Source: Rhodobiaceae bacterium
GTDB taxonomy: Bacteria > Pseudomonadota > Alphaproteobacteria > Rhizobiales > Tepidamorphaceae
Direction: 5' to 3'
DNA: 40,356 nucleotides
Assembly (NCBI GenBank): GCA_007118805.1
Contig: SKQW01000117.1
Span: forward strand, 1 to 40,356
In this document: positions 1 through 40,356 of the stretch, piece by piece
How positions within the stretch are numbered: position 1 is the first letter of the stretch
Layout of the letters: each line of letters starts with the position of its first letter
Notes under the pieces: generated by a model
The model's database searches: none
What the model was told of the DNA's origin: nothing
Seen by the model: only the letters and a program-made list of their open reading frames with translations
Position numbers and translations under genes: made by a program

Positions 1-1156
1 CCACTTGATCCCTGAAGCGGATCGTGTAGGGCCACAGCCGCGACCCCGACACGCCGCCGGCCAGATCCGTGGCCAGTTCCACATTGGCCGCCCGCGGCGT
101 GATACTGAGCTGATCGATGAGCCAGACACGTGCCGAATCCTCAACCGCGAGCTCGATTGCTCGGGCCATCATGTCCTGGCGTTCCTCCCAAGTGGCATAG
201 TCCCGGCGCGCCAGCCGGTCGGCCAGCTCGTCGAACTCGGGCGCCGGATCGTAGGCCTGCCAAAGCGGATCAGGGCGGCCGCGCGCCGTGTAGTAGTAGT
301 TGAAGTTGTCGCTCTGGTCGCGGTTTATGACGACCGCGACCCAGCCGCCGGTGTAGATGTGCCAGCGCCCGGCAGAAGGGGCGGTGGCGATCCAGATTCG
401 CGTCGCCTCCTCTGCGGTGCGGTACATGCGCTCGACCTCGAAGCCGAGGTCGTCGAGCTGGTTGGCGACATAGTCGCCAACCCGCACACGCTCGTCATCG
501 GTGCGAATGAGCACACTCACCCGCACCGGGGAACCCTCGAAATACCATCGTCCGTCCTCGAGGCTGGCGCCGAGCGCCTCCATCTCCCGGGAAATGATGC
601 GTTCGGCCCGCTGCGGGTCGTGCCGATAGCGCTGATCGAGAGCGCGCGCCTCCACGGCGAGGCGGGCATAGTCCGGAAAGGCGGTGCTGAGCGGCAGGGT
701 GCGGGGAAGCGCCAGGCCGCCATAGATCTCATCGGCGATATAGCGCCGGTCGATCAGCCAGTTCATGGCTTCCCGAATCGCCGGGACATGAAACGGATTC
801 AGATCGCCATCGGCGAATTGCGGGCCGACGGGATTGAAGGTCAGCTCGGAATTGCGGCCGAACGCCAGATCGTAGGTTATGCGCTGGGAATCGCGCACCC
901 GCTGAAAGATCGTCGGGTTGCTGACGCCCTGGGCGTAGACATGGAAGTTGCCGGTCTCGATTTCACCGACCGCCTTGCCGACATCCGGCGCCTGCGTGAA
1001 GACGACCTGATCCACGATGGCACCACGACGCTCGGACAGCGCTTGCTCCACGTCATCCGAAGCCAACAGGGTCCCTGAAGCTGACGCTGTCAATACGACT
1101 CCGACCGCCACCGCGGCGGAAACGGCGCCTGATAAAGCTCCGGGTCGCTTCGTCAT
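1..1156 (-). CDS. ABC transporter substrate-binding protein, family 5 (peptide/opine type), 3' end outside window
   Basis: This gene starts at an ATG at 1154-1156 and runs off the left edge still open, so about 385 N-terminal residues are visible and the C-terminus is missing. Residues 1-33 form a Sec signal peptide (MTKR, then an Ala/Val-rich core). The body has the look of SBP_bac_5 periplasmic proteins: SELTFNPVGP, IREAMNWLIDRRYIADEIYGG, a stretch ending AFPDYARLAVEA, and VRVSVLIRTDDE. These proteins bind peptides or similar solutes for an ABC importer. The usual first lobe (the TLDP-like region) is not apparent after the signal peptide; a subgroup of the family looks like this, so I do not call it damaged. 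Permease and ATPase genes would lie beyond the left edge. The solute cannot be named. Confidence 0.85.
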   Translation of the reverse strand, partial: MTKRPGALSGAVSAAVAVGVVLTASASGTLLASDDVEQALSERRGAIVDQVVFTQAPDVGKAVGEIETGNFHVYAQGVSNPTIFQRVRDSQRITYDLAFGRNSELTFNPVGPQFADGDLNPFHVPAIREAMNWLIDRRYIADEIYGGLALPRTLPLSTAFPDYARLAVEARALDQRYRHDPQRAERIISREMEALGASLEDGRWYFEGSPVRVSVLIRTDDERVRVGDYVANQLDDLGFEVERMYRTAEEATRIWIATAPSAGRWHIYTGGWVAVVINRDQSDNFNYYYTARGRPDPLWQAYDPAPEFDELADRLARRDYATWEERQDMMARAIELAVEDSARVWLIDQLSITPRAANVELATDLAGGVSGSRLWPYTIRFRDQV

Positions 1157-1397
1157 ACAGGGCACCCCTTGTCTTTAGCAGGCAAAGCAGCTCGACGAAA
1201 CCGGCCTGCGCACCACACTGGCGCAACGGGCTGCGGGATATTGTGGAGAGGCAGTGCCCTCACGGCAAGGCGCCGGCCATGGGCGCGTGGGGATCTTACG
1301 TCAAACCATCGGATCCGATGGACAGCTTCGAGCGTTCTTGGCACAGTCGGCGCTATCACGCGTTGCGACCAGCCACGGGAACGCTTCGGACAGGACT

Positions 1398-2291
1398 ATG
1401 GCCAGTATCGGGGATGGGGAACTCAGTCCGCCGTTTGACCTGCTATCGCCGGCCTCGGGTCCGCGTTCGCCCTTCGTCTTCAATTCTCCGCACAGCGGCG
1501 CAACATATCCGCGCTCCTTTCTCGACGCGTCGCGGCTCGATGCCAATACGCTGAGGCGCTCGGAAGACACCTTCGTCGACGAGCTGTTCATCGGAGCGGT
1601 GGCGCTCGGGGCGCCGTTGATGCGGGCCCGCTTCCCGCGCGCCTATGTCGATGTGAACCGTGAGCCCTACGAGCTCGACCCGGCGATGTTCGACGGACGA
1701 CTGCCGCCATTCGCCAACTCCCGGTCAATGCGGGTGGCGGGCGGGCTAGGAACGATTGCGCGGATCGTGGCCGACGGAACCGAGATCTATCGCCGGTCCC
1801 TTTCGGTCGCCGAGGGGCTGGACCGCATCGAACGCTACTACAAGCCCTATCACCAGACCTTACGGGAGGTCCTCAACAAGGCCCACCGTCAGTTCGGCAT
1901 CGCGGTGCTCGTTGATTGCCATTCCATGCCGTCCAGTCAGGTCACCCGCGAGGGGCGCCCGCGACCGGACTTTGTGCTGGGCGATCGCTATGGCACGAGC
2001 TGCCTGTCGATCATCACCGACGTCGCGCAGGAAACCTTGCAGCGTTTGGGCTACACGGTGGCGCGCAACAAGCCTTATGCCGGTGGGCATATCACCGAGA
2101 CCTATGGCCGGCCACAGCACGGCATGCATGCCTTGCAAATCGAGGTAAATCGCGCGCTCTACATGGACGAGATGCGCTACGCACGGACCGGCGGCTTTGC
2201 CTGGCTGGTGGCCGATATCAGCCATTTGTGCCGGCGGATCATGTCGATTTCGGTGGAGGCCCTGCGCCCCGATCGCGCCGCCGCCGAGTGA
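1398..2291 (+). CDS. N-formylglutamate amidohydrolase-like protein
   Basis: A 297-residue protein of the N-formylglutamate amidohydrolase family (PF05013). Known members hydrolyse N-formylglutamate to glutamate and formate at the end of one histidine-degradation route. Conserved pieces are all present: FNSPHSG near residues 28-34 (metal-ligand His32), VDVNREPYELDP, LVDCHSMP, the RNKPYAGGHITETYG block and LQIEVNRALYM. I chose ATG 1398, preceded by GGACAGG; the same frame stays open upstream to 1254, but that extension has no family-like sequence. No hut genes are nearby, so the substrate is an inference; in alphaproteobacteria many paralogues stand alone like this. It is divergent from the ABC binding protein across about 240 bp. 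Confidence 0.85.
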   Translation: MASIGDGELSPPFDLLSPASGPRSPFVFNSPHSGATYPRSFLDASRLDANTLRRSEDTFVDELFIGAVALGAPLMRARFPRAYVDVNREPYELDPAMFDGRLPPFANSRSMRVAGGLGTIARIVADGTEIYRRSLSVAEGLDRIERYYKPYHQTLREVLNKAHRQFGIAVLVDCHSMPSSQVTREGRPRPDFVLGDRYGTSCLSIITDVAQETLQRLGYTVARNKPYAGGHITETYGRPQHGMHALQIEVNRALYMDEMRYARTGGFAWLVADISHLCRRIMSISVEALRPDRAAAE

Positions 2292-2327
2292 ACCGGCCAG
2301 GGCAGCCCGAAGGCGATCCGCACAGCG

Positions 2328-2357
2328 AAAAAAAGGGGCCGTCCTTGCGGACGGCCC
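2328..2357 (-). terminator. Rho-independent terminator (minus-strand orientation)
   Basis: A perfect 9-bp stem, GGGCCGTCC (2336-2344) with GGACGGCCC (2349-2357), and a four-base loop. Read on the minus strand it is followed by seven T (2334-2328), the classic intrinsic terminator layout. It lies about 190 bp past the stop of the MFS gene and 37 bp past the stop of the converging N-formylglutamate amidohydrolase gene. On the plus strand the hairpin has no T-run, so it would work less well in that direction. Confidence 0.75.
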
Positions 2358-2544
2358 AAGTCTAGGGAGGAAACGCCCAAGGAGGGCTAGCGCGGATCGC
2401 GGAGTGCGATACCGCACTGCAACAAAGATGGCGTTGCGGCGCACAAAAGTCAATGCCGACCCTCTTGCATTTCTGCATCGCAGCTATGCCGGCAGGGTGG
2501 CGGGCCCTCAACGCCATTGGTACATGGCTACTTCTGGTGCCGAA

Positions 2545-3822
2545 TCAAGGGCGCGGATCAGGCGCGCGGCGGTACCAAACCCACGCGATGACGAGGCTGA
2601 TACCTATCAGCCAGAACGCAGCCTGGTAGGCGGCGAATGGACGCACCGGCCGGGCATCGCCCTCGGCCAGCGGTTCGAACAGACCGATGACCGCCGCCGT
2701 TGCCAGCTGCAGCAGGACCGTGCCCCCAACCGTGGCTATGTTGATCATGGTCATGCCCCGTCCGACGAGTGCAATGGGAAACAGCGCGCGGCCATGGGCG
2801 GTCAGCACCGGGACGAAGGCCGACGCCAGGCCGAGTATAACAAGGATCGTCAGGGCAGCGGGAAGACTTGTATCGCCGAACAGGCCGAGCAGCCCGAACA
2901 GCCCGGCCGTGACCAGCGCGCCGACCTCGACGACGCGCCGGCGCCCGCCAAACAGCCGGTCCATCGGCCCCCAGGCGAGCAGACCTATCACATTGGCCGC
3001 CGCTGCCACGAGCAGCACGTTACCCCGCGCCCTCAGATCGAGACCGAAAACATCCGAAAGATAGGGCCCGCCCCAGAGGCCCAGCACGGTCACGAAGCTC
3101 GAATAGGCGACCAGCGACATGGCGAAGACCGGGGCGAAGCCCGGAGTGCGAACGACCTCCAACAGCCCCTTGACGCTCTGCGCCAGTGATTCCGGAGGAT
3201 TGAGGCCATGACCCTGGCCAGGCGGAGAGTCGCGCACCACCAGGGCCGTCACGCCGCCAACAAAGATCAGGGCCAGCGCGATGAAGATGAAGCTTGCCCG
3301 CCAGCCCATGAGGGCGCTCGAATAGGCCAAAGGCGCGGTCGCCAGAAGCATGCCCAGCGTGCCGATGCCAAGCTGGATCCCGGTCAGGGTAGAGAACCGC
3401 TCCGGCGCGAACCAGCGCGCATAGATCGTCAGCGGCGCGATGAAAAAGGTCGAGCAGCCGAGCCCCATGAGCGCACGAGCCAGAGTCAGGCTTGCCAGGG
3501 ACTGCCCATAAGCAAAGATGAGGCAGCCGGCGATCCCGAATCCGAGCGAAGCGAGCATACAGCGCTTCGGTCCGAAGCGGTCGATCGCCACACCAACCGG
3601 AATTTGAACGAGGGCAAAGCTCAGAAAGAACGCGCTTGACAGCGCGCCGAGCGCTTCCGGGGACAAGGCCAGCTCATCGGCGATATCCGGCGCGATGACG
3701 CCGACCGAGTTCCGCAGGAATTGACTGAACATATAGACCAGGCACAGCGTCCCGGACAGCATGACCACGGTCGCAACGCCGCTGCTACCAGCCGTCCGCT
3801 CCGGTTTCCCGATCTGCCGCAT
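2545..3822 (-). CDS. Major facilitator superfamily (MFS) transporter
   Basis: A 425-residue integral membrane protein with about 12 hydrophobic segments, the normal MFS size. The motif between TM2 and TM3 is recognisable (VGVAIDRFGPKR, matching the GxxxDRxGRR signature), followed by LTLARALMGLGCSTFFIAP, typical of TM4-TM5. A cytoplasmic loop rich in Pro, Gly and Glu (DSPPGQGHG) separates the two halves. It resembles the nitrate/hexuronate/phthalate-permease side of the superfamily, but the substrate cannot be read from sequence. The start used is ATG 3822, where GAAGG lies too close to the ATG for a good ribosome site; an internal start near residue 22 is possible. It is divergently arranged with the histidinol-phosphatase-like gene and ends before a terminator at 2328-2357. 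Confidence 0.85.
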   Translation of the reverse strand: MRQIGKPERTAGSSGVATVVMLSGTLCLVYMFSQFLRNSVGVIAPDIADELALSPEALGALSSAFFLSFALVQIPVGVAIDRFGPKRCMLASLGFGIAGCLIFAYGQSLASLTLARALMGLGCSTFFIAPLTIYARWFAPERFSTLTGIQLGIGTLGMLLATAPLAYSSALMGWRASFIFIALALIFVGGVTALVVRDSPPGQGHGLNPPESLAQSVKGLLEVVRTPGFAPVFAMSLVAYSSFVTVLGLWGGPYLSDVFGLDLRARGNVLLVAAAANVIGLLAWGPMDRLFGGRRRVVEVGALVTAGLFGLLGLFGDTSLPAALTILVILGLASAFVPVLTAHGRALFPIALVGRGMTMINIATVGGTVLLQLATAAVIGLFEPLAEGDARPVRPFAAYQAAFWLIGISLVIAWVWYRRAPDPRP

Positions 3823-3924
3823 CCTTCACCGCTTCCCTGCCTCTGGCCAAATCCCCGGCATTGCGCGATCCGCAGGGCCGTCCTATAGCGATCTGCCCGA
3901 TCGCGACAAACCCGAAGTGTGACC

Positions 3925-4728
3925 ATGACCTTCCCGGAGCTTGAACGGCTTGCGCATCGCCTCGCCGATGTCGCGGCGGCGGCCACGCTTCCCCAGTTCC
4001 GCAAGGATATTGCGGTGGACAACAAGGCAAGCGGCGGTTTCGATCCAGTCACCGAGGCAGACCGGGCAGCGGAAGCCGCGATTCGGCAGACGATCGAAAC
4101 CGCGTATCCGGAGCACGGCATCGTCGGCGAGGAGTTCGGCGACAGCCGTGGCGGCGGACACTATGAGTGGGTGATCGATCCAATCGACGGCACACGTTCA
4201 TTCATGTCGGGCGTACCCCTGTGGACCACGATCATCGGACTGCGGATTGACGGCGTGCCGCGTCTCGGCCTGGTCGACCAGCCTTATATCGGCGAGCGGT
4301 TCTGGGGATGGGGCGACAGTGCATGGTTCGCCGATCGATGGGGCGCCACGAAGCCCATCCGCACGCGGTCATGCCCGGCGCTGTCCCAAGCCACCCTGAT
4401 GACGACGTCTCCCAGCCTCATGCGTACCGCCGAAGAATATGAGCGATATCGGCGGGTGGAACAGGTGGTGCGCCTGTTCCGTTACGGGGCGGACGCCTAT
4501 GCCTACTGCCTCCTGGCCAGCGGGCATATCGACCTTGTGGTCGAGGCCAACCTGAAGCCCTATGACATCGTCGCGCTGGTGCCGATCATCGAGGCGGCCG
4601 GCGGGACAATTACAAGCTGGTCGGGCGGCAGCGTCAATGAGGGCGGCAATGTCGTCGCGGCAGGCGATCCCGCGCTGCACGGGGAGGTGCTCGCCATGCT
4701 GGGACCGAGCGAGGCCAAGGAGGCCTGA
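3925..4728 (+). CDS. hisN: Histidinol-phosphatase, inositol-monophosphatase family (HisN type)
   Basis: A 267-residue Mg2+-dependent phosphatase of the IMPase fold. Metal-binding residues are in place: GEEFG (Glu69/Glu70), the DPIDGT box (Asp85, Asp88) and Asp214 in LKPYDIVAL. The signature that separates HisN from ordinary inositol monophosphatases is visible: SFMSGVPLWTTIIGL after the DPIDGT box, TTSPSLM in the middle, and KPYD where IMPases have PWD. HisN removes phosphate from L-histidinol phosphate, the eighth step of histidine synthesis. I used ATG 3925; a GTG two codons upstream (3919) is equally possible. The next gene begins 4 bp after the stop, so the two are probably co-translated. 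No other his genes are in view, which is usual for hisN. Confidence 0.85.
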   Translation: MTFPELERLAHRLADVAAAATLPQFRKDIAVDNKASGGFDPVTEADRAAEAAIRQTIETAYPEHGIVGEEFGDSRGGGHYEWVIDPIDGTRSFMSGVPLWTTIIGLRIDGVPRLGLVDQPYIGERFWGWGDSAWFADRWGATKPIRTRSCPALSQATLMTTSPSLMRTAEEYERYRRVEQVVRLFRYGADAYAYCLLASGHIDLVVEANLKPYDIVALVPIIEAAGGTITSWSGGSVNEGGNVVAAGDPALHGEVLAMLGPSEAKEA

Positions 4729-4732
4729 ACCA

Positions 4733-5338
4733 ATGGCCGGCGCGCGGATGCGCCCCGCCTATCCGCTCTGGGTAACCGGGCCGTGCGCAATCTTCGTGGC
4801 CGTTCTCGTGCCGGTCTATTGGCATCATCATGGGCCGGCGAACTTTCTCTGGTTCTCCGACATCGCGCTGTTTGCGGTACTCATCAGCCTGTGGACCGGC
4901 GATCGGCTCTTGCCGTCGATGATGGCTGTCGGTGTCCTGCCCTTCGAGATCCTGTGGATGGTCGATTTTGCCACCGCCGGACAGCTCATGGGCATAACAG
5001 GCTATATGTTCGATCCGGCGCTTCCGCTGTTCCTGCGGGCGCTGTCGCTCTTTCATGTGGCGATCCCGCCGCTCCTGATCTGGATGCTCGTCCGGCAGGG
5101 CTATGACCGGCGGGCTGTGTGGGCCCAGACGCTGCTTGCCTGGGTGGTGCTTCCCGCGAGCTGGCTGCTCGCCTCGCCGCAAGACAACATCAACGGCGTC
5201 TATGGTCCGTTCGACGAGCCTCAGACACTGCTTCCCCCGCTCGTCTACCTTGCCGGTTACATGGCAATCCTGCCCTTAGCCGTGCATCTGCCGATGCACG
5301 CACTGCTCCGGCGCTTGCTACCAGGACCCGTCAGCTGA
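4733..5338 (+). CDS. Conserved six-segment membrane protein, function unknown
   Basis: A 201-residue protein that is mostly membrane. Hydrophobic segments fall near residues 14-33, 43-60, 65-82, 102-122, 133-152 and 173-194. Recognisable landmarks are HHHGPANFLWFSDIALF near the N-terminus, ITGYMFDPALPLFLRALSLF in the middle and ASPQDNINGVYGPF before the last segment. I recall this arrangement from a conserved but uncharacterised family often labelled membrane-associated protein; no reaction is known to me. The start ATG 4733 lies 4 bp after the stop of the phosphatase gene, suggesting one transcript and coupled translation; a second ATG at 4748 is possible. The final 8 bp overlap the end of the opposing hydrolase gene. 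Confidence 0.85.
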   Translation: MAGARMRPAYPLWVTGPCAIFVAVLVPVYWHHHGPANFLWFSDIALFAVLISLWTGDRLLPSMMAVGVLPFEILWMVDFATAGQLMGITGYMFDPALPLFLRALSLFHVAIPPLLIWMLVRQGYDRRAVWAQTLLAWVVLPASWLLASPQDNINGVYGPFDEPQTLLPPLVYLAGYMAILPLAVHLPMHALLRRLLPGPVS

Positions 5339-6287
5339 GGGCTGTCTCTCCGGGAACGAAGGCATCGAAGGCGGCCCAGAACTGTTCGCGCAGCCCGTCG
5401 CGCTCCATCAGGATCTCGTGCCGGGCACCGGGCAGCACGATGTGCTTTCCTGCCTTCAACTGTAATGCCAGCTGCTCGATGGCCGGGTTTGAGACGATTC
5501 GATCGTCACCGGCGGCGACCAAGAGGATCGGGATACTCACCGAGGTCGGAAAATCCGCCTCGTTCAGGCCGCGCATTGCCCGGAGCGCAGCCGACAGCCA
5601 CCCGAAGGTCGGGGCGCCGACCGCCAGGTTCGGCGCGGTCGCGGAAATCGCGGCGGTCCGTTCGAAGCGGTTGCGGTCCGACGTATAGGGATTGTTCTCG
5701 AAGGGTATGGCGCTGGTCGGCCGGGCGCCGCCGCTGCGCGGGACGAAGGTGCCGGACAGGCCCACCCAGCATAACGCTTCGACCAGGATGCGGGCGGCAT
5801 GGGAGGGCATCGAATGGTCGGCAAGCGAGATTAGGGGCGCGCTGAAAACCATCCGCTCGAACCGGTTCGGACGGCGAGTCGCGGCGCGCAAGAGGACAGT
5901 GGCGCCGGTAGAATGTGCGAGCGCGTAATGCGGCGGCGGGCAGTCCGGCAGGACGACATGCTCCAGAAAGGCTGCCAGATCTCGGTCATACTGGGCGAAG
6001 CTGCCGATGTGGCTCTTGCGCGGATTGCTGCGCAACCGCTCTGAACCGCCCTGCCCGCGCCAATCCATTGTCGCGACGGCAAAGCCGCGGCGCCTGAGGT
6101 CACCGACGACCTCGAAATACTTCTCGATGAATTCGCCGCGGCCCTGGAAGACGCAGACCGTGCCCAACCGCCGGGTCGCGGTGGTGCGCCAGCGCGCCCA
6201 GCGCACGCGCGCCCCGTCGCGCGTCGTTAGCATGCCCGTCACGGCGCCGTTGGGAGCCGGGTTCTCCGGAATGTCAAGGAGCGTCAT
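5331..6287 (-). CDS. Alpha/beta hydrolase, lysophospholipase (PldB) type
   Basis: A 318-residue serine hydrolase. It resembles lysophospholipase L2/monoacylglycerol-lipase-like proteins: FQGRGEFIEKYFEVVGDL (the early strand and helix), MDWRGQGGSER, and a nucleophile elbow AHSTGA with Ser126. The acid is Asp262 in AAGDDRIV and the base is His290 in GARHE. The elbow is A-H-S-T-G-A instead of the commoner G-H-S-M-G-G, a variation found in this subfamily. I start it at ATG 6287 (MTLLDIPENP); the frame is open five codons further upstream. It probably acts on membrane lipids or other esters, but no substrate evidence is present. It converges on the membrane-protein gene with an 8-bp overlap of stop regions. 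Confidence 0.85.
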   Translation of the reverse strand: MTLLDIPENPAPNGAVTGMLTTRDGARVRWARWRTTATRRLGTVCVFQGRGEFIEKYFEVVGDLRRRGFAVATMDWRGQGGSERLRSNPRKSHIGSFAQYDRDLAAFLEHVVLPDCPPPHYALAHSTGATVLLRAATRRPNRFERMVFSAPLISLADHSMPSHAARILVEALCWVGLSGTFVPRSGGARPTSAIPFENNPYTSDRNRFERTAAISATAPNLAVGAPTFGWLSAALRAMRGLNEADFPTSVSIPILLVAAGDDRIVSNPAIEQLALQLKAGKHIVLPGARHEILMERDGLREQFWAAFDAFVPGETALS

Positions 6288-6583
6288 GCAGGCGGCCGGC
6301 AATGGAGACTACCGCACAGGCATACAGCAAGCGTGGACGAGGGAAAAGCGGTTGGGCCGACGGTTCCCGAAGGAACCGCCGACCCCTCCGAACGCCCCGG
6401 GGGCTGATACGGCGTCCGGACCTGAGTAACGGCGCATGACTTGCGCCGCCCAATGCGATCACGGGAAGCGGCCGTCTCGGCGACCGGCAAACCGGCAAGT
6501 TGCGCGCCACCCTGCCATGCGGAGCCTGAACGGCGCCCCAAATGCGCGTTCAGATTCTGTTCAGCTTTGCTCCCGTGGCGGTA
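6288..6583. other. Intergenic region between divergent hydrolase and hsp20 genes
   Basis: About 300 bp with no convincing gene. It should hold the promoter of the minus-strand hydrolase. The only clear structure is a perfect hairpin with 7-bp arms, CGGTTCC (6361-6367) and GGAACCG (6372-6378), with a CGAA loop and no T-run. Short open frames here lack codon bias and ribosome sites. Confidence 0.6.
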
Positions 6584-6612
6584 CTTGAACGCGCGTCCGA
6601 CAATTCCCACCT
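6584..6612 (+). promoter_or_regulatory. Possible sigma-32 (RpoH) promoter of hsp20
   Basis: CTTGAA at 6584-6589 matches the strong -35 half (CTTG) of alphaproteobacterial RpoH promoters. After an 18-base spacer from CTTG, CCCACCT (6606-6612) fits five of seven positions of the CYTATNT -10 element. Transcription would then start near 6620, just where the structured leader begins. The -10 match is imperfect, so this is tentative; the location ahead of a small heat-shock gene is what supports it. Confidence 0.35.
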
Positions 6613-6620
6613 CATTAATC

Positions 6621-6711
6621 GGTGCACGCCCACTCCTTGGGGTGTGCCGAATCGAGAGGTCCGGCCATTCCGGCGGGCCTGAACCGCATGTCGCTTCACA
6701 GGAGGATATGC
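6621..6711 (+). promoter_or_regulatory. ROSE-like RNA thermometer in the hsp20 leader
   Basis: Three successive hairpins precede hsp20: 6621-6648, 6660-6682 and 6686-6711. The last shows the ROSE signature. The strand t6691-c-g-c-t6695 (UCGCU, consensus UYGCU) pairs with AGGA at 6703-6706, with G6693 bulged out. The stem continues as G6690-T6707 and GCAT (6686-6689) with ATGC (6708-6711), closed by a seven-base loop at 6696-6702. The AGGAGG ribosome site (6700-6705) is partly in this stem and ends 7 bases before the ATG at 6713. In known ROSE elements this weak pairing melts as temperature rises, freeing translation of small heat-shock genes in Rhizobiales and relatives. Folding was done by eye. 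Confidence 0.7.
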
Positions 6712-6712
6712 C

Positions 6713-7180
6713 ATGCGTCACTTCGATCTTTCGCCGCTCTATCGTTCGACGGTCGGTTTCGATCATCTGTTCTCGATGCTCGACACGCTTGGACGGACCG
6801 ACAACGGGGCACCGAGCTATCCGCCGTATGACATCGAGCGCACCGGCGAGAACGACTACCGCATCGTGATGGCGGTGGCGGGCTTCCGCGAGGAGGACAT
6901 CTCCATCGAGGTCAAGGAGCAGACTCTGACCATCCGCGGGGAGAAGAAGCCCGACGATTCTCAGCCGCAGGGCGAGGTGCTGTATCGCGGCATCGCCCAG
7001 CGCGGCTTCGAGCGTCGCTTCCAGCTCGCCGACCACGTCCAGGTGCGCGGCGCCGCGCTTGAGAACGGGCTGCTCAGCATTGAGCTCGTTCGCGAGATTC
7101 CCGAGGCGATGAAGCCCCGCACCATCGAGATCAGCTCGCCTCAGAAGGGCGGCAAGGTCATCGATCAGAAGGCGGCCTGA
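6713..7180 (+). CDS. Small heat-shock protein, Hsp20/IbpA family
   Basis: A 155-residue ATP-independent chaperone that binds unfolding proteins and holds them for refolding by DnaK/ClpB. The N-terminus (MRHFDLSPLYRSTVGFDHLF) is the arm typical of IbpA-class proteins. The alpha-crystallin domain spans about residues 38-130, with VAGFREEDISIEV, LTIRGEK and the C-terminal AALENGLLSIEL motif. A short C-terminal tail follows. The leader carries a ROSE-like thermometer and a possible RpoH promoter, so heat control at two levels is likely. It is a single-gene unit closed by the terminator at 7214-7240. Confidence 0.95.
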   Translation: MRHFDLSPLYRSTVGFDHLFSMLDTLGRTDNGAPSYPPYDIERTGENDYRIVMAVAGFREEDISIEVKEQTLTIRGEKKPDDSQPQGEVLYRGIAQRGFERRFQLADHVQVRGAALENGLLSIELVREIPEAMKPRTIEISSPQKGGKVIDQKAA

Positions 7181-7213
7181 ACCCGCCCGTCGGGACTGAA
7201 AGACTGCGTTGTG

Positions 7214-7240
7214 ACGCCCCGGCTCGCGCCGGGGCGTTTT
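7214..7240 (+). terminator. Rho-independent terminator of hsp20
   Basis: A 10-bp stem, ACGCCCCGGC (7214-7223) pairing with GCCGGGGCGT (7228-7237), with a TCGC loop, followed by TTTTC. It begins 33 bp after the hsp20 stop and 40-60 bp before the end of the converging threonine aldolase gene, so it may insulate both. Confidence 0.85.
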
Positions 7241-7276
7241 CATTGGCGCCACCGGGTGCCGGTCCCCGCAGAGCCG

Positions 7277-8314
7277 CTACGCCTTGAGAATTTCACCGAA
7301 CCGATCGGTTTCCGACGTACTGGTTGCAAAGGACGCGACGAGGCGGACCATCGACTCGCCCCCGGCGCCGCCATGGCGCGGCCATTCGTGGAAGACCGCT
7401 CCCGCCGCGCGCAGCGCCCCGATTATGTCGTCCGTCAGCCAGGCGAAGACCTCGTTGGCCTCGGTGGGGGCCGCCAGGCGCGCGCCAGGAGAGGCGTCGA
7501 TCGCTGCGGCAAGCCGTGCCGCCATCGCATTGGCATGCGCGGCAAGTTCCAGCCAGTGACCATCCCTCAGATAGGCGAGCCACTGCGCCGCCACGAACCG
7601 GCTCTTCGAGACAAGATGGCCGGAGCGCATGCGGCGTTTTTCCAGTGTCTCGGCCACCGCTGGCGTGAACACCACGATCGCTTCGGCCCCCATCGCACCA
7701 TTCTTGGTCGCCCCGAATGACAGGATGTCGACGCCGGCCCGCCAGGAGATGTCGGCCGGTGCGCAATCCAATGCGGCAACCGCATTGGCGAAGCGGGCCC
7801 CGTCCATGTGAAGACCTATCCCGTGCGCCTTGGCGATCGCGCCTATCGCTTCGATTTCCGGGGGGGTCCAGACCGCGCCGAACTCGCTCGCCTGGCTTAT
7901 GGTCAGCGCGCCGGGCTGGAGCGCGTGCGGGCGGCCGCGCGGCCAATCGTCGAGCCGGGCGCGAAGCGCTTCGGCATCGATCTTGGCGTAAGCGCCGTCG
8001 ATCCCGGTTACACGCGCGCCGCCGGAGAACATCTCGACGGCGCCGCATTCGTCCGTCATGACATGGGCGTCATGACTCGCCAAGACCGCCGTCCAGGGCG
8101 GGGCCAGGGCGGCAAGCGACAGCGCGTTGGCGGCGGTGCCGGTGGTCACCACGAAGACAGAAACCGGATGCTCGAAGATCTCCGCCATCCGGGATTCGAC
8201 CTCCCGGGTCAGCGCGTCTGTGGCGTAGGATGGTGAAAAGCCCGTATTGGCGGCTTCGATCGCCGACAGGATGGGCGCGGAAATCCCGGCAGTATTGTCG
8301 CTAGCGAAATTCAT
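7277..8314 (-). CDS. ltaE: Low-specificity L-threonine aldolase
   Basis: A 345-residue PLP-dependent enzyme of the beta-eliminating lyase/threonine aldolase family, cleaving L-threonine or L-allo-threonine to glycine and acetaldehyde. It opens with MNFASDNTAG, the usual family start (FxSDN). The PLP lysine is Lys204 in SFGATKNGAMGAEA; Asp171 and Arg174 in HMDGARFAN and the TDECGA segment (88-93) contact cofactor or substrate in family structures. The ATG at 8314 has a clear ribosome site (GGGGAGAG) and gives normal family length; the frame is open 50 codons upstream but that part is not protein-like. The gene stands alone, convergent with hsp20 and divergent from gltB. Confidence 0.9.
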   Translation of the reverse strand: MNFASDNTAGISAPILSAIEAANTGFSPSYATDALTREVESRMAEIFEHPVSVFVVTTGTAANALSLAALAPPWTAVLASHDAHVMTDECGAVEMFSGGARVTGIDGAYAKIDAEALRARLDDWPRGRPHALQPGALTISQASEFGAVWTPPEIEAIGAIAKAHGIGLHMDGARFANAVAALDCAPADISWRAGVDILSFGATKNGAMGAEAIVVFTPAVAETLEKRRMRSGHLVSKSRFVAAQWLAYLRDGHWLELAAHANAMAARLAAAIDASPGARLAAPTEANEVFAWLTDDIIGALRAAGAVFHEWPRHGGAGGESMVRLVASFATSTSETDRFGEILKA

Positions 8315-8710
8315 CTCGTCTCTCCCCGAAGGCGCGCCACCTATTGCATATCGCCTCAGCAAAGGCGACCAAGGCAATGCCACACGTCGTCGATTGCGAA
8401 CAGCTTGCGATCGGGCCGAAAATTTGGCACCTTGCCGGCCCGATAGGACAGGAGTGCTGACCAAATATCGTCTGTTCGGCCTTCACGAAGGGGCCGGAGA
8501 GACTGTAGTCTGTCGGGGCCAACGGCGCCGGCAGTGTCACCGGCCCGATGATGATCACGCCACTCGATGGCGAGGGCAGCGGCTTCGGCGGGGCCGGGCC
8601 AATCGGAACAAGGAGCGGCTTCCACCAGACTCTCCGGGGATCGGCCCTGGAGCGTGGAACAGGCGACGCGGCAGCCACGCGCTGCTCGATATTGAAGGGA
8701 GCGAAGTGCG
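8315..8710. other. Intergenic region between divergent threonine aldolase and gltB genes
   Basis: About 400 bp with no convincing gene on either strand. It should contain both divergent promoters. Short open frames here have no family-like sequence. AGGGAG at 8696-8701 is the likely gltB ribosome site. No terminator-like hairpin or repeat was recognised. Confidence 0.6.
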
Positions 8711-13390
<4,680 letters not shown>

Positions 13391-13467
13391 AGATCCACAC
13401 GAAGCGTCGCGGCGGCCGCTACGGCTACCACCATGACGGATGTGGCGAGCAATGAAGAGTTGATGCG

Positions 13468-14892
13468 ATGGGCAAGGTAACGGGCTTCCTCGAGATCGAC
13501 CGGCAGGAGCAGAAGTATCAGCCGGCCGCCGACCGCATCCGTCACTTCCGCGAGTTCGTGATTCCGCTGGAAGAGGCTGAGGTGCGCCGTCAGGCCGCGC
13601 GCTGCATGGATTGCGGCATCCCCTATTGTCACGGGCCGCACGGCTGTCCGGTCAACAACCAGATTCCCGACTGGAACGACCTCGTTCACGCCGGCGACTG
13701 GGAGGAGGCCGCGCGTGACCTGCATTCCACCAACAACTTTCCCGAGATGACCGGCCGCATCTGCCCGGCCCCTTGCGAGGAGGCCTGCACGCTCAACCTC
13801 GAGGACATTCCGGTCACCATCAAGGCCATCGAGCAGGCGGTTGCCGACCGCGCCTTTCAGGAAGGCTGGATCCGCCCTGAGCCGCCCCAGCGCAAGACTG
13901 GCAAGCGTATCGCCGTCGTCGGATCGGGGCCGGCGGGGCTGGCCGGCGCGCAACAGCTCGCCCGCGCCGGGCACGACGTCCATCTGTATGAGCGCGAGCC
14001 GAATGCCGGCGGGTTGCTGCGCTATGGCATCCCGGATTTCAAGATGGAGAAGCACTATATCGATGTGCGCGTCGCCCAGATGCAGGCCGAGGGCGTCACT
14101 TTCCATTTCGGCGTCAGCATCGGCAAGGACATGACCGCCGATGAGCTGATCGAGGGGCATGACGCGGTGTTGCTGGGGTGCGGCGCGGAGCGGCCGCGTG
14201 ATCCGCAGATTCCCGGCATGGACCTCGAAGGCGTCCACTATGCCATGCCCTATCTGGTGCAGCAGAACCGGCGCATTGGCGGGGAGGATCTCGGCGACGA
14301 GGCACCGATTCTCGCCGGCGGCAAGCATGTGGTCGTGATTGGCGGCGGCGATACCGCGTCGGACTGCATCGGCACCGCTTTCCGGCAGGGCGCCGTGGCG
14401 GTCACTCAGCTCGACATCCGGCCCGTCCCGCCGCAGCGCGAGAACAAGCTCCTGGTCTGGCCCTACTGGCCCACCAAGCTCCGTACCTCGTCAAGCCAGG
14501 CCGAAGGGGTCGAGCGAGAATTCTCTGCGGCGACCATCGCCATCGAGGGCCGACACGGACGGGCGCGCCGGGTGCGCTGCATGCGGGTGGACGAGCAGCG
14601 TGAGCCGATTGAAGGGACCGATTTTCACATCCGCGCTGATCTTGTGCTGCTTGCGATCGGCTTTGCGGGGCCGGTCGAGGAGGGGCTCCTTGAGCAGTTG
14701 CCGCTGGAACGCGACGCGCGCACCAATGTGAAAGCCGACGACATCAGCTATCTGACCTCGCACCCCAAGGTTTGGGTGGCAGGCGACATGCGCCGCGGCC
14801 AGTCGCTGGTGGTTTGGGCGATCCGGGAAGGCCGTCAGGCGGCTCATGCCATCGACAAAACGCTGATGGGCGAAAGCGCCCTGCCGCGCTAG
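13468..14892 (+). CDS. gltD: Glutamate synthase (NADPH) small subunit
   Basis: A 474-residue flavoprotein that takes electrons from NADPH and passes them through FAD and iron-sulfur clusters to GltB. N-terminal cysteines for the two [4Fe-4S] clusters are present (Cys46, 49, 54, 60 and Cys99, 103, 107 in [10 protein letters not shown]). The FAD Rossmann motif is [11 protein letters not shown] at 150-160 and the NADPH motif is [11 protein letters not shown] at 290-300. The C-terminal [18 protein letters not shown] segment is the family's flavin-binding ending. It lies 77 bp after gltB with no terminator between, so the two are very likely one transcript. Length and motifs are ordinary. Confidence 0.97.
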
Positions 14893-14895
14893 CCG

Positions 14896-15275
14896 TCAGG
14901 TCAGTGCAGGGTCGGGTCGGGATCGCCGGCGGCCGGCAGGGACGCGGCGGCTCCTCTCGATGACGTCGACGATTGCGTCGGTGGGAATCGGCAGCAGCTG
15001 CTGAGCTGCGCCTCAGGCGCCGTTTCGGCGGCGGTGCGCAGGGCGTTCTCGAGCATCAGGATGCTTGCCACGTCGAGCAGTTCGGCCACACGGGCAGCGT
15101 GGGGTGCGCTGGGACTCGCCGAGCTCGTAGCGGGCCCAGTTGATCACCACCGCCTGCAGGCCTGCCGATACAAACGCCGCGCTCGGCCTCGCCGGCGCGG
15201 CGGAGCGGGCCGGAGCCGACGAGGGCCGCCGTGAGTTGGTGGTTCTGGAAGGCCGGGGAGCCGGAAGCCCCGTCG
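14896..15275 (-). pseudogene. Decayed coding remnant, at least three frameshifts
   Basis: No intact gene fits here, but protein-like segments follow each other in three minus-strand frames. In order they are: SPAFQNHQLTAALVGSGPL (about 15255-15200), VSAGLQAVVINWARYELGES (about 15170-15110), VAELLDVASILMLENALRTA (about 15095-15035), and QQLLPIPTDAIVDVIERSRR ending at a TGA at 14896-14898. Joining them takes three frame changes, and there is no start codon. I do not recognise the family. It lies between gltD and the DUF459 gene. The frame changes could be real decay or assembly errors; the pieces could also be chance, although the helix-like pattern in successive frames argues against that. Confidence 0.4.
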
Positions 15276-15287
15276 CCGGACTAGCGA

Positions 15288-16532
15288 TCAGCGGTCGCCA
15301 GCGTCCGCGCCCTGGCGGGGCCAGGAGAAGTCGTCGGCGCGCTGCGGGGAGGGCTCGCGCTCGGTGGCTTCACCGAGAATAACCACGCGATAATACGCGG
15401 AATCGTCAGGGGGTTCGGGGCTTGGTTCGGGTCCGCCAGCCAGCCCCATCGCCTGCGCCGGCGCTCCGGTCAGGGCAACCACCTGTCCGATTCCGGTCTC
15501 GGCTTCCTCCTCACCGGGTTCGAAGGGCTGCGGGCCAACCGGCCCCTGGGGCAACGCCGCCGTCAGCGCGCCATCGCTTTCTATGTCGCGGCGCAATTCG
15601 CGCGCAACGAAGTGGGCCAGCTTGCGATTGCCGGACCCGGTGAACCGCAATCCGTCGTCAGTCCGCAACTGGCGGTCTTCACCGTTGATGTCGGGGCCGC
15701 GCATGGCGAAGTTCCCGTCCTCGTCGACAAAGCTATTCCAGATGTCGATATAGACTATCCCCGCGCGCTGCGCTCGCTCGCGATAGATGTCGTTGAAGGT
15801 CGCATAGCCCTGGTTGAGCCCGGAGGATTGCACTGGCGGCAGGCTGACCCAATAGACCGGAATCTGCTCGCTAAGGAACAGTTCGATAACCGTATCCACC
15901 CGCTGGGCGTAGAGCTCCCGCCACTCGTCGCTGCGGGGGGCATGGTCGACGCCGCCCCCGCGCAAGGGCTGACGATCGTTCCCGCCGATCATCACGATGG
16001 CGACGTCGATCTGCCTGTCCTCATTCTCCAGGAATGACTGCATCTCCGCCGGCCAGTCGAAATAGTCATCCCGCACCAGGCCCGAACTGGCGTTGCTCCG
16101 GCCCGATATGGCAATTGACGATGTTTCGTGGAACGCCTCCTCCAATCCGTCGCGCAAGCCCGAGGCGAAGAAGTCCCCGAATACCACGACCTGGCTGGCG
16201 TCCTCGTCCTTCTCGACGGCGGCCGGCTGCGATTGGGCCTGCGCAGCTGGCGCGCGGCGTTGACGTTGGGGTCGACGCTGACGCTGGGGTTGGGGCTGCG
16301 CCTGACGCCGCGGCTGGCCCGCGGCCGGCGGCGCCGGCTGGCTCGGATCGGCGCCCCGGCGCGGGGCACCTTGCCGCTGACGCGGATTGAAGAGCTGGCG
16401 GAAGAACGAGGAGATCGGGTTGTCCACCTGGGCAACGACGATAGGCGTACCCGCCGCCGTGCCCGGTGCCGGAACGCCGATGAGAAGGCCGGCGCTAAGG
16501 AGCGCGGCGACGATCATGCGCTTAGCCATCAT
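15288..16532 (-). CDS. DUF459 SGNH-fold periplasmic protein, apparently without catalytic Ser and His
   Basis: A 414-residue exported protein. Residues 1-27 are a signal peptide; 45-107 are a low-complexity linker rich in Arg, Gln, Pro and Ala; the SGNH-hydrolase fold covers about 113-315; the tail is acidic and Pro-rich. Block I reads VVVFGDFFASGL, so the expected nucleophile serine of GDS is Phe121. Block III is intact (MIGGNDRQ, Asn185). Where the family has an Asp-x-x-His end, this protein reads DDGLRFTGSGNRKLA, with Arg296 in the His position. The ribosome site AGGAGAG lies 8 bases before ATG 16532. It is followed by nothing intact and preceded by the lytic transglycosylase gene, suggesting a cell-wall or polysaccharide role, perhaps as a binding protein. 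Confidence 0.88.
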   Translation of the reverse strand: MMAKRMIVAALLSAGLLIGVPAPGTAAGTPIVVAQVDNPISSFFRQLFNPRQRQGAPRRGADPSQPAPPAAGQPRRQAQPQPQRQRRPQRQRRAPAAQAQSQPAAVEKDEDASQVVVFGDFFASGLRDGLEEAFHETSSIAISGRSNASSGLVRDDYFDWPAEMQSFLENEDRQIDVAIVMIGGNDRQPLRGGGVDHAPRSDEWRELYAQRVDTVIELFLSEQIPVYWVSLPPVQSSGLNQGYATFNDIYRERAQRAGIVYIDIWNSFVDEDGNFAMRGPDINGEDRQLRTDDGLRFTGSGNRKLAHFVARELRRDIESDGALTAALPQGPVGPQPFEPGEEEAETGIGQVVALTGAPAQAMGLAGGPEPSPEPPDDSAYYRVVILGEATEREPSPQRADDFSWPRQGADAGDR

Positions 16533-16604
16533 AGCCCATGCTCTCCTGCCAGCAGCCTCGACCGCGTCAAATCTAGTGCAGGCAGCACCCGATTTCGAGC
16601 TGAA

Positions 16605-17861
16605 TCAGCGATCCGCGCTGGCCGTCTGGTTGCGCAGGCGCTGCAGAAGCGAGTAGCTGGCATAGCCGTCGGCAGGCAGGCCGATGCGCGACTGGAAGGA
16701 ACGAATGGCGCTCCGTGTCTTGGGCCCGACCATGCCGTCAATCCCGCCGGTATCGTAGCCGCGGCTGACCAGATGCTCCTGCATCTCCCGGCGTTGAGCG
16801 GCGGTCAGCGGCCTGTCATTTTCGGGCCATTCGCCGACGATCGGGTTGAATCCCTTGAGCCGGTCGGCCAAGTGGCCGACGGCCAGGGCGTATGAGTTGG
16901 CGTTGTTGTAGGCCAGGATCGTGCGGAAGTTGGGCAGGGCGAGGAAGGCCGGCCCGCGGGCGCCGGCGGGCAGCATCAGATAGGCCTCGTCATCGGGTCG
17001 CGGAAATGCTTGCCCTTGAACGCGGCGGACGCCGTGACGCTCCCATTCGCTTAAGCTGCGCCGCGCGTCCCCGTCGGCGAGCGCAAAGTCGAAGCCTTCC
17101 GGCAGGGTGACCTCATAGCCCCACGTCTTGCCGGTGCGCCATCCCCGGGCGCTGAGATAGGCCGCGGCCGAGCCCAGCGCGTCGGGTATGCTGTTCCAGA
17201 TGTCGCGCCGGCCGGTGCCGTCGAAATCGACGGCATACTGATTGTAGGTCGTCGGTATGAACTGGGTATGGCCCATGGCGCCGGCCCACGAGCCATACAT
17301 CTGCTCGGGCCTTACATCGCCGCGCTCGAGGATCTGGAGCGCGGCGAGAAGCTGCTGCTTGCCGAACGTGGCTCGCCGCCCACCCTGATAGGCGAGCGTG
17401 GCCAGCGAGCGGATCACCGGGCGCACAATGTTCTTGTTGTCGAGGACTTCACCATACGAGGATTCGATCCCCCAGATTGCCACCACGATGTAGCGGCTGA
17501 CGCCGTAGCGCGCCTCGATGAGATCGAGGACGCCGGCGTGCCGCGCCAGCATTTCCTGGCCGGTTTCGATGCGCTCGTCCGAGACGGCAGAGGCGATGTA
17601 GTCGGAGACCGGCCGCACGAACTCCGGCTGCCGGCTTGCAAGCTCGATGACTTCAGGGTCCGGCGTCACCCCGTCAAAGGCTCGGCGAAAGGTGCCTTCG
17701 GAGATCCCCTTTGCGCGCGCTTCCGGCCAGAGCTCCTCGACCCACTGGGAGAAATTCCGGTCGGCGGATGCCGAACCTGCGGACACGACCATCATCATCG
17801 CCACCCCTACCACGACGGCGAGGCGACGCCAGAATTCCGAACCGGGCAAACCGAACCACAT
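16605..17861 (-). CDS. Lytic murein transglycosylase, MltB-like with peptidoglycan-binding domain
   Basis: A 418-residue periplasmic enzyme that cleaves the glycan strands of peptidoglycan, leaving 1,6-anhydro-muramyl ends. After a signal peptide (about 1-34, hydrophobic core VVVGVAMMMVVSAGSASA) comes the SLT_2 catalytic domain with Glu133 in AIWGIESSYGEV, then MGHTQFIPTTYNQYAVDFDG and ALGSAAAYLSARGW. The last 60 or so residues form a PG_binding_1 repeat (LVSRGYDTGGIDGMVGPKTR). I chose ATG 17861 because GGAGGA lies 8 bases upstream; the open frame continues 19 codons higher without a signal-like N-terminus. It is probably co-transcribed with the DUF459 gene 72 bp downstream and diverges from galU. 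Confidence 0.92.
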   Translation of the reverse strand: MWFGLPGSEFWRRLAVVVGVAMMMVVSAGSASADRNFSQWVEELWPEARAKGISEGTFRRAFDGVTPDPEVIELASRQPEFVRPVSDYIASAVSDERIETGQEMLARHAGVLDLIEARYGVSRYIVVAIWGIESSYGEVLDNKNIVRPVIRSLATLAYQGGRRATFGKQQLLAALQILERGDVRPEQMYGSWAGAMGHTQFIPTTYNQYAVDFDGTGRRDIWNSIPDALGSAAAYLSARGWRTGKTWGYEVTLPEGFDFALADGDARRSLSEWERHGVRRVQGQAFPRPDDEAYLMLPAGARGPAFLALPNFRTILAYNNANSYALAVGHLADRLKGFNPIVGEWPENDRPLTAAQRREMQEHLVSRGYDTGGIDGMVGPKTRSAIRSFQSRIGLPADGYASYSLLQRLRNQTASADR

Positions 17862-18070
17862 CTGCAAATTCCTCCAGTCCAAGCGCGCCCCGTTCTCCGC
17901 CGCTCGCGTTCGAGCCACTGACCGCGCAAATGCGGCGTGGTGACGACGAATTGCGTAGACAGGTCCGAAGCTCCAACCGATGCATCCAGCGCGGCAATGG
18001 ATCGCCGCATGTGCAAATTTGCCTGCGACTCGTTACTCTCTGGTAACCAACCCGACCGTCCAACCATCCA

Positions 18071-18973
18071 ATGAGCGAGCTCACCAGACCCATGAAGCCC
18101 ATTCGCAAGGCCATCTTTCCCGTCGCCGGCCTGGGAACGCGATTCCTCCCGGCGTCCAAGGCCATGCCCAAGGAGATGCTGACCATCGTCGATCGGCCGA
18201 TAATTCAGTACGTCGTTGACGAGGCGGCCGAAGCCGGCATCGAGCACTTCGCTTTCGTAACCGGCCGCGGCAAATCCGCCATCGAGGACCATTTCGATCG
18301 GCAGCCGGAACTCGAAGAGACGCTGGCCAGCCGTGGCAAGACGGCCGAACTCAAGACGCTGGAAGCCTGCCTGCCTGCCGCCGGGCGCACCAGCTTCACG
18401 CGTCAGCAGGCGCCACTGGGCTTGGGTCATGCGGTGTGGTGCGCCCGCGATATTGTCGGCGACGAGCCCTTCGCACTGATCCTGCCCGACGTGCTTGTGA
18501 AATCCTCGCCCGGCTGCCTCAAGCAGATGATGGACGCCTGGCGGGAACTCGGCGGAGGCAATCTCACCGCCGTCGAGGAGGTGCCGCGGGACCAGGTAAG
18601 CAGCTATGGCGTGGTCGGGGTGGGCCACCAGCATGGCCGTGCCTTCGAGCTCGACGGCATGGTGGAAAAGCCGAAGCCCGAGGATGCGCCCTCCAATCTC
18701 ATCATCACCGGGCGCTACATTCTGGAGCCGCAGATATTCGAGCTGCTGGAGAGGCAGGAGCCCGGCGCGGGCGGCGAAATCCAGGTTACCGATGCCATGC
18801 TCAAGCTTGCCGAGGATCGGCCCTTCTATGGCTACCGGTTCGACGGCACGACCTATGACTGCGGCTCGAAGATCGGCTTCCTGGCCGCCAATCTCGCCTA
18901 CGGGCTCGACCGCCCCGATCTCGGCGACCGGCTGCGTCAGGAAATCGACGCCTTGCTGACGCCTACCGCCTGA
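18071..18973 (+). CDS. galU: UTP-glucose-1-phosphate uridylyltransferase
   Basis: A 300-residue cytoplasmic enzyme that makes UDP-glucose from UTP and glucose-1-phosphate, the sugar donor for surface polysaccharides and glucans. The nucleotide-binding signature FPVAGLGTRFLPASKAMPKE lies at residues 16-35. Further family blocks are ILPDVLVKSSPGC (the usual LPD motif), GMVEKPKPEDAPSN and GEIQVTDAMLKLAEDRP. No good ribosome site is visible before ATG 18071; ATG 18092 (MKPIRKA) would also keep the whole domain. Divergent from the transglycosylase gene; its last 11 bp overlap the end of the opposing beta-barrel gene. Confidence 0.95.
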   Translation: MSELTRPMKPIRKAIFPVAGLGTRFLPASKAMPKEMLTIVDRPIIQYVVDEAAEAGIEHFAFVTGRGKSAIEDHFDRQPELEETLASRGKTAELKTLEACLPAAGRTSFTRQQAPLGLGHAVWCARDIVGDEPFALILPDVLVKSSPGCLKQMMDAWRELGGGNLTAVEEVPRDQVSSYGVVGVGHQHGRAFELDGMVEKPKPEDAPSNLIITGRYILEPQIFELLERQEPGAGGEIQVTDAMLKLAEDRPFYGYRFDGTTYDCGSKIGFLAANLAYGLDRPDLGDRLRQEIDALLTPTA

Positions 18974-20333
18974 CCCGTACGCCGACTTCCACGCGGGTCT
19001 CGTTATAGTCGCTGCCGGGCACGGACGAGGCGAAGCGCTGATGGCTGGCTTCCGCCACGAGCGCCACTTCCCGGCTCATAAGGTATTCAAGGCCCAATCC
19101 TGCGCGCCGGAAGGTCTCGCGCTGGGGGGCGCCGACATAGCTGGTCCGTGTATAGCCGAGGTTCAGCGTAGCAATCAGGTTGCGCCGCAGGGCGTGCGTG
19201 ACCGAAAGGTTCGCCCTGCCCACGCGAGCGCCCGAGACGAACGGATCGATCGAGGCCTCCTCCGCGGTCAACGCACCGGAGAGGGTTACGGTCGTCAGGG
19301 CGGACGGCTCCCACGTCAGCGAGCCTTGAAAGGCGGGACCGTCGACGACGGCGAGAACGGGATCGTCGGGGGTCTGGCGCTGGTAGCCGATCCCTGCCTC
19401 GCCAGAGATGACGGGAGTGAGGCGCACCTCGACGCCGGTCAGCACCTTGTAGCCGCGGGACCCCCGCCGTGGGCCGGCCGGCGAGAACGGCTGGTCATAG
19501 CGCCGGCGATTCAGCGTCGAGTCGACGAACAGCGCGGCTCCTTCAACAAGCTCATAGCTTGCCCGCCCGCCGACCTCTTCGGAGCGATAGTCGCGCGGCA
19601 TCCTTGCGATCGCCGCATCGTCGTCATAGTTGTTCTTCTGCACCGCGCCCCGCAGGGTCAGTCCAACCCGCCCGATCTCCCGGGTAATGCTTGCTTCCCC
19701 CCGGATACGCTCGACATCCATGTCGTCGTCGACGCCCGGCGGCACATTGGGATCGTCCCGGCTCTCCGGATCGCGCCGATAGCTCGCGCGCAGGTCCGCG
19801 TGAAGGCCGGTTCGGATATCCACCCGGCCGGCAAGCTCCGAATCGATGGTGATCTGCGCCTCATCCTGCGCCGTTGAGCGTGTGCGATACGAGGCCGCCG
19901 CGCGCCCACGCAGCTCGTGCCGGTTCCAGTCGGATCGGAACTCTACTCCGGGAACCAAACGTCCATAACCACCGCCGCGCGGCGCCACGCTGCGTTGGGC
20001 CACATTGTCGCTGTAGCCCGTCCACAATTCCAGGGAGGGCAGGACGATGAAGGTGCCGATCCGCACGCCGATAGGGGCATACGGATCCTCGTCGCGGTCC
20101 CGCCCTCGGGGCTCACTGCTGGCCGGCTCCTCGGCCGCTGCGTCCGCGACTTCAAGATTCCACAGCGCGGGCGCTTCCTCCTGCGGGGCGACCCGGCCGC
20201 GCAGGCCTAGCTCGTCATCCTCCTCCCGCGCGATCTCCTCTTGCGCGATTGCGGTAGCCAGGGTGCCAGCGGCTGCCAGAACCAGCAACGACACGGCGGC
20301 GAGCATTGGGCGAAGGTAGTGCAGGATGGTCAC
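18963..20333 (-). CDS. Outer-membrane beta-barrel protein, BBP2 (porin-2) type
   Basis: An exported protein of about 456 residues. The signal peptide ends near ATAIAQEE, followed by an acidic Glu/Pro/Arg linker. From PIGVRIGTFIVLPSLELWTGYSDNV onward there is a long run of alternating amphipathic strands ending in VEVGVRVRR, a beta-barrel pattern. GYSDNVAQRS and RLVPGVEFRSDWNRHEL resemble the outer_membrane beta-barrel BBP_2 family, whose members often belong to polysaccharide export loci. Start choice is uncertain: GTG 20333 gives a clean signal peptide (MTILHYLRPMLAAVSLL); a TTG at 20393 and an ATG at 20306 are alternatives, and none has a good ribosome site. It lies between galU and kdsD, which fits a cell-surface role. 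Confidence 0.82.
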   Translation of the reverse strand: MTILHYLRPMLAAVSLLVLAAAGTLATAIAQEEIAREEDDELGLRGRVAPQEEAPALWNLEVADAAAEEPASSEPRGRDRDEDPYAPIGVRIGTFIVLPSLELWTGYSDNVAQRSVAPRGGGYGRLVPGVEFRSDWNRHELRGRAAASYRTRSTAQDEAQITIDSELAGRVDIRTGLHADLRASYRRDPESRDDPNVPPGVDDDMDVERIRGEASITREIGRVGLTLRGAVQKNNYDDDAAIARMPRDYRSEEVGGRASYELVEGAALFVDSTLNRRRYDQPFSPAGPRRGSRGYKVLTGVEVRLTPVISGEAGIGYQRQTPDDPVLAVVDGPAFQGSLTWEPSALTTVTLSGALTAEEASIDPFVSGARVGRANLSVTHALRRNLIATLNLGYTRTSYVGAPQRETFRRAGLGLEYLMSREVALVAEASHQRFASSVPGSDYNETRVEVGVRVRR

Positions 20334-20416
20334 GGCCCGTGGTTCCGCACTGCGAGGATTGGATGGGAGCACCGGGCGGCGCGCCTTGGGCAACCGTCAG
20401 GCTAGGCGAAACATGG

Positions 20417-20431
20417 TTAATCCATACTTAA
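20417..20431. promoter_or_regulatory. Candidate CtrA-binding site (TTAA-N7-TTAA)
   Basis: TTAA at 20417-20420 and TTAA at 20428-20431 are separated by exactly seven bases, the consensus of the alphaproteobacterial master regulator CtrA. TTAA is rare in such GC-rich DNA, so this spacing by chance is unlikely. It lies in the divergent region between the beta-barrel gene (-) and kdsD (+), about 100 bp before each start, and could act on either. Confidence 0.45.
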
Positions 20432-20533
20432 TCGCGCGGCCGTCATCGCGATTGGACTTCGGACGCAGCCGCAAAGTGTGCTAAAGGGCCTCGGCGGGAG
20501 ACACCGCTTCGATGAGACGGGGATTCTTGCACG

Positions 20534-21535
20534 ATGGCGCTCAATGCTCGCGATGAGGAGTACGCCCGGTCCGGGGCGGTTACCTCGGCGCTACGCACCC
20601 TGGAGCTGGAGTGCGCCGGCCTGACGGCGCTTGCCGACACCCTGCGCGGTCCGGGCGCGGACGCGTTCTGTGCCGCCGTGGATCTGATCCACCAGGCCAC
20701 CGGACGCGCCATCGTGACCGGAATGGGCAAGAGCGGCCATGTCGGCCAGAAGGTCGCTGCGACGCTTGCTTCGACGGGCACGCCGGCATTCTTCGTCCAC
20801 CCCAGCGAAGCCAGCCACGGCGATCTCGGCATGATCCGGTCGGGCGAGGATCTTGTCATTGCCCTGTCCTGGTCGGGCGAGACCACCGAGCTGACCAACC
20901 TGGTGCAATATTCCAGGCGGTTTCGGGTGCCGCTTGTGGCCATCACGTCGAGCGATGACAGCACGCTGGCGCGTGCCGCCGATATCGTGCTGGTGCTGCC
21001 GCGCACGCGGGAGGCCTGTCCGCACGGCCTGGCGCCGACGACCTCGACACTCATGCAGCTCGCCCTTGGCGACGCGCTGGCCATTGCGTTGCTGGAGCGC
21101 AAGGGCTTCACGGCGATAGACTTCAAGACGTTCCATCCCGGCGGCCGCCTCGGGGCAGCCCTGTCTCATGTCAGCGATTTCATGCACCGGGGCGATCGCC
21201 TGCCGCTTGCCCGGGTCGATACCCCGATGGCCGAGGCGGTCGTGATGATGACGGAGAAGAGCCTGGGCTGTCTGGGAATCGTCGATGGGGGGGGACGGCT
21301 GGTCGGGATCGTCACCGATGGCGACCTTCGCCGCCACATGAACCCCAAGTTGCTCGACAGTACCGTCGGCGACATCATGACGAGCCGGCCGAAGACCATC
21401 GGGCCCGACATGCTGGCCAGCCAGGCGCTCGAGGTTCTGAACTCGTCGGCCATCACCGCCCTGTTCGTCGTCGAGGACGCTCGCCCGGTCGGTCTCGTCC
21501 ACATCCACGACCTCCTGCGCATCGGCGTCGCGTGA
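20534..21535 (+). CDS. kdsD: D-arabinose-5-phosphate isomerase
   Basis: A 333-residue isomerase of the KdsD/KpsF family, converting D-ribulose-5-phosphate to D-arabinose-5-phosphate, the first committed step toward Kdo for lipopolysaccharide or capsule. The SIS sugar-isomerase domain covers about 45-190, with VTGMGKSGHVGQKVAATLAS, LSWSGETTEL and FHPGGRLGAALS. Two CBS domains follow (about 215-270 and 280-333), the second containing SSAITALFVVEDARPVG. This domain order and length are standard. KpsF and KdsD cannot be told apart by sequence; no capsule genes are adjacent, so the general LPS role is more likely. A candidate CtrA box lies about 100 bp upstream. Confidence 0.95.
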   Translation: MALNARDEEYARSGAVTSALRTLELECAGLTALADTLRGPGADAFCAAVDLIHQATGRAIVTGMGKSGHVGQKVAATLASTGTPAFFVHPSEASHGDLGMIRSGEDLVIALSWSGETTELTNLVQYSRRFRVPLVAITSSDDSTLARAADIVLVLPRTREACPHGLAPTTSTLMQLALGDALAIALLERKGFTAIDFKTFHPGGRLGAALSHVSDFMHRGDRLPLARVDTPMAEAVVMMTEKSLGCLGIVDGGGRLVGIVTDGDLRRHMNPKLLDSTVGDIMTSRPKTIGPDMLASQALEVLNSSAITALFVVEDARPVGLVHIHDLLRIGVA

Positions 21536-21565
21536 CCCCGGACCGGCAGCATTCAAATCGGCCGT

Positions 21566-21580
21566 TTAGCGATTGGTTAG
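21566..21580. promoter_or_regulatory. Degenerate CtrA-like box upstream of motA
   Basis: TTAG at 21566-21569 and TTAG at 21577-21580 are separated by seven bases, a one-mismatch-per-half version of TTAA-N7-TTAA. It lies about 90 bp before the motA start. CtrA controls motility genes in several alphaproteobacteria, which makes the position sensible, but both half-sites are imperfect. Confidence 0.3.
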
Positions 21581-21667
21581 GTTGCCCCGTCTAGTGTGCC
21601 TGCCGGAACGGGCGCGGGGGGGTGCAGTCCTTCGCGCACTAGCGTCTTCTGAGTACGGTAGCCGCGC

Positions 21668-22441
21668 ATGGATATCGCAACCATCGTCGGAATTCTGGCG
21701 GGAACCGTCGTTGTCGCCCTGGCGATCTTCGTGGGCGGCGACTTCGTCACGTTCATGAACCTGCCGTCGATTCTCATCGTGGTCGGTGGCGCGATGGCGG
21801 CAACCATCATCAGGTTCCCCATTTCCGGAGTTGCGTCCGCCTTCGTGTTGGGAGGGCGGATCGCCTTTACGCACAAGAAGGTCGAGCCCCGCGAGCTGAT
21901 CGAGGAGGTCGCCGAGCTTGCCGATGTCATGCGCAAGAAGGGGCCTCTGGGCCTGGAGAATGTCCAGGTCGGAGACGATTACTTGGCCAAGGGCCTTCAA
22001 CATATCGCCGACGGCTACGATTCCGCCTTCATCCGCGAATTGCTGGAGCGCGAGCGCGACTTGAACCTCGAACGCCTCGAGGAAGGCCAGCGCATCTTCA
22101 AGGCGATTGGCGACTCGGCCCCCGCCTTCGGGATGATCGGAACCCTTGTCGGCCTGGTTCAGATGCTGGCCAACATGGACGATCCCTCCTCGATTGGCCC
22201 GGCGATGGCGATTGCCCTCCTGACGACGCTCTATGGAGCGGTCATCGCGGCATTGATCGCCCTGCCGATCGCCGACAAGCTCGCCCTAAAGGCACGGACC
22301 GAGGAGATCAATCAGACGCTGATCCTCGACGGCATCCTGCAGATCCGAGAGGCCAAGAGCCCGTCGGTCATTCGCGAGATGCTGATCGCCTACCTGCCGG
22401 AGAAGAACCGGCAGGAGGTCGAGGCAATGGCCGCTGCCTGA
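21668..22441 (+). CDS. motA: Flagellar motor stator protein MotA (PomA-like)
   Basis: A 257-residue inner-membrane protein of the MotA/TolQ/ExbB family. Four membrane segments fall near 4-22, 32-50, 151-168 and 180-203, separated by a long cytoplasmic loop rich in Glu, Arg and Lys (about 70-145). The region APAFGMIGTLVGLVQMLANM around 151-170 is the conserved pore-lining TM3 of MotA/PomA. The length matches the shorter PomA/Bacillus-type stators and not the roughly 285-residue enteric MotA. With MotB it forms the ion channel that drives flagellar rotation. The motB gene starts 3 bp after its stop. Whether H+ or Na+ is the coupling ion cannot be stated. Confidence 0.92.
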   Translation: MDIATIVGILAGTVVVALAIFVGGDFVTFMNLPSILIVVGGAMAATIIRFPISGVASAFVLGGRIAFTHKKVEPRELIEEVAELADVMRKKGPLGLENVQVGDDYLAKGLQHIADGYDSAFIRELLERERDLNLERLEEGQRIFKAIGDSAPAFGMIGTLVGLVQMLANMDDPSSIGPAMAIALLTTLYGAVIAALIALPIADKLALKARTEEINQTLILDGILQIREAKSPSVIREMLIAYLPEKNRQEVEAMAAA

Positions 22442-22444
22442 CCC

Positions 22445-23317
22445 ATGCCCGCGCGCGGCAACCCGAAGCGGGGCAAGTCCGACGACAAGGGCGCGCCGGC
22501 CTGGATCGTAACCTTTGCCGATCTCATGTCGATCCTGGTCTGCTTCTTCGTCCTTATCATCTCGTTCTCGATCGTCGACGAAAAAAAGCTTCAGATCGTA
22601 GCCGGCTCTATGCGTGATGCCTTCGGCGTTACCCTGGAGTTGCGACAAACCGGGGTCGTCGAAATCCACGGCATTCCGTTGCGCGAATTCATCCGTCGCT
22701 TGACCTGGGCACCGCAGGAAGAGAACCAGTCCAACTTCGCCGAGGAACGCCACGATCACCGTCAGGCCCAGGGGCCGGAAGCCAACACCCACGACGTGGA
22801 GAAGGCGGAGGAGGAGCAGCCGGACCAGTTCATCATGGCCGCACAGTCGCTGCGCCAAGCCTGGCAGGACATGCCGGAACTCATGGAGATGTCGGATCAG
22901 ATCCTGATGGAGGAGACGCCGGAGGGCCTCAATATCCAGCTCATCGACACCGAAGGCCGTTCCATGTTTCCGGGAGGATCAAAGCATCCCTACGAGCATA
23001 CGCGAATCCTGCTTGCGCGCATGGCCCCGATCCTGCGCGACCTGCCCAACCGGATCGTCATAACCGGCCACACCAGTTCCGACCGCTCGGAGGAACGGGT
23101 CGGCTATTCCCAATGGGAGCTTTCGGCGGATCGCGCCAACGCGGTTCGCAGCGTCCTTGCCGCCCATGGCGTGAAAAGTGATCGCTTCGCGGCGGTCACC
23201 GGCAAGGCCGACACCGACCCACTGTTCCCCGAAGATTCCTTCCTGCTCGCCAATCGGCGCATCAGCATCCTGTTGCTGAGAGAGGAACCGCCGCTGCCGC
23301 CGCAGCATCGGCCATGA
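22445..23317 (+). CDS. motB: Flagellar motor stator protein MotB
   Basis: A 290-residue partner of MotA. A basic N-terminus leads into one membrane helix (about 20-41) with the ion-carrying aspartate Asp26 in TFADLMSIL. Residues about 95-130 are a very hydrophilic stretch (EENQSNFAEERHDHRQAQ and onward). The C-terminal OmpA-like peptidoglycan-binding domain covers about 150-280, with ITGHTSSDR, ELSADRANAVRSVL and LLANRRISILL. It anchors the stator to the cell wall. The 3-bp gap to motA shows one operon. No other flagellar or chemotaxis gene is in the window. The gene ends 4 bp before the converging hemH stop. Confidence 0.93.
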   Translation: MPARGNPKRGKSDDKGAPAWIVTFADLMSILVCFFVLIISFSIVDEKKLQIVAGSMRDAFGVTLELRQTGVVEIHGIPLREFIRRLTWAPQEENQSNFAEERHDHRQAQGPEANTHDVEKAEEEQPDQFIMAAQSLRQAWQDMPELMEMSDQILMEETPEGLNIQLIDTEGRSMFPGGSKHPYEHTRILLARMAPILRDLPNRIVITGHTSSDRSEERVGYSQWELSADRANAVRSVLAAHGVKSDRFAAVTGKADTDPLFPEDSFLLANRRISILLLREEPPLPPQHRP

Positions 23318-23321
23318 CCCG

Positions 23322-24386
23322 TCAAACCCAGCCCGACAGTTCCCGTCTGACCACGCTTTCAATCACCCGCATGCCCTCGGGCGTGTCGTTCAGGCATGGC
23401 AGTGCGGCGAAGTGCTCGCCGCCGTGCTCCAGAAAGATCTCCTTATTCTGCTCGGCAATCTCCTCAAGCGTCTCCACGCAATCGGACACGAAGCCCGGCG
23501 TGATCACCGCTAGCCGCTTTACGCCGCGCTCCGCCAGCCCTTTCACGGTCTCGTCGGTATAGGGTTTGAGCCACTCGGCGCGCCCAAAGCGGGACTGGAA
23601 GGTTACCATCAGCCGGTCCGCGTCCCAGCCCAGCGCCTCGCGCAACAGCCGCGCCGTTTTGTGGCAATGACAGTGATAGGGATCGCCCTGGTCGAAATAT
23701 TCCTGCGGCAGGCCGTGAAACGAGGCGATGACCAGTTCGGGCTCGAAATCCAGCGCATCGAGGGCAGTCCGCATGGAAGCGGCCAGTGCCGCGATGTAGA
23801 CCGGGTCGTCGTGATAGGCAGGGGCCGTGCGCAGGGCGGGCTGCCAGCGCATCTTCATCAGCGATTCGAATACCTTGTCGTTGACGGTCGCCGTCGTCGC
23901 GGCCGAATACTGCGGATAGAGCGGAACGACGAGAACGCGCTCGCATCCGGCCGCGGTGAGGCGCTGCAGCCCATCCGCGATCGAGGGATTGCCGTAGCGC
24001 ATTGCCCAGTCGACGACGAGACGATCGTCAAGGTCCGACAGGGTGTCGGCCAGCTTGTCCGACTGGCTGCGTGTGATCGTCCGCAGGGGCGACTCGTCGA
24101 GTTCCCGGTTCCAGATGAGATCGTAGGCAGCGCCACTCGATTGCGGCCGACGGGTAAGAACCAGAAAATTGAGAATGGGCCACCAGATGAGGCGCGGCGT
24201 TTCGATCACGCGGCGATCCGACAGGAACTCCTTGAGATATCGCCGCATCGACCAGTAGTCGGTCGCGTCCGGCGTGCCGAGATTGACGAGAAGTGCGCCG
24301 ATCCGGCCGGATTTCACGTCCGGATGTCCCGCCGGACGCCGCTGCGGCGCCCCGGCAAACGCCTCGATACGCTCAAGCTTGTTCAT
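23322..24386 (-). CDS. hemH: Ferrochelatase
   Basis: A 354-residue enzyme that inserts Fe2+ into protoporphyrin IX, the last step of protoheme synthesis. The N-terminal LLVNLGTPD and YLKEFLSDRRVIETPR blocks are typical, as is VVPLYPQYSAATTATV. The metal-site residues are His224 in SFHGLP and Glu305 in SDCVETLEEI. The N-terminus carries about 28 extra residues before the conserved core. GDPYHCHCHKTARLL holds closely spaced Cys and His, a pattern found in many proteobacterial ferrochelatases. The ribosome site AGGGG lies inside an inverted repeat (24393-24422), suggesting control at translation. The gene is divergent from nothing obvious and stands alone. Confidence 0.96.
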   Translation of the reverse strand: MNKLERIEAFAGAPQRRPAGHPDVKSGRIGALLVNLGTPDATDYWSMRRYLKEFLSDRRVIETPRLIWWPILNFLVLTRRPQSSGAAYDLIWNRELDESPLRTITRSQSDKLADTLSDLDDRLVVDWAMRYGNPSIADGLQRLTAAGCERVLVVPLYPQYSAATTATVNDKVFESLMKMRWQPALRTAPAYHDDPVYIAALAASMRTALDALDFEPELVIASFHGLPQEYFDQGDPYHCHCHKTARLLREALGWDADRLMVTFQSRFGRAEWLKPYTDETVKGLAERGVKRLAVITPGFVSDCVETLEEIAEQNKEIFLEHGGEHFAALPCLNDTPEGMRVIESVVRRELSGWV

Positions 24387-24392
24387 GACGGC

Positions 24393-24422
24393 CCCTATTC
24401 GATCGCCCCGCCTAGAATAGGG
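24393..24422 (-). promoter_or_regulatory. Inverted repeat covering the hemH ribosome-binding site
   Basis: CCCTATTC (24393-24400) and GAATAGGG (24415-24422) are perfect 8-bp complements around a 14-base spacer. In the hemH transcript the downstream arm contains the AGGGG ribosome site, ending about 5 bases before the ATG at 24386. The hairpin would therefore hide it. The same repeat could be a DNA operator. It does not match the Irr (ICE) or RirA motifs I know. Confidence 0.45.
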
Positions 24423-24603
24423 TGACAGCCAGCCGGATCAAAGGATATTGCGTCGAATGGCCGCTTGCGCTGGCCAATCCGCGGCCCGGGGCGCCGGCAT
24501 CGCGGCGACCGAGAATAAGCCAATACCCGTCCGGGAACATTTGGGCGCGCGAGGGGAAGCGGACCGCCTCCCCCCGGCTTGATGGAACGCGAGGCGCCTT
24601 GGC

Positions 24604-24846
24604 TCAGAGATTGTATTCTGCGCGGATCTGCTGGACCAGCGCGGCGCATGTCTCCTCGTCGCCGGCCTGGGCCTGCTGCTCGGCCTGAACGAGTGCCGCG
24701 TCGAGTTCGCCGCGCTCCTGATCAGACAGTTGCGAGGCCTCGGCGGCGGCGCGCACCTGATTGATGTCCTGGAGGCAATCGGTCTGCGCCAGGGCCGGGG
24801 TTGCAAGGCCGAGGGCGAAGAGCAGCGTAAGAGCAGTACGTGTCAT
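24604..24846 (-). CDS. Small periplasmic protein with two cysteines, function unknown
   Basis: An 80-residue exported protein. MTRTALTLLFALGLATPALAQ is a clear signal peptide with a probable cut after ALA. The mature part, about 60 residues, is helical and acidic, with Cys near its N-terminus (TDCLQDINQVRAAAE) and Cys in DEETCAALVQQIR; these could form a disulfide joining two helices. AAGAGG lies 8 bases before ATG 24846; an in-frame GTG three codons earlier is less likely. Signal peptide, ribosome site and codon pattern support a real gene. I do not recognise the family. It lies between hemH and the DUF3008 gene on the same strand, with about 220 bp on either side. Confidence 0.75.
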   Translation of the reverse strand: MTRTALTLLFALGLATPALAQTDCLQDINQVRAAAEASQLSDQERGELDAALVQAEQQAQAGDEETCAALVQQIRAEYNL

Positions 24847-25082
24847 GACTTTCACCTCTTGGATCTGATCAACGGACGGCGACGACAGCCGCTCCGGCCG
24901 TCAGCGCCGAGGGTGATCGTCATGCTGCCTAGTGGCGATCGAGGGGAGGGGTCTGGGTCATTGTGGGGCTATTGTGTGGATGGCCGCCATCAGTTGGACG
25001 AGGGCGTGGCGAAGTCGGGTGATCGTGGCGTGCGGATGATTCGGTCCGTCGTCACCGGGCCGAAACTGGCGGCACCGACGGG

Positions 25083-25274
25083 TCATGACGACTTGCGCTT
25101 GTGCTCCTGCTTGCCTTTGCGCTTGGTTCCGGCCATCTCCTCGAGCTGCGCCTCGCTCATCGAGTCGTACATGCTCCTGGAGGCGCCTTGCAGGTCAGAT
25201 ACCTTGGTTTCTCCGCGCTTGGCCGCCAAGGCCGCGCCCGCCGCCTTCTGTTGCGATCCGGATTTCGCTGGCAT
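25083..25274 (-). CDS. DUF3008 family protein
   Basis: A 63-residue, highly charged protein that matches the DUF3008 pattern well: MPAKSGSQQKAAGAALAAKR, then GETKVSDLQGASRSMYDSM, and a Lys-rich tail (AGTKRKGKQEHKRKS). Such small proteins are common in alphaproteobacteria; their function is not established, though the composition suggests nucleic-acid binding or stress-protection. GGGAGA lies 7 bases before ATG 25274. Its position 63 bp after the SDR gene could make it the last gene of the TRAP operon or a separate unit. Confidence 0.88.
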   Translation of the reverse strand: MPAKSGSQQKAAGAALAAKRGETKVSDLQGASRSMYDSMSEAQLEEMAGTKRKGKQEHKRKSS

Positions 25275-25337
25275 GATTCCATCTCCCATTCCGAGGTTCG
25301 GGATCGGGAAACCAGCGATGGACGAACCGGTTCCGGC

Positions 25338-26117
25338 TCAGTTCAGGCTGCGAACCAGCTGCCCGCCATCAACCGTGACCGTGGCGCCCGTCATGAAGGA
25401 GGAGGCGTCCGAAGCCAGCAGCAAGAGCGCACCGTCCAGATCGGCCTCCTGGCCGATCCGCTTCATGGGTATTGCGCGGTCGATCAGTTGCTGGCCCTTG
25501 TCGGATTCGAAGAAGTCGCGGTTGAGTTCGGTGACGATATAGCCGGGCGCCAGCGCGTTGACCCGGACACCGCTGTTGGCAAGCTCAAGCGCCATGGCCT
25601 TGGTGAGCTGCACCACCCCGGCCTTGGCAACGGCGTACGCCGACACCGTCTTGGCGACCCCGAAGCCGAAGATCGAGGCGATATTGATGATGGTGCCGCC
25701 GCGTTCGGCTGCCGCCATGCGCCGGGCCGCCTCCTGGGCAACGAACCAGACCCCGTCCAGATTGGTGTCGAGCACCTTGCGCCAATCATCGGCCGACTGG
25801 TCGAGCACCCGTGCCTGCGCCGCCACGCCGGCGTTGTTGACGAGGATGTCGACCGGCCCGAACTGCGCCTCCGCGACATCGAATGCCTCCGGAATGGCCT
25901 GGCGATCGTTGACGTCGAGGATGATCGGCGCCGCCGCCCCCCCGGCCGCGACGATTTCGCCGGCCAGCGCGTCGAGCCGCTCCTTGCGGCGCGCGGCAAT
26001 GGCGACTCGGGCGCCGTTTTCGGCGAGCACGCGCGCGAAATGACGGCCCAGCCCGCTCGAGGCGCCGGTCACCAGGGCCGTCCTACCGGACAAGTTGAAC
26101 AACTCGGCAGCGCGCAT
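25338..26117 (-). CDS. Short-chain dehydrogenase/reductase (SDR)
   Basis: A 259-residue NAD(P)-dependent oxidoreductase of the classical SDR family. The cofactor motif TGASSGLG is at 17-24, NNAG at 94-97, catalytic Ser148 in NIASIF, and the Tyr161/Lys165 pair in YAVAKAG; Asn119 completes the tetrad. Length and motifs are canonical. It starts 8 bp after the dctM stop, with GAGGTG overlapping that stop as ribosome site, so it is the last gene of the dctPQM operon. A dehydrogenase for the imported hydroxy or oxo acid, or a sugar alcohol, is a reasonable guess, but the substrate is not visible in the sequence. Confidence 0.9.
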   Translation of the reverse strand: MRAAELFNLSGRTALVTGASSGLGRHFARVLAENGARVAIAARRKERLDALAGEIVAAGGAAAPIILDVNDRQAIPEAFDVAEAQFGPVDILVNNAGVAAQARVLDQSADDWRKVLDTNLDGVWFVAQEAARRMAAAERGGTIINIASIFGFGVAKTVSAYAVAKAGVVQLTKAMALELANSGVRVNALAPGYIVTELNRDFFESDKGQQLIDRAIPMKRIGQEADLDGALLLLASDASSFMTGATVTVDGGQLVRSLN

Positions 26118-26125
26118 TCAGCACC

Positions 26126-27700
26126 TCATCCGTAAAGAACCGCAGGGAGCCAGGTGGCCAGACCGGGAAACAGCGCCAGCACCAACAAGGCCAGGAGCTG
26201 GATGACGATGAAGGGAAGGACGCCCCGATAGATGTGGATCGTCCGCACCGCGGCCGGCGCCACCCCCCGAAGATAGAACAGGGCAAAACCGAAGGGCGGC
26301 GTCAAGAACGACGTCTGTAAATTGATCGCCATCATGATGCCAAGCCAGATCGGATCGAGGCCCATGAGCATAAGGGCCGGTGCGACGATGGGCACGATGA
26401 CGAGGGTGATCTCGATGAAATCGAGGAAGAAACCGAGGACGAACATCGCCGCCATGACGAGGATCATCGCACCGAGGGTTCCCCCCGGCATCGCCTCCAG
26501 CAACGAGCGCACCGTGTCGTCGCCGCCGAGCCCCCGAAACACCACGGTGAACAGGGCTGCCCCGATCAGGATCATGAAAACCATGGTCGTGAGCTGGGCG
26601 GTGGATTGGATGACCGCCGACAGAACCCCCGCCCGCCAGCCGCGCAGCAAGGCCACTGCGAGCCCCCAGGCGGTCATTGCCGTCAGGAGCGCGGCCGCAC
26701 CGATGGCGACGAGTTCGACCGGCGAGATCACGCCGCGCCGGATGCGCAGGTCAAACGTGGCCGTCAGCACGATGAGCCCGATCAGGCTTACGGCGCCGAC
26801 CAGGATTGGCCGGGCCTTGTCCGGCGCGAGCCGGTAGCCGGCAAGAAAGGTGGCGCCGACCGCGCCTACTGACGCAGCTTCGGTAGGCGTGGCAATGCCG
26901 CCGAGGATCGAGCCGAGCACTGCCACGATGAGAACCACCGGCGGGACCAGCGCTTCGAGGAGATGCTTCCAGAACGCGCCGCGATCAATATCGAATTCCT
27001 CCGGCGGCACTGGTGGCATCGCCGCCGGCCGGATAACCGCCACGACGACGAGATAGAGGAGATACATCCCGACCAGCACCAGGCCCGGGATCAGGGCGCC
27101 GGCGAACAGGTCACCCACGGAGATGGTGTCCGGCGCGAAGATGCCCTCTTCGAGCTGGGCCCTCTGATAGGCCGTGGACAACACGTCGCCTAGCAGGATC
27201 AGCACGATCGATGGCGGGATGATCTGACCCAGCGTGCCGGCCGCGCTAATGGCGCCGCTGGCGATCCGGGGATCGTAGCCGCGCTTCAGCATTGTCGGCA
27301 GGGCGAGGAGCCCCATCGTGACGACGGTGGCCCCCACGATGCCCGTGGAGGCGGCCATCAGGGCGCCGACGATGCACACCGAATAGCCGAGCCCACCGCG
27401 CAACTGGCCGAACAGCATCGACATGGAGTCGAGGAGCTGTTCGGCGACCTTGGAGCGCTCCAGCATCACCCCCATCAGGATGAACAGCGGGACCGCAATC
27501 AGCACCTGATTGGTCATGATGCCGAAGATGCGCTGGGGAAAGGCCCCCAGTATGCCGAGATTGAAGACGCCGAGGGCGTGACCCAGCAGCGCGAAGACGA
27601 GACTCACCCCGGCCAGCGTAAAGGCAACGGGAAAGCCGAGCAGGATCGCCGCGCAAAGCGTGACGAACATCGCGGCGTCGAGAATCTCGTTGAGCGCCAT
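26126..27700 (-). CDS. dctM: TRAP transporter large permease subunit
   Basis: A 524-residue integral membrane protein of the DctM family, the ion-coupled channel of a tripartite TRAP importer. About 13-14 hydrophobic segments are visible. Family landmarks include FAGALIPGL, LGQIIPPSIVLILLGDV, IATPTEAASVGAVGATFL, LGFFLDFIEITLVIVPIVAP and LQTSFLTPPFGFALFYLRG. It is longer than the typical 425-residue DctM because of an extra cytoplasmic and membrane stretch in the middle (about 295-350), typical of the keto-acid/mannitol-chloroaromatic subgroup. It starts 6 bp after the DctQ stop, within the dctP-dctQ-dctM-SDR operon. Confidence 0.95.
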   Translation of the reverse strand: MALNEILDAAMFVTLCAAILLGFPVAFTLAGVSLVFALLGHALGVFNLGILGAFPQRIFGIMTNQVLIAVPLFILMGVMLERSKVAEQLLDSMSMLFGQLRGGLGYSVCIVGALMAASTGIVGATVVTMGLLALPTMLKRGYDPRIASGAISAAGTLGQIIPPSIVLILLGDVLSTAYQRAQLEEGIFAPDTISVGDLFAGALIPGLVLVGMYLLYLVVVAVIRPAAMPPVPPEEFDIDRGAFWKHLLEALVPPVVLIVAVLGSILGGIATPTEAASVGAVGATFLAGYRLAPDKARPILVGAVSLIGLIVLTATFDLRIRRGVISPVELVAIGAAALLTAMTAWGLAVALLRGWRAGVLSAVIQSTAQLTTMVFMILIGAALFTVVFRGLGGDDTVRSLLEAMPGGTLGAMILVMAAMFVLGFFLDFIEITLVIVPIVAPALMLMGLDPIWLGIMMAINLQTSFLTPPFGFALFYLRGVAPAAVRTIHIYRGVLPFIVIQLLALLVLALFPGLATWLPAVLYG

Positions 27701-27706
27701 GGCCGC

Positions 27707-28246
27707 CTACTCGGCGTCCCGGTCGGCCTCGGCAAGCGGCGCGTGTCCGAGTATCGTCGCCACCGCCCTGACCGCCAACACGACGGCTTGCAGGGCAAGC
27801 GTCACGGTGAACAGCAGAATGAACGTCTTCAACAGAAAGATGGCTGGGATGCCGCTTGTCTCGCGCGAGCCTTCCAGCACTGCCCAGGACCGCGCGACAT
27901 AGGGATATCCCACCCACCAGAGCAGCCCGCACATCGGTAGCAGAAAGACGATGACGCCGAATAGGTTGATCGCTGCCTGGCGGCGCGGCGATGCGGAACC
28001 ATAGAAGATATCGACCCGGACATGCCGGTCATCGCTCAGCGTCCAGGCTGCAGCCATCATGAACAGGATGGCGTGGGCATAGATGATCGACTCCTGCATG
28101 AAGAGCGAGCCGGTGCCGAAGACATATCGCAGCAGCACCAAGGCGAACTGAACCAGCATCATGAATAGGGCGAGCCAAGCCGCCGCGAGGCCGGCAGCGC
28201 GGTTCACGCCTTCGATGGACCGGCAGATGGCAAGCAGCCCAGTCAA
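27707..28246 (-). CDS. dctQ: TRAP transporter small permease subunit
   Basis: A 179-residue inner-membrane protein with four hydrophobic segments, the DctQ pattern, working with DctM. MQESIIYAHAILFMMAAAWT and DDRHVRVDIFYG are typical of the second half of TM2 and the loop after it. Start: I chose TTG 28246 because GGAAGG lies 8 bases before it; a TTG seven codons upstream at 28267 keeps the frame but has no ribosome site. A strong hairpin (28331-28369) separates it from dctP. Confidence 0.92.
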   Translation of the reverse strand: MTGLLAICRSIEGVNRAAGLAAAWLALFMMLVQFALVLLRYVFGTGSLFMQESIIYAHAILFMMAAAWTLSDDRHVRVDIFYGSASPRRQAAINLFGVIVFLLPMCGLLWWVGYPYVARSWAVLEGSRETSGIPAIFLLKTFILLFTVTLALQAVVLAVRAVATILGHAPLAEADRDAE

Positions 28247-28330
28247 TTCTGAAACCTTCCGGTCCAACCCGCGCCGCGCCCGCGCGACGCGTCAGGCGCG
28301 CCGGGCAGCCAGGCCCGATCGGACGTGGCG

Positions 28331-28369
28331 CCCGAGCAGGACAGGGACTTGTGTCCTGTCCTGCCCGGG
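28331..28369 (-). terminator. Strong hairpin between dctP and dctQ, possible attenuator or RNA stabiliser
   Basis: A 10-bp perfect stem pairs 28336-28345 with 28355-28364, and after one A-C mismatch four more pairs join 28331-28334 with 28366-28369. There is no T-run on the minus strand, so it is not a full intrinsic terminator. It starts 7 bp after the dctP stop and lies about 85 bp before the DctQ start. Such hairpins can protect the upstream mRNA or reduce read-through, giving more binding protein than permease. Confidence 0.6.
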
Positions 28370-28376
28370 ACCTTAC

Positions 28377-29480
28377 TCATGCGCGAAACGGAATGTCGAG
28401 ATCACGCGTTGACGCGAACGCCCGCTCGCCGGTGTCGGTCCACCGCATGGCCGTTTCCCGGAACTGGATCATGGAATCGATGATCCGCCCGGTCAGCTCG
28501 TCCCGCCCGGCAAGATCGGAGATCACCTCGACGGAGGCGCGCGCCTGCGCCTCAATGACTTCCTCGGGAAAGCGTCGCACGTTGACGCCGTGCTCGTTGA
28601 TAAGGGTGTCGAGCGCCTGCAGATTGTTGGCGTTAAAGTCCGCGGTGACGATATTGTTCTCCGCCTGGGCCGCCACCTCGATGATCAACTGCAGGTCGGA
28701 GGGCAACTCGCTGTACGCCGCCTTGTTGACCGTCACCTCGAGCGCCGCGCTCGGCTCGATGATGCTCGGATAGTAGTAGTTGCTGTGCACGCGGTATAGG
28801 CCGAGCGCGAGGTCGTTCCACGGCCCGACCCATTCGGCCGCGTCAAGCGCGCCCGACTGCAGCGACGGGAAGATCTCGCCGGCGGGCATGGTCTGAACGT
28901 TCAGCCCGACCTGACGCCAGACCTCGCCGCCGAGACCGGCGGTGCGGAAGCTGAGGCCCTGAAGGTCCTCCACGCTGTTGACTTCCTCCGGGAACCACCC
29001 GGCCATCTGGGTCCCCGTGTTGCCGCCGTTCCACGCCTTGAGACCGAATTCGTCGTAGAGTTCGTCCCACAGCTCCTGGCCGCCGCCGTAATACATCCAT
29101 GCGTCGTGCTCCAGCGTGAGCATGGTGTAGGGGGCCGAGGTAAAAAAGTTGAGACCGGGATGATTGCCCTGCCAGTAGTACGGCGTAGCGTGCATGATCT
29201 GGGCGGTTCCCGCTGTCACCGCATCGAAGGATTCGAATGGCGGAACGAGCTCGCCAGCCCCGTAAACGGTGATGTGAAGGCGGCCATTGCTCATCGCGTT
29301 GACCCGCTCGGCGAAGCGCTCGGCCCCCACGCCAAGGCCCGGGAAACCCGACGGCCACGTGGTGACCATGTTCCATTCGAAGCGCTCCTGGGCGAGCGCG
29401 GGTTTGGGAAAGTTGGTGACGGCGACAGCCGCACCGCCTGTGACAAGGCCAGCCTTCCTTATGAACGAACGACGATCCAT
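28377..29480 (-). CDS. dctP: TRAP transporter substrate-binding protein (TakP/2-oxo acid class)
   Basis: A 367-residue periplasmic receptor. MDRRSFIRKAG followed by a Gly/Ala/Val core and PALA is a twin-arginine (Tat) signal, as in other members of this class. The mature part follows the pattern of Rhodobacter sphaeroides TakP and the Thermus lactate-binding protein. Residues that bind the metal and the carboxylate there have counterparts here: Gln158, Arg179 (SFRTAGLGGEVW), Glu216 and Trp217 (DAAEWVGPWND). This supports a 2-oxo or hydroxy acid as substrate; the assignment rests on remembered alignments. ATG 29480 has a strong ribosome site (GGGAGGGAG). It is the first gene of the operon. Confidence 0.92.
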   Translation of the reverse strand: MDRRSFIRKAGLVTGGAAVAVTNFPKPALAQERFEWNMVTTWPSGFPGLGVGAERFAERVNAMSNGRLHITVYGAGELVPPFESFDAVTAGTAQIMHATPYYWQGNHPGLNFFTSAPYTMLTLEHDAWMYYGGGQELWDELYDEFGLKAWNGGNTGTQMAGWFPEEVNSVEDLQGLSFRTAGLGGEVWRQVGLNVQTMPAGEIFPSLQSGALDAAEWVGPWNDLALGLYRVHSNYYYPSIIEPSAALEVTVNKAAYSELPSDLQLIIEVAAQAENNIVTADFNANNLQALDTLINEHGVNVRRFPEEVIEAQARASVEVISDLAGRDELTGRIIDSMIQFRETAMRWTDTGERAFASTRDLDIPFRA

Positions 29481-29519
29481 AGTACAATCTCCCTCCCTTG
29501 GAAGCCTTCGGGCATTTTG

Positions 29520-29536
29520 GTGGCATAGAGTGCCAC
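29520..29536. promoter_or_regulatory. Palindrome in the divergent dctP/puuD-like promoter region
   Basis: GTGGCA (29520-29525) and TGCCAC (29531-29536) are perfect inverted 6-bp arms around a five-base AT-containing spacer, 40 bp before the dctP start and 93 bp before the plus-strand gene. Size and position suit an operator for a dimeric regulator (GntR, LacI or MarR type). No regulator gene lies beside it. Confidence 0.4.
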
Positions 29537-29628
29537 TACTTGGTGGATGATGGCAATTTTTGCTTATATGTCACCGGCAGATACAAGACGCTCTGCCGCT
29601 TTGCAACACTAGGTGAAGCCACTGCGAC

Positions 29629-30462
29629 ATGATGGACTTGGCCACTGGATCGACGTGTGAGAGCAGCTTGGGTAAGCTGAAGGACGAGGTTGCCAGCGAG
29701 CGGTCACCGCTGGTCGGCGTGGTCGCCGACACGCGCACATTCGACAACTATGAATGGCACGCCGCGCCAGCCATTTATCTGTCCGCCCTGGTGCGCCACG
29801 CCGGAGCCACACCCATCATCATTCCAGCGCTCGGTGGCGAGGTCGACATTGCGCGCTGCCTTGACCCGCTCGATGGGGTTCTGCTCACGGGCAGCCGCTC
29901 CAACGTCCATCCCGAGCAGTACGGGGTTTCCCCCACCCCGGCGCATGAGCCGTTCGATACCCAGCGCGATGCGACTGCCCTGCCGGTGATCCGCCTGGCG
30001 CTCGACCGCGGCCTGCCGCTGTTCGCCATTTGCCGCGGCATACAGGAGCTCAATGTCGCCCTCGGTGGTTCAATCGCCGCCGAGCTCCATGCGTTGTCCG
30101 GCCGCATGGATCACCGTGCGCCTGACTCCGGGACCCAGGACGAGCGCTTCGCGATTCGGCATGCAATCACCGCGCGGTCCGGCGGCGTGCTCCAACACCT
30201 CATCGGTGCCGAGCGCATTGCCGTCAATTCGGTCCACCGCCAGGGCATCGATCGGCTCGCGCCGGGCCTCGACATCGAGGCCACCGCCGAGGATGGGACC
30301 ATAGAAGCCGTGCGCGTGCGGGATGCGAAGGCCTTCGCCATGGGGGTGCAATGGCACCCGGAATACTGGGCTGGCAGCGATGCCCCCTCGACCCGATTGT
30401 TCAAGGAGTTCGGCGCCGCCCTGCGCGGCGAAGACATTGCCGCGCGCGCTGCGGCGGAGTGA
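29629..30462 (+). CDS. Gamma-glutamyl-gamma-aminobutyrate hydrolase-like peptidase (PuuD family, C26)
   Basis: A 277-residue class-I glutamine-amidotransferase-fold peptidase. The catalytic triad is Cys135 in FAICRGIQE, His243 and Glu245 in QWHPEY. The family pattern includes VVADTR, APAIYLSALVRHAGA, DGVLLTGSRSNVHPEQYG, ELNVALGGSI and AVNSVHRQGID. PuuD removes the gamma-glutamyl group from gamma-glutamyl-GABA in putrescine breakdown; no other puu genes are here, so the true substrate may differ. Two ATGs (29629, 29632) give almost the same start, and neither has a good ribosome site. It is divergent from dctP and ends 3 bp before the opposing dehalogenase gene. Confidence 0.88.
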   Translation: MMDLATGSTCESSLGKLKDEVASERSPLVGVVADTRTFDNYEWHAAPAIYLSALVRHAGATPIIIPALGGEVDIARCLDPLDGVLLTGSRSNVHPEQYGVSPTPAHEPFDTQRDATALPVIRLALDRGLPLFAICRGIQELNVALGGSIAAELHALSGRMDHRAPDSGTQDERFAIRHAITARSGGVLQHLIGAERIAVNSVHRQGIDRLAPGLDIEATAEDGTIEAVRVRDAKAFAMGVQWHPEYWAGSDAPSTRLFKEFGAALRGEDIAARAAAE

Positions 30463-30465
30463 CCC

Positions 30466-31140
30466 TCAGGCGCCGACGAGTTCGGGAAGTTCGTCGAGCG
30501 TCGTGATCGTTGCGGCGATCTCGCCCGGCAGATTGTCCGGCGGCACCGAAAAGCGGTCGAGGCGGGCGACCCGTAAGCCGAAATGGGCCGCGCCGCTGGC
30601 GTCCCACGGATTGGTGGACACGAAGCAGATTCGGTCCGGGGCAACGCCCAGCCGGTCGACGGCCAGCCGGTAAACGCGCCGATCAGGCTTGTAGATTCCG
30701 ACCTCCTCGACCGAAAGAACGCCATCGAGCAGCGGCGCCAGGCCGGCGGTCTCGGTTGCCGCGGCGAGCATGTCCGGCGCGCCGTTGGACAGGATTGCCG
30801 TGGCCATTCCGCTGGCTTTCAGCTGCGTCAGACAGGGTGCGGCATCGCCATAGGCATCGAGGGTGCGATAGAGCTCGAGAAGCCGCGCGCGCACGGAGCT
30901 GTTGTTCACCCCATGCGCGGCCAGCGCATAGTCGAGGGCATCGGCGGTCACTTGCGCGAAATCGGCGTGGGCGCCCATCAGACTGCGCAGCCAAGTGTAT
31001 TGGAGTTGCTTGTCGCGCCACAATCTGGAAATGCTGTCGGCCTGATCGCCCAGCTCGCCGGCGACCCGCGAAACCGGCGCATGCACATCGAAAAGGGTGC
31101 CGTACGCGTCGAAGACGCAGGCGCCGATATCCCCCAGCAT
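30466..31140 (-). CDS. L-2-haloacid dehalogenase (HAD family, type II)
   Basis: A 224-residue HAD hydrolase that closely follows L-2-haloacid dehalogenase. It has the nucleophile Asp11 and Thr15 in [12 protein letters not shown], Arg42 in [11 protein letters not shown], Ser118 in LSNGAP, Lys151 and Tyr157 in KPDRRVY, and Ser175, Asn177 and Asp180 in [12 protein letters not shown]. Those match the catalytic residues of Pseudomonas L-DEX almost number for number. The enzyme hydrolyses L-2-haloalkanoic acids to D-2-hydroxy acids with inversion. AGGAG lies 7 bases before ATG 31140. The physiological substrate is uncertain, since natural haloacids are rare; nearby TRAP genes handle related carboxylic acids. 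Confidence 0.9.
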
Positions 31141-31345
31141 CGAACGTCTCCTTTTGTCGTCATCAAGGACCTTGCCTGCTCGCCGGGCCGTTGTCGACCG
31201 CGCGGCGCAAAGCGCGTGCGAGCTTGACAGGCGGCGCCACCGCTGGTTCTATCCGCGCCCACTGGGCTCGGTCACAAATCCGGGCGGTTTTCCCACGAAC
31301 AGCAAGAACGATCACCGCTGCGGCGGTCTCGACGGCAGATTTGTC

Positions 31346-31471
31346 ATGAAGGTCAAGAATTCGCTCAGATCGCTGATCAAGCGGCACCGCGAGAATCGCG
31401 TAGTGCGCCGGAAGGGGCGTATCTACGTCATCAACAAGCGCAACCGCCGCTTCAAGGCCCGCCAGGGCTGA
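31346..31471 (+). CDS. rpmJ: Ribosomal protein bL36, cysteine-free form
   Basis: A 41-residue basic protein matching bL36: [20 protein letters not shown], then [20 protein letters not shown]. In the zinc form, Cys and His residues hold a metal; this one has no Cys at all, so it is the zinc-independent (C-minus) type. Such forms are usual in alphaproteobacteria. No strong ribosome site is visible before ATG 31346. It stands apart from other ribosomal genes, 205 bp from the dehalogenase start and 76 bp before the TPR gene. Confidence 0.95.
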
Positions 31472-31547
31472 GCCAGCCACGTCGCAATTTTCCGGCTCCC
31501 GGCAAATTGAATTGACCGGGGCGCTTGTGCGCGCCATTTGGTCAAGG

Positions 31548-32192
31548 ATGATTGGTCGGAGTCGCACTCTGCTCGCGGGCCTCGTGACAGGCGCGGTCAT
31601 TGCCGCGTTCGTGGTGCTGGCGCCCGGCTCGGCGTCGGGCGATGTCGGGCTTGACGATCCGCCCCCGCAGAGCTTCGATCCCGCCCCGGACCGGGATGGG
31701 GACCCTGCGGCGCGCCGCCCAGTGGAAGCCCTTCTCGACCGCCTGTCCGAGGCGAGCGACGAAGCCGAAGCGCGCCAGCTCGAACGCATGATCGTGTACA
31801 ACTGGCGCCAATCCGGCAGCCCGACAGTGGATCTGCTGCTGAGCCGGGCCGCCGAAGCGATCGAGGACGATGAATTCGGCACCGCGATCGCGTTCCTCGA
31901 TACCATCGTCGAGCTGGCCCCCGAGCTTCCCGAAGGTTGGAACATGCGGGCCACCGTCTATTTCCGGATCGACGAATACCAGCGCGCCATCAACGATATC
32001 GGGCGCACATTATCTCTGCAGCCTCGCCATTTCGGCGCCCTGAGCGGGCTCGGCATGATCTTCCATCGCCTCGACGAGAAGGAACGGGCGCTCAGCGCCC
32101 TGCGTCAGGCGCTTGAGGTGCATCCCTATCTGCCGAACATCGAACCGCTCGTCGAGCGGCTTCGGATCGAGGTTGAGGGCCGGGAGATCTAG
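31548..32192 (+). CDS. Exported tetratricopeptide-repeat (TPR) protein
   Basis: A protein of 214 residues. MIGRSRTLLAGLVTGAVIAA begins a signal peptide ending near APGSASG; an acidic Pro-rich stretch follows. From about residue 70 onward the sequence is helical, with TPR-like repeats: AIEDDEFGTAIAFLDTIVEL, GWNMRATVYFRIDEYQRAI, and GALSGLGMIFHRLDEKERAL ending PYLPN. TPR proteins scaffold protein complexes; nothing here names the partner. I chose ATG 31548 because it gives a clean signal peptide; GTG 31527 and TTG 31512 are in frame but add nothing. It converges with the VOC gene 30 bp away. Confidence 0.88.
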   Translation: MIGRSRTLLAGLVTGAVIAAFVVLAPGSASGDVGLDDPPPQSFDPAPDRDGDPAARRPVEALLDRLSEASDEAEARQLERMIVYNWRQSGSPTVDLLLSRAAEAIEDDEFGTAIAFLDTIVELAPELPEGWNMRATVYFRIDEYQRAINDIGRTLSLQPRHFGALSGLGMIFHRLDEKERALSALRQALEVHPYLPNIEPLVERLRIEVEGREI

Positions 32193-32222
32193 CCTTGAGG
32201 GGGCTCGCCGGCGCGCCCGGCC

Positions 32223-32609
32223 TCAGGCGGAATAGCAGACGAAAGCCACCTTGTTGCCGTCGGGATCTCGGACATAGGCTGCGTAGAAGCGGGCATCATA
32301 TTGAGGCCGGTATCCGGGGCCGCCCTCGTCAATGCCGCCATTTTGCATGGCAAGCTCATAAAGCCGGTCGATCAACCGGGGTTCGTTGACCAGAAAGGCG
32401 GTCATTGACCCATTGCCGACATTTGCCGCCTCCCCGTTGAACGGATAGCCCGTGAAGAAGCGCGGAAAGGCTTCGTCGTCCTGCCGGCCCCACGAGGCGC
32501 ATTGCCCGTCGCGCCAGCACTGGTCGAGCCCCATCTCTGCGAAGATGGGGTCGTAGAAGCGCATTGAGCGCTCCAGGTCGTTGGTTCCCACCATGGTGTA
32601 GCCGATCAT
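32223..32609 (-). CDS. VOC (glyoxalase/bleomycin-resistance) family protein
   Basis: A 128-residue protein of the vicinal-oxygen-chelate fold: MIGYTMVGTNDLERSMRFYD opens the first beta-alpha-beta unit, and FYAAYVRDPDGNKVAFVCY closes the second. The mid part (FPRFFTGYPFNGEAANVGNG) differs from glyoxalase I. Family members bind a metal through His and Glu side chains; the usual His in the first strand is absent (YTMVGT), and the C-terminal Glu of DPDGN-x-x-E is Ala in KVAF. It may thus be a binding protein or have shifted ligands. AAGGA lies 9 bases before ATG 32609. No substrate is known. Confidence 0.85.
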   Translation of the reverse strand: MIGYTMVGTNDLERSMRFYDPIFAEMGLDQCWRDGQCASWGRQDDEAFPRFFTGYPFNGEAANVGNGSMTAFLVNEPRLIDRLYELAMQNGGIDEGGPGYRPQYDARFYAAYVRDPDGNKVAFVCYSA

Positions 32610-32715
32610 CTGCTGGGTTCCTTCTGCCCGACCGGATCACAACTCTGCTGACTGATCGCCGGGAATGGTGCTTAATAGGTGAGCTCTGCACAGGGTCAAC
32701 CCGTGTGCCAAGGCG

Positions 32716-32740
32716 CCACCACCTAATCCCCTCGTGGTGG
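32716..32740. repeat. Perfect inverted repeat in intergenic DNA
   Basis: CCACCAC (32716-32722) and GTGGTGG (32734-32740) with an 11-base spacer, in the region between the divergent VOC and barrel-protein genes. There is no T-run on either side, so it is not a terminator. It could be an operator or a leader hairpin of the VOC gene. Confidence 0.4.
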
Positions 32741-32782
32741 AATGCTGACTCCCCCATCGCTGCCTTTGGTCGTCACCGACGA

Positions 32783-32812
32783 TTGTTTTCGCCGTGACGC
32801 CATGTCTATATT
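32783..32812 (+). promoter_or_regulatory. Possible sigma-70-type promoter
   Basis: TTGTTT (32783-32788) and TATATT (32807-32812) are separated by 18 bases and precede the barrel-protein gene. The -10 is one base from TATAAT; the -35 is weak. Tentative. Confidence 0.3.
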
Positions 32813-32863
32813 GCCGACAACCGTTTCCAGTATGTGAAATCGTACATCGTTGCCGGAGGGGGG

Positions 32864-33583
32864 ATGGGGGTCATCGGAGGGATTGGCGCGCCGCGGGGCT
32901 GGCGAGATTTTGGACTGACCCGTATGTGCGCGCTGGTCGGTCTGGCCCTGTCTGTAGCCGCAGTTGCGCCCACGCCGGCACCCGCTGATGAGGATTGGAC
33001 TACCGCGGATCGGCGGAACTCGATCTTCGTGTTCGGCGGACCCCTGTCGACCACCGACATCTGGAGCTCGATGATATTCAACGTGCACAAGCCCTCGGGG
33101 CGTGTGCTCTATGACAATTTTGTCGTGGGCGGGGCCTATGGTCGCGACATCCTCGATCTGACCGAGCATTTGCGCTTTGGGGTGGAGGCCGGCGCGGCGC
33201 TACGCTTCGGCGATTACAAATCGTGCTGCAATCCAGTGGTGCGGGGATCGGTGAGGTCGGGCGAGTTCTGGGGGGCCGGAGTACTCCGCCATACCGGGTT
33301 CGACCTGTTCGGCGGCAGCGTGCGCATCGCCCCGGCTGTAGCGGTCGGGATAAGCACAGTGACCAAACCAATCGGTGCCGAGCATGGCGTCCAGTCTCAT
33401 TTCGAGAGCGGGAACTCGCGGACCCTTTTCTACCTGGGTCCGGAACTCAGCCTGACCTCGCCCAGCTGGGGTAATGTCGAGTTCGTCTACCGCCTCCATC
33501 ACCGTTCGGGACTCTACGGCACGCTTGGCAATGTGAAAGAAGGCTACAACGCCAACGCCTTCGGTTTGCGCTTCCGTTATTGA
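32864..33583 (+). CDS. Predicted outer-membrane beta-barrel protein, function unknown
   Basis: About 239 residues. A signal peptide with core [15 protein letters not shown] ends near PAPADEDW. The mature part alternates short beta-like strands, for example [26 protein letters not shown] and [13 protein letters not shown], and ends in [11 protein letters not shown]; a terminal aromatic residue is typical of outer-membrane barrels. It resembles small 8-stranded barrel proteins such as the lipid A deacylase group, but I see no convincing catalytic His-Ser pair. Start is uncertain: ATG 32864 follows a GGAGGGGGG run, GTG 32834 is in frame upstream, and ATG 32924 begins right at the hydrophobic core. 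CC (Cys pair) at YKSCCNP is noticeable. Confidence 0.75.
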
Positions 33584-33666
33584 TCAGCCCCACCCGTTTG
33601 CAGTTTCGGCGCTGCCACTTGGCGCCCGCCCGCTTGCGTTCTTACCGACATTCCACTAGTACCGGC

Positions 33667-33717
33667 GGCGGGACACCCCTCCCCAACGAGGGGCGACTAT
33701 CTGGAAGGGTAGCTGAC
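33667..33717 (+). promoter_or_regulatory. serC leader RNA motif
   Basis: Two hairpins lie directly before serC. The first pairs CCCCTC (33676-33681) with GAGGGG (33688-33693). The second pairs CTATC (33697-33701) with GGTAG (33708-33712), its loop and 3' arm containing the GGAAGGG ribosome site (33703-33709), and the ATG follows at 33718. A conserved serC motif of about this size, upstream of serC-serA in alphaproteobacteria, was described by comparative genomics, and this matches in position, layout and size. Its ligand or effector is not known to me. I could not compare with the covariance model. Confidence 0.7.
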
Positions 33718-34893
33718 ATGCCAGATATCGCTAAGCCGGCCATGCGGCCGGCTAATCCGCATTTTTCCTCCGGCCCGTGCGCCAAGCGCCCCGGCTGGGC
33801 CCCCGAAAATCTCCGCAGCGCACTTACCGGGCGCTCGCACAGATCGAAGCCTGGCAAGGCGCGCCTCAACGAGGCCATCGAGCTGACCCGCCAGATCCTC
33901 GGCGTGCCGGCCGACTATCGTATCGCCATCGTGCCGGCCTCGGATACCGGCGCCGTCGAGATGGCCTTGTGGTCGATGCTCGGCGCGCGCGGCGTCGAGA
34001 TGCTGGCCTGGGAGAGCTTCGGCACCGGCTGGGTCACCGACGTCGTGAAACAGCTTAAGCTTGAGGATGCGCGGGTCACGCAAGCTGACTATGGCGAACT
34101 GCCTGATCTCGGGCAGGTCGATTTTGAGCGCGACGTGGTGTTCACATGGAACGGCACCACCTCGGGCGTGCGCGTGCCCGATGCCGACTGGATACCGTCG
34201 GACCGTGCCGGGCTGACCATCTGCGATGGGACCTCGGCGGTCTTCGCGCAGCGCCTCGACTGGGCGAAGCTCGACGCGACGACCTTCTCCTGGCAGAAGG
34301 TGATGGGCGGTGAGGCCGCCCACGGAATGCTCATCCTGTCGCCGCGGGCCGTGGAGCGGCTGACCTCCTATACGCCGCCTTGGCCAATGCCCAAGATCTT
34401 CCGTCTCACCAAGGGCGGTGAGCTGAACGAGGGTATCTTCCGGGGCGAGACGATCAACACGCCGTCCATGCTCTGCGTCGAGGATTATCTGGATGCCCTC
34501 CGCTGGGGGCAGAGCGTTGGCGGACTGACCGGGCTGATCGGCCGGGCTGATCGCAACCTCGCCGTCATCGCGGCGTGGGTGGAGCGTACGCCCTGGGCCG
34601 AATTTCTCGCCCGTCGCCCGGAAACCCGCTCCAATACCTCGGTGTGCCTGCGGATCGTCGACCCGGCCGTTTGCGCCCGCTCGCAGGACGGCCAGGCCGC
34701 GTTCGCCAAGCGCATCGTCGCACTCCTGGAATCCGAAGGCGTTGCCCACGACATCGGCCACTATCGCGATGCGCCGCCGGGTCTGCGCATCTGGTGCGGT
34801 GCCACCATAGACTCCGCCGATCTGGAGGCGCTGACCTTTTGGCTCGACTGGGCCTTCCAGGTCGCGACGGCGGAGCTCGACCAGGTCGCCTGA
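33718..34893 (+). CDS. serC: Phosphoserine aminotransferase
   Basis: A 391-residue PLP enzyme that converts 3-phosphohydroxypyruvate and glutamate to phosphoserine and 2-oxoglutarate. The PLP lysine is Lys194 in [56 protein letters not shown] and [14 protein letters not shown] match the long, alphaproteobacterial/methanosarcinal form of SerC. I chose ATG 33718 since GGAAGGG precedes it and family sequence starts there; the open frame upstream covers the RNA leader. It forms an operon with serA, 104 bp downstream. Confidence 0.95.
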
Positions 34894-34997
34894 CCCCGGC
34901 ACCCGCCGCTCTCGCCGGAAACCACACGACACAGCGCTGGACAGGTCCGCAGAACCGGATCCGTCCGCCATCTATACAACACGACAAGGATTGAACC

Positions 34998-36584
34998 ATG
35001 ACCCCCCGCGTGCTGATCTCCGACAAGCTGTCTCCGGCCGCCGTCGACATATTCCGCGATCGCGGAATCGAGGTCGATTACGAGCCCGAGCTGGGCAGCG
35101 ACAAGGCCGCCATCGCCGCGCGCATCGGCGATTATGATGGCCTGGCCATACGCTCCACCACCAAGGTCACCGAAAAGGTGATAGCGGCCGCCGACCGGCT
35201 CAAGGTGGTGGGCCGGGCCGGGATTGGCGTCGACAATATCGACGTGGCCGCCGCCACCAAGAAGGGCATCATCGTGATGAACACGCCCTTCGGAAACTCG
35301 ATCACAACCGCCGAGCACGCCATCGCTATGATGCTCGCACTCGCCCGCCAGATCCCCGCCGCCGATGCATCGACTCAGGCCGGCAAGTGGGAGAAAAACC
35401 GGTTCATGGGGGTCGAGGTCTCCGGCAAGACGCTCGGCGTGATCGGGTGCGGCAATATCGGCGCGATCGTCGCCGAACGCGCCCAGGGCCTGAGGATGCG
35501 AGTGATCGCCTACGACCCGTTCCTGTCGCCCGAGCGCGCCGTCAAGATCGGCGTGGAGAAAGTCACGCTCGACGAGCTTCTCGCCCGAGCCGACTTCATC
35601 AGCCTGCACACGCCGCTGACCGACAAGACCCGCAACATCCTGTCCGAAGAGACGCTCTCCAGGACGAAGAAGGGCGTGCGCATCATCAATTGCGCACGCG
35701 GCGGTCTCGTCGACGAGGGCGCCCTGCGCGCGGCGCTCGAGGCCGGCCATGTCGCCGGCGCGGCCTTCGACGTGTTCGTCGAGGAGCCGGCGAGGCAGAA
35801 TGTTCTGTTCGGCGCCCACAACGTGGTTTGCACGCCCCATCTCGGCGCTTCGACCACCGAAGCGCAGGAGAATGTCGCGCTTCAGGTCGCCCAGCAGATG
35901 GCCGACTATCTGATTTCCGGCGCCGTCACCAATGCGCTCAACATGCCCTCGATCACGGCGGAGGAGGCTCCTCGCCTCAGGCCCTTGGTGACGCTAGCCG
36001 AACAGCTCGGCTCGTTTGCCGGCCAGCTCACCGAAACCGGGATCACCACCATTCGCCTGGAGTATGAGGGCGATGTGGCGGAGATGAATATCAAGGCACT
36101 GACCTCGGCGGCGATCTCCGGGGTGCTGGCGCCGGTGCTGGAAAAGGTGAACATGGTCTCGGCCCCCGAGATCGCGCGCGAGCGTGGCATCCATGTCGAG
36201 GAGGTCCGGCGCGAGCGCCAGGGCGTCTATGACAGCTTCATTCGCCTCATCGTCGTCACCGAGCGCCAGGAGCGCTCCGTCGCTGGCACGGTATTCTCGG
36301 ACGGACGGCCTCGCATCATTCAGATCAAAGGTATGAATCTGGAGGCCGAGCTCGGGCTCCACATGCTCTACATCACCAACGAGGACAAGCCCGGCTTTAT
36401 CGGCGCGCTGGGCACCACCCTCGGCGAGGCCGGCGTCAACATCGCCACCTTCAATCTCGGTCGCGACAAGCCCGGCGGCGATGCCATCGCGTTGATCGAG
36501 GTTGACGAGCCCCTCTCTCCGGACGTCCTCGCCGCCGTTCAGGCGCTACCGCATGTGCGTCAGGTCAAGCCGCTGGCATTCTGA
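34998..36584 (+). CDS. serA: D-3-phosphoglycerate dehydrogenase
   Basis: A 528-residue enzyme catalysing the first step of serine synthesis, 3-phosphoglycerate to 3-phosphohydroxypyruvate with NAD+. The NAD-binding GVIGCGNIGAIVAERAQG lies at about 145-162. Catalytic Arg234 (NCARGGLVDEGAL), Glu263 (VEEPA) and His281 (TPHLGAST) are present. An intervening domain (about 320-450) and a C-terminal ACT domain (about 455-528, HMLYITNEDKPGFIGALG) make this the long, type-I form, regulated by serine in some relatives. AAGGA lies 7 bases before ATG 34998. It is co-transcribed with serC. Confidence 0.97.
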   Translation: MTPRVLISDKLSPAAVDIFRDRGIEVDYEPELGSDKAAIAARIGDYDGLAIRSTTKVTEKVIAAADRLKVVGRAGIGVDNIDVAAATKKGIIVMNTPFGNSITTAEHAIAMMLALARQIPAADASTQAGKWEKNRFMGVEVSGKTLGVIGCGNIGAIVAERAQGLRMRVIAYDPFLSPERAVKIGVEKVTLDELLARADFISLHTPLTDKTRNILSEETLSRTKKGVRIINCARGGLVDEGALRAALEAGHVAGAAFDVFVEEPARQNVLFGAHNVVCTPHLGASTTEAQENVALQVAQQMADYLISGAVTNALNMPSITAEEAPRLRPLVTLAEQLGSFAGQLTETGITTIRLEYEGDVAEMNIKALTSAAISGVLAPVLEKVNMVSAPEIARERGIHVEEVRRERQGVYDSFIRLIVVTERQERSVAGTVFSDGRPRIIQIKGMNLEAELGLHMLYITNEDKPGFIGALGTTLGEAGVNIATFNLGRDKPGGDAIALIEVDEPLSPDVLAAVQALPHVRQVKPLAF

Positions 36585-36623
36585 CCTGGTTTTGCGCGCG
36601 CTGGCGTACCCTCGCCTGCCGGA

Positions 36624-37133
36624 TCAGGATGTCTGGTCCTTGTTCGCCGAACGCCGCCGGTCGCTGGCGGGCTGATAGGCCACGCGCGCATGGTGCTCGC
36701 AATAGGGCACCCCCGACAGCGACGGCCGGCCGCAGAAATGGAATTCGTCGCTGCTCGGATCACCGATCGGCCATTTGCAGGTGCGCTCGCTGAGCGACAA
36801 TATGGTGGCCCGCTCTTCCTGCGGGATAACGACTTCCTCAACCGGCGCGGGTGCGCGCACCGGACGCGCCACCACTGGGGCGGCCTCCATCTTCAGGGCG
36901 GTGTTGCCAACCGTCCGCGCCGCCGGGCGGGGCGGGGCCGAAGGCCGGCTTCTCCGAGGTCTCGCGGCAGCGACACTCGCTGCCTTCGCCCGCCCCGAAA
37001 GGCCCAGCCTGTGCACCTTGCCGATCACTGCGTTGCGCGTCACGCCGCCCAGTTCGCTGGCAATCTGACTGGCGCTCAATCCATCCTGCCAAAGCTTTCT
37101 CAGAAGCTCCACGCGTTCTTCGCTCCAGGACAT
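36624..37133 (-). CDS. gcrA: GcrA cell-cycle regulator
   Basis: A 169-residue DNA-binding protein. The N-terminal HTH (MSWSEERVELLRKLWQDGLS, then ELGGVTRNAVIGKVHRLGLS) is the GcrA signature. A Pro/Arg/Ala-rich linker (about 50-110) leads to the conserved C-terminal part, ERTCKWPIGDPSSDEFHFCG and GVPYCEHHARVAYQP, which binds sigma-70. GcrA acts with RNA polymerase at promoters carrying CcrM-methylated GANTC sites and drives cell-cycle genes in alphaproteobacteria. ATG 37133 has GGAG 6 bases upstream; the frame is open 26 codons further but not conserved-looking. Three GANTC sites lie 30-52 bp upstream. It converges with serA 39 bp away. Confidence 0.96.
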   Translation of the reverse strand: MSWSEERVELLRKLWQDGLSASQIASELGGVTRNAVIGKVHRLGLSGRAKAASVAAARPRRSRPSAPPRPAARTVGNTALKMEAAPVVARPVRAPAPVEEVVIPQEERATILSLSERTCKWPIGDPSSDEFHFCGRPSLSGVPYCEHHARVAYQPASDRRRSANKDQTS

Positions 37134-37506
37134 CCGCCGCTCCATCTCTGGATCCGTGGACAGAGTCCGAGTCCCGCACAGAATCGCCAACCGAGCGAGC
37201 CTGCGCACCACTACTTATGGGATACTGGACTGGTCCGCCGCACTAAATCTCGTATCTACAGTGGCAAAGGTTACCGTATGCGCGGACTCGGCTGCAACCC
37301 CGGATCAACCTTTGATTAAGGATTTCCCCAGATCAGGGACGATTTGCCCGCAAGTGATTCCCGGATGCCACAGGCACAGACTGTCCAGAAGGGATGGTCG
37401 GCTCCGGCCAGAGCGGTGGACTTGGCGGCGGCGTCCGGCCATGATGCGCAGCCCTTAATGCCACTCCCCCTTGTAACCCATCCTGTCATGAGCCTTCGCC
37501 CCCGAA
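37134..37506. other. Intergenic region between gcrA and kdgK
   Basis: About 370 bp between divergent genes, with no convincing gene. It contains four GANTC sites (37163, 37169, 37181, 37285) and should hold the promoters of gcrA and kdgK. No TTAA-N7-TTAA box or terminator is visible. Confidence 0.6.
37163..37185. promoter_or_regulatory. gcrA: Cluster of three GANTC (CcrM methylation) sites upstream of gcrA
   Basis: GAGTC at 37163-37167, GAGTC at 37169-37173 and GAATC at 37181-37185 lie within 23 bp, starting 30 bp before the gcrA ATG. GANTC is the CcrM methylation sequence in alphaproteobacteria, and GcrA activates promoters carrying such sites. The sites may lie in or next to the gcrA promoter and link it to replication or to its own product. 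Confidence 0.55.
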
Positions 37507-38475
37507 ATGACGAGCCGTCGTGATCGAACGAAGCAGGCAAGGGATCTCGACATTGTCGGCCTTGGCGAGGCAATGATCGAGTTCTGCGCGGTGCCGGATG
37601 CCAGCGAGCCCCTCTATGTCCAGGGCTTCGGCGGCGACACCAGCAACGCCATCGTCGCGGCGGCGCGCCAGGAGGCTCGCGCCGGCTATCTCACGGCCGT
37701 TGGCGACGATGCCTTCGGCGATGCCTTGCGCGCGTTCTGGCGTCGGGAGGGGATCGACGTCACGGGCGTGCGCCGCTTTTCCGGCGCCTTCACTGCGGCC
37801 TATTTCGTCACCTATGACGGCGATGGACACCGCTTCAGCTATCTGCGTCGCGGATCGGCGGCAAGCCGCATGGACCCCGACGATCTGGCCACGGACGTGA
37901 TCGACAGGGCCCGCATCCTGCACCTGTCGGGCTTGAGCCAGGCGATCAGCGAAACCGCCTGCGATGCGGTATTCCGGGCAATCGAGATCGCCCGGAGCGC
38001 CGGGGCGCTTGTCAGCTATGACACCAATCTGCGCCTTGCCCTCTGGCCGCTCGAGCGGGCGCGCGCAATCATCCATCAAGCGATCCGGTCCGCCGACATC
38101 GCACTGCCGAGCCTCGACGATGCGGTCAAACTCACCGGCCTTGAGGAGCCCGAGGCGATCCTCGACCATTATCTGTCGCTGGGTCCCGGCCTCGTGGCGC
38201 TGAAGATGGGGTCGCAGGGCGTATATGTGTGCGATGGCACCGACCGGCGGCGTATCGATCCGCTGCCGGTCGAGGCGATCGATGCCACCGGTGCCGGCGA
38301 CACCTTCGACGGCGCGTTTCTGGCGGAGTATCTCCGCTCGTCGGATGCCGTCGCCGCGGCGCGCTATGCCAATGCGGCCGCCGCCTTGTCAACGACGCGG
38401 CAGGGCGCGGCGGCGTCGATACCGGTTCGCCGGGACGTCGAGGCGTTCCTGGCAAAGTGTGCGGAGGGATCGTGA
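37507..38475 (+). CDS. kdgK: 2-dehydro-3-deoxygluconokinase (PfkB family sugar kinase)
   Basis: A 322-residue PfkB-type kinase. It matches KDG kinases in the N-terminal IVGLGEAMIEFCAV and the GFGGDTSNAIVAAAR block, the DTNLRLALWP strand and helix, and the C-terminal signature DATGAGDTFDGAF with catalytic Asp265. KDG kinase phosphorylates 2-keto-3-deoxygluconate to KDPG, the substrate of the next gene product; the neighbour strongly supports this over other sugar kinases. No good ribosome site precedes ATG 37507. The stop codon overlaps the eda start by one base. Confidence 0.93.
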   Translation: MTSRRDRTKQARDLDIVGLGEAMIEFCAVPDASEPLYVQGFGGDTSNAIVAAARQEARAGYLTAVGDDAFGDALRAFWRREGIDVTGVRRFSGAFTAAYFVTYDGDGHRFSYLRRGSAASRMDPDDLATDVIDRARILHLSGLSQAISETACDAVFRAIEIARSAGALVSYDTNLRLALWPLERARAIIHQAIRSADIALPSLDDAVKLTGLEEPEAILDHYLSLGPGLVALKMGSQGVYVCDGTDRRRIDPLPVEAIDATGAGDTFDGAFLAEYLRSSDAVAAARYANAAAALSTTRQGAAASIPVRRDVEAFLAKCAEGS

Positions 38476-39134
38476 TGCGCCCCACGACAATGGCTGAAAT
38501 CGCGGCCGCTGCCCCGATCATTCCCGTGGTCACGATTGAGCGGGTGGAGGAGGCCGTGCCGCTGGCCGAAGCGCTGCGGACCGGCGGTTTGCGCGCGGTC
38601 GAGATCACCCTGCGCAGCGACGCGGCGCGCGCCGCGTTGATGCGCATTCGCGAGGCCCTGCCCGAATTCATCCTGGGCGTTGGCACGGTGACGCGACCGG
38701 AGGAGTTCGGCGACATCGCACGGCTGGGCGCGGACTTCGCGGTCAGCCCCGGTGTCACGCCGGAGCTTCTCGCTGCCGCCGAGGCGACCGGATTGCCGTT
38801 CCTTCCAGGGGCGGCAACCGCCAGTGAGATCATGATTCTGTCGCTGCGCGGTTGGCGCTACGTGAAGTTCTTTCCGGCCGAAGTCTCCGGTGGCCGCGCG
38901 GCGCTGAAAGCGCTCGGGCCGGTGTTCCCCCACATGCAATTCTGCCCGACCGGGGGGATTACCGCGGAGAACGCGGCGGACTATCTGGCGCTCGACAATG
39001 TCGCCTGTGTCGGCGGCTCGTGGATCACACCGGCCGAGGCGGTGCGAGCCGGTGACTGGGCCGAGATCGAGCGGCGTGCCGAATGGGCGGACGGGATGGC
39101 GTCCAGCCGCAGGACCGGCACCCCGGCCTGCTGA
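38475..39134 (+). CDS. eda: 2-dehydro-3-deoxyphosphogluconate (KDPG) aldolase
   Basis: A 219-residue class-I aldolase that splits KDPG into pyruvate and glyceraldehyde-3-phosphate, the end of the Entner-Doudoroff and hexuronate pathways. Schiff-base Lys131 lies in YVKFFPAE, with Glu43 in AVEITLRS and GVGTVTRPEEF. The ATG overlaps the kdgK stop (TGATG), so the two are translationally coupled; a GTG one codon earlier and an ATG at 38490 are alternatives. GGAGGGAT just upstream is the ribosome site. No edd or zwf is in the window. The last 154 bp lie opposite the 3' end of a hypothetical gene. Confidence 0.96.
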   Translation: MRPTTMAEIAAAAPIIPVVTIERVEEAVPLAEALRTGGLRAVEITLRSDAARAALMRIREALPEFILGVGTVTRPEEFGDIARLGADFAVSPGVTPELLAAAEATGLPFLPGAATASEIMILSLRGWRYVKFFPAEVSGGRAALKALGPVFPHMQFCPTGGITAENAADYLALDNVACVGGSWITPAEAVRAGDWAEIERRAEWADGMASSRRTGTPAC

Positions 39135-39550
39135 CCCCGGTGACAATCCCGGCGGTTCGCGCCACACCGTTCCCGTGCCGCCTCCGGCATCGGCTCGGCC
39201 ATTCCGACCGCTTCGAGCAGGCCCCTCACGGCCTCGTCGGAAACAGCCTCGTCGGATTCGATGTCAAAGCTCTCGCCGGCCCATTGCTGTTCATCGAAAG
39301 CGTCCAGAGTGGCCTCGGCGATCTGTCGCATCACCGGAATCTTCGCCAGTGGATATTCATCGAGCAAGGCGGCAGCGGTGGCAACGTGACTCATCCAGTC
39401 TCCGCCCGCTCCCTTGACAATGAGCCCCACCAGCAGGATGCGGATCGCCCAGAACTCCCGGCGATCCTCGATACAGGACCACAGGAGCTCCTCCTGCCGC
39501 GTCTCGTCGGCAGCAGAGTCAAGCAGGTCGCAGTTCTCGGCATTGTCCAC
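38981..39550 (-). CDS. Hypothetical protein, possibly damaged at both ends
   Basis: A frame of up to 189 residues. The first 110 or so look like a real cytoplasmic protein: DNAENCDLLDSAADETRQEE, IRILLVGLIVKGAGGDWMSH and LDEYPLAKIPVMRQIAEATL. GTG 39550 has GGAAAG 8 bases upstream. However, coding-like sequence continues before it (VNFSILESWF) with no start codon before an in-frame stop, so the original start may be lost. The final 50 residues run antisense through eda and are Arg/Ser-rich shadow sequence, so the original stop may be lost too. I do not recognise the family. Confidence 0.5.
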   Translation of the reverse strand: MDNAENCDLLDSAADETRQEELLWSCIEDRREFWAIRILLVGLIVKGAGGDWMSHVATAAALLDEYPLAKIPVMRQIAEATLDAFDEQQWAGESFDIESDEAVSDEAVRGLLEAVGMAEPMPEAARERCGANRRDCHRGQQAGVPVLRLDAIPSAHSARRSISAQSPARTASAGVIHEPPTQATLSSAR

Positions 39551-39602
39551 AAACCAGCTTTCCAGAATCGAAAAGTTGACCCTTGCGCCGCTCCATTACC
39601 GC

Positions 39603-39755
39603 ATGCTCGTGATCATCCCCGCCGAGGTGCGCGACCTGCTGGCGTCGGCGCTGGCGGGGTATCTGGTGGCCCATGCGATGCCGCGCGCCCAACCGGTGAC
39701 GCGCTGCCGCTTAGCGCCATGGTGCTATTGACCATCGGCGCGCAGACGACCTAAC
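39603..39755 (+). pseudogene. Short frameshifted remnant of a small hydrophobic protein
   Basis: From ATG 39603 one frame gives MLVIIPAEVRDLLASALAGY and LVAHAMPRAQPV, then turns into unlikely sequence. The neighbouring frame continues with DALPLSAMVLLTIGAQTT and a TAA at 39753-39755. One base change would join them into a small two-segment hydrophobic protein of about 50 residues. No family is recognised, and it may be chance. Confidence 0.3.
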
Positions 39756-39813
39756 TGCCTAGCTGCACGAGGCACCCCGCGCCAAGGACGGCCGCTTCAT
39801 CCGGTAGACCATC

Positions 39814-40356
39814 ATGACGACTCCTCTTCCCCTGACCGGGCTTCGGGTGCTGGCCTTCGAGCAATACGGGGCCGGACCGTTCGGCACCCAGTTCCTGGCC
39901 GATCTCGGCGGCGAGGTGATCAAGGTCGAGGCGCCGGGCGAGGGCGACATGGCGCGGAGCGTGGGGCCGTTCTTTCTCGATGCCGAGGGCGCGACTGGGG
40001 CGAGCCTGTTCTATCAGGCGTTCAACCGCAATAAGCGCAGCCTGACCCTTGATATCAGCCGCGATGAGGGGCGCGAGGTGCTCAACTCGCTGGTCGGGCG
40101 GGTCGACGCCGTGGCCTGCAATCTGCGCGGCGACGTCCCGGCCAAGCTGGGCCTGACCTATGAGACCCTGTCCCTGGTCAACCCAAAGATCGTTTGCGCC
40201 TTCCTGTCGGCCTATGGCCGCGAGGGCAGCCGCGCGGCCTGGCCGGGCTATGACTATCTGATGCAGGCCGAGGCCGGCTACTTTTCGCTCACCGGCGAAG
40301 CCGGCACCCCACCCGCGCGCATGGGGCTGTCGATCGTAGATCTGATGACCGGGCTC
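39814..40356 (+). CDS. CaiB/BaiF-type (class III) CoA-transferase, 3' end outside window
   Basis: The first 181 residues of a family III CoA-transferase, which moves CoA between carboxylic acids. The typical start is present: LTGLRVLAFEQYGAGPFGTQ, then FLADLGGEVIKVEAPGEGD, followed by FNRNKRSLTLDISRDEG. The catalytic aspartate is Asp176 in GLSIVDLMTG, close to the edge. The gene starts at ATG 39814 and remains open to the right edge. The acid partners cannot be named from this part. Confidence 0.93.
   Translation, partial: MTTPLPLTGLRVLAFEQYGAGPFGTQFLADLGGEVIKVEAPGEGDMARSVGPFFLDAEGATGASLFYQAFNRNKRSLTLDISRDEGREVLNSLVGRVDAVACNLRGDVPAKLGLTYETLSLVNPKIVCAFLSAYGREGSRAAWPGYDYLMQAEAGYFSLTGEAGTPPARMGLSIVDLMTGL

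Follow-up and report, generated by a model that had tools for sequence, protein, structure and literature searches.

ROSE elements preceding hsp20 in rhizobia and their relatives have been known since about 2001. Such elements are documented before small heat-shock genes of rhizobia and of other alpha- and gamma-proteobacteria (PMC3669281, PMC4166951, PMC3989490), including one from M. loti (PMC3989490), with Nocker 2001 and Waldminghaus 2005 cited for the elements (in PMC3669281 and PMC4166951). The class is defined by a U(U/C)GCU sequence that pairs imperfectly with the Shine-Dalgarno and leaves a G bulged (PMC11342760, PMC3669281). In published ROSE elements, induction is lost or lessened when the bulged G is deleted or wobble pairs are tightened (PMC3669281, PMC11342760).

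The window, i.e. the whole stretch of 40,356 nucleotides analysed here, contains the ATG of a 155-aa Hsp20/IbpA-like gene at position 6713. The leader in front of it (6620-6712) is very probably a genuine alphaproteobacterial ROSE-family thermometer, which would repress hsp20 translation when cool, under the control of an RpoH promoter. The features of the locus are reported below, ordered by position.

6584..6589, + strand: CTTGAA, -35 element of a promoter of the sigma-32 (RpoH) type, from the sequence and from ortholog conservation
6606..6612, + strand: CCCACCT, -10 element of the same RpoH-type promoter, following CTTGAA after a spacer of N16 and aligned by eye with CCCATAT/CCCACAT of orthologs
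6620..6649, + strand: hairpin I of the leader, from the minimum-energy (MFE) and centroid structures
6628..6720, + strand: sub-threshold match to the Rfam ROSE model RF00435, full length (1-94), 18.6 bits against a gathering threshold of 45
6657..6680, + strand: hairpin II (CCGGCC..GGCGGG), from the MFE and covariation
6686..6711, + strand: hairpin III, the proposed thermosensing stem, with UCGCU (6691-6695) against AGGA (6703-6706) and G6693 bulged, from fold, conservation and covariation
6700..6705, + strand: Shine-Dalgarno AGGAGG, inside hairpin III, read from the sequence
6713..7180, + strand: hsp20, encoding an IbpA-like small heat-shock protein of 155 aa (PF00011, 70.7 bits, E 1.2e-19)
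7215..7240, + strand: probable intrinsic hsp20 terminator, CGCCCCGGCTCGCGCCGGGGCG followed by TTTT, read from the sequence

The closest NCBIfam model for the product of the gene at 6713 is IbpA, with 160.9 bits, below the model cut-off of 212; the identity of the gene as hsp20 is judged solid from the PF00011 match. The terminator was missed by a pattern scan, which requires at least five T where the site has TTTT. Elsewhere in the window, a serC leader (Rfam RF00517, 74.6 bits, 33666-33717, + strand) and a suhB / mmgR small RNA (Rfam RF00519, 71.7 bits, 2321-2394, - strand) were detected.

The fold predicted for 6620-6720 consists of the three hairpins listed above, the same number claimed by an earlier, sequence-only reading of this DNA; in its minimum-energy form, the start codon AUG (6713) takes part in no pair. 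In that reading, the last hairpin was described as UCGCU placed opposite AGGA with a single bulged G, extended by a G-U pair and GCAT/ATGC, and covering the ribosome site; the description proved correct base for base. As read from the sequence, pairs are formed by U6691-A6706, C6692-G6705, C6694-G6704 and U6695-A6703, with G6693 bulged; the outer stem is made up of G6690-U6707, then GCAU (6686-6689) and AUGC (6708-6711), and the inner pairs are U6696-G6702 and C6697-G6701. Masking of the Shine-Dalgarno is predicted by the folding model, which gives G6702-G6705 a probability of 0.02-0.05 of being unpaired at 37 C.

Hairpin III alone folds at -11.5 kcal/mol, against a mean of -5.0 (sd 2.2) for shuffled sequences, 10 of 1000 of which fold as well, and it ranks in the top tenth of orthologs by stability, their median being -7.5 kcal/mol. 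In-silico removal of the bulged G6693 brings it to -15.3 kcal/mol at 37 C. For the whole leader, stability relative to shuffles is moderate only (z -1.9). Folding energy thus carries little weight by itself, and conservation is what the ROSE assignment depends on. In nearest-neighbour folding, the mean accessibility of the Shine-Dalgarno rises from 0.05 (37 C) to 0.07 (42 C) and 0.22 (60 C); little opening by 42 C is likewise predicted for a second ROSE element of the same genome, located on contig C32 and scoring above the Rfam cut-off. As opening is small in both elements, these models do not discriminate and, because little change was seen, folding at rising temperature was counted neither for nor against thermosensing.

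Orthologous leaders were drawn from the family, the order (Hyphomicrobiales) and named genomes, and 112 distinct sequences were obtained. The motif U(C/U)GCU is present at 45 nt or less from the start codon in all 112 Hyphomicrobiales hsp20 leaders, against 5.6% of shuffled ones. The exact register, i.e. A, G, bulge, G, A opposite UYGCU, is found in 79 of the 112 local MFE structures and is absent from about 30% of them. When the variants of this anchor were counted, UCGCU/AGGA was found in 71 leaders, UUGCU/AGGA in 33, UUGCU/AGAA in 7 and the pair-breaking UCGCU/AGAA in none (Fisher p about 0.0005, shared ancestry not corrected for). The pair next to the anchor is G-C in 58 leaders, G-U in 44, A-U in 9 and A-C in none (Fisher p about 0.0009, with the same uncorrected ancestry).

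Base pairs were then counted on a 60-sequence alignment and on hairpins II-III only, because a MAFFT alignment of the full leader misaligned hairpin I in some rows. For the named structure, 85.1% of pairs are standard and both-side changes are observed at 10 of 17 pairs; its covariation score of 0.199 exceeds that of shuffles (0.135) and falls to 0.02-0.08 once the partners are slid by 1-3 columns. The main helix of hairpin II is paired in 85.5% of cells, with both-side changes in 4 of its 6 pairs, e.g. C-G 20 / U-A 16. Hairpin I, by inspection, is kept as RCGCC..GGGTSCGC in many orthologs; simple pattern counts for the hairpin I and II motifs gave 57/112 and 59/112, with patterns too crude to use. 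Relatives keep the pairing through compensating changes, and conservation of the masking is itself apparent at the level of aligned sequences.

No ROSE match was found in the window at Rfam gathering thresholds. In a permissive-threshold search of 501 bases, the RF00435 match has an E of 2.3 over all families, and no Rfam family other than RF00435 matches the leader at E up to 10. The ROSE assignment made by the sequence-only reading is upheld in this search by the full-length alignment to a single family, but not by the score: by the gathering threshold of 45 bits, the leader, at 18.6 bits, is outside RF00435, although the structural features defining ROSE are present. The cut-off is passed by one of the 20 Hyphomicrobiales hsp20 loci tested, namely the second element of the same genome. 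Because the other 19 also fail, the shortfall here reflects a narrow model and not an absent element, and RF00435 seems too narrow for most of the hsp20 loci tested in the order. A further sub-threshold RF00435 match (24.5 bits) was noted in another genome, G003, on contig C39; the hsp20 ortholog of that genome is on contig C34.

A dedicated covariance model was trained on 60 leaders, the window sequence among them. The model recovered all 54 ortholog loci left out of the alignment, some of which are near-identical to its members and four of which reach only E 0.08-0.15. Within the window, the leader, being a training sequence, scored 70.9 bits, the next-best match 15 bits. A scan of 61 genomes of the order gave matches at E up to 0.05 in 40 genomes, at 42 places, all 42 of them directly upstream of hsp20, as established by coordinates or, for genome G056 at 2048604, by reading; many of the 61 genomes had provided training sequences, and the result is one of specificity (no matches elsewhere) more than of sensitivity. 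The presence of UYGCU in all leaders, the covariation and the restriction of model matches to hsp20 bear out the ROSE-like element originally proposed upstream of this gene. Two weak matches were discarded: one on contig C389 of the same genome (23.3 bits, E 0.48), which precedes a ribB-like gene (named by eye), is put down to chance, and one of 17.4 bits near a third hsp20 paralog, at locus L041, is at noise level.

A possible RpoH promoter had also been indicated just before the leader. The published sigma-32 consensus is CTTGAA-N13-18-CNCCATAT (PMC3669281), and the window sequence CTTGAA-N16-CCCACCT matches this pattern, with a -10 element differing from CCCATAT at two bases. The fixed pattern CTTG-N15-20-CC[CTA]A.. 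was found in 87 of the 112 ortholog leaders, against 1.7% of shuffles, the spacer of orthologs, counted after CTTG, being almost always N17-N18. A rpoH gene is present in the genome (376.7 bits, over the cut-off) and was confirmed; both lines of evidence support the indicated promoter, from which transcription would start near 6619-6621. Both features of the sigma-32 (RpoH) regulon, promoter-like sequence and rpoH gene, are found for hsp20, a putative member. A second sigma-32-type gene (280.6 bits, below the cut-off) and a weaker third sigma-factor match were also observed (contigs C312, C42, C172); the two sigma-32-type genes are possibly a RpoH1/RpoH2 pair.

In the proposed mechanism, transcription from the sigma-32 (RpoH) promoter would start near 6620, and hairpins I and II would serve as stable scaffolds. 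When cool, hairpin III would pair UCGCU with the AGGA of the Shine-Dalgarno around the bulged G, hiding AGGAGG and barring ribosomes; when warm, this stem, which the bulged G and the G-U pairs weaken, would open, ribosomes would bind and hsp20 would be translated. That the stem melts with temperature, represses translation and allows heat induction of hsp20 is suggested here by analogy with published ROSE elements.

The same hairpin might also be a static one, which masks the Shine-Dalgarno and sets a low level of translation, heat induction deriving wholly from the RpoH promoter. Such an arrangement would be consistent with the small melting predicted between 37 and 42 C, with the good conservation of the promoter and with a stem more stable than in most orthologs, but is considered unlikely: the ROSE motif with its unpaired G is kept in 112/112 leaders, although loss of the G would provide a better static lock, and, in published cases, the same motif confers temperature control, which is abolished or reduced by stabilising changes (PMC3669281, PMC11342760). 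Chance complementarity to the Shine-Dalgarno in G+C-rich DNA, which the z of only -1.9 for the whole leader could suggest, has a next to null probability, being refuted by the order-wide conservation and covariation, and by whole-genome model matches located before hsp20 only.

Conservation of hairpins I and II could point to some other class of leader, e.g. a ligand or protein binding site sharing hairpin III by coincidence; this is very unlikely, as the Rfam search returned no competing family at E up to 10 and rhizobial ROSE elements likewise have three to four hairpins (PMC3669281). The thermometer reading is preferred because of the exact geometry of the pairing, its conservation and covariation in orthologs, the location before hsp20 only, the conserved promoter and the presence of rpoH. 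By analogy with known elements, it would support heat control of a small chaperone at the level of translation, at a gene for which default Rfam annotation reports nothing. A modest addition is that, at default settings, most of the Hyphomicrobiales leaders tested go unannotated by Rfam; they are recovered by the dedicated covariance model.

Comparison with known systems starts within the same genome, where the second ROSE, on contig C32, scores 55.5 bits by RF00435 and precedes a hsp20 paralog. The locus (2571-3704) is composed of the ROSE followed by two hsp20 genes on the same strand, a probable operon; PF00011 matches in the genome are six. As in the 6620-6712 leader, an anti-Shine-Dalgarno motif (UUGCU there) is present and a hsp20 paralog lies downstream; unlike that leader, the C32 element heads a probable two-gene hsp20 operon and passes the Rfam cut-off. 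Hairpin III at 6686-6711 is longer and more stable than its C32 counterpart (-11.5 vs -7.8 kcal/mol). A broader proposal, rather doubtful and offered tentatively, is that Hyphomicrobiales hsp20 leaders form a coherent ROSE lineage, largely unannotated by the Rfam cut-off, and that the two elements of this genome, differing in predicted stability, could open at different temperatures, staggering the two hsp20 loci.

Pseudomonas ibpA short ROSE-like thermometers (PMC3669281) share with the leader the U(U/C)GCU motif against the Shine-Dalgarno, the bulged G, the unpaired AUG, a sigma-32 promoter and an IbpA-type gene, but they are formed by two hairpins over about 60 nt, compared with three hairpins over about 93 nt here. 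The Bradyrhizobium/Rhizobium hspA-type ROSE (RF00435) corresponds to the leader in its position directly before the hsp20 start, three hairpins, an upstream RpoH-type promoter, U(U/C)GCU with a bulged G against the Shine-Dalgarno and alignment to the full length of the model; the leader differs from it in a sequence too divergent for the gathering cut-off. The features of the ROSE class are found at this locus: U(U/C)GCU imperfectly paired with the Shine-Dalgarno, a bulged G, a location in the leader of a small heat-shock gene, abutting its start codon, and, out of the one to three stable hairpins typical ahead of the sensing hairpin, two (I and II). The 6620-6712 leader is an additional member of the established ROSE class, as a divergent copy.

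Follow-up and report, generated by a model that had tools for sequence, protein, structure and literature searches.

GcrA and CcrM make up an epigenetic cell-cycle module of the Alphaproteobacteria. In Caulobacter, the promoters with a GANTC site between the -35 and -10 elements are reported to form one timed group (PMC3667746, PMC4287350), and the GcrA motif has been described as YGAKTCK; in B. subvibrioides, nothing like this preference is reported apart from a slight bias toward C as the preceding base (PMC7987155). The gcrA gene of Agrobacterium tumefaciens, with six GANTC in the 250 bp upstream of it, is reported to be repressed by CcrM: a reporter made of these whole 250 bp, which takes the promoter and leader sites together, is less active with CcrM in either host, A. 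tumefaciens or E. coli (PMC11514494). From the effect in E. coli the authors conclude that it is independent of alphaproteobacterial regulators, and they propose that hemimethylation after passage of the fork raises gcrA (PMC11514494). In Sinorhizobium meliloti, the gcrA transcript is reported to start at -122, and the small RNA EcpR1 to pair with it 13 nt downstream of that start (PMC4414408); a CtrA motif overlaps the start (PMC3616915), and phosphorylated NtrX is described as binding and repressing gcrA (PMC9223101). NrdR, for its part, is reported to bind pairs of boxes with spacers of 14-17 bp (PMC12051234), and the account of its structure gives conserved G-C pairs 31 bp apart between the two boxes (9/40 and 18/49; PMC9110341).

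The gcrA locus considered here lies in a window that is an entire 40,356-base contig (C400) of a 4.12-Mb genome in 407 contigs, whose host belongs, judged by its relatives, to the order Hyphomicrobiales. A first-pass annotation had named the gene gcrA, and rightly so: besides the Pfam match (Table 1), the NCBIfam GcrA model gives 194 bits, under its cut-off of 280. A Pfam profile search of the whole genome yields this single GcrA match, and the best-scoring named GcrA among the matches listed, a list that may omit the genome itself, comes from an uncultured Tepidamorphus MAG. Elsewhere, G041, G043, G116 and G146 have three to five GcrA-family matches apiece. The start codon at 37133 (MSWSEERV...) is where the Pfam match begins, and it is also backed by a GGAG six bases 5' and by the relative G007, in which the next ATG upstream is out of frame. 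A genome without ccrM would, according to the first-pass annotation, have counted against its reading; here a 376-aa open reading frame combines N6_N4_Mtase and RAMA domains, and its best NCBIfam match is CcrM (629 bits over 21-366, under the cut-off of 830). This CcrM-type enzyme would methylate GANTC.

Table 1. Features of the gcrA locus, in window coordinates; all lie on the minus strand, which is the gcrA strand
Feature	Position	Strand	Remarks
gcrA coding sequence	36624..37133	-	Pfam PF07750, 204.4 bits against a cut-off of 26.9
GGAG, likely ribosome-binding site of gcrA	37140..37143	-	sequence
Flagged GANTC no. 3	37163..37167	-	-34 from ATG; GACTC on gcrA strand
Flagged GANTC no. 2	37169..37173	-	-40; GACTC; also in G004, G005, G006
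Flagged GANTC no. 1	37181..37185	-	-52; GATTC on gcrA strand; also in G005, G006, G007; GATTT in G004
NrdR-like box B, ATCCCATAAGTAGTGG on gcrA strand	37208..37223	-	weak alone (6.4 bits); 20.8 bits when paired with box A at 32 bp
TGCGGCGGACC block	37232..37242	-	where EcpR1 sRNA pairs with gcrA mRNA in Sinorhizobium
NrdR-like box A, ATACGAGATTTAGTGC	37240..37255	-	14.4 bits; about +6 to +21 from inferred start
Inferred transcription start	37260	-	+/- a few bases; TTG + 36-37 nt, fitted to S. meliloti start
-10 element TAACCT (TAnnnT)	37268..37273	-	logo of 80 aligned upstreams; pattern match
NrdR-like box position over -10	37271..37286	-	-9.3 bits here (poor), better in many relatives
Promoter GANTC (GAGTC), in -35/-10 spacer	37285..37289	-	TTG-N5-GANTC in 81/146 order genomes
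-35 element TTGCAG	37292..37297	-	aligned logo and pattern match

What had drawn attention to this locus are three GANTC sites within 23 bp, the outermost beginning at -52 from the gcrA ATG, and the sequence bears this out; they are the part packed into the leader of five GANTC in the 227 bp upstream of the gene. They had also been held to be far more than expected by chance. GANTC is scarce in the window (98 observed, 203 expected), with a density of 2.17 per kb in a 256,573-base sample of the genome composed of 20 contigs and the window. This sample contains two triples within 23 bp, the flagged one and another at positions 14-30 of L248, and a uniform model predicts about 6.5 such triples genome-wide and about 5e-5 for the gcrA spot. 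The triple alone is hence not unique; it is its position, together with its recurrence in relatives, that is not given by chance. L248, a 4.1-kb contig, carries the second-best single NrdR-like box (1017) as well as its GANTC triple. The pattern GANTCNGANTC occurs at 25 places in the genome and the reversed pattern at 9, raising the possibility that close doublets are favored genome-wide. On the plus strand, a sigma-70-like match at 37157-37184 (TGGACA, 16, CAGAAT; 9/12) covers the flagged sites and could be a divergent or antisense promoter; by eye, the relatives mostly keep GGACA or something near it, and a good -10 is not kept.

The first-pass annotation had proposed that the sites be compared in related species, and in this they are borne out: the triple recurs at matching positions in three of the eight genomes of the family (the host, G000, included), across two genera. 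Both G005 and G006 have the three sites at -51, -39 and -33, with one extra at -66 in G006; elsewhere in the family, G004 has two upstream GANTC, G007 two near the ATG, and G003, G001 and G002 one each. The third site aligns in six of the eight genomes as GACTC, GAGTC, GAATC, GAGTC, GATTC and GATTC, and is absent in G001 and G002. Its N thus runs through all four letters while G, A, T and C stay, which fits selection for a CcrM site.

For the order as a whole, we used 146 gcrA upstreams, a sample to which G001, G005 and G006 were added and from which G015, G114 and G147, each with a GcrA match, were left out; where a genome has several GcrA matches, the best one was used. For some genes, the start codon was assigned by a rule, namely the first ATG, GTG or TTG 5' of a match that began inside, so some distances may be off. 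Control windows of 60 nt were taken from the flanks of the gcrA loci, which are mostly coding DNA, and shuffles preserve dinucleotides; these controls ignore phylogeny, which the counts over 51 families come nearest to taking into account. A GANTC is present at -75 to -16 in 99 of the 146 upstreams, as against 489 of 8437 control windows (5.8%), and 37 of the 51 families have at least one genome with such a leader site. Within 120 nt, 112 of the 146 upstreams have a GANTC (shuffles: 61.9, sd 5.4, maximum 78). At least two sites fall in the -75 to -16 interval in 31 upstreams, and at least three in five of them (G000, G005, G006, G043 and G084). The triple at our locus looks like a local multiplication of this single leader GANTC, which is widespread in the Hyphomicrobiales.

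Across the order, the leader site is embedded in the consensus CGG.GA.GGATTCYG, with G as the preceding base in 83% of cases and T at N in 70 of 99. The latter bias indicates that N is not neutral order-wide and that a reader besides methylation may exist. When sites are ranked by their flanks only, the first 13 are all GANTC, as are 21 of the first 25, and sites differing from GANTC by one fixed base are missing from these 25; of the 109 sites that score at least 4 bits, only 43 are GANTC. The remaining 47 of the 146 upstreams have no GANTC at -75 to -16. A lack of CcrM is ruled out as the cause, with CcrM relatives found in 147 of the 150 order genomes; since CcrM is nearly universal, the leader site is dispensable.

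The flagged sites had been read in the light of methylated GANTC promoters, but a place in the core promoter is not supported: the core promoter that we predict is further upstream and has a GANTC of its own, at 37285-37289, which the first-pass annotation overlooked. We read TTGnnn and TAGnnT, 18 bp apart, as its probable -35 and -10 elements. TTG-N5-GANTC occurs in 81 of the 146 order upstreams, where shuffles give 3.3 on average and at most 8; for the extended form TTG-N5-GANTC-N10..13-TA[ACG]nnW the count is 69, against a shuffle average of 0.2 and at most 2. The logo from 80 aligned cases is (GACTC)TTGCCACNGAKTCACCSSATATTGTAGNNT, the N of the promoter GANTC being G in 49 and T in 23. The pattern TTGNNNNNGAKTCNNNNNNNNNNNTANNNT (TTG-N5-GAKTC-N11-TAnnnT), drawn from this order-wide logo, of whose 80 cases our genome is one, has a single match in the 4.12-Mb genome (gcrA strand, 37268-37297), as against none for the control. 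An earlier candidate, TTGYCR / 13 bp / TATTGT, gave way to TTG / 18 bp / TAGnnT, which is consistent with the start published for S. meliloti. The idea that gcrA has another promoter at the flagged sites was likewise rejected: the logo has no conserved -10 downstream of them, and the consensus scan finds no promoter there on the gcrA strand, a scan that also misses the proposed core promoter, which is off consensus.

The start itself can be placed by way of S. saheli (L111), which has the TTG at -158 and TGCGGCGGACC at -108. With the S. meliloti start at -122, this TTG puts the start 36-37 nt past the TTG; if the rule is carried over by analogy, our start would be near 37260 and the flagged sites would begin at about +76 to +94, within the leader of the transcript. 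A start downstream of the sites, with no effect of their mutation, was an arrangement that the first-pass annotation had listed as refuting its reading; the start placed here lies 5' of them. The promoter and the leader element occur together in 66 of the order's 146 upstreams, the leader element only in 33, the promoter element only in 15 and neither in 32. Outside the order, in the best-scoring 28 of 46 genomes with a GcrA match, TTG-N5-GANTC is found in 0 of 28 gcrA upstreams and a GANTC beginning at -75 to -20 in 6 of 28. As far as these 28 go, the methylation architecture looks order-specific.

The predicted leader also contains a block like the one to which EcpR1 pairs. Its core TGCGGCGG is present in all eight family genomes and the whole TGCGGCGGACC block in four of them; among the 146 order upstreams, the corresponding numbers are 26 and 10. 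The position of TGCGGCGGACC at -108 in S. saheli shows that the block coincides with the EcpR1 site. In most of the family, GCGGCGGA is found both in this EcpR1-type block (37232-37242) and directly at the gcrA start (37134-37143); EcpR1, if present, might pair at both. Folding gives a less consistent picture of the leader. The stretch before the leader GANTC has a mean fold z of -0.96 in 99 genomes, as against -0.15 for a control stretch, and the gcrA leader of our genome has no hairpin (z +1.0). An Rfam search of eight loci returned five matches at E up to 1, all under the gathering scores. A structured RNA in the leader was thus discarded as a candidate, the folding being weak and uneven, with none in the genome at hand and no Rfam family.

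The part of this control region that specialists would not expect is an NrdR-like operator. In the order sample, 92 of the 146 genomes have a YATATDGTAG block, and in 66 of these, palindromes like ACGANATNTCGTG, which resemble NrdR boxes, lie around the start at 26-28 bases past the block. To score them, a matrix was learned from 18 boxes upstream of nrdJ, the gene for the class II reductase, at 18 of 20 order loci (L338 and L346 were omitted as poor), the training boxes being picked with an NrdR consensus; a later matrix uses 17 nrdJ loci with our own genome left out. In the 256-kb sample of the host genome, box A is the best single NrdR-like box, and boxes A and B form the better of two pairs of at least 4 bits at spacings 30-33, the other pair sharing box A. 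The spacer of 16 bp fits the NrdR operator arrangement of two 16-bp palindromes separated by 14-17 bp, and the pair has an operator's place at or near the inferred start, though downstream of it. The nrdJ pair of the same genome scores 11.6 bits, and the second reductase locus (L303) has no pair in the stretch examined. NrdR itself is encoded in the genome (G000:C373; TIGR00244, 7.4e-50, above the cut-off), and each of the eight family genomes has a gcrA pair of at least 7.7 bits at spacings 31-33.

Across the order, gcrA pairs 31 bp apart average 2.2 bits, against -11.9 in shuffles; 84 of 145 upstreams (L176, with a short upstream, is omitted from the box tests) exceed the 95th percentile of the shuffles and 65 the 99th, and with the nrdJ matrix 31 bp is the best among spacings 20-44. 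At spacings 31/32, 92 of the 145 reach at least 4.9 bits and 66 at least 10, and a box pair is found at gcrA in 33 of the 51 families. We also scored 80 named loci, which are the best matches to the query among the matches listed, have Bradyrhizobium strongly represented and share members with the order sample: 47 of their gcrA upstreams reach 4.9 bits at spacing 31. Their flanks (478,572 mostly coding bases) yield, at spacings 31/32, three pairs of at least 4.9 bits and one of at least 10, and the two flank-control pairs at spacing 31 both sit upstream of gcrA, at distances of 399 and 461 bases. Among 27 gcrA upstreams from other orders (L279, which ends at a contig end, is counted for GANTC and not for boxes), 17 have a 31/32-bp pair unequalled by any of 100 shuffles; some of these 17 are weak in bits (4.2, -0.1), and six pairs reach at least 25 bits (L269, L276, L277, L285, L289 and L291). 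Conversely, a matrix from 23 other-order gcrA boxes, with the consensus ACACAATATATTGTGT, ranks the nrdJ box first in 17 of the 20 nrdJ loci, a reverse test that is not fully independent, as the 23 boxes were found with the nrdJ matrix.

The relation of these boxes to the promoter is often close. Of the 59 order genomes in which a pair accompanies the promoter pattern, 38 have the pair starting 11 nt past the TTG, where it spans the -10 and the start. With this offset, the TC that ends the promoter GANTC also opens the first box, which places a methylated base pair at the edge of the operator. NrdR is found in 144 of the 150 order genomes and in 63 of 76 of the class sample. No pair of at least 4.9 bits is present in G049 and G071, which are complete and without NrdR, or in G088 and G151, which have it; G063 and G127 (83% and 56% complete), in which NrdR was not found, have box pairs. 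Six genomes (G034, G074, G109, G111, G139 and G141) have a further NrdR-like box 31 bp downstream of the post-start one, giving up to three in phase. At the nrdJ loci themselves (L329-L348), 17 of 20 upstreams have a GANTC within -60 to +110 of the NrdR box, a count with no background rate beside it, and in seven it lies 52-58 bases after the start of the box; the reductase genes may be under CcrM too.

We consider it the best explanation, with a probability of roughly 0.6, that the flagged GANTC are CcrM-type leader sites within a methylation-sensitive gcrA control region whose promoter is probably also repressed by NrdR. The sites, the promoter pattern, their conservation and the boxes can be read off the genomes; the start would be that of S. 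meliloti and the methylation effect that of Agrobacterium, both by analogy with these relatives. The control region would be organized around a core promoter about 100 nt upstream of the flagged sites, with its own GANTC between -35 and -10. When fully methylated, this region would be less active; passage of the fork would leave it hemimethylated, and gcrA transcription would rise until CcrM re-methylates it. Any contribution of the leader sites on top of that of the promoter site is conjectural—one possibility is that several close sites steepen or prolong the methylation switch. At high dATP, NrdR would probably bind the box pair just downstream of the start and repress the same promoter. 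The first-pass annotation had suggested that gcrA is autoregulated or tied to hemimethylation: the tie to methylation gains from A. tumefaciens, where CcrM lowers the activity, and autoregulation by GcrA loses from the same effect in E. coli. More generally, we lean toward the view that gcrA belongs to the NrdR regulon across the Alphaproteobacteria, with dATP-loaded NrdR repressing GcrA synthesis so that the pool of DNA precursors would gate the cell cycle; in many Hyphomicrobiales, the putative operator is fused with the CcrM site, such that methylation and dATP may act on the same few base pairs.

Control of gcrA by its own product, with GcrA binding the methylated leader sites either as the activator of a second promoter near the ATG or as a roadblock to transcription of its own gene, we judge unlikely. 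The GcrA proteins of Brucella and Sinorhizobium are reported to bind methylated GANTC DNA better (PMC3667746); on the gcrA strand, T or G fills the N of 80 leader sites out of 99 and of 72 promoter sites out of 80 (30 of 37 and 28 of 31 families when each is scored by its majority), matching the K of YGAKTCK; and CGATTCT at 37181-37185 fits this Caulobacter motif (PMC7987155). However, the other two flagged sites fit it on neither strand, the leader site is typically preceded by G and not Y, no conserved -10 follows it, and the promoter scan, with the blind spot noted above, is empty there on the gcrA strand; moreover, methylation lowers the activity of the Agrobacterium gcrA region in E. coli too (PMC11514494). 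The promoter site, CGAGTCC, also fits YGAKTCK on neither strand. As for GcrA-activated promoters, which have GANTC between -35 and -10, the site at 37285-37289 has that placement and the three flagged ones do not. Less likely still is a role for the leader motif at the RNA level (a pause, structure or protein site, for instance), GANTC then being incidental. The directional flanks of the motif, the somewhat better folding of the stretch upstream of it than in shuffles, and the gcrA leader being a known sRNA target in S. meliloti and sRNA-bound in vitro in Caulobacter would all suit an RNA element, but it would be hard to reconcile with the free variation of N at the third site in the family, with the flank ranking that returns GANTC at the top (flanks being a weak guide, to judge from 43 of 109), and with the lack of a hairpin in this genome and of any Rfam family at its gathering score across the eight loci searched.

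The box pair near the start could alternatively be read by another repressor, or form an RNA hairpin beside the sRNA site; we find this doubtful, if less so than the preceding two. In its favor, the order-wide boxes have G and C at A/T positions of what we take to be the NrdR consensus, and the correspondence between protein and pair has exceptions in both directions: G088 and G151 with NrdR and no pair, the incomplete G063 and G127 with a pair and no detected NrdR, and L303 with no pair in the stretch examined. Against it, the gcrA pairs are picked out by a matrix trained on nrdJ boxes from this order, and 31 bp does best among 25 spacings, the matrix from gcrA boxes of other orders finds the nrdJ boxes in return (with the partial dependence already noted), and the spacing fits both the reported structure of NrdR (PMC9110341) and the binding tests (PMC12051234). 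That the triple is a functionless chance cluster is scarcely credible: the number of such triples expected genome-wide would allow for one, but not for the same positions in three of eight family genomes and two genera against a GANTC-depleted background.

If NrdR controls gcrA, as the preferred reading holds, the cell cycle would be tied to nucleotide supply, and one could test directly how an excess of dNTPs holds back S-phase entry. Elevated dNTPs are reported to have this effect in Caulobacter, in a paper whose main text does not mention gcrA (PMC12186491). The same paper describes a nrdR deletion that spreads more on soft agar, like a high-dNTP mutant, both of which its authors ascribe to high dNTPs (PMC12186491). 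This is a point to weigh, as loss of NrdR should free gcrA under the proposed reading, as against the phenotype of this deletion. For experimenters, placing the promoter, the promoter GANTC and the leader GANTC tells which sites to mutate. We found no paper that links NrdR to gcrA, and gcrA is absent from the main text of a survey of regulons in Proteobacteria, whose supplements were outside the scope; with supplements, RegPrecise and most subscription papers outside the search, an earlier prediction may exist.

Among described systems, the CcrM-repressed gcrA promoter of A. tumefaciens comes from a likewise CcrM-bearing member of the Hyphomicrobiales and also has a GANTC cluster upstream of the gene (PMC11514494); the reported six sites in 250 bp there compare with five in 227 bp here, of which three are packed in the leader. 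The GcrA/CcrM-controlled ctrA P1 and mipZ promoters of Caulobacter, as described, have GANTC between -35 and -10 (PMC3667746, PMC4287350), as does ours at 37285-37289; unlike the GANTC of promoters of this type, the flagged sites sit in the leader. The gcrA leader of S. meliloti is reported at 122 nt (PMC4414408), close to the approximately 127 nt inferred here, and our TGCGGCGGACC block falls at the position of EcpR1 pairing in it, as seen via the -108 block of S. saheli L111. The NrdR operators of ribonucleotide reductase genes are described as a pair of 16-bp palindromes close to the transcription start, with a spacing of about 31 bp (PMC9110341, PMC12051234), as at gcrA, where the predicted boxes are partly diverged and the target is a cell-cycle regulator and not a reductase gene. 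The methylation tie of gcrA would thus be a variant of the published Agrobacterium case, and the NrdR-like box pairs on gcrA appear to be new.
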